This document shows, in pieces, positions 1 to 43,514 of a stretch of 43,514 nucleotides of DNA. Under the pieces are notes generated by a model that worked only from the letters and a program-made list of their open reading frames with translations, was not told the DNA's origin and did not search any database. The stretch is from Singulisphaera sp. GP187 (GTDB lineage: Bacteria > Planctomycetota > Phycisphaerae > Phycisphaerales > SM1A02), in contig CAMAXY010000019.1 of the NCBI GenBank assembly GCA_945862215.1, forward strand, positions 1-43,514. The letters run 5' to 3'. A program made the translations under genes and the position numbers. The stretch's first letter is position 1. Every line of letters starts with the position of its first letter.

Positions 1-354
1 GGATATCCGCCATTTTCATGGCCTGGTGGATCGATGATCGTCGACTTCGATGGTCGCATTCTTGCACAGGCTGATCCTGGTCCTGGCGAAAAAGTTGTTG
101 TCGCACCGATCGATATTGGTGCACTGCGTGCGGAGCGTGATCGCCGACGCGGTCACGACATGCGTGCGCATCTGCGAACCGAGGCATACACATATCTCAA
201 CGCGCCGATCTTTCCACCTGCGGGAAAAACCGTCATTGACATTGACGGGAATAATCGACGTATTCAAGAGGGTCGCCGTGCAGCGAAGAAACCTCAGACT
301 CCAAATCAAGCTGGAAATCAAGCTGGAAATCAAGCTGGAGGAAAAAGCGGGTGA
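1..354 (+). CDS. nitrilase-family (carbon-nitrogen hydrolase) protein, C-terminal fragment
   Basis: This is the 3' end of a gene that starts before the window; the frame is open from base 1 to a TGA at 352-354. The visible 117 residues contain the typical tail of carbon-nitrogen hydrolases: a GGSMIVDFDGRILAQA segment (the G-x-S-x-I-x-D-x-x-G-x-I beta strand), then VVVAPIDIGALRAERD and an LRTEAY segment, as in nitrilase and amidase enzymes that cleave C-N bonds with a Glu-Lys-Cys triad. The catalytic residues would lie upstream and cannot be checked, so the substrate is unknown. The C-terminus ends in a short low-complexity tail made by a 12 bp tandem repeat (Asn-Gln-Ala-Gly three times). The stop overlaps the start of the next gene (GTGA), so the two are probably co-transcribed. 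Confidence 0.6.
   Translation, partial: GYPPFSWPGGSMIVDFDGRILAQADPGPGEKVVVAPIDIGALRAERDRRRGHDMRAHLRTEAYTYLNAPIFPPAGKTVIDIDGNNRRIQEGRRAAKKPQTPNQAGNQAGNQAGGKSG
304..339 (+). repeat. 12 bp tandem repeat, three exact copies
   Basis: The unit AATCAAGCTGGA occurs three times in a row (304-315, 316-327, 328-339). It encodes the NQAG repeats at the end of the nitrilase-family protein. The last copy runs into GGAGG (337-341), which is the likely ribosome binding site of the following gene. The unit is a multiple of three, so copy-number change would lengthen or shorten the tail without a frameshift. Confidence 0.9.
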
Positions 355-3300
355 GCCATCGACGGTGGATGTCAAGCGCGCTTTGCTGTTGCGCGTTTTT
401 CTTTGCACTCGCGCGGTGCAATGATTCGCCGTCGACTCAACTGCCGATGACGGCTGAATATGTTGACACCCTCAACATAGGCGCTGGATTCATGGGGCAA
501 TTCGATTTTACAAAGGCTGAAACAGCATTTGCGCAAGCGGTCGCACTTTCTCCCAACAATCCATACGGCCGACTTGATGTTGCAATCGCCGTGCTCAATC
601 AAACGAGTGATGATGCGCAGGATCGTGCAATCGCACTCTTTGCGCCACTCTTAAAAAATCCGCTCGTCGGCACACATGCGAGTTACTGCACAGGGCTTGC
701 GCAACTTTTTCTTGGTCGTCCAAATGAAGCGCTTCCACATTTTCGGGCGTGCGCCGAATCAAATCCCACGAATGCTCATGCGGCGTATTACACCGCGCAA
801 TGCCTCGAACTTCTTGGACAGGTTGAGCAAGCGCTTCCGTGGTACGAGCGATCGGAACAACTCGATCCATTTCTTCGCAGCGCGGTGCTTGGATTGCAAC
901 GTGCATTTGCGCGACTTGGACAAACCGAAAAATCTGCAGAGATGCTCGCACTCTTTGACCGTCTTGCCAACAATCCGCGATCATCGCTTGCAGAATTCAA
1001 GTACACGCGCATGGGTGTGCTTGGTGAAGTCATGCTGCCGACTCCCGCAGACAGTGCGACTTCGCACGATGGGCAAACGCTTCCATCTGGTCCGATCTTT
1101 GCTCCACCGACTCCGATGAAAATCGCCAATTGGGATGGAGAGCGAAGGTCAAGCGGTTTGCAGTCGACGGTGGATATCAACGGTGACGGTCAGACAGATC
1201 TGATGTGGTGGACTCGTGATGCGAACGATCGCAGATCGCTTATACCGCTCATGCCGGTCATGAAGACCAATGCATCCGAAGCATCAGAATCTTGGCGCGC
1301 AATTCCAGATCATCCTCTTGCGCGTATTCAAGGTGTTCAGCAATTGAAGTGGGGGGATCTCAACAATGATGGCTGCGTCGATGCGGTCGTGATGACGTCA
1401 TCAATTGACTTGAATAGTGATGAGCCAAAACGTACGTCGAAAACATCGTGGTACGAACAAGGCACCAACGATCAGTGGACAGAGCGATCATTCGGTGAGT
1501 CGCTGCCGGAAGGAGCCGCAGTGCTGGCACTCGCAGATCTCGATCACGATGGAGATGTCGATCTACTTGTGGCGGACACAACGCAAGACAAAACAAATCA
1601 TCTGCGCATTCTGTACAGCCGACTTGATGGCACGTGGCAGTCAGTCGAGTTGCCGCTTGATTCTCAACACCATGTAACAAATGCTGCAATCATCGACATC
1701 GACCGTGATGGAGATTTGGACATCATCGCATCGATGGCGCAATTCGCGGCTTCGCGCGCTGCGGTCTTTGTCAACGATCGTCTCTGGTCATGGACTCGCG
1801 ATAACAAACGATACGGAACATTCGAATCGCACTCGATCATGGACGCAGTCGCCTATTCACGCAACGAAGACGGCACGCCAATGCTTGCAGCGATTGAATA
1901 CAACTCGTATCAAGATGGAGGTCCAACTGGCAACCTCGCAGTTTGGGCTTTCGAGCCGCAAGGTCCACGGCAGACTTCGAGTTCGTACTTTGGACGTGCA
2001 AATTGGCTCGCTGTCGTTGATGCTTCAGGAATGGGGCATCAAAACATAATGGTTGGCGGCACATTTCTCAATCGTTCGTTCAGTTTTCTTCGCAGTCCGA
2101 TGGCATCGATCGTTCTATATGACGCAGCGGGGCAGCCAATCGAAGAACTGACGGAGCAAATGGGTAATCGATACGACCCGCCAAAACCAGCGATTCTCAG
2201 CGGAATCGGCGCAGTCTTGTTCGGCGATGAATTTGAGATGCGAGGTCCGGGCGAAGGTCGCGCACCAGTTGCAACGATTTCATTTCGCGGTCGCATCGAT
2301 CCAGCGCAGCAGATGCGGACCAATGCAAGCGGCATCGGAACATCCGCTGTTGCCCGCATCGGCGGCGAGTGGGTAGCAGCGCGGCAATTGCCTTGGAACT
2401 CATCGAGTGGACAGTCCACAGATCCGTGCGTGATCGGACTTGGACTTTCGCCAGAGATTGATTTTCTCTCTATTGATTGGCCCGACAATGTCACTCAAAG
2501 TGAAATGCAAATTCCAAAGGGAGCGCACACGATCGCCGAAACCCAGCGGCAAATTTCCAGTTGTCCTGTGGTCTTTGCGTGGAATGGAACCAAGATGGGA
2601 TTCGTGACGGATTCGCTCGGTGTGGGTGGCGTTGGGTTTCTCGCTTCTGTGACGCAAGACGAAAACGGTTATCTCTCACCGGTCTACGCACAGCCGCGGC
2701 CGTGGGAACGTATCGCAATTTCTTCTGCCGCTATTGCCCCTCGAGATGGCAAATATGAAATCGCACTCAGCGAACCGATGGAAGAGTTCACGGCGATCGA
2801 CAGTGCTGCACTGAAGGTGTATGACTTGCCACCAGGATGGAACATGTCGTTCGACGAACGCATGGGAATCAGCAATCCTCAGCCAACGGGCGCGGCAATC
2901 TTCTGGCGCGAATCCATGTTGCCAGTGCATGCAACAGTTGCACACGGTGCGCTCGCTGCGATAGACCAAACGGATGCGGTGCGCACGCAAGACTTTATTG
3001 CGGTCAATCCTGGGGAAATCGATTCAAGATTCATCGGTCGCACTTCGCAGATGTTTGCGCTCTCACTCGAATTTCCGCAAGAAATAGCGGCAGGCGCGGG
3101 GGACCCCGTTCTCCTGATGGATGGGTGGATCGAATATCCGTATTGCTCTACGACTTTCGCAATGTGGCAGGCGCATGCTTCAACGTTGGCGCCGACATTC
3201 GAAGCGCTCGATCCTGCGACGGGTTTGTGGATGACGCTCGTGAAGGAATATGGATATCCCGCTGGTATGCCGCGCGAAGCAGCGTTTCCAATCGATCGAA

Positions 3301-3842
3301 ATTCACTTCCTAAGAATTGCACCACGCTGCGCATCGTGACGAATCAAGAGTTGTATGTTGATCGATGTCGCATTGTTTGGTCGCAGTCCTGTCCGCAGGC
3401 GATCGAGCGCAAGCTGCGGCTTCAGTCTGCAGTTGTGCGCGCGAGTGGATACGCACGGCGAATTCCCGCGCCGCAGCGCCGGCCGATTTATGACTATGAA
3501 GCGCGCGTGCCGCTGTGGGATTGTCGCAAACAACCAGGTTGGTACACAGCAACAGGCGTGGATTGTTCGCCGCTCGTTACTGCGATCGATGATGCTGTTG
3601 CGATCTTCGCGGCGGGGGAGGAAGTGCGCATGACGTTTGACGCTGTTCAGCCGACGCTCGCCGCGAACTGGACACGCGCATTTGTTCTTGATCTCAACGG
3701 CTGGTGTAAGGACATGGATTTTCTCACGGGTGATGGAGCGACAGTTGCGCCACTTCCAGTGCGAAATGAATCAGGCGCACCTTCGCCCGATCGCGCCGCA
3801 CTGCACGAACGATTCAACACGCGTTATGAAGCAGGGCGCTGA
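351..3842 (+). CDS. large lipoprotein with TPR, FG-GAP/VCBS and ASPIC-like regions
   Basis: 1163 residues starting at GTG 351, with GGAGG nine bases upstream and a 4 bp overlap with the preceding gene. An Arg-containing hydrophobic leader ends in LARC (Cys23), a plausible lipobox, so the protein is probably an outer-face or periplasmic lipoprotein. Residues about 40-205 form TPR-like helical repeats (for example AETAFAQAVALSPNN). About 270-460 carry four Ca-binding FG-GAP/VCBS loops: DINGDGQTD (~275), DLNNDGCVD (~337), DLDHDGDVD (~397) and DIDRDGDLD (~449), which normally build a beta-propeller. Near 690-735 the IGLGLSPEIDFLSIDWPDN segment resembles an ASPIC/UnbV end domain. The last 400 residues are not recognised. 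The CRTAC1-like gene at 11857-13722 shares the FG-GAP plus ASPIC plan. Binding of a ligand or polymer at the cell surface is possible; no enzymatic motif was seen. Confidence 0.75.
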   Translation: MSHRRWMSSALCCCAFFFALARCNDSPSTQLPMTAEYVDTLNIGAGFMGQFDFTKAETAFAQAVALSPNNPYGRLDVAIAVLNQTSDDAQDRAIALFAPLLKNPLVGTHASYCTGLAQLFLGRPNEALPHFRACAESNPTNAHAAYYTAQCLELLGQVEQALPWYERSEQLDPFLRSAVLGLQRAFARLGQTEKSAEMLALFDRLANNPRSSLAEFKYTRMGVLGEVMLPTPADSATSHDGQTLPSGPIFAPPTPMKIANWDGERRSSGLQSTVDINGDGQTDLMWWTRDANDRRSLIPLMPVMKTNASEASESWRAIPDHPLARIQGVQQLKWGDLNNDGCVDAVVMTSSIDLNSDEPKRTSKTSWYEQGTNDQWTERSFGESLPEGAAVLALADLDHDGDVDLLVADTTQDKTNHLRILYSRLDGTWQSVELPLDSQHHVTNAAIIDIDRDGDLDIIASMAQFAASRAAVFVNDRLWSWTRDNKRYGTFESHSIMDAVAYSRNEDGTPMLAAIEYNSYQDGGPTGNLAVWAFEPQGPRQTSSSYFGRANWLAVVDASGMGHQNIMVGGTFLNRSFSFLRSPMASIVLYDAAGQPIEELTEQMGNRYDPPKPAILSGIGAVLFGDEFEMRGPGEGRAPVATISFRGRIDPAQQMRTNASGIGTSAVARIGGEWVAARQLPWNSSSGQSTDPCVIGLGLSPEIDFLSIDWPDNVTQSEMQIPKGAHTIAETQRQISSCPVVFAWNGTKMGFVTDSLGVGGVGFLASVTQDENGYLSPVYAQPRPWERIAISSAAIAPRDGKYEIALSEPMEEFTAIDSAALKVYDLPPGWNMSFDERMGISNPQPTGAAIFWRESMLPVHATVAHGALAAIDQTDAVRTQDFIAVNPGEIDSRFIGRTSQMFALSLEFPQEIAAGAGDPVLLMDGWIEYPYCSTTFAMWQAHASTLAPTFEALDPATGLWMTLVKEYGYPAGMPREAAFPIDRNSLPKNCTTLRIVTNQELYVDRCRIVWSQSCPQAIERKLRLQSAVVRASGYARRIPAPQRRPIYDYEARVPLWDCRKQPGWYTATGVDCSPLVTAIDDAVAIFAAGEEVRMTFDAVQPTLAANWTRAFVLDLNGWCKDMDFLTGDGATVAPLPVRNESGAPSPDRAALHERFNTRYEAGR

Positions 3843-3886
3843 CGGGGCGGATTCGCACATCCTGCGCGAGAATGGCTGTTTCCTTA

Positions 3887-5542
3887 TCACTTTCCTGCGC
3901 CTTTTATAGGCAATGCATTGACTCGCGCCTGCAACATTTCAATCTTTGTATAAAAAGCATTCGACGAGTCAATGTCTAAGTCCTTCTTGATGAGTTGAAA
4001 AAACTGAAAGATCTTTTCAGTTTTCTCTTTGAGGATCTTGTCGCTTTCAAGTTGCTCGAAGAAAGATTTATCCTCCGTCATGATGCGCCCATAGATCGAA
4101 GCGCGATCCTCGGTGGCCACATTCATTCCATAGCGTTCAGCAAAGCCAGCCCGTTTAATGTTCTCTTTATAAAAAGCAGGTTGATCAAGTTCTTTCGGCT
4201 GTCCAAGTCTGTACGCAAATGATTGTTCATTCGAGCTATTCCAATTCGAGCCAAAAATAGGACCTCCTTCCACGGAGAATTGTTTGTCTATCAAATGGAA
4301 GAGTTCATGGTGAATCGTTCTGAGGAAAAATTCTTTCGAGCTTGGCGTCTTTGGATCGAAACTACTCAGCCCATAGCCGAATGAAATACGTGGGAGCCAA
4401 CTGAACGCTTGTCCGGCAATCTTCGCGCCGCGAAAAGTGAATGTGTCGAGGACGTAGATATTTTCTACGCCCATTTTGGCGGCGATCTGCTCCGGGTATG
4501 AGCACAATTCCTCGCGGACGAGATGGATGAATTGTTTGAATTCGGACAGTTTTTTGTCTGTCATGTACGAGTATTCCAGTCGCACCTTGACAGGCATGGG
4601 CGGTGCGGCGGAACCTGGTTCCCAAATCACTTTCAGGCCCCATTTCTTTTCAATGAACCGAATGTCGTCTTGAATTTCAGCATCGCCTTTGATTTGGTCG
4701 GCACTATGCAGGTCGGCAAGATCGTTGAGGCAAATGGTGCGTTGAGATTCTGGAATCGTTGCAAGTGTTTGCCAAAATGCGTCGTCGAATTGCGGATCGA
4801 GCGAATGCAAAAATGATTGGACAACTTCGACTCGTTGCTTCAGCAGGGGATCACTCTTTGCCCGAGCATTGATCTGCGCAAAGTCAAAGGGCTCCCAAAA
4901 TATTTTGAAGAGGCCGTCTCGTTGATTGCTCTGTTTGAAAACCCAATTGGAAGGTTCTTTTTGAGCAGCAGCTTCGTCAGATTGGATGGTTTTCCAATGT
5001 TCAAGTCCAATCAGCGAGTCTTTGGCAGGCAGGTCAGAAAGCAGATATGTAAAGAGTGTCTGGTGGAGAGCATTCCTTGCGAGAAATTCATTTGATGGAG
5101 TGATCGTGCTGGGCACGGTGACAAGAATCGAGTCGCTGCTTTTTTCGTAAAGGAAAGCTGGGGAGTAAGGCTTTTCTGCCGCTTTCGATGACTTGTAGAT
5201 GTACTCGTTTGCCAAGACAAGCTTCTTCGGTCCATACTTCTGGATAAATCCTGCGGGGTATCTCTTGAACTCAGCCTCGATCCAGCCGACAACTTGAATT
5301 GCATTTTCGATTTGTCCCGCCTCAAGCGGCTTCACCTCATAGTTTGCGGCGAGTTTGTCGTCGCCACTCTTCCATAATTGAATGGATCCCCCAAAGTCAG
5401 CATGAAATTTCTGATCAAGCGCTATGAACCTTTGATCTTCTTGAACGATATCTCCTGCAAATGCATGTCGCCCTAATGTGGCAGCGCAAACCAAAGCCAT
5501 AAGCCAACCCATTACCGATGCTTGAGTAGTTTGCCTTTTCAT
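3887..5542 (-). CDS. secreted putative zinc metallopeptidase (HExxH)
   Basis: 551 residues, ATG at 5542. The N-terminus has a short basic start, a hydrophobic stretch and an AFA-G signal peptidase site (about residue 29), so export is likely. Near residues 411-417 the sequence HHELFHLID holds an HExxH zinc motif, and a Glu in NEQSFAYR about 25-30 residues later could be the third ligand, as in gluzincin-type peptidases. The rest of the protein, including two related-looking regions that describe sizes of about 250 residues each, is not recognised by eye. It begins 16 bp after the NADH dehydrogenase gene on the same strand, so the two are probably one transcript, but no functional link is obvious. 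The exact peptidase family and substrate are unknown; a non-catalytic relative cannot be excluded. Confidence 0.65.
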   Translation of the reverse strand: MKRQTTQASVMGWLMALVCAATLGRHAFAGDIVQEDQRFIALDQKFHADFGGSIQLWKSGDDKLAANYEVKPLEAGQIENAIQVVGWIEAEFKRYPAGFIQKYGPKKLVLANEYIYKSSKAAEKPYSPAFLYEKSSDSILVTVPSTITPSNEFLARNALHQTLFTYLLSDLPAKDSLIGLEHWKTIQSDEAAAQKEPSNWVFKQSNQRDGLFKIFWEPFDFAQINARAKSDPLLKQRVEVVQSFLHSLDPQFDDAFWQTLATIPESQRTICLNDLADLHSADQIKGDAEIQDDIRFIEKKWGLKVIWEPGSAAPPMPVKVRLEYSYMTDKKLSEFKQFIHLVREELCSYPEQIAAKMGVENIYVLDTFTFRGAKIAGQAFSWLPRISFGYGLSSFDPKTPSSKEFFLRTIHHELFHLIDKQFSVEGGPIFGSNWNSSNEQSFAYRLGQPKELDQPAFYKENIKRAGFAERYGMNVATEDRASIYGRIMTEDKSFFEQLESDKILKEKTEKIFQFFQLIKKDLDIDSSNAFYTKIEMLQARVNALPIKGAGK

Positions 5543-5558
5543 CAGGTGAGGTGGATTT

Positions 5559-6920
5559 TCACATTCGTTTCAGCAACTCTGCGACCACTTTATTCCTCTG
5601 AGATGGAGAATCATTTACGCTGCTTCCAACTGGCACCACGACACGTGACGGTGGGTTGCCGCTAATAATGCGCGACCCTTTGCTGAAGGTGAGGTATGAA
5701 ATTGCCCACGACATAAATACAAGAATGCGGTTGTTGAAGCCCACTAATAAAATTAAATGCACAAATAGCCATGCCAGCCAGGCGAGTAGACCGGCAAATT
5801 TCAAGCCTGCCACTTCCGCTACGGCCTGAGCGCGACCGATTGTTGCCATCGAACCCTTGTCAAAATATTGAAACGCTCCGCGCGCTGTCATTTTTGTTCC
5901 AGTCTTGACTTCGCGGGCAATAATTTTTGCTACAAATTGACCCATTTGCGTGGCTGCCGGTGCAACTCCAGGAACCATGTGCCCAGTTTTGGCACACTGT
6001 ATGGATGCCATGTCGCCAATCACAAATATATTTGATGCACCCTTGATGGAGCAATCTGGTTCCACCAACACGCGGCCGTTGCGATCAAGTTTTGCCCCAA
6101 GCGATGCGCCAAGCGGATTTGCCTTCACTCCTGCCGACCACACAACAGTATTCGCGTGAATGGTCTCGCCATTTACCACCACACCCGATTCATCGATATG
6201 TGTGACGGATTGACTCAGGCGAATTTCCACGCCAATTTTGCTCAGCGCTAAGAACGCGGCGTGTGACGAACGTTCGCTCATGCTTGGCAGAAGTCGATTG
6301 CCAGCCTCGATTAAAATGACGCGCGCACTTTTAGAATTGAAGCGTCGATAGTCCTTTGAAAGAGAATCAACGCCGAGTTCTTTTATGGCGCCAGCAAGCT
6401 CGACACCTGTCGGCCCACCGCCCACCACAATAAAAGTTAAATGTTCGCGCAATGCCACCTCGTCGGTCTCGGCCTCTGCGTCTTCAAATGCGCGAAGAAT
6501 TTTGTTACGAATAGTCAAAGCATCATCAAGCGTCTTCATGCCAGGTGCAAATTGCTCCCAGTGATCGTTTCCAAAATAACTCGAGCGAGCACCAGCAGCC
6601 AGGATGAGATAGTCGAAGTGCGCGTTTCGATTGTTTGCAAATGTCAGGAGATGCGCCGCGCAATCAATAGACACAACTTCTTCATTGAACACATACGCGT
6701 TTTCTTGCTGGCGAAAAATTCGGCGAATGGGAAACGCAATATTGGAAGTGGGAAGAACTGAAGTTGCCACCTGATAAAGCAGTGGTTGAAAAAGATGATG
6801 ATTTGCTTTGTCTACTAAAACGACATTCACAGGCGCCTTGGCCAGTGCCTGCACTGCGGCAATGCCACCAAATCCGCCGCCAATGACAACAACGATCGGC
6901 GAATTTATATCTGGCTTCAT
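5559..6920 (-). CDS. ndh: type II NADH:quinone oxidoreductase (NDH-2)
   Basis: 453 residues with ATG at 6920. NDH-2 enzymes pass electrons from NADH through FAD to membrane quinone without pumping protons. Two Rossmann motifs are visible: FAD-binding IGGGFGGIAAVQAL near residues 13-26 and NADH-binding VVGGGPTGVELAGAI near 166-180. The FAD-contact segment VIGDMAS and the quinone-side motif VAPAATQMGQ are also present. The C-terminus has hydrophobic stretches (GLLAWLAWLFVHLILLVGF), as in membrane-anchored NDH-2. The frame stays open 55 codons upstream to base 7085, but that stretch crosses a terminator hairpin and matches nothing, so the internal ATG was chosen. Length fits the family (about 430-450). 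The metallopeptidase gene follows 16 bp later. Confidence 0.92.
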   Translation of the reverse strand: MKPDINSPIVVVIGGGFGGIAAVQALAKAPVNVVLVDKANHHLFQPLLYQVATSVLPTSNIAFPIRRIFRQQENAYVFNEEVVSIDCAAHLLTFANNRNAHFDYLILAAGARSSYFGNDHWEQFAPGMKTLDDALTIRNKILRAFEDAEAETDEVALREHLTFIVVGGGPTGVELAGAIKELGVDSLSKDYRRFNSKSARVILIEAGNRLLPSMSERSSHAAFLALSKIGVEIRLSQSVTHIDESGVVVNGETIHANTVVWSAGVKANPLGASLGAKLDRNGRVLVEPDCSIKGASNIFVIGDMASIQCAKTGHMVPGVAPAATQMGQFVAKIIAREVKTGTKMTARGAFQYFDKGSMATIGRAQAVAEVAGLKFAGLLAWLAWLFVHLILLVGFNNRILVFMSWAISYLTFSKGSRIISGNPPSRVVVPVGSSVNDSPSQRNKVVAELLKRM

Positions 6921-7040
6921 AATCAGCAATTCTTTAAAAGTGTGGGTCTTTATCGATGATAAGTCTTGGATACTAGGCAGGTTTGGTTGCTTGCCTTGCA
7001 GAACGTCAGTGCGGGTAACCGATGCGCGCCACCGCGCAGT

Positions 7041-7078
7041 GGCAAAACGACAAGACCCCACTCTGCGGCTGGGGTCTT
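7041..7078 (-). terminator. hairpin terminator serving the broken PEP-CTERM gene
   Basis: AAGACCCCA (7052-7060) and TGGGGTCTT (7070-7078) form a 9 bp perfect stem with a 9 nt loop. On the minus strand it is followed by TGTCGTTTTG, a weak T-rich tail. It sits just after the stop of the decayed gene at 7105-7290 and before ndh, so it would separate ndh from upstream minus-strand transcription. Confidence 0.7.
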
Positions 7079-7104
7079 GAATCAATCATGCAGGTTGTGC
7101 TGAC

Positions 7105-7290
7105 TTATGAGCGACGACGGCGTCCACCGACCAAGCCCAGCGACTCCCAGGACAGCAAAGGCGTCTGGGGCTGGAACGATCGTTCCGTTCACAGGCGGCT
7201 GAGCGAGGATCCAGCTTGATCGTCGAAGCCGTACCACGCCACGAACACACCGCTGCCGGCATTGTTGAATTGGAGCGTAAAAATTGCGTT
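7105..7290 (-). pseudogene. decayed PEP-CTERM-type secreted protein, C-terminal remnant
   Basis: Reading the minus strand in pieces gives NAIFTLQFNNAGSGVFVAWY, then after a frame change VNGTIVPAPDAFAVLGVAGL, then after another change LGLVGGRRRRS and a TAA stop (7105-7107). Together these are the last ~60 residues of a protein like the intact one at 37926-38639, whose end reads FNNAGSGVFAAFF ... VNGTLVPAPGAIALLGLAGLVGRRRR. Part of the nucleotide match is close: about 29 bases around ATTCAACAATG differ at one position. A stop follows SRL, bases corresponding to the MVD codons are missing, and a second frameshift precedes the Arg cluster. No N-terminal half, start codon or signal peptide is left. 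A terminator still follows it. Confidence 0.75.
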
Positions 7291-7419
7291 TGGGGGCGAT
7301 CGGGGACAGGCACCTCACTCGTCCGAGGCAGAAAGATTCAACCACGTTGCATGGTTTTCGAGGAGCGTTCGCGGGAATTTTGCCTGACCTAGATTGCGCC
7401 CCAGTCTGACGCACTGAGC

Positions 7420-7449
7420 AAAAAAACAAAGGCGACCGTAATGGTCGCC
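7420..7449 (-). terminator. intrinsic terminator of the PEP-CTERM gene at 7482-8090
   Basis: GGCGACC (7431-7437) pairs with GGTCGCC (7443-7449). On the minus strand the stem is followed by TTTGTTTTTTGC, a good T-tract. It lies about 30 bp past the stop codon of the PEP-CTERM gene. Confidence 0.85.
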
Positions 7450-7481
7450 CCTGTTGTGTTTCAGTGAGTTAAGCAGTTCTC

Positions 7482-8090
7482 TTAGCGGCGGCGCTTGCGA
7501 GAACCACCGATGAGACCTGCGAGACCGATGAGCGCTACTGCGCCTGGTGCTGGCACTGCGAAGTAGAGGTTGTCAACGGTGGCGAAGTTGGTTCCAGCCG
7601 GTAAGTTGCCTGCCACAGTGATTGAAATGGATGAGATAGAAGCACCAGTTGAGTAGAACCCAACGAAGTCAGAGAGTGATGTTGCGTTGCCCACGTAGGC
7701 TGAACCGTCAGCAAGCTGCACGCCAATGATGGCTGGGATGATGTTGAAGCTGGCGTCGGTCGAGAAGAAGTTGCCAGCAACTCCCTGCACGCTTGGCGAC
7801 ATGGTGAACGTGAGGAGCGCCTCAGGACTGTTGGTGGACATGAAGCCAGAACCTGCATAGAGCTCTCCCGGCGCACTGGCTGTCCATTGGATCCCGCCGG
7901 CAGTACCGGTGAGGCCGTTCAAGTAGAAGCCGTTGTACGAGTTGAAATTCTCAGTGGCAACGGACGCACCCTGGGCGGCTGAGAAGCCGTTCCACAATGA
8001 GGCATTAGAGAAGGTGACCATAGCAGCAGAGGCGGCCTGGGTCATAACCACGGACATTGCCACAGCAGAGAAAGCAATTTTAATTGACAT
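7482..8090 (-). CDS. secreted PEP-CTERM-type protein
   Basis: 202 residues from ATG 8090, chosen because AGGAG lies eight bases upstream (8098-8102) and the leader MSIKIAFSAVAMSVVMTQAASA-AM is a clean signal peptide. The middle is Ser/Thr/Gly-rich and beta-like, without a recognised domain. The C-terminus VPAPGAVALIGLAGLIGG followed by SRKRRR is the tripartite sorting signal: a short Pro motif (PAPG instead of PEP), a hydrophobic helix and a basic end. In other bacteria such tails are processed by exosortase/archaeosortase-type enzymes; none is seen in this window. It is a single gene with its own terminator, and a broken relative lies just downstream. A role at the cell surface or in extracellular matrix is inferred from the tail only. 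Confidence 0.85.
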   Translation of the reverse strand: MSIKIAFSAVAMSVVMTQAASAAMVTFSNASLWNGFSAAQGASVATENFNSYNGFYLNGLTGTAGGIQWTASAPGELYAGSGFMSTNSPEALLTFTMSPSVQGVAGNFFSTDASFNIIPAIIGVQLADGSAYVGNATSLSDFVGFYSTGASISSISITVAGNLPAGTNFATVDNLYFAVPAPGAVALIGLAGLIGGSRKRRR

Positions 8091-8478
8091 TGTAGAAACT
8101 CCTAAAATGATATGGAAAAGGGACAAGGATCAAAAAGTAAAAAAAACTCTTAGCGATACGAATTAACCACCAACACTGCCCATTTCCAATCCCGCCAAGT
8201 ATTTGAAGTTACACCCGAAAAGTTAGTTGTCAAATTTTTCCCCCAAAAAATACATAAATTTTCCATTTTGTATCGAAACTCCACCGAACTTCCTGTGATT
8301 GTGGTTGTTTGGAGCGTAAAAATTAAGTTTGGGTAATGTGGGTTGAGCACCATTGAGGCGCAATTGTACGGGTATCGCTCTCTGAAAGCCCCATATCCCA
8401 CGCAACCTAGTCTATTGCAATGTGCAATTCATTCCAGATACTTCCTCAAAATTCGAAGTCAAGGGGGAATGATCTTCG
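8091..8478. other. gap with a minus-strand fragment related to the 7.2 kb remnant
   Basis: No gene is called here. A minus-strand frame at 8150-8401 contains PNLIFTLQ, and the broken PEP-CTERM gene at 7105-7290 contains PNAIFTLQ in its coding frame. At DNA level this is a 25 bp direct repeat with two mismatches (7270-7294 and 8309-8333, beginning TTGGAGCGTAAAAATT). The 8150-8401 frame has no convincing start, ribosome binding site or signal peptide. It is best read as a fragment of a decayed gene. The promoter of the PEP-CTERM gene at 7482-8090 must also lie in this stretch, but no clear -35/-10 pair stands out. Confidence 0.4.
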
Positions 8479-8945
8479 ACCTGGAAAAGTGTTCTCTTCG
8501 CAGTTGTACTCGTCGCAGTCAGTGGTCCTTGGTCACGAGAAGAGGGTGCGTTGGTTGCTGGAATTGCACTTGCACTTTGCGGACTTTCTTCATGTGCAAA
8601 ACAGAGCAAGACCGCTTCGAAATGGCTCATTCAAGCATGCGTGGTCGAGCTTGGTCTTCGACTTGATCTTTCAGTGGTTACGCATTCTGGGAACGTGGCA
8701 GCTATGGCCCAGTCGCATTCGACACAACGACCATCGGCCGCAAAGCCATCATTTCAATGGTTCATCTTCGCCGTTCTGGTTGCCAGCGGAGTGCGAACTT
8801 TTGTCCACAACTGAAAATTAATTGAACTGGCTGCAATGCTCGCCTCTGGCCTTGGATTTCAACTTGCGCATTTGTTCGCTCGACGGTGCTTTGGATCATC
8901 GTCGTAGCCACATCTTTAGGTGTTATTTATTGGGGAGTGGTCTAG
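8479..8945 (+). pseudogene. remnant of a YeiH-type (putative sulfate exporter family) membrane transporter
   Basis: The plus strand reads TWKSVLFAVVLVAVSGPW, GALVAGIALALCGLSS, then SKTASKWLIQACVVELGLRL. This resembles the N-terminal region of YeiH-family proteins (hydrophobic helix, then a K-x-x-L-L-Q-x-x-V-V-x-L-G-x-x-L segment). Then comes KPSFQWFIFAVLVASGVRTF and, after an in-frame TGA at 8812-8814, ELAAMLASGLGFQLAHLFA, which resemble the C-terminal part. A frame change near 8885 then gives TVLWIIVVATSLGVIYWGVV and a TAG at 8943-8945. The central ~200 residues expected for the family (about 330-350 in total) are missing. With a stop, a frameshift and a deletion the gene is not functional. 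Assignment rests on visual similarity and is moderate. It ends 12 bp before the cytochrome gene. Confidence 0.55.
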
Positions 8946-8957
8946 TATCAATGCTCA

Positions 8958-11846
8958 GTGATTGAGCCTGATATCACCAAACAGCGGCCAGTGCTCACGC
9001 CAGCGCTGCGTTGGCTTGTACGAAGTTTGATGGTTGCCTTTGCACTTCTTGTTGTCAATTCTGTTTATTTGCTTTCTGTTTCGACTGCGGGATCGCTCAC
9101 TGGTTCGAATCATCAAACTGTCTTTTCAGTTTGGATGTTTCTCATTCATATCGTCGTGGGTTTGACTGTCTCATTGCCATTTCTTTGGTTCGGTGTCGCG
9201 CACTTCACAATCGCAGCAACTCGGACCAATCGTGCGGCTGTGCGCATGGGTATTGTCGCATTTATTGCGGGAGTCCTGACAATCATCTCTGGCGTGTTAC
9301 TGATGCGAGTCGAATTTGGTTCGATCGCGTTGTCTGTGCGAGGACTTGCGACGAGAGAAACTCTTTGGTGGTTTCACTTGGGAGCCCCAGCACTTTTTGT
9401 TTGGATGTTTCTTCTGCACAGACTTGCAGGTCCACGTATTCGCTGGAGGATGGGCGGACTGCTCGCTGCGGTTGCGATCGGCACTGGCGGGCTTGGATTT
9501 GTGCTGCATGACACGCTCACGGGAAAGTCCAAAGAAGCGAAGCCGACAGCAGGGGATTCCTATTTTCAACCGTCGATGGCACGGACCGATACAGGATCAT
9601 TCATCCCTGCATCGAGCCTGATGCAAAACGATGAGTGCTTGACTTGTCACGCAGATATCTATCACTCATGGTCACACTCGGTTCACGCGGCAAGTTCGTT
9701 CAATAATCCCATGTATGCATTCAGCGTTCGTGAAACTCGCCAGCGGGCATTCGCTCGCGAAGGCAGTGTGCAAGACGCGCGGTTCTGTGCCGGTTGCCAT
9801 GATCCTGTTCCGTTTTTTTCTGGGGCATTTGAAGAATCACGCTGGGATGATCCAAATTATGACGCGGCGCACGATCCAGTTGGTGCGGCAAGCATCACCT
9901 GCAATGCGTGTCACGCAATATGTGAAGTCGGCGCGCCAAATGGTTCGATGAGCGGCAACGCCGATTATGTCATCGCTCAACCTGCGGAATATCCCTTTGC
10001 GCAAGCGGATAATTCGTTCTTGCGCTGGATCAATCACCAGCTCATTCGCGCTCGCCCAGAATTGCACAAGCGAACTTTTCTCAAGCCCGAAGTTCATCGC
10101 AGCACGGAGTTCTGTGGGACGTGCCATAAAGTTTTTCTTCCAGAAGATGTCAACGATTATCGCTGGCTTCGAGGTCAGAATCATTACGACTCATTTCGGT
10201 TGAGTGGTGTTTCTGGTTTCGGTGCGCAGAGTTGGTATTACCCACCGAAGGCTGAGACAAATTGCAACAGCTGCCACATGCATGCTGTCCCCAGTGATGA
10301 TCCCGCAGCGAAGCCGAGAGGTCCGCTTGGACAACTGGCAGTTCTCGATCACGGATTTGTCAGTTCGAATACGGCAACTCCCATGTTGTCAGGTCTGCCT
10401 GATGCGTCGAAAGTTATGGCTGAGTGTGAAGCTTTCAACGAGAAGGTGATGCGCGTCGATCTGATCGGAATTCGAGAAGGTGGAGAAATTGACGGCGCGC
10501 TCACTGCGCCACTTGGCCCATCGATTCCAACTCTCGTTCGCGGGCAAAGATATTTATTCGAGACTGTGGTTCGTGCAGTCAAGATGGGGCACGAATTCAC
10601 GCAAGGAACTGCCGATAGTAATGAAGTTTGGCTCGATGTTGATGCGCAGACAGCTGGGCGTTCGGTTGGTCGATCCGGCGGTCTCAACGCGGCGCGCGGT
10701 GTCGATCCGTGGAGCAAATTTATCAACGCGTATGTCATCGACCGCGACGGCAATCGAATTGAGCGCCGCAATCCGCAAGATATTTTTGTGACGCTCTATA
10801 ACAATCAAGTCCCTCCTGGCTCGGCGGATTTGACGCACTTCGCATTCACAGTTCCGTTGGATGCTGGCGACGAACTCAAAGTCAAAGTTTCACTGCGGTA
10901 TCGAAAATTTGACTTGAAGTATTGGCGCGCAGTGATGGGCCCAGAAGCAATCAACGAGCTTCCAGTGATGACGCTCGCTGAAGATGAAGTTGTCTTTCCA
11001 GTCGCTGCTGCTCGTGGCGAAGCGACGTCAATTGCGCAAAGCGAGAATGAACCAGAGGCGTGGATGCGTTGGTATGACTATGGCATCGGACTTTTTCGCC
11101 AAGGTGAGCGAGGTGGTGGCAAAGGAGATTTGCGGCAATCCGATCTCGCCTTCACGCAGGTGGAGCAACTTGGTCGAGCGGAAGGTTCGATTGGTCGCGC
11201 ACGCACGGCGTTGAAGGAAGGTCGTCTTGATGATGCATCGCAATACCTTCGCACTGCCGCTGCAAGCACGCCACCTGCATATCCGTGGAGTATTCGTTGG
11301 TTCAGCGCTCTGGTGAATCGGCAAAATGGCGCGCTTGAAGCCGCGGCTGCCGATCTCGAAGCATTGATTGCGTCAGAATTTCCAGAAGCGGTCAAGCGTG
11401 GGTTCGATTTTTCCAAAGACGACCGCGTCCTTGTGGAACTCGGCAATGTATTGCTCGAAATGGCGCGTGCTGCTGATAAAAATCCGGATCAAGCCAGTGC
11501 ATCAAATGGCGATCTCAATTCTTCGTCAATGCGCAATCGCGCGAAAGATCTTGCAACGCGCGCGCTTGATATGGATCCAGAGAGTGTCGCCGCGTGGTAT
11601 CTGCTTGCGCAGTCGCAGTCGGAACTTGGTGACGAGCCCGCAGCAGCGGCAGCACTTGCACAACACGCAAAATTCAAGCCTGATGAAAATGCACGCGACC
11701 GCGCAGTCAATCTTGCTCGCATTCGCGATGCTGCGGCTAATCATGCCAGTGAAGCGATCGTGATCTATGACCTCGATCGTCCAGAGCGATTTGAAGGGAC
11801 ATTCAAGAAAGTTCTATCAAGTCCCACGGCAAGCATCACGAAATGA
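8958..11846 (+). CDS. membrane-anchored five-haem cytochrome c with TPR region
   Basis: 962 residues; GTG 8958 is the only start available after an in-frame stop at 8943-8945. Residues about 18-185 form roughly five membrane helices with several His residues, like a cytochrome b561-type or other redox membrane module. A large soluble part follows with five haem c sites: CLTCH (C227), CAGCH (C277), CNACH (C315), CGTCH (C386) and CNSCH (C436). The CLTCHADIYHSWSHSVHA segment resembles the cytochrome c554/c-prime family, where extra His residues act as distal ligands. About 470-700 is beta-rich and unassigned, and 720-950 is TPR-like (for example ALDMDPESVAAWYLLAQSQSELGD). Likely function is electron transfer between the quinone pool and a periplasmic partner; donor and acceptor are unknown. 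The CRTAC1-like gene starts 10 bp downstream and is probably co-transcribed. Confidence 0.85.
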   Translation: MIEPDITKQRPVLTPALRWLVRSLMVAFALLVVNSVYLLSVSTAGSLTGSNHQTVFSVWMFLIHIVVGLTVSLPFLWFGVAHFTIAATRTNRAAVRMGIVAFIAGVLTIISGVLLMRVEFGSIALSVRGLATRETLWWFHLGAPALFVWMFLLHRLAGPRIRWRMGGLLAAVAIGTGGLGFVLHDTLTGKSKEAKPTAGDSYFQPSMARTDTGSFIPASSLMQNDECLTCHADIYHSWSHSVHAASSFNNPMYAFSVRETRQRAFAREGSVQDARFCAGCHDPVPFFSGAFEESRWDDPNYDAAHDPVGAASITCNACHAICEVGAPNGSMSGNADYVIAQPAEYPFAQADNSFLRWINHQLIRARPELHKRTFLKPEVHRSTEFCGTCHKVFLPEDVNDYRWLRGQNHYDSFRLSGVSGFGAQSWYYPPKAETNCNSCHMHAVPSDDPAAKPRGPLGQLAVLDHGFVSSNTATPMLSGLPDASKVMAECEAFNEKVMRVDLIGIREGGEIDGALTAPLGPSIPTLVRGQRYLFETVVRAVKMGHEFTQGTADSNEVWLDVDAQTAGRSVGRSGGLNAARGVDPWSKFINAYVIDRDGNRIERRNPQDIFVTLYNNQVPPGSADLTHFAFTVPLDAGDELKVKVSLRYRKFDLKYWRAVMGPEAINELPVMTLAEDEVVFPVAAARGEATSIAQSENEPEAWMRWYDYGIGLFRQGERGGGKGDLRQSDLAFTQVEQLGRAEGSIGRARTALKEGRLDDASQYLRTAAASTPPAYPWSIRWFSALVNRQNGALEAAAADLEALIASEFPEAVKRGFDFSKDDRVLVELGNVLLEMARAADKNPDQASASNGDLNSSSMRNRAKDLATRALDMDPESVAAWYLLAQSQSELGDEPAAAAALAQHAKFKPDENARDRAVNLARIRDAAANHASEAIVIYDLDRPERFEGTFKKVLSSPTASITK

Positions 11847-11856
11847 TTAGTTCGAT

Positions 11857-13722
11857 ATGAAAAGCTCAGGTGAACAAAAAATCAATCGTGCGTTTAGGAT
11901 GTCGGGCTCAGTGATCATTTTTATGGTGGTCATTGGCGTAGGCGCAGTTTTGATCAGTCGTATTCCAAAGACACGTAAGGTCGATCTCACTCCAGCCCCC
12001 GGTGCCGCCGATATCAAAGATGCGCGCGTCAGCAAAGCCGCTCAGCAACCGCCTGTTCCTTTTGTCGATATCGCCAAAGCAAGCGGACTTGTCTTTACCC
12101 ATAAAAACGGCGCAAATGGCGGCAAATTGTTACCCGAAACAATGGTTGGAGGAGTCGCGGTTTTTGATGCTGATGGCGATGGTCGTCAAGACATTGCCTT
12201 TGCATGCGCAACTCCTTGGACGGGAGAGCCCTTCGCATCTCCACCAGTCGCAGGCACATCGAGCGTTCAACTTTTTCTCAATACCACTCCGAAAACTACT
12301 GGCGCCGCAATTTCGTTTACGCAAGTGCCGGACTGCGGATTGACGAGCACTCTCTTTGCGATGGGAATTGCAGCGGGCGATTATGACGGCGATGGTCGCG
12401 TTGATCTCTATGTCACCGGTGTTGGTGCGAACCAACTTTTCAGAAACGAGAGTTCTGCCAATGCGCCGAAGTTTGTCGATGTCACACAAGCAGCGGGGGC
12501 TGATCCAAGGTGGGACCATGCACGCTGGGGAACATCGTCTGGATTTTTCGATGCCGACGCTGACGGCGATCTCGATCTGATTGCTGTCAACTATGTTCAG
12601 TGGTCTCCAGAGATCGACAAGCGTGTGGATTTTCGATTGGCGGGATTAGGTCGCGCATACGGCCCGCCAACGGGATTTGAGGGCGACGACCTTCTCTATC
12701 TTCGCAATCGTGGCGATGGCACATTCGAAGACGCAACACAATCTGCGGGATTTGCAGTTCGGAATTCATTGGGAAATCCCATCGGAAAGGCTCTCGGACT
12801 GATCTTCGTCGATCCCGATCAAGATGGGGACCTTGATGTGGTGGTTGCAAACGACACCGTTGCAAATGGATTTTTTGTCAACGATGGGAAAGGTCATTTC
12901 ACAGAACGAGCGGCGGCCAGTGGGTTGGCGTTTGATCGCAACGGTGTTGCAACTGGTGCGATGGGAATTGACAGCGGATATCTGCGATCGATCAATCAAT
13001 CGGCTGGAACGGATCTTGCAATCGCAATTGGAAATTTCGCCAACGAGCCAGATTCGCTTTATATCTCGCGCGGCGCAACATGCAACTTTTCCGATGACGC
13101 AGTGGTCGAAGCGCTTGCAGCACCAACACGCGCGGTGCTGACATTCGGTTTGCTTCTGAGCGACATCGACCTCGATGGCGATCTTGATATTGCGCAAGCA
13201 AATGGTCATATCGAAGACGCGATCAATCGAATTCAGCCGTCACAAACTTATGCGCAGCGTGGTCAGTTGTTCATGAATTGCGGTCCTGCCGCTCCGTGTT
13301 TTATCGAATTGCCAGCAAGTGCAATTGGAGATCTTGCGACGCCGCGTGTTGGTCGTGGACTCGCCGCTGGCGACTTTGACCTCGACGGAGATTGCGATCT
13401 CGTTTTAACTCAGGTCGGTGGTCCAGTTGCACTGCTTCGAAATGATCGGGTGAACCACAATCATTGGCTGCGAGTCGAATTGACCCCGCACGCAATCGGC
13501 GCGCAAATTGAATTGGAATCTGGTGGGAGCATCCAGCGCAGACTTGTTTCGCCAACGCGTGGATATCTCTCGCAGAGTGAACTGCCTGTCGTCTTTGGAA
13601 TCGGTTCGGCGGAGAAAGTTGATCGACTGACCATTCGCTGGCCAAGCGGGCAGAGTCAGAGTGTTCCAGTGGATGGAGTCGACCGCGCGATCATTGTGAC
13701 CGAGCCTCGCTTGCCGCAGTAA
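11857..13722 (+). CDS. CRTAC1-type protein with FG-GAP propeller and ASPIC/UnbV domain
   Basis: 621 residues, ATG 11857. One membrane helix near residues 14-34 (SGSVIIFMVVIGVGAVLIS) anchors it with the bulk outside. From about residue 70 the sequence has the classical CRTAC1 layout: FVDIAKASGLVFTHKNG, then Ca-binding loops FDADGDGRQDIAF, YDGDGRVDLYVTG, DADADGDLDLIAV, DPDQDGDLDVVVA, DIDLDGDLDIAQA and FDLDGDCDLVL. The last ~80 residues (NHWLRVEL ... GAQIELESGG ... LTIRWPSGQ) are the ASPIC/UnbV domain. FG-GAP propellers bind ligands or proteins; no enzyme activity is known for this family in bacteria. The 10 bp spacing to the multihaem cytochrome suggests a joint role at the outer face of the membrane, which is inference. 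Confidence 0.88.
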   Translation: MKSSGEQKINRAFRMSGSVIIFMVVIGVGAVLISRIPKTRKVDLTPAPGAADIKDARVSKAAQQPPVPFVDIAKASGLVFTHKNGANGGKLLPETMVGGVAVFDADGDGRQDIAFACATPWTGEPFASPPVAGTSSVQLFLNTTPKTTGAAISFTQVPDCGLTSTLFAMGIAAGDYDGDGRVDLYVTGVGANQLFRNESSANAPKFVDVTQAAGADPRWDHARWGTSSGFFDADADGDLDLIAVNYVQWSPEIDKRVDFRLAGLGRAYGPPTGFEGDDLLYLRNRGDGTFEDATQSAGFAVRNSLGNPIGKALGLIFVDPDQDGDLDVVVANDTVANGFFVNDGKGHFTERAAASGLAFDRNGVATGAMGIDSGYLRSINQSAGTDLAIAIGNFANEPDSLYISRGATCNFSDDAVVEALAAPTRAVLTFGLLLSDIDLDGDLDIAQANGHIEDAINRIQPSQTYAQRGQLFMNCGPAAPCFIELPASAIGDLATPRVGRGLAAGDFDLDGDCDLVLTQVGGPVALLRNDRVNHNHWLRVELTPHAIGAQIELESGGSIQRRLVSPTRGYLSQSELPVVFGIGSAEKVDRLTIRWPSGQSQSVPVDGVDRAIIVTEPRLPQ

Positions 13723-14288
13723 TTTTGCGCGGCGGAAACGGCAGCGGAATCGAGCCGCGGAAACAGCCGCGGAAATGCATGCGTGAGCAGCCGTGAAAAG
13801 TCCTCTCGGGGCTCACACAGTCCTCGGCGACCGACACGATCCAGTTTGCGAAAATTTTATTACAAGAGTCGTCGGCCGCCTGCGGAACTCGCCCGAGAGA
13901 ACTTTCCAGCGGCTGGGCACGCAAACGCGACTGATCCGAAAAACGTTCGAGCGAGAATTTGATTCGCCAACGTGGGCAGTGGAATGATTTGAACCCCGGC
14001 GAGTTTGCAAGCCGAGCAAGTCTGCGCAGTTGTCTTGGCGCGCGCCTGAGGGCGCGCTGGATTTCAGCGCGCAGCATGTTTGAGCCCTTAGGGCAAATCA
14101 GTCCACTGCCAAAAATCTGCACGAATCACTTTTGAGTCCATGCATGTTTGAGCGCGGGGGCAAATCAGTCCGCTGCCAAATTCTGCACGAACCACTTTTG
14201 AGTCCATGCATGTTTGAGCCCAAGATCAAATCAGTCTGCAGTAGACCACTGCATTCGAAAATTTCTTCAATCCAACTGCATACAACTT
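13723..14288. other. 566 bp gap with tandem repeats and short palindromes
   Basis: No gene is supported. The gap lies between two convergent genes (the CRTAC1 gene and infC). It holds three imperfect GCGGAAA-type repeats at about 13729-13777, a GC-rich palindrome GCGCGCC-TGAG-GGCGCGC around 14040-14057, and the ~67 bp tandem repeats listed separately. At 13976-14020 the minus strand resembles part of a tRNA (a GGTTCAAATC T-loop-like stretch and a CTTGCAA anticodon-loop-like stretch), but the stems do not pair well. A minus-strand open frame covers 13691-14122 but has no recognisable protein or ribosome binding site. Confidence 0.6.
14074..14239. repeat. 66-68 bp tandem direct repeats, two full copies and one partial
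   Basis: Copy 1 is 14074-14141, copy 2 is 14142-14207, and a partial copy 3 is about 14208-14239. Each begins GCATGTTTGAGC, continues with CAAATCAGTC and an inner CTGCCAAA, and ends CACTTTTGAGTCCAT; the partial copy stops after CAAATCAGTCTGC. Copies 1 and 2 differ mainly in a few bases after GAGC and one A/T stretch. The repeats are contiguous without spacers, so this is not a CRISPR array. They lie just downstream of infC, on the side where rpmI and rplT would normally follow. Confidence 0.85.
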
Positions 14289-15056
14289 TTATGGCGTCGT
14301 GATTGAAGCAGTCTTCGAAGCAGCGGAGATATCAGATACTTCTGTGGTGCTCGAAGTGGGCACGTCAACAATCGCAGCCTTTCTTGGTTTCTTTTCGGCC
14401 GCTGGTTTCTCGCTCGCAACCTTTTCACTTGCAGCCTTTGCAGCTGGATCTTTCGGTGGCTTTGCAGATCCGCCAGATTTCTTTTTCGCAGAGTCGATCT
14501 TGGACCGATCTGGAACCATAATCATCGACATTCTTTTTCCGTTGAGTCGAGGAGTCAACTCGACACGACCAATATCGGAGAGCGCCTGCGCAATCTCTTC
14601 CATACGCTGATCGCCCTTATTTCTGTACGCCAATTCGCGTCCGCGAAAGTTCTGCACAAAAACAACTCGATAGCCTTCCATCAGAAACTCGCGTGCTTGA
14701 TTGACGCGGATCGCAACATCGTGCGGATCAATTTTCATCGATCGACCGAGGCGAACTTCTTTCATTTCGCCAGCCTTCGATTTTGTCTTGTTCTGCTTTT
14801 CTTTCTTTGCCTGCTCGTACTTGAACTTTCCGAAGTCCATGATGCGAACAACTGGCGGTCGCGAGTCTGCAGCGATTTCGACGAGGTCTAAGCCTGCAAG
14901 CGATGCAAGGCGCTTCGCTTCTTCGAGTTCCACAATTCCAACCATCTGACCATCTTGGTCGAGCAGTCGAATAGGTGTAACGCGAATGCGATCATTGATT
15001 CGAGGACCAGAGTCTCGAGAATCGCGGAAGGGTGGACGGCGGTTGAATTGGGTAAT
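14289..15056 (-). CDS. infC: translation initiation factor IF-3 with long C-terminal tail, AUU start
   Basis: IF-3 binds the 30S subunit, keeps it free of 50S and checks start codon pairing. The start is taken as ATT at 15054-15056: GAGG lies eight bases upstream, the product then begins with TQFNRRPPFRDSR just before the conserved RINDRIRV, and AUU/AUC starts are a known feature of infC that allow IF-3 to limit its own synthesis. Residues ~18-85 are the N-domain (DLVEIAADSRPPVVRIMDFGKFKYEQ), ~93-180 the C-domain (EVRLGRSMKIDPHD, VVFVQNFRGREL). The usual length is about 180, but here 72 more residues rich in Ala, Lys and Ser follow. It lies downstream of thrS, with a 291 bp gap; rpmI and rplT, which usually follow, are absent. 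Confidence 0.93.
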   Translation of the reverse strand: MTQFNRRPPFRDSRDSGPRINDRIRVTPIRLLDQDGQMVGIVELEEAKRLASLAGLDLVEIAADSRPPVVRIMDFGKFKYEQAKKEKQNKTKSKAGEMKEVRLGRSMKIDPHDVAIRVNQAREFLMEGYRVVFVQNFRGRELAYRNKGDQRMEEIAQALSDIGRVELTPRLNGKRMSMIMVPDRSKIDSAKKKSGGSAKPPKDPAAKAASEKVASEKPAAEKKPRKAAIVDVPTSSTTEVSDISAASKTASITTP

Positions 15057-15347
15057 AGTAAATTCCTCAGAGAACAGGTAAAAATGAAAGAACGAGATGA
15101 CGACTTTTGTCGGAAATGACAAAAGAAAAATTGACAAACGTGTTGTTTTGAAAGCGAGTTCGGTGTGCTGCGCAAGAGCCGTTTCGACGATGGAAGAAGC
15201 CAATCGTCATACGGAAAAACTGTTTGAGAAAATCATGAGTCGGATGGTCTCTTTAGTGCGCGGTTCAATCTCGATGGAAACTCGAGACATTAGCACTTTA
15301 CTACGCAATTTGATCTTTGCCAATGATAGTTGAAAAAATAATGGAAT

Positions 15348-17417
15348 TCATGCGGGAAAGGCAGCCCGAAGAGATTCTGCGCCTCGAGTTCGGTACTCAT
15401 CGCTCAGGCCAGAAATGAACCGATCGAAAGGCAATTCCCCTAAATTTGCCTCAGTTCCAAAGGCTCGGACGCTGACGACCCTTTGCTGTGCATCGCGGGG
15501 ACCAACAACCGCCAGGTATGGGATCTTGGCTTCACTTGCATCGCGAATACGGGCTTGGACGCGTTCATTTCCTGAATCGATGGTGGCACGCAGGCCAATC
15601 TTGCGGATCGCAGCAAGAACTTCGACCGCATATTCCTCGCTTTTTTCGCTGATGGGTAGAACGCGCACTTGTTCAGGCGCAAGCCACAGAGGAAACGCAC
15701 CAGCAAAATGTTCGATGAGCACACCGACGAATCGTTCCATCGATCCAAATGGCGCACGGTGGATCATCACTGGCCGATGTTCTTTATTATCCGCGCCGAT
15801 GTACGAAAGATCGAATCGAATCGGCAAGTTGTAATCCACTTGCACCGTTCCAAGTTGCCACGATCGTCCGATGACATCGCGAACAATGAAGTCAATCTTG
15901 GGGCCATAAAACGCAGCCTCGCCAGCCTCTTCGGTGAAAGGGACTCCCAAAGAACGCGCTGCATTTCTGCATGCTTCTTCGGCCTTATCCCAGTTCGCAG
16001 AATCGCCAACATATTTATCGCTCTTGGGATCGCGCAGTCCGACGCGCACTCGATAGTCATTCATACCAAGTGTTCCAAAGATCAACTTCACCAGCGAAAG
16101 ACAACCCTGCAATTCTTCTGCGATTTGATCTTCGCGCACAAAGAGATGCGCGTCGTCTTGCGTGAACCCACGCACGCGAGTCAGTCCGCCGATTTCTCCA
16201 GATTGCTCCCAGCGATAGACCGTTCCAAATTCGCTCAGCCTCACAGGCAGATCTCGATACGAATGCGGTTCGCTCGCATAGATGCGAATGTGATGTGGGC
16301 AGTTCATCGGCTTGAGCAGATAGCCCTCGATTTCCCCCTTTTCCATGCGGTTTGCAAGTTCACCACAAGTGCAACCCTCTTCCGCAAGTTTGCTCATTTG
16401 ATCTTGATCAATGATCGGTGGGTATTGACTCTCTCGATAAAATGGAAAGTGGCCGCTTGTTTTATACAGCTCAAGTTTTCCGATATGCGGCGTGAAGACT
16501 TGCTGATATCCCTGCACGCGCAGTGCCTCACTTATGAATGTCTGCAGTTCTTGCCTGACTGCGGCACCGCGCGGCGTCCACAGCACCAATCCTTGTCCAA
16601 CCATTTCATCGATATGAAAAAGTCGAAGCTGCTTTCCAAGCATTCGATGATCGCGCTTTTTTGCCTCTTCGAGTTGTTTGAGATGCGCTTCGAGTTCTGG
16701 TTTCGTCGCAAAGGCTGTCCCATAGACGCGAGTCAATCGATCAAGTGTCTCATCGCCTTTCCAATAGCTTGATGCAAGGCTCGTAATCTTGAATGCACCG
16801 ATGCGACCAGTGGATGGAATATGCGGCCCTCTGCAAAGATCTTCCCAGTTTGTTCCTGGAATTCCCGTCGCATACCAAGAAAGCGTTGTCGAACCTGCTT
16901 CCTTCGCACGCTGCGCATTATCAATCTTGAATTTACTGCCTTCTTGATTCAACTTTGCAAGACCTGCGTCAACCGAAAGATCGGATCGTGTAAATGTTCG
17001 ATTTTCAGCGATGATTTTCGCCATCTCGCTTTCGATCGCCGCGAAGTCATCGGTGCTTGGAGCGCGTCCGTTTGGGAACGCCATGTCGTAATAAAAGCCG
17101 CTTTCGAGTGATGGGCCATAGACCAGCATCGTTCCAGGAAAGAGTTTTGCAATCGCCTCGGCCATGATGTGCGCGCACGAGTGCCGAAGCATCGAGAGCG
17201 CATCTGCGTCGACTTGACCATCACGAGACTTTGGAGTCACTAACGCAAGTGCGCAGTCTCGGTCGAGTGTCGTGGAAAGATCGCAGAGTTGTCCGTCGAC
17301 CTTTGCGCCGAGTGCGGCCTTGGCAAGTCCTGGACCGATATCTGCGGCAACTTGTGCTGCGGTTGTTGGGGCGTCGTATTGTCTGCTGCTGCCGTCTGGC
17401 AGTGTAATCTTTGGCAT
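15348..17417 (-). CDS. thrS: threonyl-tRNA synthetase
   Basis: 689 residues, ATG 17417. ThrRS charges tRNA-Thr and edits Ser-tRNA-Thr. Domain order is complete: TGS domain (1-62), editing domain with the HxxxH motif in RHSCAHIMAEAI (His79, His83), then the class II catalytic core with MNCPHHIRIYASEPHSYRDLP, a motif 2 region around EFGTVYRWEQSGEIGGLTRVRGF and a motif 3 region RAPFGSMERFVGVLIEH, then a C-terminal anticodon-binding domain (VRVLPISEKSEEYA). Somewhat longer than the usual ~640. No strong Shine-Dalgarno is seen before the ATG. nrdR ends 24 bp upstream and infC follows 291 bp downstream on the same strand. No T-box-like leader was noticed. Confidence 0.95.
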   Translation of the reverse strand: MPKITLPDGSSRQYDAPTTAAQVAADIGPGLAKAALGAKVDGQLCDLSTTLDRDCALALVTPKSRDGQVDADALSMLRHSCAHIMAEAIAKLFPGTMLVYGPSLESGFYYDMAFPNGRAPSTDDFAAIESEMAKIIAENRTFTRSDLSVDAGLAKLNQEGSKFKIDNAQRAKEAGSTTLSWYATGIPGTNWEDLCRGPHIPSTGRIGAFKITSLASSYWKGDETLDRLTRVYGTAFATKPELEAHLKQLEEAKKRDHRMLGKQLRLFHIDEMVGQGLVLWTPRGAAVRQELQTFISEALRVQGYQQVFTPHIGKLELYKTSGHFPFYRESQYPPIIDQDQMSKLAEEGCTCGELANRMEKGEIEGYLLKPMNCPHHIRIYASEPHSYRDLPVRLSEFGTVYRWEQSGEIGGLTRVRGFTQDDAHLFVREDQIAEELQGCLSLVKLIFGTLGMNDYRVRVGLRDPKSDKYVGDSANWDKAEEACRNAARSLGVPFTEEAGEAAFYGPKIDFIVRDVIGRSWQLGTVQVDYNLPIRFDLSYIGADNKEHRPVMIHRAPFGSMERFVGVLIEHFAGAFPLWLAPEQVRVLPISEKSEEYAVEVLAAIRKIGLRATIDSGNERVQARIRDASEAKIPYLAVVGPRDAQQRVVSVRAFGTEANLGELPFDRFISGLSDEYRTRGAESLRAAFPA

Positions 17418-17441
17418 GGGAATGGGCTCGGGGTGCGAATA

Positions 17442-17939
17442 CTATTTGTCGTCGAAGAGCGACGGATGATCAGGCGGCGTTGGAGGTTTTTCAGTCAAGC
17501 CAATGATTTCGGCTTGGAATTCAGTGACGCTTTGAAAGTTGTGATAGACGCTCGCAAATCGAACATACGCAACTTGATCGATGTTTCGCAATGCGATCGC
17601 AACACGGCGACCGACTTCGACGCTTGGAACTTCGTGTTCGAAGTCGCGGTGAATTCCTTCATCGACTTCGTCTGCGATTCGTTGCTTGACATCTTCTGGA
17701 ACGGGGCGCTTTCCACATGCAGCTTGAATTCCACGAAGAATATTTGCAATATCGAACGGAACTCGCGAGCCATCTTTCTTCACGACCTTGATGCGTGTCA
17801 ATCGTTCAGCGCGTTCATAGCTGGTGAATCTTTTTTTGCATCCAATGCATTCGCGTCTGCGTCGAATCGCATGACCGCTCTCGATAGGGCGGCTGTCGAT
17901 GACTCGTGCGTCGGAGCTATTGCAGTATGGGCAGTTCAC
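17442..17939 (-). CDS. nrdR: transcriptional repressor NrdR
   Basis: NrdR senses (d)ATP and represses ribonucleotide reductase genes. The product has the N-terminal zinc ribbon (NCPYC ... ECIGCKKRFTSYERAE) and an ATP-cone (IKVVKKDGSRVPFDIANILRGI ... RNIDQVAYVRFASVYHNF). The GTG at 17937-17939 was chosen because it places the first Cys at position 3, as in nearly all NrdR proteins, giving 165 residues. A longer reading starts at TTG 18003-18005, adding 22 residues and overlapping the upstream gene by 11 bp; neither start has a clear ribosome binding site. No ribonucleotide reductase gene is present in this window. Probably co-transcribed with the genes on both sides. Confidence 0.9.
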   Translation of the reverse strand: MNCPYCNSSDARVIDSRPIESGHAIRRRRECIGCKKRFTSYERAERLTRIKVVKKDGSRVPFDIANILRGIQAACGKRPVPEDVKQRIADEVDEGIHRDFEHEVPSVEVGRRVAIALRNIDQVAYVRFASVYHNFQSVTEFQAEIIGLTEKPPTPPDHPSLFDDK

Positions 17940-17994
17940 GATTGGTTTGGCGGGATCCGCCTTCGGTGCATCTTCGGCGCAAGGGGGAAGAGCG

Positions 17995-20352
17995 TCAAGG
18001 AGCAATCGGCTTAGGAATGACTTTGGTTTGTGTGGCGGGCAGCACGCGGAGGTCGAGTTTCGCTGCGCCGTCGAGTTCGAAATAGAGAACTGTCATCGTC
18101 ACATCCTTGTGCTCGGTCATTGAAAAAATTGCTTGATCAATCGTGGTTCCGTGGCGATTCCAGCGGTCGATCAAGATTTTTCCATCAAGCAAGACGCGCA
18201 CGCCGTCATCGGACTCCGTCTGGACGATCCAGTCGCCAGGTGGAGCAGAAAAGGTTGTTTTGGCAAGCAATCCAAAGTTGTCCTTGGGTGCAGTAGGGGA
18301 TTTGGGCATCAAATTGACCGAGTCTGGGCCTCCCATGCCGAAAGGAAAAGTCAGCGATTCGACATAGACGCGATACGTCTCCTTCGGCAAGTGATCGAAG
18401 ATCGCAGGATCAGGCATCGCTCCTGAAGTTGCGGGCTCGGGAAGCGAAAAAATATCAACTCGCCAATTTGCGCTGAGCAATGTTCCGCGCACGCGCTGGA
18501 CTTGATTGGGAGCTTGACCCCAAAATATTCCCAACTCATAGTTTGTCAAGTGCCCAAGAGTTTCAGTTTCAACTGAAGCAGTATATGTCGTTGGATCTAT
18601 GTCCGTTCGAATGTCGGCTGTACCTTCACTTGCTTGAAGAAACTTGATAGGTTGCGACCCCAAAAGTTTCCACCGATTCATATTCGTCGGACCAGGCTCA
18701 TAGACAGCCATTGGCGCTACAAAATCGTATGGGCCAAATTCGCCAATGACAATGGCAGTCCGTCCAGCGAGTGGGCTTCGCTTCGAGACCGGCAGGCCAT
18801 CGACAATGTCCACTGCGTTTCCAGTGCCGGGAAGAGTTTTCTCCAGAGCATTCAATTCCGTCCAGTCGGAGGGTTGTGCAAGAACTGCTGTGATTCTCCG
18901 GGTTTTTGTTGCCGTCTTCAAACCCGCACGACTGCTTTCGTCGGTATCGATATCAACACCAACATTGGTCATCGTGTTTGATTCGATGATCGTTCCAGGC
19001 GAAGCGCGAAGAAAGACTCCGATCTTTTCACCTTTGAATGTATTGCGAGTGATGACACTTCCGGTGGAATCGACTCCATTCGCCTTTGCCCAAGGGAGCT
19101 CCGCAAGTTGTGCATCTTCGTCCCACCATAATCTGATGCCAGCGGAGTTGTTGGAAAAAACATTGTCAGTAATGAGAGCATCACGACCGTGTTCAATGTT
19201 GATCGCTCCATTTTCGCCGCCGACTCCTGTGTCTCCTGTCGCGCGAAAGACGTTTCCGCGGATCTGAAGTCGCTGGGAATAACCTCCCCAAATTCCACAG
19301 ATCGCATCACGATCAAAGCGGTTGCGAAAGATTCGGTTATCGAACGAGAAAGTTGTTTCCACTCCATGCGCAGCGGCATCAGAAAAATCATTCAGCGCGA
19401 TCAGATTTCGATTACATCCTTGACCAAGATTGGAAGTCGCAGCGCCCACGCCAGTGCTTTCACCGAGCGCCTCGCGTCCTGCAAATCCGAAGAATCCATC
19501 CCCGCAGTGCGTCGCAGAATTCATCATAAATGTATTGTCTGAAGATTGCTCAAAGCAAAGAATTCCCGCAGAATCTTGGCCGCGGTTATAGATTGTGTGG
19601 CTGTATCCACGGATGCAGAAATCGAGTGAATTGCGGCAAATCGTGTTGGAGCAGCTTCTCCACAATGCGATTCCCCATCCCGAAAGAAATGAGGCGTCGC
19701 AGTTGTACACCTGTGCGTTTGAGACTCGCGACAGCACAATTCCATTCTGACCTTGCCGAACTGCGATTTCGCGAATAACAATTCCTTGCGAATCGCTCAC
19801 GGCGATCGCAGCACCATATTGTGAAACCCATTCGCCATTGTCGTTCTTCTGAGGCGAGAGCCAATCCTTGGCATTTTCTCGTTCTGTATTCGATGCAAGC
19901 CGTTGCGAAAAGTTGCGAATGAATTCCATGCCTTCGAAGAGAGCGTGGTCGCAATTCGTGGCAGAAATACCAACACGGAATCCTGTCACCGTTCCGTTTC
20001 GAATGGTGATGCGCTTGCCGTGGGCAACAATTCCAATGCCTCGGAGTTCGTCTTGGGGAGTCTTGCCATCAGCGCCGATCAAAGTCTGCCCGCCGAAATC
20101 CACGGTGATGTCGTCACCTTCAATCTGAATGACACCGTTGTTGTCTGCGTCGATCAATGGCCGAGGCGCGAGGATGAGTCTGCAAGAACTTGTGATTCGG
20201 ACGTTGTCATCTGCAACAACAATTTGGAGTACTTCCACAATTGCGGGAGCAATTTGTGGAGGATTTTGATGGGCGTTCCCAGCGGAAAAAGCGAATGCAA
20301 ATGCCGAAATATGCCAACAAAACCCAACAGCCATCAAGTGATGAAGTGACAT
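17995..20352 (-). CDS. secreted right-handed beta-helix protein with C-terminal PA14 domain
   Basis: 785 residues with a signal peptide (hydrophobic stretch 7-26). Residues about 60-480 are rungs of a parallel beta-helix as in NosD/pectate-lyase-like folds: many N-rich turns such as SSDNTFMMNSATHCGDGFFG, FDNRIFRNRFDRDAICGIW, ALITDNVFSNNSAGIRLW, VITRNTFKGEKIGVFL. Residues about 680-775 are PA14-like (PPGDWIVQTESDDGVRVLLDG, followed by KILIDRW), a carbohydrate-binding beta-barrel. Such proteins often bind or cleave polysaccharides; the catalytic residues are not identifiable by eye. The gene begins 7 bp after frr and overlaps the long reading of nrdR, so it sits inside a housekeeping operon. 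Cys and His content is not unusual. Confidence 0.85.
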   Translation of the reverse strand: MSLHHLMAVGFCWHISAFAFAFSAGNAHQNPPQIAPAIVEVLQIVVADDNVRITSSCRLILAPRPLIDADNNGVIQIEGDDITVDFGGQTLIGADGKTPQDELRGIGIVAHGKRITIRNGTVTGFRVGISATNCDHALFEGMEFIRNFSQRLASNTERENAKDWLSPQKNDNGEWVSQYGAAIAVSDSQGIVIREIAVRQGQNGIVLSRVSNAQVYNCDASFLSGWGIALWRSCSNTICRNSLDFCIRGYSHTIYNRGQDSAGILCFEQSSDNTFMMNSATHCGDGFFGFAGREALGESTGVGAATSNLGQGCNRNLIALNDFSDAAAHGVETTFSFDNRIFRNRFDRDAICGIWGGYSQRLQIRGNVFRATGDTGVGGENGAINIEHGRDALITDNVFSNNSAGIRLWWDEDAQLAELPWAKANGVDSTGSVITRNTFKGEKIGVFLRASPGTIIESNTMTNVGVDIDTDESSRAGLKTATKTRRITAVLAQPSDWTELNALEKTLPGTGNAVDIVDGLPVSKRSPLAGRTAIVIGEFGPYDFVAPMAVYEPGPTNMNRWKLLGSQPIKFLQASEGTADIRTDIDPTTYTASVETETLGHLTNYELGIFWGQAPNQVQRVRGTLLSANWRVDIFSLPEPATSGAMPDPAIFDHLPKETYRVYVESLTFPFGMGGPDSVNLMPKSPTAPKDNFGLLAKTTFSAPPGDWIVQTESDDGVRVLLDGKILIDRWNRHGTTIDQAIFSMTEHKDVTMTVLYFELDGAAKLDLRVLPATQTKVIPKPIAP

Positions 20353-20359
20353 GCCTCTA

Positions 20360-20926
20360 TTATATCTCTTCGACTTCGGAAACCTTCTTGTTCGTCAGGT
20401 CATCAATCTTGGTCGTGGTCTTCTTCGTCACCTCGTCGATGTATTCCTTCGCGCTGGTCACTTGATCTTCTGAAATCTTGGATTTTGGATCGTTCTCGAG
20501 TGCTTCGAGAGACTTGTTCGCGTCGCGGCGTTCATTGCGAATTGTCACTCGACAATCTTCCGCCATCTTTCGGACTTGCATCGCGAGTTGTTTTCGTCGC
20601 TCCGAAGAGGGAGGTGGAAGCATGATGCGAATTTGCGATCCTTCTGATTGCGGGTTCAGTCCCAATCCGCTTCGTTCGATTGCCTTGATAATTTCAGCTT
20701 TGGATCCAGGATCAAAAGGCTTGATGAGAAGTTGCGTTGGCTCTGGAACACTGATTCCCGCAATTTCGCGCAGATCAACATTGCTTCCGTAATACTCGAC
20801 TTTGACATATTCCAAGAGTGCGGTATTGGCGCGACCAGTTCGCACCCCACGATATTCGCGCTGCAAATATTCGATGCTCTTCGTCATCTTTTCTTCTGTT
20901 TCCAGAAGTACGGTGTCAATATCCAT
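20360..20926 (-). CDS. frr: ribosome recycling factor
   Basis: 188 residues from ATG 20926, which has AAGGA seven bases upstream; the frame runs open to 20998 but that part overlaps the pyrH end and is not conserved. RRF, with EF-G, splits the ribosome after termination. The family signature regions are present: LQREYRGVRTGRANTALLEYVKVEYYG, SVPEPTQLLIKPFDP, IERSGLGLNPQSEGSQIRIMLPP and RRKQLAMQVRKMAED. Length matches the family (~185). It follows pyrH by 52 bp, the common pyrH-frr pair. Confidence 0.96.
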   Translation of the reverse strand: MDIDTVLLETEEKMTKSIEYLQREYRGVRTGRANTALLEYVKVEYYGSNVDLREIAGISVPEPTQLLIKPFDPGSKAEIIKAIERSGLGLNPQSEGSQIRIMLPPPSSERRKQLAMQVRKMAEDCRVTIRNERRDANKSLEALENDPKSKISEDQVTSAKEYIDEVTKKTTTKIDDLTNKKVSEVEEI

Positions 20927-20978
20927 TGGTTTTTCCTTCTTTTTCAGTTGCGAATCATGTCCGACTGATGCCTGTTTA

Positions 20979-21713
20979 TCAATTGACAAGAGTTCCAATA
21001 CGTTCGCCGTTGATCACTCGACGAATATTTCCCTTCGTCTTGTAATCAAACACAACGACTGGAAGCGAATGTTCCATGCACATGGTCATTGCCGTCAAAT
21101 CCATCACGCCAAGTTTCTGATCAAGAGCGCGAGAAAATTGAAGCGTTTCATATCGTGTTGCATTTGGATCCTTGCGCGGATCTGCGGAATAAATCCCATC
21201 AACTTTGGTTGCTTTCAGCAAAATCTCAGCGCCGAGTTCAATCGCGCGAAGCGATGCGCATGTATCCGTAGTAAAAAATGGATTTCCTGTACCCGCCACC
21301 AAGATGATAACACGACCCTTTTCGAAATGGCGCAATGCTCTCGCACGAATGAAGGATTCGGCAACGCTTGGAACGTTGATCGCACTCATGACGCGACTCT
21401 CGACACCAACTGACTTGAGCGCTTCTTTCAGCGCCAGCCCATTGATCACGGTGCCGAGCATTCCCATGTAATCCGCAGTGGATTGATCAAACTTTCCGAC
21501 AGCTGCAAGCCGTGCGCCGCGAATAATGTTCCCACCGCCCACGACGATTGCCAGTTCGAGACCTTCGCTCATTGCGCTTGCAATTTCCCCCGCAATACTG
21601 GCAAGTTCTTCTGGTTGAATTCCGAATGCTCCTTCGGTCGCAAAACTCTCGCCGCTGAGTTTCAAAAGAACTCGGCGATATTTGGTTCGATCAGATGCAG
21701 GACTCGTGGTCAT
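20979..21713 (-). CDS. pyrH: uridylate (UMP) kinase
   Basis: 244 residues, ATG 21713. PyrH phosphorylates UMP to UDP and is a hexameric amino-acid-kinase-fold enzyme. Visible motifs: YRRVLLKLSGESFA near residue 12, the glycine loop IVVGGGNIIRG, DYMGMLGTVINGLALKEAL, and ILVAGTGNPFFTTDTCASLRA-type nucleotide binding, then KATKVDGIYSADPRKDP. Length is typical (~240). It is the first gene of the minus-strand operon pyrH-frr-beta-helix-nrdR-thrS-infC and is divergent from the VWA operon that starts 27 bp away, so the two transcripts must share a very short promoter region or start inside each other. Confidence 0.96.
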   Translation of the reverse strand: MTTSPASDRTKYRRVLLKLSGESFATEGAFGIQPEELASIAGEIASAMSEGLELAIVVGGGNIIRGARLAAVGKFDQSTADYMGMLGTVINGLALKEALKSVGVESRVMSAINVPSVAESFIRARALRHFEKGRVIILVAGTGNPFFTTDTCASLRAIELGAEILLKATKVDGIYSADPRKDPNATRYETLQFSRALDQKLGVMDLTAMTMCMEHSLPVVVFDYKTKGNIRRVINGERIGTLVN

Positions 21714-21740
21714 GGAAGAGAAGACTACAATCTCTTGCGA

Positions 21741-22700
21741 ATGACGGTGTTCGCCAACCCACAACCAATGAAGCAGGGACCACACTCCAAACCAAGACAA
21801 ACGGGAGCATTTTCATGGATTTGGATCGGGCTTGCGATCTCCTTGCCCATGCACGCAATTTTGTTAGCAATCTTGTCGAGTATCAGCGTTGGCATTGGGA
21901 CATCCACTGGTAAAGGAATCTCAACGATTGAGGTTTCACTGATAGATGCCGAACCACTTCAGCCTTCGCCAGATTCCTCTTCATCTGGGACAGATGCGAC
22001 ACCAGAAGTTCGCCCTGCGGAAGATGCGGCGAATTCTGCGGATTCAAACATGTTTGGATTGCCAGCTCCTACGGGAAATGATCAGGGTGATGAGGCGGTC
22101 CTCTCTTCTGGAGCAGAGGGCATGTTCGCTTCTGGGGGCGGTGGAGGTGATGGAGGAATCGGTGATGGAACAGGTGCGACCACAACTTTCTTCGGTGTAA
22201 GCGGGCGTGGAAAGAAGATTGGATATGTCGTGGATAAGTCTGGTTCAATGGGAATTGCTGGGCGAATGGAGCAGGCGAAAATTGAGATCATCAGGAGTAT
22301 CAGCGAACTTCCCGACTATACGTCGGTCTGTATCGCACTCTTCGATGAGGACTTTCAGACCTTCGATCGTGATGATGGTTTCGTCAAATGCCGAGAGGGT
22401 GTGACTTCTAAAATTAAAAAGTGGATTCGAGATGTCGCGCAGAGCGGAGGAACAAATCCCGTGTCTGCGTTTCAGTTTTTATTCAGCAGGCGCGAACGTC
22501 CAGATGTCGTGTTTTTTATGAGTGATGGAGAAATCCCACCAGATGCGGCTGATGAGATTTTGCGACTCAATCGGCGTGGACCGAACACGGTCATTCACTG
22601 CATCGCATTTGGACAAGCCGCAGCAACTGCACCACTTCGCAGAATTGCCAGTGAAACTGGTGGAACCTTTTCGATTTCAGTTCCCAAGGGGTCGAAATGA
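21741..22700 (+). CDS. TonB/TolA-like transmembrane protein with C-terminal von Willebrand A domain
   Basis: 319 residues from ATG 21741 (ATG 21768 is also possible; neither has a clear ribosome binding site). Residues 23-52 are one membrane helix containing Ser34-x-x-x-His38, the SxxxH pattern of TonB and TolA helices that contact ExbB/ExbD or TolQ/TolR. After it come STIEVSLIDAEPLQPSP, similar to the start of the TonB periplasmic part, and a Pro/Ser/Gly-rich linker to ~150 with a GGGGGDGG run. Residues ~157-315 are a VWA domain with a full MIDAS: DKSGS (Asp165, Ser167, Ser169), the Thr in SGGTNP and the Asp in MSDGE. VWA domains bind protein partners through a metal ion. A TonB- or TolA-type C-domain is absent. 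The stop overlaps the next ATG. An ExbB and two ExbD genes follow in the operon. Confidence 0.85.
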   Translation: MTVFANPQPMKQGPHSKPRQTGAFSWIWIGLAISLPMHAILLAILSSISVGIGTSTGKGISTIEVSLIDAEPLQPSPDSSSSGTDATPEVRPAEDAANSADSNMFGLPAPTGNDQGDEAVLSSGAEGMFASGGGGGDGGIGDGTGATTTFFGVSGRGKKIGYVVDKSGSMGIAGRMEQAKIEIIRSISELPDYTSVCIALFDEDFQTFDRDDGFVKCREGVTSKIKKWIRDVAQSGGTNPVSAFQFLFSRRERPDVVFFMSDGEIPPDAADEILRLNRRGPNTVIHCIAFGQAAATAPLRRIASETGGTFSISVPKGSK

Positions 22701-23980
22701 ATCTGATTGTCAACCAGTCCAAGATGAGCATGCTGCCACTCGCACAATGGCGCAAATGCATTCTTGCGCTGATTGCGGCAATGTGCGCTGGGAGTTTCTG
22801 TGTGGCTGCAGAGCAGACTCTCTGCACGGTGAACTTTCGCGATGGAGGCGGCCACAAAGAAGGCTCTGTCTTGAAAGAGTCCGCAGATGGAATCGAAATT
22901 CAGATCGCCGGTGCAACGTTTGATACTGCAGACGCGTCGAGCACGCAGTTCATTCGGTGGGATCAAATTCGATCGATCAGCGGAGATTCTGCTGAACCAA
23001 TACGGTCACGTCGACTTGAAATCGGAGAATCACTTTGGCGAGGACGAACGCGTCTGACGCGCGGCGACTTGAGAGGCGCACGAGAATGTTTTCTTGTTGC
23101 TGCAAAGGGGATAGAACCATCTGCGTCACTCTTAAGAATGATGGCCTCTGAAGGAATTGCGCAGACTGCGTCGGTCGCAAGAGATGAATGGGCCCAATCA
23201 CTCGAAGCGGCACTCAAACTTTCAGTGCTTCGAGGGCGAATTGGAGTTCCAAAATCTTGGGTCGACGCGATCGATCCGATCGATCATGATGGCGGACTCA
23301 TTCTGTCTGTTGCACCTGTATGGATTGATGGTGATTCAGCGAAGAGTGCGCAAGGCTTCTTGGTTGCTGCAGCAGATCGCGCACGAAGCGAAAACGATAT
23401 TGCGTTGGCGCAAATTGAATCAGATGTCGCACGAATTGCTGCCGCCGATGCGGGTTTGCCTCAGCCTCCTGCGGGAAAATCTCGCGAGACCCAGAGTGCT
23501 TCTCCCGATTCACTGCCTTCGGGAAATTGGCCGCCTGCGACCAATTCCGCAAAGTCTGCTGCAAAGAATGGCGCAAAGTTTCTATCGCTTTGGGCAGATG
23601 CTGTTTCTTCTGATGCAGGCGCACGAAAAAAGAGTCGCGTCACTCTTGCTCAAATGATTCGAAGTGAAGAGGGAATGCTTCGAGTCTGGGCGATGTATGC
23701 CGAAGGTCGGAGTCTTGTGATGGAGAACGATCCAGATGAGGTGCGAAATGGAGTTGGGAAGATGTTGATGATTCCAGCCGCATATGGAATCGAAATGCCT
23801 CGCCTCGCTGAAGCAGCTGTGGCTCAATCAGCAATTGCTCTTGCTCGGATTCAAGATGGTGAATCTGCAGCAATTCTGCGTCGTATTCAAAGTGAATACC
23901 AAACTCAGTTCAGTGAAGGTGCCGAAAAAGACAATGGCAAACAAAATGAAACGCAAAGCGATAAACAAAAAGGAGATTGA
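22697..23980 (+). CDS. exported protein of unknown function, second gene of the ExbBD-VWA operon
   Basis: 427 residues; ATG overlaps the previous stop (ATGA 22697-22700). A signal peptide (hydrophobic ~21-37, ending CVAAEQ) directs it to the periplasm; a Cys in GSFCVAA is not in a good lipobox position. Residues ~42-95 look like a small beta-barrel module found in many planctomycete proteins (VNFRDGGGHKEGSVL ... FIRWDQIRSISGD). The rest is helical and TPR-like (RLTRGDLRGARECFLVAAKG), with a Pro/Ser/Lys-rich insert near 255-295 and a charged tail (EKDNGKQNETQSDKQKGD). No known family was recognised. Gene position suggests it is a periplasmic partner of the VWA-TonB-like protein. Confidence 0.75.
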   Translation: MNLIVNQSKMSMLPLAQWRKCILALIAAMCAGSFCVAAEQTLCTVNFRDGGGHKEGSVLKESADGIEIQIAGATFDTADASSTQFIRWDQIRSISGDSAEPIRSRRLEIGESLWRGRTRLTRGDLRGARECFLVAAKGIEPSASLLRMMASEGIAQTASVARDEWAQSLEAALKLSVLRGRIGVPKSWVDAIDPIDHDGGLILSVAPVWIDGDSAKSAQGFLVAAADRARSENDIALAQIESDVARIAAADAGLPQPPAGKSRETQSASPDSLPSGNWPPATNSAKSAAKNGAKFLSLWADAVSSDAGARKKSRVTLAQMIRSEEGMLRVWAMYAEGRSLVMENDPDEVRNGVGKMLMIPAAYGIEMPRLAEAAVAQSAIALARIQDGESAAILRRIQSEYQTQFSEGAEKDNGKQNETQSDKQKGD

Positions 23981-23983
23981 TCA

Positions 23984-24664
23984 GTGAGTTTTTTCAAATA
24001 CATCGAAGGTGGCGGAATCATCGGATACATCATTCTGGCACTCAGTATCGTTGGGGCGGCATTCACCATTTCAGCAATTTTACGCACACGCCGAATTCAA
24101 CTTGTTCCAGAAGAGCAGGTGAAGGAACTGAGATTGCAGGCAGATGCAAGCGATTTCCAACAGGCTTTGGAAGATTGTCGCAGTGAAGAAGGTGATACTT
24201 TTCTTGGACGCATCGCTGCAGCGGGAATTGATCGCTCCTTGCGAGGGCCACTCGGTGGACTCGAGGCGCGAGCTGCGATGGAGGATGCTGGTGAAGACGA
24301 AACAGCCCGGCTGTTTCGAGCAATCGATCCAATCGCCGTCATCGCAAGTGTTGCTCCGCTGCTTGGACTACTTGGAACCGTTCAGGGAATGATTGGTGCG
24401 TTCGAAACGGTTGCGAGTACTGCGACGAGAAGCAGTGCGTATTACGAAACGCTTGCTTCAAACATCAGCATCGCTCTGATCACCACATTTCAAGGTTTGG
24501 TCGTTGCGATTCCATGCGTGATGGTTCACTCATGGCTTCGAAATCGAATTGATCGCGCGGCATCCGAAGCAGGACGAGCGCTTGAACCACTTGCGATGTC
24601 CCTCGAGCGCATTGGAACTGCATTCACACAGGATGAACCTCGTCAAGTGAGCAACGGCGAATGA
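23984..24664 (+). CDS. ExbB/TolQ/MotA-family proton channel protein
   Basis: 226 residues, GTG 23984 with AAGGAG nine bases upstream. ExbB/TolQ proteins form a pentameric inner-membrane channel that uses proton flow to drive TonB or TolA. Three membrane helices are visible: GYIILALSIVGAAFTISAIL (~11-31), IAVIASVAPLLGLLGTVQGM (~115-138, with the conserved P-L-L-G-L-L-G-T-V-x-G-M signature) and SIALITTFQGLVVAIPCVMV (~165-188, with conserved Thr and Pro). The large cytoplasmic loop lies between helix 1 and 2. It follows the exported gene by 3 bp and overlaps the ExbD gene by 4 bp. The partners in the same operon are two ExbD proteins and a VWA protein rather than TonB or TolA. Confidence 0.93.
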   Translation: MSFFKYIEGGGIIGYIILALSIVGAAFTISAILRTRRIQLVPEEQVKELRLQADASDFQQALEDCRSEEGDTFLGRIAAAGIDRSLRGPLGGLEARAAMEDAGEDETARLFRAIDPIAVIASVAPLLGLLGTVQGMIGAFETVASTATRSSAYYETLASNISIALITTFQGLVVAIPCVMVHSWLRNRIDRAASEAGRALEPLAMSLERIGTAFTQDEPRQVSNGE

Positions 24665-25080
24665 GGATTGGTCGTCGTCAATATGGGATGGCAATCTTGG
24701 ACATGACGCCGATGATCGACGTCGTTTTTCTCCTGCTTATTTTCTTTCTGACGACGGCTCAGATGGCTCAGATGGCTTCGTCCCCCGTGACATTGCCGGA
24801 AGAGGCTGGAAACGCCGAGGAATCCTCTGGTTCAACGGGAATGGTGGTCAATATCGATTCGATGGGGGTTATCACAGTTTTGGATCAATCGATCGAACCG
24901 AGTGAGTTGATGAAGCGTGCCAAAGAAGTGATGGCCCAAGATCCTGTCGCTGTTCCTGTGATTCGCGCGGATCGCCGTTCAACAGCTGCGAGGCTGAATG
25001 AAGTCGTGGATGCACTACGAAGCGGAGGTTGTCGCGCTGTGCGAGTCGCAACCACCCAAGTGAAGGAACCGACGGAATGA
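24661..25080 (+). CDS. ExbD/TolR-family protein, copy 1
   Basis: 139 residues, ATG in the ATGA overlap with the ExbB gene. One N-terminal membrane helix carries the key Asp: LDMTPMIDVVFLLLIFFL, Asp20, equivalent to ExbD Asp25 and TolR Asp23, which takes up protons inside the ExbB ring. The periplasmic domain (VITVLDQSIEPSELMKRA ... PVAVPVIRADRRSTAARLNEVVDALRSGG) has the usual ExbD beta-alpha fold and the conserved VxIRADR-like strand. Ends in an ATGA overlap with the second ExbD gene. Confidence 0.93.
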   Translation: MRIGRRQYGMAILDMTPMIDVVFLLLIFFLTTAQMAQMASSPVTLPEEAGNAEESSGSTGMVVNIDSMGVITVLDQSIEPSELMKRAKEVMAQDPVAVPVIRADRRSTAARLNEVVDALRSGGCRAVRVATTQVKEPTE

Positions 25081-25496
25081 AGATCGGAGAAAAATCTCGA
25101 CGTGGTGCACATGGTCCGATCTCGCTCAACATGACGAGCATGATCGATGCAACATTCTTGCTGTTGGCATACTTCATTTTTACGACGGTGTCCGGCGATC
25201 AAGAGTCGCAGTTGATGGCGGATGTCTCGGCTTCTCGTGTCGGGACGGGCGCTTCTGCATTGAGTCCTCAAATTGTCGATGTCGAATCTGATTCAGGCGG
25301 TGCAGTTTTTCGGATCGGCTCACGAAATATTCGAGAGCGAAAAGATTTGGCTGCGGTATTAAAGCAATTGCCTCATGACATCGGCATCGTTGTCCGAGTG
25401 CATTCGGGACCCGATGTCGCCGCAGTTGCAGCTGCGATGCAAGCGGCGCAAGATGCTGGATTTGAGAAAGTCACCTATGTCACAGCGTCAAAGTAA
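25077..25496 (+). CDS. ExbD/TolR-family protein, copy 2
   Basis: 139 residues, ATG in the overlap with copy 1. LNMTSMIDATFLLLAYFIFTT contains the membrane helix with Asp24, so the proton-carrying residue is conserved, although the Pro of the usual T-P-M-I-D is replaced by Ser. The periplasmic domain (FRIGSRNIRERKDLAAVLKQ ... VVRVHSGPDVAAVAAAMQAA) aligns loosely with copy 1 but is clearly divergent, so the two are not a recent duplication. Two ExbD genes next to one ExbB suggest a hetero-dimeric ExbD in the channel, as both subunits of the ExbD dimer sit inside the ExbB ring. The next gene starts 20 bp before this one ends. Confidence 0.9.
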   Translation: MKIGEKSRRGAHGPISLNMTSMIDATFLLLAYFIFTTVSGDQESQLMADVSASRVGTGASALSPQIVDVESDSGGAVFRIGSRNIRERKDLAAVLKQLPHDIGIVVRVHSGPDVAAVAAAMQAAQDAGFEKVTYVTASK

Positions 25497-28194
25497 TTCA
25501 GATGGAATACGAGTTCCCCAAGGATTCCTTGGGATCATCGCCCTTACTTTCGTGATCACACTTTTGTCTTTCTCGCAAAGCGGATATGCGGCATCGCTCC
25601 CAAGTGCCCCAACCGCAGATGACACAGAGAAAGCCGATGAATCCGCTGCTTTGACTGAATGGCTGACGCAAGCTGGCCTTGATGAAATTCTTGCAGTGAT
25701 GCTTGACGAGCAAGTTCGAAAAGCGACAAGTTCCAGTCCAACAGCGATTGCTCGTTTGTCTGATACATATCTTCGACTCATCAGAGTTGCACTCGACGAA
25801 GATCGAGTCGCAAATTTGCGCGTGCGAATTGAAAAATTTCTGAGCCGCGACCGAGTTCCAGATCAATTCAAACTTCAAATCGCATTGGGTCGCGCTGATT
25901 ATCGCATGGCGCTGCGGGGCATCGAGCGTTTGCGGCAAGGACAGGCAAACAATGATGATAAAGCACGGACATCTGCATCGCTTCTCCATTCGCTTGAGTC
26001 ACTCGATCAACTTTTTGATCAATTGAAAAAGCGGATCGAAGAAATGCGCGTCCTCGCGGCGGGAGTGGATGAGCAGCAAAGGATCACATTCGCAGCTGAA
26101 ATTGATGATGATTCAGATCTTCTGATCGAGGCAAAGTTTCTTCGGGCATGGTGTCGATATTGGCTTCTGTGGATCGATCGGCCGCTGTCAACTGCGAAGC
26201 AAAATCCGGCATCGCCTTGGCTGCGTCAGGCGTCCGAATTGGTCGCTGCATGGTCTGACCTTCTTGAAACTGGGGAGTCTTTGTCAGAACCAAGTGATTG
26301 TTCAATCGATCTTCTTTCAGAGCAGTATTACGCTCAGTCCATTCTTGGCATGGCCTTGACAAAAGCGTTGCTGAGCGATCTTGCAGTTGCGGATGGGTGG
26401 TTTGCGCTTCTGAAACAGAGTGGGGTCTGGGAAGGACTTTCTGATTCATCTGACTGGTATCTCCAAGCACTTGTTGATACAGGTTCGTATGAACGTGCGC
26501 GAACTTTTCTTGCGAAGTCATCCGAGACTTTGAATTGTTCATCTGTGGTCGGTGCGGCGGTGCGAGCCGTGGAAGAATCTTCGAACAACCCAAACGCAAT
26601 TGAGTTTGCAAAATCCGCCGTTGCAGTCGCTGCGATCCAGGGTGACTTCGGATCTGTTCGACGGATCACTCGTCGAGTTCCTACACTTGCGCAAGGAGAT
26701 GGATTTTCTGCTTGTTTGGCTCGTGGAATCGATTTGTATGACCAAGGTCGTGCGGCGACTCAGCCCAAACTGAAGAAATCATTTTTGGAATCAGCCGTTC
26801 GTGAACTTTCGCTCGCCGTGCAATCTGCTCCAAAGGAACGGCAGACTGCGGCGGCTGTTCAAGAACTTCTCGCATGGGCGCTGCTCGGTTCAGGACAACC
26901 TTGTGAAGCAGCGGAATCATTTGTGCTTGCATCGAATCAACTCGCAGGAAATCGTGCGGATGAATCGCTTTGGATGGCTGTGGAAAGCTTAACGAAGGGC
27001 GGCTGTCCTGATGCGAAAAAAAATAAGGACTCTCGCGGATTCGTAGTTGCGGGCGAGTATCTCGAACGATTCGAATCAGGAAATCACGCGAGAAGTGCGG
27101 CGGCAATTTTGAGCCAAGCGCCTGGAGCGGAGCATGACGATGTCTTGGTCGAACGTCTGATCCGTGATACGCAGCGAGAAGGAGAATCAAGCCCATTACG
27201 CGAATCCGCGGCATCACTTCTGTATCGCCGATTTCGAGCCGCGCAAGGATCGGATCGAGCAAAAGAAGCAATTCGCTTATTAAATGTCCCCCGTTTGTCC
27301 TTCACTTCTTGGCCTGCAAATTCGTTGGACATCGTTGTTCGCCAACAACTGGAGGCTGCACTCGATTCTACGGTTGCACAGATTGATGACGCGAAGAAAC
27401 TTTTGCAACTGGTCGAAAAGAAATATCCAGTCGGCGAGGAACCGATGGAGTTTCGATCGGAACTTGCAGTTCGAAGACTTGCCCTTGCGCAAGCAACGCA
27501 GAATTTTGAAATGTTGACGGAAGCAATCGCAGCCATTCGGAAAATATCTGATCTGCAATGGCGCCCAATTGCAGAAGGGATTTTTATTCGAGCAGCAGAG
27601 TCAATGATTCTGCAAAGAATTCTTTCTCCACAGCAAACGATTGATTGCCAATACTCATTGGTTGTCGCACGAAGATTCATGGTGGATACAGCAAGAAAAT
27701 CTGCTGATTCTCAGCGATCTGATGCGGCGAACATACAGCTTGGCCTTGCGTTGTTGAACGCTTCCCGCACGCTTCGTGCAAATGCAACTGCGGGAATCGC
27801 ACCTCCGATTGGTTTGGATGCGCAAACGATGTCGAAGGATGCGCTTTCAATTGCAAAGGAGATTCTCGCAAATCGACCTGATGATGCACAAGCATTTGCA
27901 CTCATGGCCGATGCAGGAATTGCGTCTGGTGATTTTAATGTGGCATTTGAGGCGCTTTCGCGATTGGTCGGCGCACTTCCATCGCGGTCAGACGCATGGT
28001 TCGAGCGGAAAGCAGATCTGTGCGAACTGATGGTCGCATCGAAGCCTGATGAAGTTCGCAAAATTTTGACGCAGCATGTCGTCCTCATTCCAGACTGGGG
28101 ACCAGGACTTGGTGGCGCACGGTTGAAAGCATTGGCAGATCGTTTGGGAGTTGTATCGCAAAAAATTCCTGTGGAAGGCAAAGAGAAAAAATGA
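25477..28194 (+). CDS. large exported TPR-like helical protein
   Basis: 905 residues with ATG 25477, chosen because it gives a signal peptide directly (hydrophobic GFLGIIALTFVITLLSF, cleavage near SGYAA-S) and overlaps the ExbD2 gene by 20 bp. Longer readings from 25375 run through ExbD2 in another frame and were rejected. The mature part is nearly all alpha-helical, with weakly conserved 34-residue-like units (for example AREL-type helices at SLAVQSAPKERQTAAAVQELLAWALLG, QPCEAAESFVLA). No catalytic motif was found. TPR proteins serve as scaffolds; the operon suggests it is a periplasmic scaffold of the ExbBD-driven system. Stop overlaps the next start (ATGA 28191-28194). Confidence 0.8.
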   Translation: MSQRQSNSDGIRVPQGFLGIIALTFVITLLSFSQSGYAASLPSAPTADDTEKADESAALTEWLTQAGLDEILAVMLDEQVRKATSSSPTAIARLSDTYLRLIRVALDEDRVANLRVRIEKFLSRDRVPDQFKLQIALGRADYRMALRGIERLRQGQANNDDKARTSASLLHSLESLDQLFDQLKKRIEEMRVLAAGVDEQQRITFAAEIDDDSDLLIEAKFLRAWCRYWLLWIDRPLSTAKQNPASPWLRQASELVAAWSDLLETGESLSEPSDCSIDLLSEQYYAQSILGMALTKALLSDLAVADGWFALLKQSGVWEGLSDSSDWYLQALVDTGSYERARTFLAKSSETLNCSSVVGAAVRAVEESSNNPNAIEFAKSAVAVAAIQGDFGSVRRITRRVPTLAQGDGFSACLARGIDLYDQGRAATQPKLKKSFLESAVRELSLAVQSAPKERQTAAAVQELLAWALLGSGQPCEAAESFVLASNQLAGNRADESLWMAVESLTKGGCPDAKKNKDSRGFVVAGEYLERFESGNHARSAAAILSQAPGAEHDDVLVERLIRDTQREGESSPLRESAASLLYRRFRAAQGSDRAKEAIRLLNVPRLSFTSWPANSLDIVVRQQLEAALDSTVAQIDDAKKLLQLVEKKYPVGEEPMEFRSELAVRRLALAQATQNFEMLTEAIAAIRKISDLQWRPIAEGIFIRAAESMILQRILSPQQTIDCQYSLVVARRFMVDTARKSADSQRSDAANIQLGLALLNASRTLRANATAGIAPPIGLDAQTMSKDALSIAKEILANRPDDAQAFALMADAGIASGDFNVAFEALSRLVGALPSRSDAWFERKADLCELMVASKPDEVRKILTQHVVLIPDWGPGLGGARLKALADRLGVVSQKIPVEGKEKK

Positions 28195-30767
28195 GTGCCG
28201 CACGCCACATGCTGAATCTCCCATCGAATACAGACGATTGCGCCTTGCTTGGGGTCAGTCCTGGATCCTCACGTGCGCAAATCATTCATGCTGCTCAATG
28301 CAGGTTGAACGCAATCGCTGTTCATTCCCAAGCAAAGAGTCAAGACGCACAGCTTGCTCGATTGGAAATTCGCTCTGCAGCACAAAGATTGGTATCGATT
28401 GCAGCGAAAGCAAGCAAGCAAGCAAGCAAGCACGCAGGCAAGCAAGCAAGGCCAATGCATTTTGGTTCGATTGCCGCAGCAGTTCTGATGCGCCGAAATC
28501 CTCGGAGAGCACACATGTTTTTGGCTCAGATGAAGATGGACGAACCAAAGATTTCGATATCGCCGAAGGATTTGAACTCGCCGAGGATACGTGAACGCGC
28601 AAGCGAAATTGACTTCCAAAGTGATCCTGAACACGTTCGCCGTGCTCCATGGTTGTTAGTCACCTTTGTATCGCTTTCGCTTATTGGTTTTATTGTCGAG
28701 ATATTTGTTTTGCGTGCACAGATGCAGAGCACCGCTTCAAACGAGGAATCGAAGAAAGTGGATGCGAGTCAAGAATCTTCTATCGCAGTCGCGCCCACAC
28801 GAGTTCCTGTCACGCCAGCAAAAATTGAAGAGCCAATTGTTGGGCCAATCATTGAAACTCCTGTTGCGAATTCGACTGTTGCTGGGGTTGCGAGCACGAA
28901 GTCATCGACAAGCAAGATCAATGAAGCAAGTCGATTGCTTCGAAATCGATGGCAACGTGCAGCGCGTGCTGCCGCAGAAATCTCGCCCGAATCGATTGCG
29001 CCTGCCACTTCGGTCAACGAGTATCCTCTGGAAGAATCGCTTCGACAAGGCATCTTGCTGGAACGTATGGCTTCGCTTGATTTCATCGCGCGTCAATTGG
29101 AGGCGGGGGATGATCAATCAGCGACCCTCTTGCTCGATACAATTTCGACTGACTCGTCCATCACGATCGCAACGCGTACGCCGATCACTGCTCAACTCTC
29201 AATGGAAATCGATGGCGAATTGAGCAAAGGTCTCGCTCGATTTCCTGGGACAAGTCAAGGCCGTATCGCGCTTCTTCGCTCCTTTCGTACTCGACCATCA
29301 GCTCCTGGAAGGCTTGACGCTCAAACGCTTGTTCAGGAAGCGCTCAAAGGCCCCAGTCGCGCAAGCCGCACAATTGCTCAAGCAATTCTTGTGGATCGTG
29401 GGATGAATTCTCTGAATGTCCTTGATGCGGTCGATGAGCGATTCGTCGAATTGGCAAATGACCCGGCGCTTTCTGGAATGATTCATTCATTCAGCGGAAT
29501 CGACCCCAACGGTGTGGAGGGTTCTCCAGCGGCGCGTGCATCGATCGTCAAACAGATCATCGTTCTTCGTGGATCTCGGGTTGATGACCTTGACACTGTA
29601 TCTCGTGATTTTGTAACGACGCTGCGAAAAATTGCCGTGTTCATGAGAATCCCGAATCCTCCCACGGAGGCCTCAGAACTTTTGCGGGCAATCAATCCCA
29701 AGTATTCAACTCGCCAACTCCGCATGGGTGATTTAAACGACTCTGGCGTTCTTCATGCACTCGTTCAGAATGGCACGGCGTTGTTGCGAGATCAAGCATC
29801 GATGCTCAAAGTGCGTCGTCCTGCGGATCACACCATGATTGATCAAGTTGTATTTGATGCAACTGTCGAGCGCAGTCGCGCGACAACTGCTCTTGGACAA
29901 GCGATCATAAATGCACGAGGAATCTTGGCGATTGATGCGATTCAGTTGGGTGTTCCTTCGCTGCAAGTGCAAGCAGCTCATCCGATCAACGCACCTGCGT
30001 CGCTTCAGTGGGATGCGGCATTTTCACCAGAGATTTCTGCACGTTGGCAGAGCAGACTTGAAGCGCTGACCCCTTCAAACCCAGAGGGATATCTGAATCT
30101 TGCGGAAGAAGTTGCAGACGAATCGAATGATGCGGAAAGCCAACAGCTTGCGCGGCAACTTTATTCTTTAGCTGCTTCGATGGATGCCGATTCTCTTGCC
30201 TCGACTGCGGCTTTGGGGCTCGCAGCTTTGGAGAATGTCAAAACTGTGCAGGGCAGCAAAGCGAATCAGCGTTGGTTTGCGATTGCACAGCGATGGTCGA
30301 AGTCCGAGATTCCACTCGATGCAAATTTTGCCGGCGGTGTCGATACTGTCGGATCAGCCGTACGACTTGGTGTGGTTGAAGCAATCGTTCAATATCGCCG
30401 GGGATATGGAAGACGAGCGAATGATCGACTGAAAAAACCACAAGTTCGCGCTTTCTTTGATTCATTTATGCAGAAAGTGCCTGGTGGAGTCGAGGAGTTT
30501 GATCGACTTTCAGCGATTCATGTCAACGGTTCAGCGCCGCCTCTTTCTCCAGAAACAATCGACGCGCTTCTTCAAGTCGAACATGGATTGTTGCGACCGA
30601 AGAGTTCGCTCTGGTCCGACGCACTTTCAATGGGCGAGGGCGATCCAACATTTGATGCACCCATCGGTACACCTGCGGAGATATTCGGCGCTGATCCCTC
30701 GCGCAGTCGTTGGACCCCAAACGGTTGGACCAAGGTCGATGATGTGAATGCTGGCAAGAGCCGGTAA
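28191..30767 (+). CDS. large single-pass membrane protein with degenerate J-like N-terminus
   Basis: 858 residues, ATG in the overlap with the previous stop. The N-terminal ~75 residues (CALLGVSPGSSRAQIIHAAQ, then CRLNAIAVHSQAKSQDAQL) look like a DnaJ J-domain in outline, but the HPD motif is missing, so it cannot stimulate Hsp70 in the normal way. A Lys/Ala/Ser/Gln tract (72-87) is encoded by an AAGC repeat. One membrane helix lies at ~150-175 (PWLLVTFVSLSLIGFIVEIF). The rest, ~680 residues, is presumably periplasmic, starts Pro/Ser/Thr-rich and then helical; no family recognised. N-in/C-out topology would let it link cytoplasm and periplasm. It is the last gene of the operon; the next gene is convergent 14 bp away and no clear hairpin terminator lies between. 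Confidence 0.75.
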   Translation: MSAARHMLNLPSNTDDCALLGVSPGSSRAQIIHAAQCRLNAIAVHSQAKSQDAQLARLEIRSAAQRLVSIAAKASKQASKHAGKQARPMHFGSIAAAVLMRRNPRRAHMFLAQMKMDEPKISISPKDLNSPRIRERASEIDFQSDPEHVRRAPWLLVTFVSLSLIGFIVEIFVLRAQMQSTASNEESKKVDASQESSIAVAPTRVPVTPAKIEEPIVGPIIETPVANSTVAGVASTKSSTSKINEASRLLRNRWQRAARAAAEISPESIAPATSVNEYPLEESLRQGILLERMASLDFIARQLEAGDDQSATLLLDTISTDSSITIATRTPITAQLSMEIDGELSKGLARFPGTSQGRIALLRSFRTRPSAPGRLDAQTLVQEALKGPSRASRTIAQAILVDRGMNSLNVLDAVDERFVELANDPALSGMIHSFSGIDPNGVEGSPAARASIVKQIIVLRGSRVDDLDTVSRDFVTTLRKIAVFMRIPNPPTEASELLRAINPKYSTRQLRMGDLNDSGVLHALVQNGTALLRDQASMLKVRRPADHTMIDQVVFDATVERSRATTALGQAIINARGILAIDAIQLGVPSLQVQAAHPINAPASLQWDAAFSPEISARWQSRLEALTPSNPEGYLNLAEEVADESNDAESQQLARQLYSLAASMDADSLASTAALGLAALENVKTVQGSKANQRWFAIAQRWSKSEIPLDANFAGGVDTVGSAVRLGVVEAIVQYRRGYGRRANDRLKKPQVRAFFDSFMQKVPGGVEEFDRLSAIHVNGSAPPLSPETIDALLQVEHGLLRPKSSLWSDALSMGEGDPTFDAPIGTPAEIFGADPSRSRWTPNGWTKVDDVNAGKSR
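28408..28451 (+). repeat. AAGC tetranucleotide repeat inside a coding frame
   Basis: Six exact AAGC units (28408-28431), then ACGC and AGGC, then two AAGC units and AAGG. It lies ~72 codons into the gene at 28191-30767 and encodes Lys/Ala/Ser/Gln. Because the unit is four bases long, gain or loss of one unit changes the reading frame. The track is long enough that slipped-strand changes are plausible, but the present reading frame is intact. Confidence 0.85.
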
Positions 30768-30781
30768 TTTTTCCAGCGTTT

Positions 30782-31981
30782 TCAAGCAAGAGCCTGAGCC
30801 AAATCCGCAATCAGGTCATCTGTGTTTTCAATTCCAACCGAAAGTCTCACCAGCGAATCCATAATTCCAAGTGCTTCGCGTTCTGCTGTCGGAACGCTGG
30901 CGTGAGTCATAATTGCTGGATGTTCGATCAGACTCTCGACGCCGCCAAGACTTTCGGCAAGCGCAAACAGATGAACGCGTTCTAGGAATTTTCGACTCTC
31001 TGCAATCCCACCATGCAAATGAATTGTGATCATTCCGCCGAATGCAGGCACGCCATTCATGCGCATTTGTCGTGCTGCAAGCGCGTGTTGCGGATGTGAA
31101 GCAAGACCGGGATAGACCACCGTTTTCACCGCAGGCTGAGTGGTCAACCACTGGGCGATTTTCTGCGCAGATTCGCAATGCTGTTTCATTCGAATCGCAA
31201 GAGTCTTTGCGCCGCGCAGCGTGAGATATGCATCGAATGGTCCCATCACGCTACCGATGGCATTCTGCATAAAGCGGAGTTTCTCTGCGAGATCTCGCCG
31301 TGATGTCACTAAACAACCGCCGATGACATCGCTGTGACCGCCAAGATATTTCGTCGTTGAGTGCATCACAATATCGATGCCGCATTCGAGTGGTCGCTGC
31401 AAAATTGGTGATGCAAATGTATTGTCGACCACTGTGATCGCGCCATGCGCACGACCGACTCGCGCAACTGCCTCGATGTCAACAACTTTCAATGTTGGAT
31501 TTGTCGGCGTCTCCGCCCAAATCATCTGCGGCTTGCACGCTTTCGCTGCGCGCTCGAGCGCTGCGGTATCGCTCATATCAACAAAGACAACCTTGAGTCC
31601 TTGTGAACGCTGACGCACGCGTTGTAGCAATCGATTCGTACCGCCATACACATCGTCCATGCACATGACCGTCTGACCCGCATCGAGCAATTCCAAGCAT
31701 GTCGCAATTGCCGCAAGTCCACTGGCGAATGCGAATCCACCTTGCGTGCGATCTTCTTCTTCTGTTATCCCAGTGGATTCCAGATTTGCGAGGCATCTTT
31801 CGAGCGCAAATCGTGTCACATTATGACTGCGCGAATATTCGAATCCTTTGTGCACCCCAGGGGACTCTTGAATGAATGTTGAAGATGTATAGATGGGCGG
31901 CATGACTGCGCCTGTCGTTGGATCAGGACGCTGGCCACCGTGAATACAACGGCTCTCAAGATGCAGGGGTTTTGGATTCAT
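30782..31981 (-). CDS. cystathionine gamma-synthase/lyase family PLP enzyme
   Basis: 399 residues, ATG 31981. Trans-sulfuration enzymes of this family use pyridoxal phosphate to make or break C-S bonds in Met/Cys metabolism. Motifs: MPPIYTSSTFIQ near the start, YSRSHNVTRFALE (phosphate-contact region), GFAFASGLAA, AETPTNPTLKVVDI, VVDNTFASP, and the Schiff-base lysine in MHSTTKYLGGHSDV (Lys211). The C-terminus SLGGVESLIEHPAIMTHAS, with RLSVGIENTDDLIADL, is standard. Whether it acts as MetB, MetC, gamma-lyase or sulfhydrylase cannot be decided from the sequence. It stands alone on the minus strand, convergent with the VWA operon. Confidence 0.9.
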   Translation of the reverse strand: MNPKPLHLESRCIHGGQRPDPTTGAVMPPIYTSSTFIQESPGVHKGFEYSRSHNVTRFALERCLANLESTGITEEEDRTQGGFAFASGLAAIATCLELLDAGQTVMCMDDVYGGTNRLLQRVRQRSQGLKVVFVDMSDTAALERAAKACKPQMIWAETPTNPTLKVVDIEAVARVGRAHGAITVVDNTFASPILQRPLECGIDIVMHSTTKYLGGHSDVIGGCLVTSRRDLAEKLRFMQNAIGSVMGPFDAYLTLRGAKTLAIRMKQHCESAQKIAQWLTTQPAVKTVVYPGLASHPQHALAARQMRMNGVPAFGGMITIHLHGGIAESRKFLERVHLFALAESLGGVESLIEHPAIMTHASVPTAEREALGIMDSLVRLSVGIENTDDLIADLAQALA

Positions 31982-32055
31982 GCGATTAGGGTAACGAATG
32001 CGCTCGTGTCACGTTGAATTCCGCTATCGCATTCTGCCATCGCATTCTTCGCCCA

Positions 32056-32106
32056 TCAAAAAAGACAGGCGGGATTTGGGAACCGCAGGCATTCCTAAAT
32101 CCCGCC
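32056..32106 (-). terminator. intrinsic terminator downstream of ssb
   Basis: GGCGGGATTT (32068-32077) pairs perfectly with AAATCCCGCC (32097-32106); the stem extends inward with GGGAA/TTCCT. On the minus strand it is followed by GTCTTTTTTGA. It lies 40 bp past the ssb stop and closes the prs-to-ssb gene run. Confidence 0.9.
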
Positions 32107-32145
32107 GTCACATTTCATGAACTGGCGTTGCGAATACATTCCAAA

Positions 32146-32592
32146 TCAGAACGGAATGTCTTCCTCTGGAGTTGGTACATGACTTTCGCCACCATTGCTT
32201 GGGGCTGAGCGAAAATTGCTACCTTGATTGCTCGTCGCTCCTTCGCCACCACCGCCGCCAGTTGGAGTGCCGATGAATTGAAAACTATCGATGACGACTC
32301 GCATCTTTGATCGCTTCTGTCCATCCTTATCCGTCCACTGGTCCAATTTCAGCCGGCCTTCGATGAACACAGGTCGCCCCTTCGAGAGGTACTGCTTCAT
32401 CACTTCGGCGGTGCGCCCCCAAGCTTCGCAGTCGACGAAGGTCGTTTCTTCACGATCCTCGCCTTCCTTGGTTCGGTATCGCCGATTGACGGCAAGACCG
32501 ATTTCAGCAACGGACTGATTGCCCGCGATGCTCTTGAGTTCGACGTCCCGCGTGAGATTTCCCATTAATAAAACTTTGTTGTAACTCGCCAT
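32146..32592 (-). CDS. ssb: single-stranded DNA-binding protein
   Basis: 148 residues; ATG 32592 has GGAGG nine bases upstream (the frame is open further to 32667 but unconserved). SSB coats single-stranded DNA and recruits partners. OB-fold motifs are clear: YNKVLLMGNLTRDVELKS, EIGLAVNRRYRTKEG, FVDCEAWGRTAEVMKQYLSK and GRPVFIEGRLKLDQWTDKDG. A Gly/Ser-rich linker leads to the acidic tip EEDIPF, the partner-binding end. It follows rpsF on the same strand by 169 bp and ends in a terminator; rpsR and rplI, frequent neighbours, are absent here. Confidence 0.96.
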   Translation of the reverse strand: MASYNKVLLMGNLTRDVELKSIAGNQSVAEIGLAVNRRYRTKEGEDREETTFVDCEAWGRTAEVMKQYLSKGRPVFIEGRLKLDQWTDKDGQKRSKMRVVIDSFQFIGTPTGGGGGEGATSNQGSNFRSAPSNGGESHVPTPEEDIPF

Positions 32593-32761
32593 AGTGTGGC
32601 CTCCTGCACACGATCCTATCGACTCGCAAGACGAAACATCCAAAACAAGAAAAAATTCCCCGACCATTTTTTATGGCGCAGGGAATTGGTTTCTCAAGTC
32701 AGGACTAGTCCCGACCAAAGGTGGGGGAGATGGGGCCGGTCGAGGGGATTCAACCCTTCGA

Positions 32762-33196
32762 TCAGTCCATCATGATGCTTGGAGCGTTTTCGCCCTCGTT
32801 TTCAGCAGCTTCGTTGGTCTGCTTGCGAAGCTTGGCTTCCATAACAAGTCGAGCCTGACCTTCCGCATCCTGCATTTGCTCCATCGAAAGATGGTCAGCC
32901 TTCACGATCATTGCGCGAAGCATGCGCTCGGAGAGAGTGCAGTCACGCTCGATCGACACGATGGCCGAAGTCGGTGCGGTGAAATAGGCGAGGAAATAAA
33001 CGCCGCGCTTATTGCTCTTGATGTCAAAGGCGAGCCGACGCTCATCCCACTTGACGAGGCTGACGATTTCGCCACCGTGGCGAGTGATGGATTCACGAAC
33101 ATGATCCGAGGCCGCAGCAAGATCAGCGGTGACGGCCTGAGGGAAGAGGAACATACCTTCGTATTGGCGAATGGTTGTTTTTGTAGCAGTAGACAT
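32762..33196 (-). CDS. rpsF: 30S ribosomal protein S6
   Basis: 144 residues; ATG 33196 with AAGGAG six bases upstream. S6 binds the central domain of 16S rRNA with S18. Conserved features: RQYEGMFLFPQ, HGGEIVSLVKWDERRLAFDIKSNKRGVYF-type strand (K-x-x-WG-x-R-x-L-A-Y-x-I in others) and ERDCTLSERMLRAMIVKAD. A C-terminal tail (NEAAENEGENAPSIMMD) extends beyond the usual ~100 residues; extra S6 tails are common. Member of the run prs-rplY-pth-rpsF-ssb. Confidence 0.94.
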   Translation of the reverse strand: MSTATKTTIRQYEGMFLFPQAVTADLAAASDHVRESITRHGGEIVSLVKWDERRLAFDIKSNKRGVYFLAYFTAPTSAIVSIERDCTLSERMLRAMIVKADHLSMEQMQDAEGQARLVMEAKLRKQTNEAAENEGENAPSIMMD

Positions 33197-33240
33197 TTGA
33201 TACTCCTTGGAATTACTTCTTTGAAAAACTTTTAGAACGG

Positions 33241-33849
33241 TCAAGATTGATTCGCAGATGTATCGCCAGTCGTGGCGATCACCTTTCGGTTGAACTGATT
33301 CATCGTTGCCGCGAGTCCTTCGCGACACCAGAGTTGGACGGCTTTGCATGCATCTTCGATTCCCTCTTCTGCGAGTGGCTTCTGATCGTCGGTGAAACGA
33401 CCAAGCACATAATCCGCCTGTGGAATCACGCCAGGTTTGTCGATGCCGACTCGGCAGCGACTCCAGTCGGGTGATCCCAATGCAGCAAGAATGTCGGTCA
33501 GCCCATTATGGCCGCCCGCACCGCCTTCACCACGAATGCGAATCGTTCCGCACGGAAGATCCAAGTCGTCGGCAATCACGATGAGTTCGCTTGTCGCGTT
33601 CATCTTGAAAAATCCGATCGCCTCGGCGACTGCGCGTCCCGATCGATTCATGAATGTTGTTGGCTTCAGCAGAAGTACGCGTTGACCAGCAATCTCGGCT
33701 TCGATCGTCAATCCGTTGAAGCGCGCGCGCGCAGATCCAGTTGGATCTGAGAAACGACGAGCCAAACGGTCGATCACTTCGTACCCGACATTATGTCGAG
33801 TGCGAGAGTATTCGGGGCCGGGATTGCCAAGGCCAACGATCAACTTCAT
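33241..33849 (-). CDS. pth: peptidyl-tRNA hydrolase
   Basis: 202 residues, ATG 33849 with GAGGA upstream. Pth releases tRNA from prematurely dropped peptidyl-tRNAs. Start MKLIVGLGNPGPEYSRTRHN carries the conserved Asn (9) and the catalytic His19; later KPTTFMNRSGRAV and VIADDLDLPCGTIRIRGEGG (Asp base region) and GGHNGLTDI are intact. Length is typical. It lies between rplY and rpsF, as in many bacteria where ctc/rplY and pth are neighbours. Confidence 0.96.
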   Translation of the reverse strand: MKLIVGLGNPGPEYSRTRHNVGYEVIDRLARRFSDPTGSARARFNGLTIEAEIAGQRVLLLKPTTFMNRSGRAVAEAIGFFKMNATSELIVIADDLDLPCGTIRIRGEGGAGGHNGLTDILAALGSPDWSRCRVGIDKPGVIPQADYVLGRFTDDQKPLAEEGIEDACKAVQLWCREGLAATMNQFNRKVIATTGDTSANQS

Positions 33850-33913
33850 GCTGATTTCCTCATTGCTGATTGACCAGTAAAGAGAAGTCGAAAATGAGCA
33901 GAACCGATTTGCA

Positions 33914-34591
33914 TTATTTCTTCTTGTCTGCCTTCTTGTCGTCGCCAGCAGCTGCTGCAGGGTCTTCCTTCTTGGCAGTCAAGACTTCAGGTTCGGCTGC
34001 GACAGCACCAGTTGTTGCTGCTTCACCCGTTGCTTCTTCAAGCACGAGGACGACTCGAGCCAGCGCGAAGTGTGGATTGCTGACGGCGGTCAGGCCAGCA
34101 GCAAGCTTCAACTGCGCGACAGTCATGATGTCGCCAACCATGTTGGTGAGATCGACGCGAATCGATTCTGGAATGTCTCGCACCTTGCAGCGCAATTCAA
34201 GTTCAGAAATATCGTGCGTCAACACTGCGCCAATTCGCTTGGCAGATTCTGGAACTCCGATGAAGTTGAGCGCCACACTGACGGTGACTTCTTCATCGAG
34301 ATTGACGCGAGTCAGATCGACGTGAATGACATTGTCACCCAACCAACCGAATTGCAGTTCTTTCACGAGACAAGTCTCGGATGTTCCACCGTTCACTTTG
34401 ATTTCAAAGACGTGTAGTCCGCGACGAAGCGCAGAGAGCATCGTCTTTTCGTCAACGCTGACGGGAGTTGGTTGGCTGCCGTGGCCATAGATCACCGCAG
34501 GGAGTTGTCCCTTGGTGCGAAGGCGTTTGGCGTATCGGGTTCCCAAGCGCTCGCGCGGAAGGGCATCTAGGACGGGTACTTCATGACTCAT
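33914..34591 (-). CDS. rplY: 50S ribosomal protein L25 / general stress protein Ctc
   Basis: 225 residues, ATG 34591 with AGGAG eight bases upstream. L25 binds 5S rRNA. The N-terminal L25 fold (LDALPRERLGTRYAKRLRTKGQLPAVIYG) is followed by the TL5/Ctc-type C-terminal domain (LTHDISELELRCKVRDIPESIRVDLTNM-type), making it the long Ctc form. It ends in an Ala/Lys/Asp-rich tail (KKEDPAAAAGDDKKADKKK). Order prs-rplY-pth is classical. Confidence 0.94.
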   Translation of the reverse strand: MSHEVPVLDALPRERLGTRYAKRLRTKGQLPAVIYGHGSQPTPVSVDEKTMLSALRRGLHVFEIKVNGGTSETCLVKELQFGWLGDNVIHVDLTRVNLDEEVTVSVALNFIGVPESAKRIGAVLTHDISELELRCKVRDIPESIRVDLTNMVGDIMTVAQLKLAAGLTAVSNPHFALARVVLVLEEATGEAATTGAVAAEPEVLTAKKEDPAAAAGDDKKADKKK

Positions 34592-34646
34592 AAAAATCTC
34601 CTGTTTTCAAATAAAAGAATGAACGCGAAAGAATGAATACTCATAA

Positions 34647-35630
34647 TTAACGCTTGACCCCAGCGCCATGTGTAAACAGCGCAGAGATCGACTGATCATG
34701 GTGAATACGATGCACTGCTTCGCCCAAAAGCGAAGCAACTGACAAGACGGTCAATTTCGAATCGAGCATTTTATGCCGCTGTCCCACGGGAATCGTGTCC
34801 GTGGAAATGATGCGGGAGATGGGGCTTTCCATCAGGCGCTCGCAAGCCATGCCAACAAAGAGTCCGTGAGTGCAAGCGATATGAACTGCCTTTGCACCAT
34901 GCTCCATGACAACCTTCGCAGCTTCGCAGACAGTGCCAGCGGTGGAAATCATGTCGTCGAACATCAGCACGGTTGTGCCTTCGACTGAACCAATGAGATT
35001 TTTCACAGAGACCTTTGATCCACTGTGTCGCCGCTTATCGATGATCGCCAAATCTGCGCCGAGCAAGTTGGCGTACATATTTGCGACCTTCACATTTCCA
35101 ACATCGGGTGAAACGATCGTCAGTTCGCCAAGTTCGCCGCGAATGCGACGGAAGTGATCGCTGATGACTGGTGCTGCAGTGAGATGGTCGACGGGAATAT
35201 CAAAGAAACCCTGAATCTGAGCAGCGTGCAAATCCATACAGAGAACGCGCTGAGCTCCAGCGGTTGTGATCAGATTCGCCACTAATTTCGCGGTGATTGG
35301 CACGCGCCCTTCGTCTTTGCGATCTTGCCGCGCATATCCAAAGTACGGAATGACTGCGGTGATTCGCCGCGCACTTGCGCGTCGCAAGCAGTCGATGAAT
35401 ACAAGCAATTCCATGATGGTCTGATTGACAGGGTCGCTGCACGACTGCACGATGTAGCAGTCGCGTCCACGAACATCCTCATCCAGTTTGACCAGCAATT
35501 CGCCATCAGGAAAAACGACAGTCTGCGCTTGGCCAATGGGCAATTCCAAGTGGTCGCACATGGATTGTGCTAAGACGCGTCCAGTTGATCCAGCGAAAAT
35601 TTTCAGTTGTTCTCGATCGCTTGCGCTCAT
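34647..35630 (-). CDS. prs: ribose-phosphate pyrophosphokinase
   Basis: 327 residues. ATG at 35630 overlaps the upstream stop as TGATG; a TTG one codon earlier is less likely. Prs makes PRPP from ribose 5-phosphate and ATP for nucleotide, His and Trp synthesis. Conserved segments: FAGSTGRVLAQSMCDHL, FPDGELLVKLDEDVRGRD, IPYFGYARQDRKD, the flexible-loop/PRPP region SPDVGNVKVANMYANLLGAD and IDKRR, and the phosphate-binding loop VLMFDDMISTAGTVCEA. Length is slightly above the usual 310-320. Confidence 0.96.
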   Translation of the reverse strand: MSASDREQLKIFAGSTGRVLAQSMCDHLELPIGQAQTVVFPDGELLVKLDEDVRGRDCYIVQSCSDPVNQTIMELLVFIDCLRRASARRITAVIPYFGYARQDRKDEGRVPITAKLVANLITTAGAQRVLCMDLHAAQIQGFFDIPVDHLTAAPVISDHFRRIRGELGELTIVSPDVGNVKVANMYANLLGADLAIIDKRRHSGSKVSVKNLIGSVEGTTVLMFDDMISTAGTVCEAAKVVMEHGAKAVHIACTHGLFVGMACERLMESPISRIISTDTIPVGQRHKMLDSKLTVLSVASLLGEAVHRIHHDQSISALFTHGAGVKR

Positions 35631-36442
35631 CAATGTCTCTCCTGGCTGTGGGATTGAGTTTTCAAACGTAAAAGTTCCGAGACCTCCGCCAGTTGTTCTG
35701 GCGTGTTGACGGAAAGAACTTCTTCTGGCGGCACTGCGTCAACAACATGCACAGCGCGTCCGGCTTTCTTGAGAATATGAAAGACGTCGGTGATGTAATA
35801 CTCACCAGCTGCGTTTCGATTGTCGACTTGCGCAAGCGTGTCCAAAAGTGCGCCGAGTTCGAAGCAGTAATACGAAGGATTGATTTCTCGATTCATCAAC
35901 TGCGCAGGGGTGCAATCTTTTTGTTCGACGATTGCGCTGAATTCTCCCTTGGAATCTCGGGAAATTCGGCCATAACCCGCGGCATCTGGAATGACGCTTG
36001 TCGCAAGTGTTGCCGCCGCGTTGGCAGTGCGGTGCGCGTTGAGAAGCGTCGCAATCGTGGCGGGCGTGATCAGCGGACCATCGCCGCAGAGCACGAGCAA
36101 TTCACTTGCGCGATCAACATTCAGAAGCAGGGGGCGCGCTTGATCGACGGCGTGCCCAGTTCCAAGTTGTGGAGATTGCCGCACGAATTCAATATTCGAT
36201 CGACCTTGGAAATGCGCTCGAATGATTTCTTCTTGATGTCCAACCACCAGAATGATTCGCTTGATCCCAACAGCAGAAACAGCATCAACAACCCATTCAA
36301 CAAGCGGCTTGCCGAATGCAGTGTGCATAACTTTGGGCAGATCGCTGTTCATGCGAGTTCCCTTGCCTGCGGCCAAGATGACAGCAGTCGTCGAATGAAA
36401 ACTCGACGAAGCACTTTGTGAAGTTGAGGAGGGACGAATCAC
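35630..36442 (-). CDS. nucleotidyltransferase similar to the N-terminal domain of GlmU
   Basis: 270 residues, GTG 36442 with GGAG upstream. The fold is the sugar-nucleotide pyrophosphorylase type: TTAVILAAGKGTRMNSDLPKVMH (the L-x-x-G-x-G-T-R-M signature and the Lys), VGHQEEIIRAHF, SPQLGTGHAVDQA, LVLCGDGPLITP and INPSYYCFELGAL, NRNAAGEYYITDVF. This matches the UDP-GlcNAc pyrophosphorylase half of GlmU, which joins UTP to GlcNAc-1-phosphate. The left-handed beta-helix acetyltransferase half is missing, so the acetylation step would need another protein. It is translationally coupled to prs. Another sugar-phosphate substrate cannot be excluded. Confidence 0.85.
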   Translation of the reverse strand: MIRPSSTSQSASSSFHSTTAVILAAGKGTRMNSDLPKVMHTAFGKPLVEWVVDAVSAVGIKRIILVVGHQEEIIRAHFQGRSNIEFVRQSPQLGTGHAVDQARPLLLNVDRASELLVLCGDGPLITPATIATLLNAHRTANAAATLATSVIPDAAGYGRISRDSKGEFSAIVEQKDCTPAQLMNREINPSYYCFELGALLDTLAQVDNRNAAGEYYITDVFHILKKAGRAVHVVDAVPPEEVLSVNTPEQLAEVSELLRLKTQSHSQERH

Positions 36443-36487
36443 GATGAACGCTCCAGTCAGTTCGAAAGGATGTCGATCGAATCAAAA

Positions 36488-36558
36488 TTAGCCCACCTTG
36501 ATTTGAACAAGGACTAAGAGAACCAAAATCTCCTGTGCTACCGTTACACCATGGGCCA
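36488..36558 (-). tRNA. tRNA-Gln (anticodon TTG)
   Basis: The minus strand folds as a cloverleaf: acceptor TGGCCCA/TGGGCTA (one G-T), D stem GTGT/GCAC, anticodon stem GGAGA/TCTCT around loop TTTTGGT (anticodon TTG, reads CAA), and T stem CCTTG/CAAGG around TTCAAAT. The discriminator base is A at 36488 and no CCA is encoded. It lies just upstream of the nucleotidyltransferase gene. Confidence 0.92.
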
Positions 36559-36963
36559 AATGCACCGCCGAATAATAACCTCGGCGCAAGATAATTTGAT
36601 TGATCGATCGAACCAAAGTTCAAGTCCCTCGAAAGGGCTTGCAACGCAGGGGGAGTCGATGCCACAGTGCGTTCGCTGTTGGCACCGCGTCGGATCAACC
36701 GACGACGGAAACGCTCGACGCGGGGTCGGGCGTCCATCTCTGGGACCCTTGCCGCGGCTTCCTCTAGGCTGGAGTGTCCCTTGGCCGCGCCAAGACACCC
36801 CTTGCGGCGCCGCTGATTTCAAGCCGAGGCTTGAGATCATCCGTCACCGACGGCCCCTCTGTGAGGAAGGAAGAAGTTACTACAAATACGACTTCTCGCA
36901 AGGGGCTTTTGCTGCAATCTCCGATTTGTTTCTTACTGTTCTAATTCAAGGGAGTTCATCCAA
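36559..36963. ncRNA. GC-rich, strongly structured block, possible structured RNA
   Basis: The 405 bp between tRNA-Gln and aat hold no convincing gene. From about 36621 to 36866 one perfect or near-perfect hairpin follows another: CAAG-CCCT/AGGG-CTTG (36621-36641), TGCCACAG/CTGTTGGCA (~36660-36684), CGTCGG/CCGACG (36688-36704), GTGTC-TTGGC/GCCAA-GACAC (~36774-36798), TCAAGCC/GGCTTGA (36819-36834), CCGTC/GACGG (36841-36853) and CCTC/GAGG (~36856-36866). GC content is clearly above the surroundings. No conserved RNase P, tmRNA, SRP or 6S motif was recognised on either strand, so strand and class are left open. The promoter and GGGAG ribosome binding site of aat lie at the right end. Confidence 0.45.
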
Positions 36964-37590
36964 ATGACAACAATGGACCCAATTCAAATCGTTCTCGATG
37001 CATATCGAGAGGGCGCATTTCCTATGGCGGACCCAGATTCTGGCGAAATTGACTTCTTTTCCAGCGATCCGCGGTGCATTCTGCCGCTCGATGACGGGGG
37101 GCTGAAGGTTTCCAAGACGCTCGCAAGAGTTCACCGCAGTGGGAAATTTAAGGTGGTCATCAATTCTGCATTCGAGCGGGTGATCACGGCTTGCGCCCAA
37201 GATCGCGCTCCCGAGAATCGTTCGTGGATTTCAAGCGAGCTTGCGCAGATTTATTTGGAACTTCATCGCCGAGGTCACGCGCATTCTGTTGAAGCGTGGC
37301 TTGGTGATGCACTCGTAGGCGGACTTTATGGCGTCGCTATCGGCGGGGCTTTCTTTGGCGAAAGCATGTTCAGTCGACCTCTGGAAGGGGGACGCGACGC
37401 AAGCAAGGTTTGCTTGGTTTCGCTAGTCAATCGACTGCGCTCCCTTGGATTTGTGCTGCTGGATTGCCAGTATGCCAATCCTCATATGGTCTCGCTCGGT
37501 GCGATTGAAATTCCCGCTCAGGGCTATCTGGTTAGATTGGCATCAGCGGTTGATTTAAAAAGCGTTTCGCCTTTTGACGGCGAACAATAA
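36964..37590 (+). CDS. aat: leucyl/phenylalanyl-tRNA--protein transferase
   Basis: 208 residues, ATG 36964 with GGGAG nine bases upstream. Aat adds Leu or Phe to proteins with N-terminal Arg or Lys, marking them for ClpS/ClpAP. Typical features: AYREGAFPMAD ... WFSPDPR-like region (FFSSDPRCILPL), RSWISSELAQIYLELHRRGHAHSVEAW, GGLYGVAIGGAFFGESMFS and ASKVCLVSLVNRL, LLDCQYANPHMVSLGA. Length (usual 200-240) fits. The WxxP motif often seen near the start reads FFSSDP here, a normal variant. Confidence 0.95.
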   Translation: MTTMDPIQIVLDAYREGAFPMADPDSGEIDFFSSDPRCILPLDDGGLKVSKTLARVHRSGKFKVVINSAFERVITACAQDRAPENRSWISSELAQIYLELHRRGHAHSVEAWLGDALVGGLYGVAIGGAFFGESMFSRPLEGGRDASKVCLVSLVNRLRSLGFVLLDCQYANPHMVSLGAIEIPAQGYLVRLASAVDLKSVSPFDGEQ

Positions 37591-37925
37591 AGTGCAGAAA
37601 TGCGACTCTTGCGGGCAAAGTGTCCACGAAAGGTCGATTTGTGCCCGTAAAGGGGAAGGCAGGAATAATTTCTTGAAAATTGAACATTTCATTTGCAAAG
37701 TGAAATCTGCGGAGTAATTTAACAAAGTAGTGAGCCACAAAGGGCAGTGCGTAAGCGCTGGTTGCATGTTTTGAACTTTGTTTGTTGCTTGCAGAAACCC
37801 TAAGCCTGCCAGATGCAATACAAAGTGAAGTGTTTCTGATTCTTTGTGTTGATTCCTCGTTGAAGCGTGGGTCGCCTCCACTTCTTCAATCTCCCTTTAT
37901 AAACGGCGAACTTTTAAAGGAGTTT
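37591..37925. other. 335 bp intergenic region before the second PEP-CTERM gene
   Basis: No gene is supported. Just after aat an imperfect hairpin (CGGGC-AAA ... TTT-GT-GCCCG, about 37610-37649) could end the aat transcript, but no good T-tract follows. The leader of the PEP-CTERM gene ends with AAAGGAG at 37915-37921. No clear sigma-54 or sigma-70 promoter stands out; TATAAA occurs at about 37898. Confidence 0.4.
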
Positions 37926-38639
37926 ATGTCTACTTTTCAAAAATTAGCCCTTGGATCGCTCGCAGCGATTGCATTCGCCTCAACCTCCAGCGCTGCTCTC
38001 GTCTACGGCGGCGGCACAGAAACTGGCTCCCGCTTTAACGCTGGCGCTGGTGCGATCACTTACATGAACTGCTTCACGGCGATTGACGGCACTGGAGCTC
38101 AAACCCAGCTCGCGGTCGACAGCGCGATCGTCGGCATTCGCCGCCTCGTAGCAGCCGGTGCGCTGACTGATGTTGGCATCAAGATCTATGCCGCCGAAAT
38201 GACCTTTGACGGAACCAACTACGGCCGAGGAGCCAACTACGAGATCTATTCCTCCGCTTCCCTCGGCGCTGGCACTGCGAGCGTCACTCAGCTAGTGAAC
38301 ACTGGCGCGGTATCGGGTGTTACCCTGAACCTGGAAACCGTCTCCAGCGCGGGCTTCGGTGGTTGGTGGATCGGCGTCGAGTTCACCGGCGCAAACGCCG
38401 CAAACACGGCCAACGGCTGGCGCGTCATGAACGCCCCCACCACGGGCGCGTCTCTTAACGCCTTCGGCATATTCAACAATGCTGGCAGCGGTGTGTTCGC
38501 CGCCTTCTTCGCCTTCGGCACTCCGCCGGGGGCTTCGCCAAGCCGCTTAATGGTTGACGTCAATGGCACGCTGGTCCCAGCTCCAGGAGCGATCGCGCTT
38601 CTCGGTCTCGCAGGACTCGTTGGACGTCGTCGACGCTGA
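37926..38639 (+). CDS. secreted PEP-CTERM-type protein
   Basis: 237 residues from ATG 37926, selected because AAAGGAG sits just upstream and the leader MSTFQKLALGSLAAIAFAS-TSSAAL is a signal peptide. The body is beta-rich, rich in Ala/Gly/Thr/Asn (for example YGGGTETGSRFNAGAGA, GFGGWWIGVEFTGA), consistent with a secreted beta-sandwich, without recognised domain. The tail VPAPGAIALLGLAGLVGRRRR is the sorting signal, like that of the protein at 7482-8090. GC-rich codons compared with its neighbours (many GGC, GCC, ACC) hint at higher expression or a different origin. A perfect terminator follows. The remnant at 7105-7290 is a close relative of its C-terminal third. Confidence 0.88.
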   Translation: MSTFQKLALGSLAAIAFASTSSAALVYGGGTETGSRFNAGAGAITYMNCFTAIDGTGAQTQLAVDSAIVGIRRLVAAGALTDVGIKIYAAEMTFDGTNYGRGANYEIYSSASLGAGTASVTQLVNTGAVSGVTLNLETVSSAGFGGWWIGVEFTGANAANTANGWRVMNAPTTGASLNAFGIFNNAGSGVFAAFFAFGTPPGASPSRLMVDVNGTLVPAPGAIALLGLAGLVGRRRR

Positions 38640-38675
38640 GTCGATTCTGATCTGACACTATCAAGTATGAACAGG

Positions 38676-38703
38676 CACCCCGTCGAAAGACGGGGTGTTT
38701 TTC
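38676..38703 (+). terminator. intrinsic terminator of the second PEP-CTERM gene
   Basis: CACCCCGTC, tetraloop GAAA, GACGGGGTG (38676-38697) followed by TTTTTCTG: a 9 bp perfect stem with GNRA loop and T-tract, 36 bp past the stop codon. Confidence 0.95.
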
Positions 38704-38757
38704 TGTTTGTGCTTGGAATCTTTTTTCTAGACTCTGCTCTCGCGACCTAAATTGCAG

Positions 38758-39819
38758 TCACTTGATTGGCGCTGGTGTGGCGGGAGCTGATGTGGCAGGA
38801 GCTGCCGTGGCGGGCGCTTGAATAAATGTTGGAATTTGATCTGGATGCAGGGTCACAAGATGCAAATCCGACAATACGTCTACGCCAGTCTCGGAAAAAA
38901 CATAGCGCAAGAAGTCGGTCATCATGGGAGAAAGTTTCCCTGTCGAGTCCAAGAAAGTCACCAAAGTGAGCGGTCGCGACAGAGGATACGAACCATCATA
39001 GATACTCTTGAAACTCGGTTCTACGAAAGGGCCATCATCTTTCGCTGAGATCGCAAGCGCGCGCGCTCGGGGTTGCCTGAGTGCGAAAGACGCTATTCCC
39101 AAAGCGTTCTTGTATGCGCAGCACGCATTGATGACAGCAGAGGGTGTGGGCTCGATGAAACAAAGACTGGTTGTGAAGCGTTCTCCAGGCATTGCAAAAC
39201 TGACAAATTCCTTCACGGTTCCAGACCCGCGATCGCCAGTATGCAGTCGAATCCATTCATCTCCAAGTGGAGAAGTTGGATCGATTTCGTTCCATCGAAA
39301 AATTGGAGTCTTTGTTTTCAAATGTGTGATCGAAAATGCACCATTCAGTTGTGTGGACGTCATCCCTTTCAATGGATTGTCTTTGTTGACAAAGACACAA
39401 ACAGCATCTGCAGCAATGGGGATCTGGATGATTTTTTTCTTTGTGGCTGATTCGATCGCATTTTGTTCTTCAGTGCTCAGCGCTCTTGAAACAGACGCGA
39501 AGTCACATTCACCTGCAATGAGTGAAGCAATTCCATCTTCGGAGCCTCCTCCGCGCACGACGACAGTGCACTTGGGATAGATGCTCATAAAGGAGTCAGC
39601 AAGGGCTGAAAGAGCTGTCGCCATTGTGTCGGATCCCGTGATTCTGATCTTTCCGATCCACGGTTGATCGAGTGGCGCAAATGTTGGGAAAGCTTCCACA
39701 ATCTCAGACATTTGCAATTCTTCGCTCTGTGCAAGAGTTGTGGGCGTGGCTGGATTTGGAACCGATTGAGTGGCACACAGCGCCGTGATGAGAGAGAGGA
39801 TGCCAATGGTGATTTGCAT
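38758..39819 (-). CDS. PstS-like phosphate (anion) binding protein
   Basis: 353 residues; ATG 39819 with GGAG seven bases upstream that overlaps the stop of the preceding gene. A signal peptide is present (ITIGILSLITALCAT). The PstS/PBP-like fold is indicated by GKIRITGSDTMATALSALA, VVRGGGSEDGIASLIAGECDFASVSR, IPIAADAVCVFVNKDNP, LHTGDRGSGTVKEFV and the late region SRPLTLVTFLDSTGK. These are the anion-contact loops of PstS. No pstC, pstA or pstB is next to it; instead it closes a ychF-mscL-lipoprotein series, so it may be a stand-alone binding protein. The C-terminus is an Ala/Pro/Thr tail from a 15 bp repeat. Confidence 0.8.
   Translation of the reverse strand: MQITIGILSLITALCATQSVPNPATPTTLAQSEELQMSEIVEAFPTFAPLDQPWIGKIRITGSDTMATALSALADSFMSIYPKCTVVVRGGGSEDGIASLIAGECDFASVSRALSTEEQNAIESATKKKIIQIPIAADAVCVFVNKDNPLKGMTSTQLNGAFSITHLKTKTPIFRWNEIDPTSPLGDEWIRLHTGDRGSGTVKEFVSFAMPGERFTTSLCFIEPTPSAVINACCAYKNALGIASFALRQPRARALAISAKDDGPFVEPSFKSIYDGSYPLSRPLTLVTFLDSTGKLSPMMTDFLRYVFSETGVDVLSDLHLVTLHPDQIPTFIQAPATAAPATSAPATPAPIK
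38777..38821 (-). repeat. 15 bp imperfect tandem repeat, three copies
   Basis: Units 38777-38791, 38792-38806 and 38807-38821 (plus-strand pattern GTGGCGGGAGCTGAT with a few changes). On the coding strand they encode the APATxAPAT-like tail of the PstS-like protein. The unit is a multiple of three, so copy changes keep the frame. Confidence 0.8.
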
Positions 39820-39821
39820 AT

Positions 39822-41210
39822 TCAACTCCGACGATGACTTCGCCACCAAATGATGGCGACGATGAATGCGAAAATGACGAAGAGCAGAATTCCTGCGCGA
39901 ATAAAAATTCCATTCACAACATCTTCAGTTGCGAGTTGGACTTCAGAGATTCGCAGGCGAATGAGAGATTCGAGTGGTTTCAGGCGCAAATCGAGATCTT
40001 TTTCGTCAAGTAGTTTATCTGTTGTCGAAAGGAATTTGTTCGCCTCTGTCAGATTGGACTGGACTTGATTTAAGAGGCTGGCATAGTCGGCCAGATCAAT
40101 CGGTTTCGAAGGCGCAGCGTTATTGGGGGCAGCCTTTGCTGCAGATTCCTGCATCTGGCCCACCGTCGTCAGAGTGGTGTTGACCAGCCCAACAGTTGTT
40201 CCAGCCTCTTTGGCGATTCGCTCTGCACTTGTTGCAATGGGGGCGATTTTGTCCACGAGTGATATGGTCGAAGTGATCGAGTCTTTGTATTGACTCAAAA
40301 GTTTGCTTGCGACTTCACTGTTTTGATTCAGCAGGTTTGGGATATCGCCAATCACGCCACTCACTTTGTTTGTATCCGACAATGCTTGCCGAACCTCAGG
40401 CATGATCAAAAGGTCATACACAAACGCTTCCAATTGCCAATTGATAAAGAGCGGCACGCGCTTGGCATAAAACAGAGAGCGATCAAGTGCGCGTTGGGTT
40501 TGAGCGATCTGCTCAGTTGCACGGTCAATTGGTTCGAGAAGTCCTCCGCCATCCTTGACCTCTTCTATAAGGGCGACTCCCTTCGCGCTTGCGATGTCGG
40601 CAAACCGAACATACGCGACGAATTCTGCTCCACCGTTTTTCTGCCACCAAGTGGAGATAATTAAATCAAGTTGCTCGAGTTGGTCTTCGGTAAAAATCCG
40701 TGCTGAACATGCCCAAATATCCTCTCGGGCTCTGCGCAAGTTTTCGACAAACGGCTGCGCTCGTTCTCCCCAGATTTTTTGCGACTTGCCAGAATCGACC
40801 CAGTAGTAATTCTGCAAAGTCACCACGATGAGTTGATCGATCAACTGCGTGAACGTATCTGGGCTCGATGCGATGTCGTACATACTCGAGACGCCGAGCA
40901 ACCGTACTGCATTCATCATCCTCCTCTGCTCAAGAGATGGATTGTCTCGCATCACCTTTTCGCTTGCGCTGGTGATCAGGGTGTAATAGCGATCCGCGAA
41001 AGCATTGGAAAGTTCTTCGAGTTGATCGAGCGTGATCGTTGCGTCGCGCAGACCACTCTTTCCTCCTGTCGCTGTCCCGGCTCGGCCGGCAAGATCTGCC
41101 TGCTTCTTTTTCGCAGATGCCGCGCAAGAGCACAGCATCGAAATTGCAAGGACAATTGAGGCAATGCGAGCGATCGTCCGTGCGGTTGGTGTGCGAAGCG
41201 TAGAAGTCAT
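39822..41210 (-). CDS. lipoprotein of unknown function with C-terminal membrane helix
   Basis: 462 residues; ATG 41210 overlaps the mscL stop (ATGA). Leader RIASIVLAISMLCSC has a good lipobox (Cys29). The middle is alpha-helical with coiled-coil character (TEQIAQTQRALDRSLFYAKR, VQSNLTEANKFLSTTDKLLDE). A second hydrophobic helix near 436-457 (GIFIRAGILLFVIFAFIVAIIWW) is followed by RSHRRS. A lipid anchor at one end and a membrane helix with basic end at the other is unusual: both ends could sit in membranes, or the Cys29 site is not used. No family recognised. It starts within mscL and its stop is followed 2 bp later by the PstS-like gene, so all three are co-translated. Confidence 0.75.
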   Translation of the reverse strand: MTSTLRTPTARTIARIASIVLAISMLCSCAASAKKKQADLAGRAGTATGGKSGLRDATITLDQLEELSNAFADRYYTLITSASEKVMRDNPSLEQRRMMNAVRLLGVSSMYDIASSPDTFTQLIDQLIVVTLQNYYWVDSGKSQKIWGERAQPFVENLRRAREDIWACSARIFTEDQLEQLDLIISTWWQKNGGAEFVAYVRFADIASAKGVALIEEVKDGGGLLEPIDRATEQIAQTQRALDRSLFYAKRVPLFINWQLEAFVYDLLIMPEVRQALSDTNKVSGVIGDIPNLLNQNSEVASKLLSQYKDSITSTISLVDKIAPIATSAERIAKEAGTTVGLVNTTLTTVGQMQESAAKAAPNNAAPSKPIDLADYASLLNQVQSNLTEANKFLSTTDKLLDEKDLDLRLKPLESLIRLRISEVQLATEDVVNGIFIRAGILLFVIFAFIVAIIWWRSHRRS

Positions 41211-41563
41211 TGTGGTGTTGATCGCGCGGCCATCGTCTTGGCCATCACGCGAACGGCGATGAAGGCACTGAATGCAACAATGAAAAACTCCACAAGCGAA
41301 TTCAGGAACATGCCATAACGAATTGCGACAGCAGGGGCAGTGATTTGCGTTGCGGCATCCAGAATTGGTTTCTTCAGCACGATTTCGAGATTCTTGAAGT
41401 CAACACCGCCGATAGCGAGGCCAAGTGGCGGCATGATCAGATCAGAAACAATCGAATTGATGATCTTGTTGAACGCCGCGCCGACAACAATTCCAATCGC
41501 CATATCGATGGCATTTCCTTTGACGGCGAACGATTTGAAGTCTTCAATAAATTTGCTGAACAT
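41207..41563 (-). CDS. mscL: large-conductance mechanosensitive channel
   Basis: 118 residues, ATG 41563. MscL is a homopentameric channel that opens under membrane tension and protects against osmotic downshock. The N-terminal amphipathic start and helix 1 are very clear: FIEDFKSFAVKGNAIDMAIGIVVGAAFNKIINSIVSDL-type, then IMPPLGLAIGGVDFKNLEIVLK, and helix 2 MFLNSLVEFFIVAFSAFIAVRVM. The cytoplasmic tail is short (ends AKTMAARSTPQ), so the protein is a little shorter than the usual 130-150. It overlaps the lipoprotein gene by 4 bp and follows ychF by 47 bp. Confidence 0.93.
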   Translation of the reverse strand: MFSKFIEDFKSFAVKGNAIDMAIGIVVGAAFNKIINSIVSDLIMPPLGLAIGGVDFKNLEIVLKKPILDAATQITAPAVAIRYGMFLNSLVEFFIVAFSAFIAVRVMAKTMAARSTPQ

Positions 41564-41610
41564 TTTGAGTGTCTTGTCCTATGTTTTGCCATACTTGAGG
41601 CGTACGCAGT

Positions 41611-42699
41611 TTATGGATTAAACAAGAAGTGAACGACATCGCCGTCATGCATGACATATGCCTTGCCTTCGCTTCGCAGCCGACCCGCTTCGCGGATTGC
41701 TTTTTCGCTTTTCAGTTCGAGTAAGTCAGTGACTTTATAAATTTCGGCACGGATGAATCCTTTTTCGAAGTCGGTGTGAATGACACCAGCCGCTTGCGGA
41801 GCCGTCGCGCCTTTGTGAATAGTCCACGCACGAATTTCTTTCTCGCCGGCGGTGAAATAGGACTCGAGTCCGAGGAGTTGATATGCCGCGCGTGCCACAG
41901 AGTCCAGAGCAGGCTCCTTCATACCCAGAGATTCAAGCATTTCCGCACGATCACTTGGTGGAAGTTCAGAAAGTTCGCTTTCGATTCGTGCGCAAACCAC
42001 GCAAACGATTCCACCATTTGCAGCGGCATATGCACGGACTTTTTCGACGAGCGGACCTTTACCTTCGGGGTCGGATTCGTCGACATTCGCCACAAATAAG
42101 ACGCGCTTGGCAGAGATCATTCCAAGCTGCTGCAGGATGACGGCTTCCTCTTGAGTTGGATTGAGAGAGCGCACTGGTCTGGATTCATTCAGCACCACAT
42201 TGCATCTCTCCAAGATCGCTTGGCGTGCAACAGCGTCTTTGTCGCCGTGCATTGCAGTTCGGCGCGCTTTGTCGACCAGACTTTCGACGATCTGAAGGTC
42301 GGCAAGCATCAGTTCGGTCTCGATCGTTCCAATGTCCCGAATGGGATCGACGGTTCCGTCGACGTGCATGACATCTGGGTCGCTGAAACATCGAACAACA
42401 TGCAAGATCGCATCGACTTCGCGAATGTGCGAAAGGAACTTGTTTCCAAGGCCTTCGCCTTCGCTAGCGCCTTTGACTAAGCCGGCGATATCCACCAAGC
42501 GCAGAGCAGCAGGAATAATCTTTTGGCAAGGAATGAAAGTGTTGAGCTGCGCAAGCCGAGTGTCTGGAACCGGAACGATTCCGACATTGGGTTCGATGGT
42601 GCAGAAGGGATAATTCGCCGCCGCCGCACCTGCCGAAGTCAGGGCGTTGAAGAGCGTGCTTTTTCCGACGTTTGGTAATCCGACAATGCCACATTCCAT
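41611..42699 (-). CDS. ychF: redox-regulated ATPase YchF (Obg-type)
   Basis: 362 residues, ATG 42699. YchF binds ATP rather than GTP and interacts with ribosomes. G1 is [15 protein letters not shown], the G2/G3 region is [12 protein letters not shown] and [21 protein letters not shown], and the base-recognition segment reads FVANVDE instead of NKxD, as expected for YchF. The C-terminal TGS domain includes [22 protein letters not shown] and [14 protein letters not shown]. Length is typical (363). No obvious ribosome binding site precedes the ATG. It is divergent from the penicillin-binding protein gene. Confidence 0.96.
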
Positions 42700-42801
42700 A
42701 AGGAGAGGAATACTAACAATCTTCCCGTTCGCTACACTTTTGCTACTGCCGCATGGACGCGGTAGGCAGGACCGACATCCAGGACAGTCATGGAGGACTG
42801 A

Positions 42802-43514
42802 TTGGCTTACAAGAGTGCTCAGAGAGACTTAAGAAAGAGATTTTTTATTCTGTTTGCGCTGATGCTGGGGGCATCATGCGTACTTGCTATTCGATTGTTC
42901 ACCTTGACGGTCGTTCAAGGAAGTGCATTGTCGCAGGCTGCAGAAGAGCGACTCGATATCGAAAAATTATTGCCAACATGGCGTGGAAAACTTCTCGATC
43001 GAAAGGGAAGAGTGCTGTCAGAAGATGTGCCGAGTTATGACGTCGCGGTGAGTTACGCCTTGGCGAAAGGCACGTGGGCGAAAGAGCGTGCGGAAGCGGC
43101 GGTGCGTGCAATGACTGGAAGTGGATGGCGCAAACTCAAGCAGCCCCAACGCGACGAAAGAATTGCAGAGTCCTTGCCGCAGTGGCAGGAACAGCAGGGA
43201 TTGCTTCTGAAAATTCTTGCGACGCGTTCTGGACTTTCGCAAGGTGAGTTTGAGAAGAATCTGAATGCAATTGCAACGCGCATTGATGAACAAGCCGCTG
43301 CAGTTTTTCGCCGACAAATCGAAACTCGTCGCGCCCGTGGCCAATCATTGGATGTGAAGCCGGAGCCGATTCGTGAAATGCATGAGATGCATGTGCTTTC
43401 TCGCGATGTTGCAAATGAGACAGTCTTTGAAATGCGCAAGCTGTCGGATGCCTATCCAGGCGCAATCGAAGTCATTGATGCGGTCCGAAGGCAAATGCCT
43501 TGGCAGAGTGCCGA
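42802..43514 (+). CDS. penicillin-binding protein, transpeptidase family, N-terminal part
   Basis: The frame opens at TTG 42802 (GGAGG six bases upstream; the codon before is TGA) and runs off the window end without a stop, giving 237 residues. A short cytoplasmic part is followed by a membrane helix ([22 protein letters not shown]), then [20 protein letters not shown] and [23 protein letters not shown]. That is the start of class B penicillin-binding proteins (PBP2/FtsI type), which cross-link peptidoglycan: the R-G-x-I-x-D-R-N-G-x-x-L-A motif and the dimerisation domain. The transpeptidase SxxK motif lies beyond the window. PBP2 or FtsI assignment is not possible from this part; the insert at ~95-200 is longer than usual. 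Confidence 0.85.

Follow-up and report, generated by a model that had tools for sequence, protein, structure and literature searches.

A VWA-domain protein with a TonB/TolA-like membrane helix, encoded at the head of an ExbB/ExbD operon, is probably a force-transducing arm of a published vWA family

Of the force arms of the envelope, TonB and TolA are the two that have been studied well, and they are framed as such by Williams-Jones et al. 2025 (PMC12204202, doi 10.1093/molbev/msaf138), who described vWA force transducers in Planctomycetes among others. According to the parts of that paper used here, the proteins of this family carry an SHLS helix, a motor box (we took the term from there), a linker of ~100 residues, and a vWA tip, and are encoded close to a tolQ-like gene, two different tolR-like genes, and a TPR gene. 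In the published AF3 model, the His of the helix sits at the same site that TonB and TolA use. The MIDAS is not named in the main text (0 occurrences), and P2, the second protein of the operon studied here, is absent from the parts examined. A 2026 review (PMC12905483) defines the SHLS spacing as Ser-x3-His-x6-Leu-x3-Ser and cites the 2025 paper, the terms “vWA” and “von Willebrand” being absent from the review’s main text. In the literature searched, which was without bioRxiv and most subscription journals, we recognized no other paper on the vWA arm family. The family has been in print since 2025, and the transducer idea is not new.

Here, we analysed a stretch of 43,514 nucleotides (hereafter, the window) from a draft genome of 2.79 Mb, 93.5% complete. 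A sequence-only reading of this DNA had proposed that the first gene of an ExbBD operon encodes an energy transducer built like a TonB/TolA arm. The gene order from the arm onward is VWA-P2-ExbB-ExbD-ExbD-TPR (P6 is the TPR protein), and the arm gene does come first. Both the protein and the operon present the features of the published family: the former has the Ser-x3-His helix, the motor box, the linker, and the vWA tip, and the latter has a tolQ-like gene, two tolR-like genes, and a TPR gene, the TPR match lying below the Pfam cut-off. In the parts of PMC12204202 used here, the arm gene often follows the TPR and motor genes, whereas in the window it opens the operon. We consider the transducer reading well supported, and we assign a probability of roughly 0.78 to the gene encoding an inner-membrane force-transducing arm of this family, with a motor-docked helix and a metal-gripping VWA tip. 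The coordinates of the features are reported in Table 1.

Table 1. Features of the arm gene and its operon (positions refer to the window).
Feature	Position	Strand	Basis or remark
VWA arm gene, 319 aa + stop	21741..22700	+	translation begins MTVFANPQ
Transmembrane helix, residues 23-47	21807..21881	+	AlphaFold2 model, block pLDDT 84, 97, 92
SxxxH motif, Ser34 to His38	21840..21854	+	in predicted TM helix
Motor-box-like strand STIEVSLIDAEPLQPSP, residues 61-77	21921..21971	+	pattern kept among relatives
Disordered Gly/Ser-rich linker, residues 48-146	21882..22178	+	pLDDT low over most
VWA domain, residues 147-313	22179..22679	+	Pfam; AlphaFold2 model; Foldseek
MIDAS DxSxS, Asp165-Ser167-Ser169	22233..22247	+	
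MIDAS Thr238, within SGGTNP	22452..22454	+	
MIDAS Asp262, within MSDGE	22524..22526	+	
P2, probably exported, small beta barrel + helical repeats	22697..23980	+	model, pLDDT 89.6
ExbB/TolQ-type motor subunit	23984..24664	+	PF01618, 92.4 bits
First ExbD/TolR	24661..25080	+	PF02472, 79.9 bits
Second, distinct ExbD/TolR	25077..25496	+	PF02472, 44.8 bits
P6, large, probably exported, TPR-like; start approximate	25480..28194	+	TPR matches below curated Pfam cut-off

The residue numbers given by the sequence-only reading (Ser34, His38, STIEVSLIDAEPLQPSP, Asp165/Ser167/Ser169, Thr238, and Asp262) were all recovered in the translation, and the anatomy that it had drawn from them held up. The AlphaFold2 model of the arm presents a single N-terminal helix, which carries Ser34-x3-His38, and a confident alpha/beta domain at residues 147-313; between them, from residue ~48 to about 146, it gives no confident structure, in agreement with the flexible Gly/Ser linker that had been claimed. 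The TonB-like stretch said to follow the helix lies at residues 61-77, with an alternating pattern conserved in relatives, and this segment was not modelled as a strand when the arm was folded alone. The SHLS spacing is complete in the window arm (S34, H38, L45, and S49). At the C-terminal side, Pfam matched residues 163-315 with PF13768 (33.3 bits, cut-off 27) and PF00092 (29.7 bits, cut-off 23.8), and found no TonB_C or TolA C-terminal domain in a search up to E 1. The MIDAS of this VWA domain is complete, and membership in the TonB family was rejected because the search found no TonB_C. Searched with Foldseek, the VWA model matched the VWA domains of CLCA1, BatB, and ITIH. When the single protein was searched against PDB sequences, two matches came back, mostly over the linker and both with E > 0.05; a profile search of the PDB reached the VWA domains of ITIH, CLCA1, alpha2-delta, and others.

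Then, we examined the motor subunits. Among 60 ExbB compared, Ser21 of TM1 is kept in 59 and both T132 and T168 in 58, and no conserved TM1 Trp was found in this ExbB family; the review PMC12905483, in the parts used here, names a TM1 Trp beside the TM1 Ser, and counts the conserved Ser, in TonB-ExbB and TolA-TolQ, among the residues of the network that surrounds Ser/His. The TM Asp is fixed in both ExbD (Asp20 in 54/54 for the first, Asp24 in 53/53 for the second). Judging by motif context rather than alignment, this Asp and the ExbB residues T132/T168 probably correspond to Asp25 of ExbD and Thr148/Thr181 of ExbB, which the same review names in E. coli. These data bear on a different way in which the arm could engage the motor. 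As described in the parts of PMC12204202 used here, a second vWA family has a trans-pore helix and, like the window arm, a vWA protein beside TolQ; given the same fold and the neighbouring TolQ/ExbB, the arm helix could insert in the ExbB pentamer as a substitute for TolR. However, TolR and SHLS are missing from that family and its helix has an Asp, and the window arm is the opposite on each count, with two adjoining ExbD genes with their fixed TM Asp, the SxxxH motif, and no Asp in residues 23-47. The trans-pore identity was rejected, and the TolR-substitute reading, already disfavoured by the sequences, appears extremely improbable.

To follow the arm among relatives, we used two sets that share many genomes, and whose counts must therefore not be added. 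The titled set includes the best 80 of 558 confirmed relatives, and the first set includes 61 VWA frames from 60 stretches around VWA matches of relatives. The titles of the best 80 of 558 are mostly Planctomycetota or Phycisphaerales/Phycisphaerae, the closest being “uncultured bacterium” and “Singulisphaera sp.” bins; two titles, Chitinophaga and Chloroflexi, stand apart and may be mislabelled. The window itself is probably from a planctomycete on the Phycisphaerae side. In these best 80 of 558, Ser34 is kept in 79, His38 in 77, and both in 76, the exceptions being Asn at 38 in L125, L159, and L161, and Ala at 34 in L179. Leu45 is kept in 59/80 and Ser49 in 4/80 of the same best 80. The MIDAS DxSxS and Thr238 are present in 80/80 each of the best 80 of 558, as is Asp262, although the scan pattern itself demanded this last residue. 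The motor box of the best 80 of 558 is hydrophobic at positions 63 (71/80), 65 (71/80), 67 (70/80), and 68 (76/80), acidic at 64 (69/80), and has Leu at 73 in 56/80.

The first set gave a similar picture: out of 61 frames, Ser34 is found in 56, His38 in 56, DxSxS in 61, Thr238 in 58 (the three exceptions are all Ser), and Asp262 in 61; the motif is masked by Ns in L088, and L089, L049, and L041 are without SxxxH. In an alignment of the window with 35 chosen frames of this set (A1; 36 rows, 30% mean column identity), 14 columns are invariant: S34, H38, F151, G152, G157, D165, S167, S169, M170, G236, T238, D255, D262, and G308. Seven of the 14 are residues that the sequence-only reading had named (S34, H38, D165, S167, S169, T238, and D262). 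This invariance is conditional because the chosen rows omit known exceptions: among others, A1 leaves out L075 (SxxxN), L041, L049, L088, L089, and the divergent L042-L047 frames, of which three have Ser for Thr238 and one has Ala for Ser34. The rows of A1 are mostly operon loci, with L053 having no adjoining ExbBD and L034 and L055 only ExbB before the contig end. In a second alignment, which included the exceptions (A3; 51 rows, window and titled set), the MIDAS is invariant, and S34 and H38 are conserved at 90% or more. Thus, both alignments and both sets indicate that the Ser/His pair and the MIDAS are kept together. A chance occurrence of SxxxH was rejected: the motif is present in 1/162 other TM-like segments, taken from open frames of at least 150 codons in the titled loci (some of which are perhaps not genes), versus 76/80 arms of the best 80 of 558.

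SxxxN arms were found in L125, L159, L161, and also in L075. In L125 and L159, for which the motor is readable, seven ExbB positions are unique to the pair; one of them, position 31, is near the end of TM1 and is Leu in both and His/Gln/Ala/Asn elsewhere. L159 is also the sole one of the 60 ExbB that has lost the TM1 Ser. With just two operons, this proves nothing about ExbB changes accompanying the His-to-Asn replacement.

We then evaluated the linkage of the arm to the motor genes. VWA, ExbB, and ExbD occur together in 49/60 fetched stretches and in 54/80 titled loci (best 80 of 558). The sequence-only reading had staked its proposal on the Ser/His pair being retained beside ExbBD, and this was the case: the 54 loci with downstream ExbB and ExbD, among the best 80 of 558, include 52 SxxxH and 2 SxxxN. 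As for the other loci of these best 80, six have only ExbB with < 3.5 kb left (5 SxxxH, 1 AxxxH), 13 have no ExbBD with < 3.5 kb left (12 SxxxH, 1 SxxxN), and seven, all SxxxH, have no ExbBD despite at least 3.5 kb downstream. In the first set, ExbB and ExbD accompany 50 frames, 49 with SxxxH and one, L088, masked by N. ExbB only was found, at the threshold used, in L034 and L055 (SxxxH) and in L045 (AxxxH), and too little room was left downstream in L032 (SxxxH) and L075 (SxxxN). With room but no ExbBD, L053, L082, and L086 have the motif, and L041, L049, and L089 do not.

As controls, 20 weaker VWA matches from relatives were chosen before the motifs were inspected. SxxxH is present in 5/5 controls with co-directional ExbB and ExbD and absent from the best TM-like segment in 14/15 without ExbBD; the one exception, L198, has 1.4 kb of contig left, and DxSxS was not found in it. 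For seven of these 14, the scanned stretch contains no TM-like segment, which leaves seven clean membrane-anchored controls; two of the motif-less controls have a weak ExbB-like frame on the opposite strand. These counts also bear on the similarity with the BatA/BatB aerotolerance proteins, which have the bacterial VWA fold in common with the arm (BatB of Bacteroides is at Foldseek rank 14). On this basis, the protein could be a periplasmic chaperone-like factor, in which SxxxH would serve helix packing and have nothing to do with the motor. We consider this very unlikely: the motif is rare in the background segments and absent in nearly all VWA relatives without ExbBD, as counted above, and no MoxR-type ATPase was matched by Pfam among the other five operon proteins. 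To our knowledge, the BatA/BatB proteins are not encoded with ExbBD.

Outside the order, 20 stretches were picked before motif inspection, 14 as full-length matches to A1, which already favour a similar helix, and six as domain-only matches. The full-length picks include 13 SxxxH and one TxxxH, with DxSxS and Asp262 in 14/14 and Thr238 in 13/14; ExbB and ExbD are adjacent in six, and the eight without them have SxxxH in seven and TxxxH in one. These arms (L247-L249 and L251-L255, with TxxxH in L248) have no ExbB within the fetched stretch. The six domain-only picks have no SxxxH. In a sample of the phylum, 169/199 genomes match the A1 profile at 1e-12, many over the VWA part only. On account of the locus, control, and outside-order counts, SxxxH marks the arm subfamily, which is usually, but not always, beside its motor. 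In G043, the arm has no adjoining ExbBD and is directly followed by a frame joining P2-like and TPR parts; another contig of this genome holds a window-type ExbB-ExbD-ExbD set (227 bits with the window-family ExbB model), and the 3.3 kb read on that contig gave no VWA match. In each of G078 and G086, two sets of ExbB plus two ExbD lie elsewhere, with similar scores (144-160 bits).

The other operon proteins were less recognizable. P2 matched no Pfam family up to E 1, and its model consists of an N-terminal helix (15-34), strands (42-95), and helices (101-425). Foldseek found nothing for it at E 0.001 or better; TPR-type Rap proteins matched weakly, as did Hfq to the small barrel. P6 recurs as the final operon gene among relatives. 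In 8/80 of the titled loci (best 80 of 558), three of which reach the contig end, the P2 and TPR parts share one reading frame, which points to contact between the two proteins. On the other side of the arm gene, positions 17995-20352 of the minus strand encode a probably exported repeat protein of 785 aa, by eye similar to a right-handed beta helix, that adjoins the operon.

P2 and P6 were also found in 46 of the 54 loci with VWA, ExbB, and ExbD (among the best 80 of 558). This association, the docking motif, and the operon would equally fit a passive plug or scaffold, docked through SxxxH, that regulates the channel or holds P2/TPR and carries no force. The conserved motor-box strand, the long disordered linker, and the globular tip resemble instead the force arms TonB and TolA, and we judge a purely passive role to be unlikely.

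For the favoured reading, that of a force-transducing arm, we infer the following mechanism. With Ser34/His38 as contacts, the arm helix would dock on TM1 of the pentamer that the operon’s ExbB forms, and the strand after the helix (IEVSLID) would pair with one of the two ExbD, at its periplasmic domain. Proton flow through ExbB/ExbD would then pull or release the arm, with the disordered linker of ~100 residues spanning the periplasm, and the VWA tip, by way of a metal ion bound at the MIDAS, would grip a partner. Most likely, this would be either the P2/TPR pair or a component of the outer membrane that the pair holds.

The source genome has five ExbB-type loci. One of them, in C13, belongs to a Ton system, and a Plug domain is encoded about 5 kb further along. 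C26 (L099:4262-6754) encodes a second VWA arm, which has SAVVH and precedes ExbB, ExbD, and a large protein; the MIDAS of this arm appears degenerate in the alignment, where Ser replaces the Thr and Ala the last Asp, and the arm may serve the same cell as a sister that does not depend on metal. C51 (L101:690-6409) holds an unusual motor-like set, in which a weak MotA/ExbB-type protein is preceded by a protein of ~1031 aa and followed by two smaller ones (277 and 323 aa), by eye with one N-terminal helix each. In C42 (L100:3765-6113), an ExbB-type gene is directly followed by a 550 aa protein with, by eye, FHA and phosphatase-like parts, and no ExbD match was found within the 3.3 kb scanned. 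Lastly, C10 (L102:2424-3773) encodes a TonB-like protein that is long and rich in Pro; it has an A-x3-H helix, its TonB_C match (19.9 bits) stays under the cut-off, and by eye the 5 kb stretch contains no motor genes.

TolB_N was found neither in the source genome (0/1) nor in 101 genomes of the order (0/101, 96 of good quality), the search being positive in the controls E. coli, Caulobacter, and Bacteroides. The source genome has two OmpA-type domains. Because TolB_N is absent from these genomes and VWA, ExbB, and ExbD recur together as counted above, it is conceivable that, in the window’s order, VWA-P2-ExbB-ExbD-ExbD-TPR does the job of Tol-Pal. In this tentative and rather doubtful scenario, the protonmotive force would drive outer-membrane constriction, and a metal-switched VWA grip on P2/TPR would replace TolA-TolB-Pal.

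To the published description of the family, this analysis adds the conservation of the MIDAS, the probably exported partner P2, the SxxxH arms apart from ExbBD, and the absence of TolB_N. With SxxxH and MIDAS conserved together, and with an order that gave no TolB_N match, the question becomes testable genetically in a cultivable planctomycete. If the reading is true, this would be a third force arm, with an adhesion-type and probably metal-dependent tip, and ExbB/ExbD would be a general engine with exchangeable grips. The source genome’s own TonB is encoded elsewhere and has A-x3-H, whereas the window arm has SxxxH. Compared with the known ExbB-ExbD-TonB and TolQ-TolR-TolA systems, the arm of the window has in common the SxxxH helix, the motor-box-like strand, the disordered linker, and the ExbB/ExbD motor, and differs at its end, where TonB and TolA have their own C-terminal domains and the window arm has a VWA tip.
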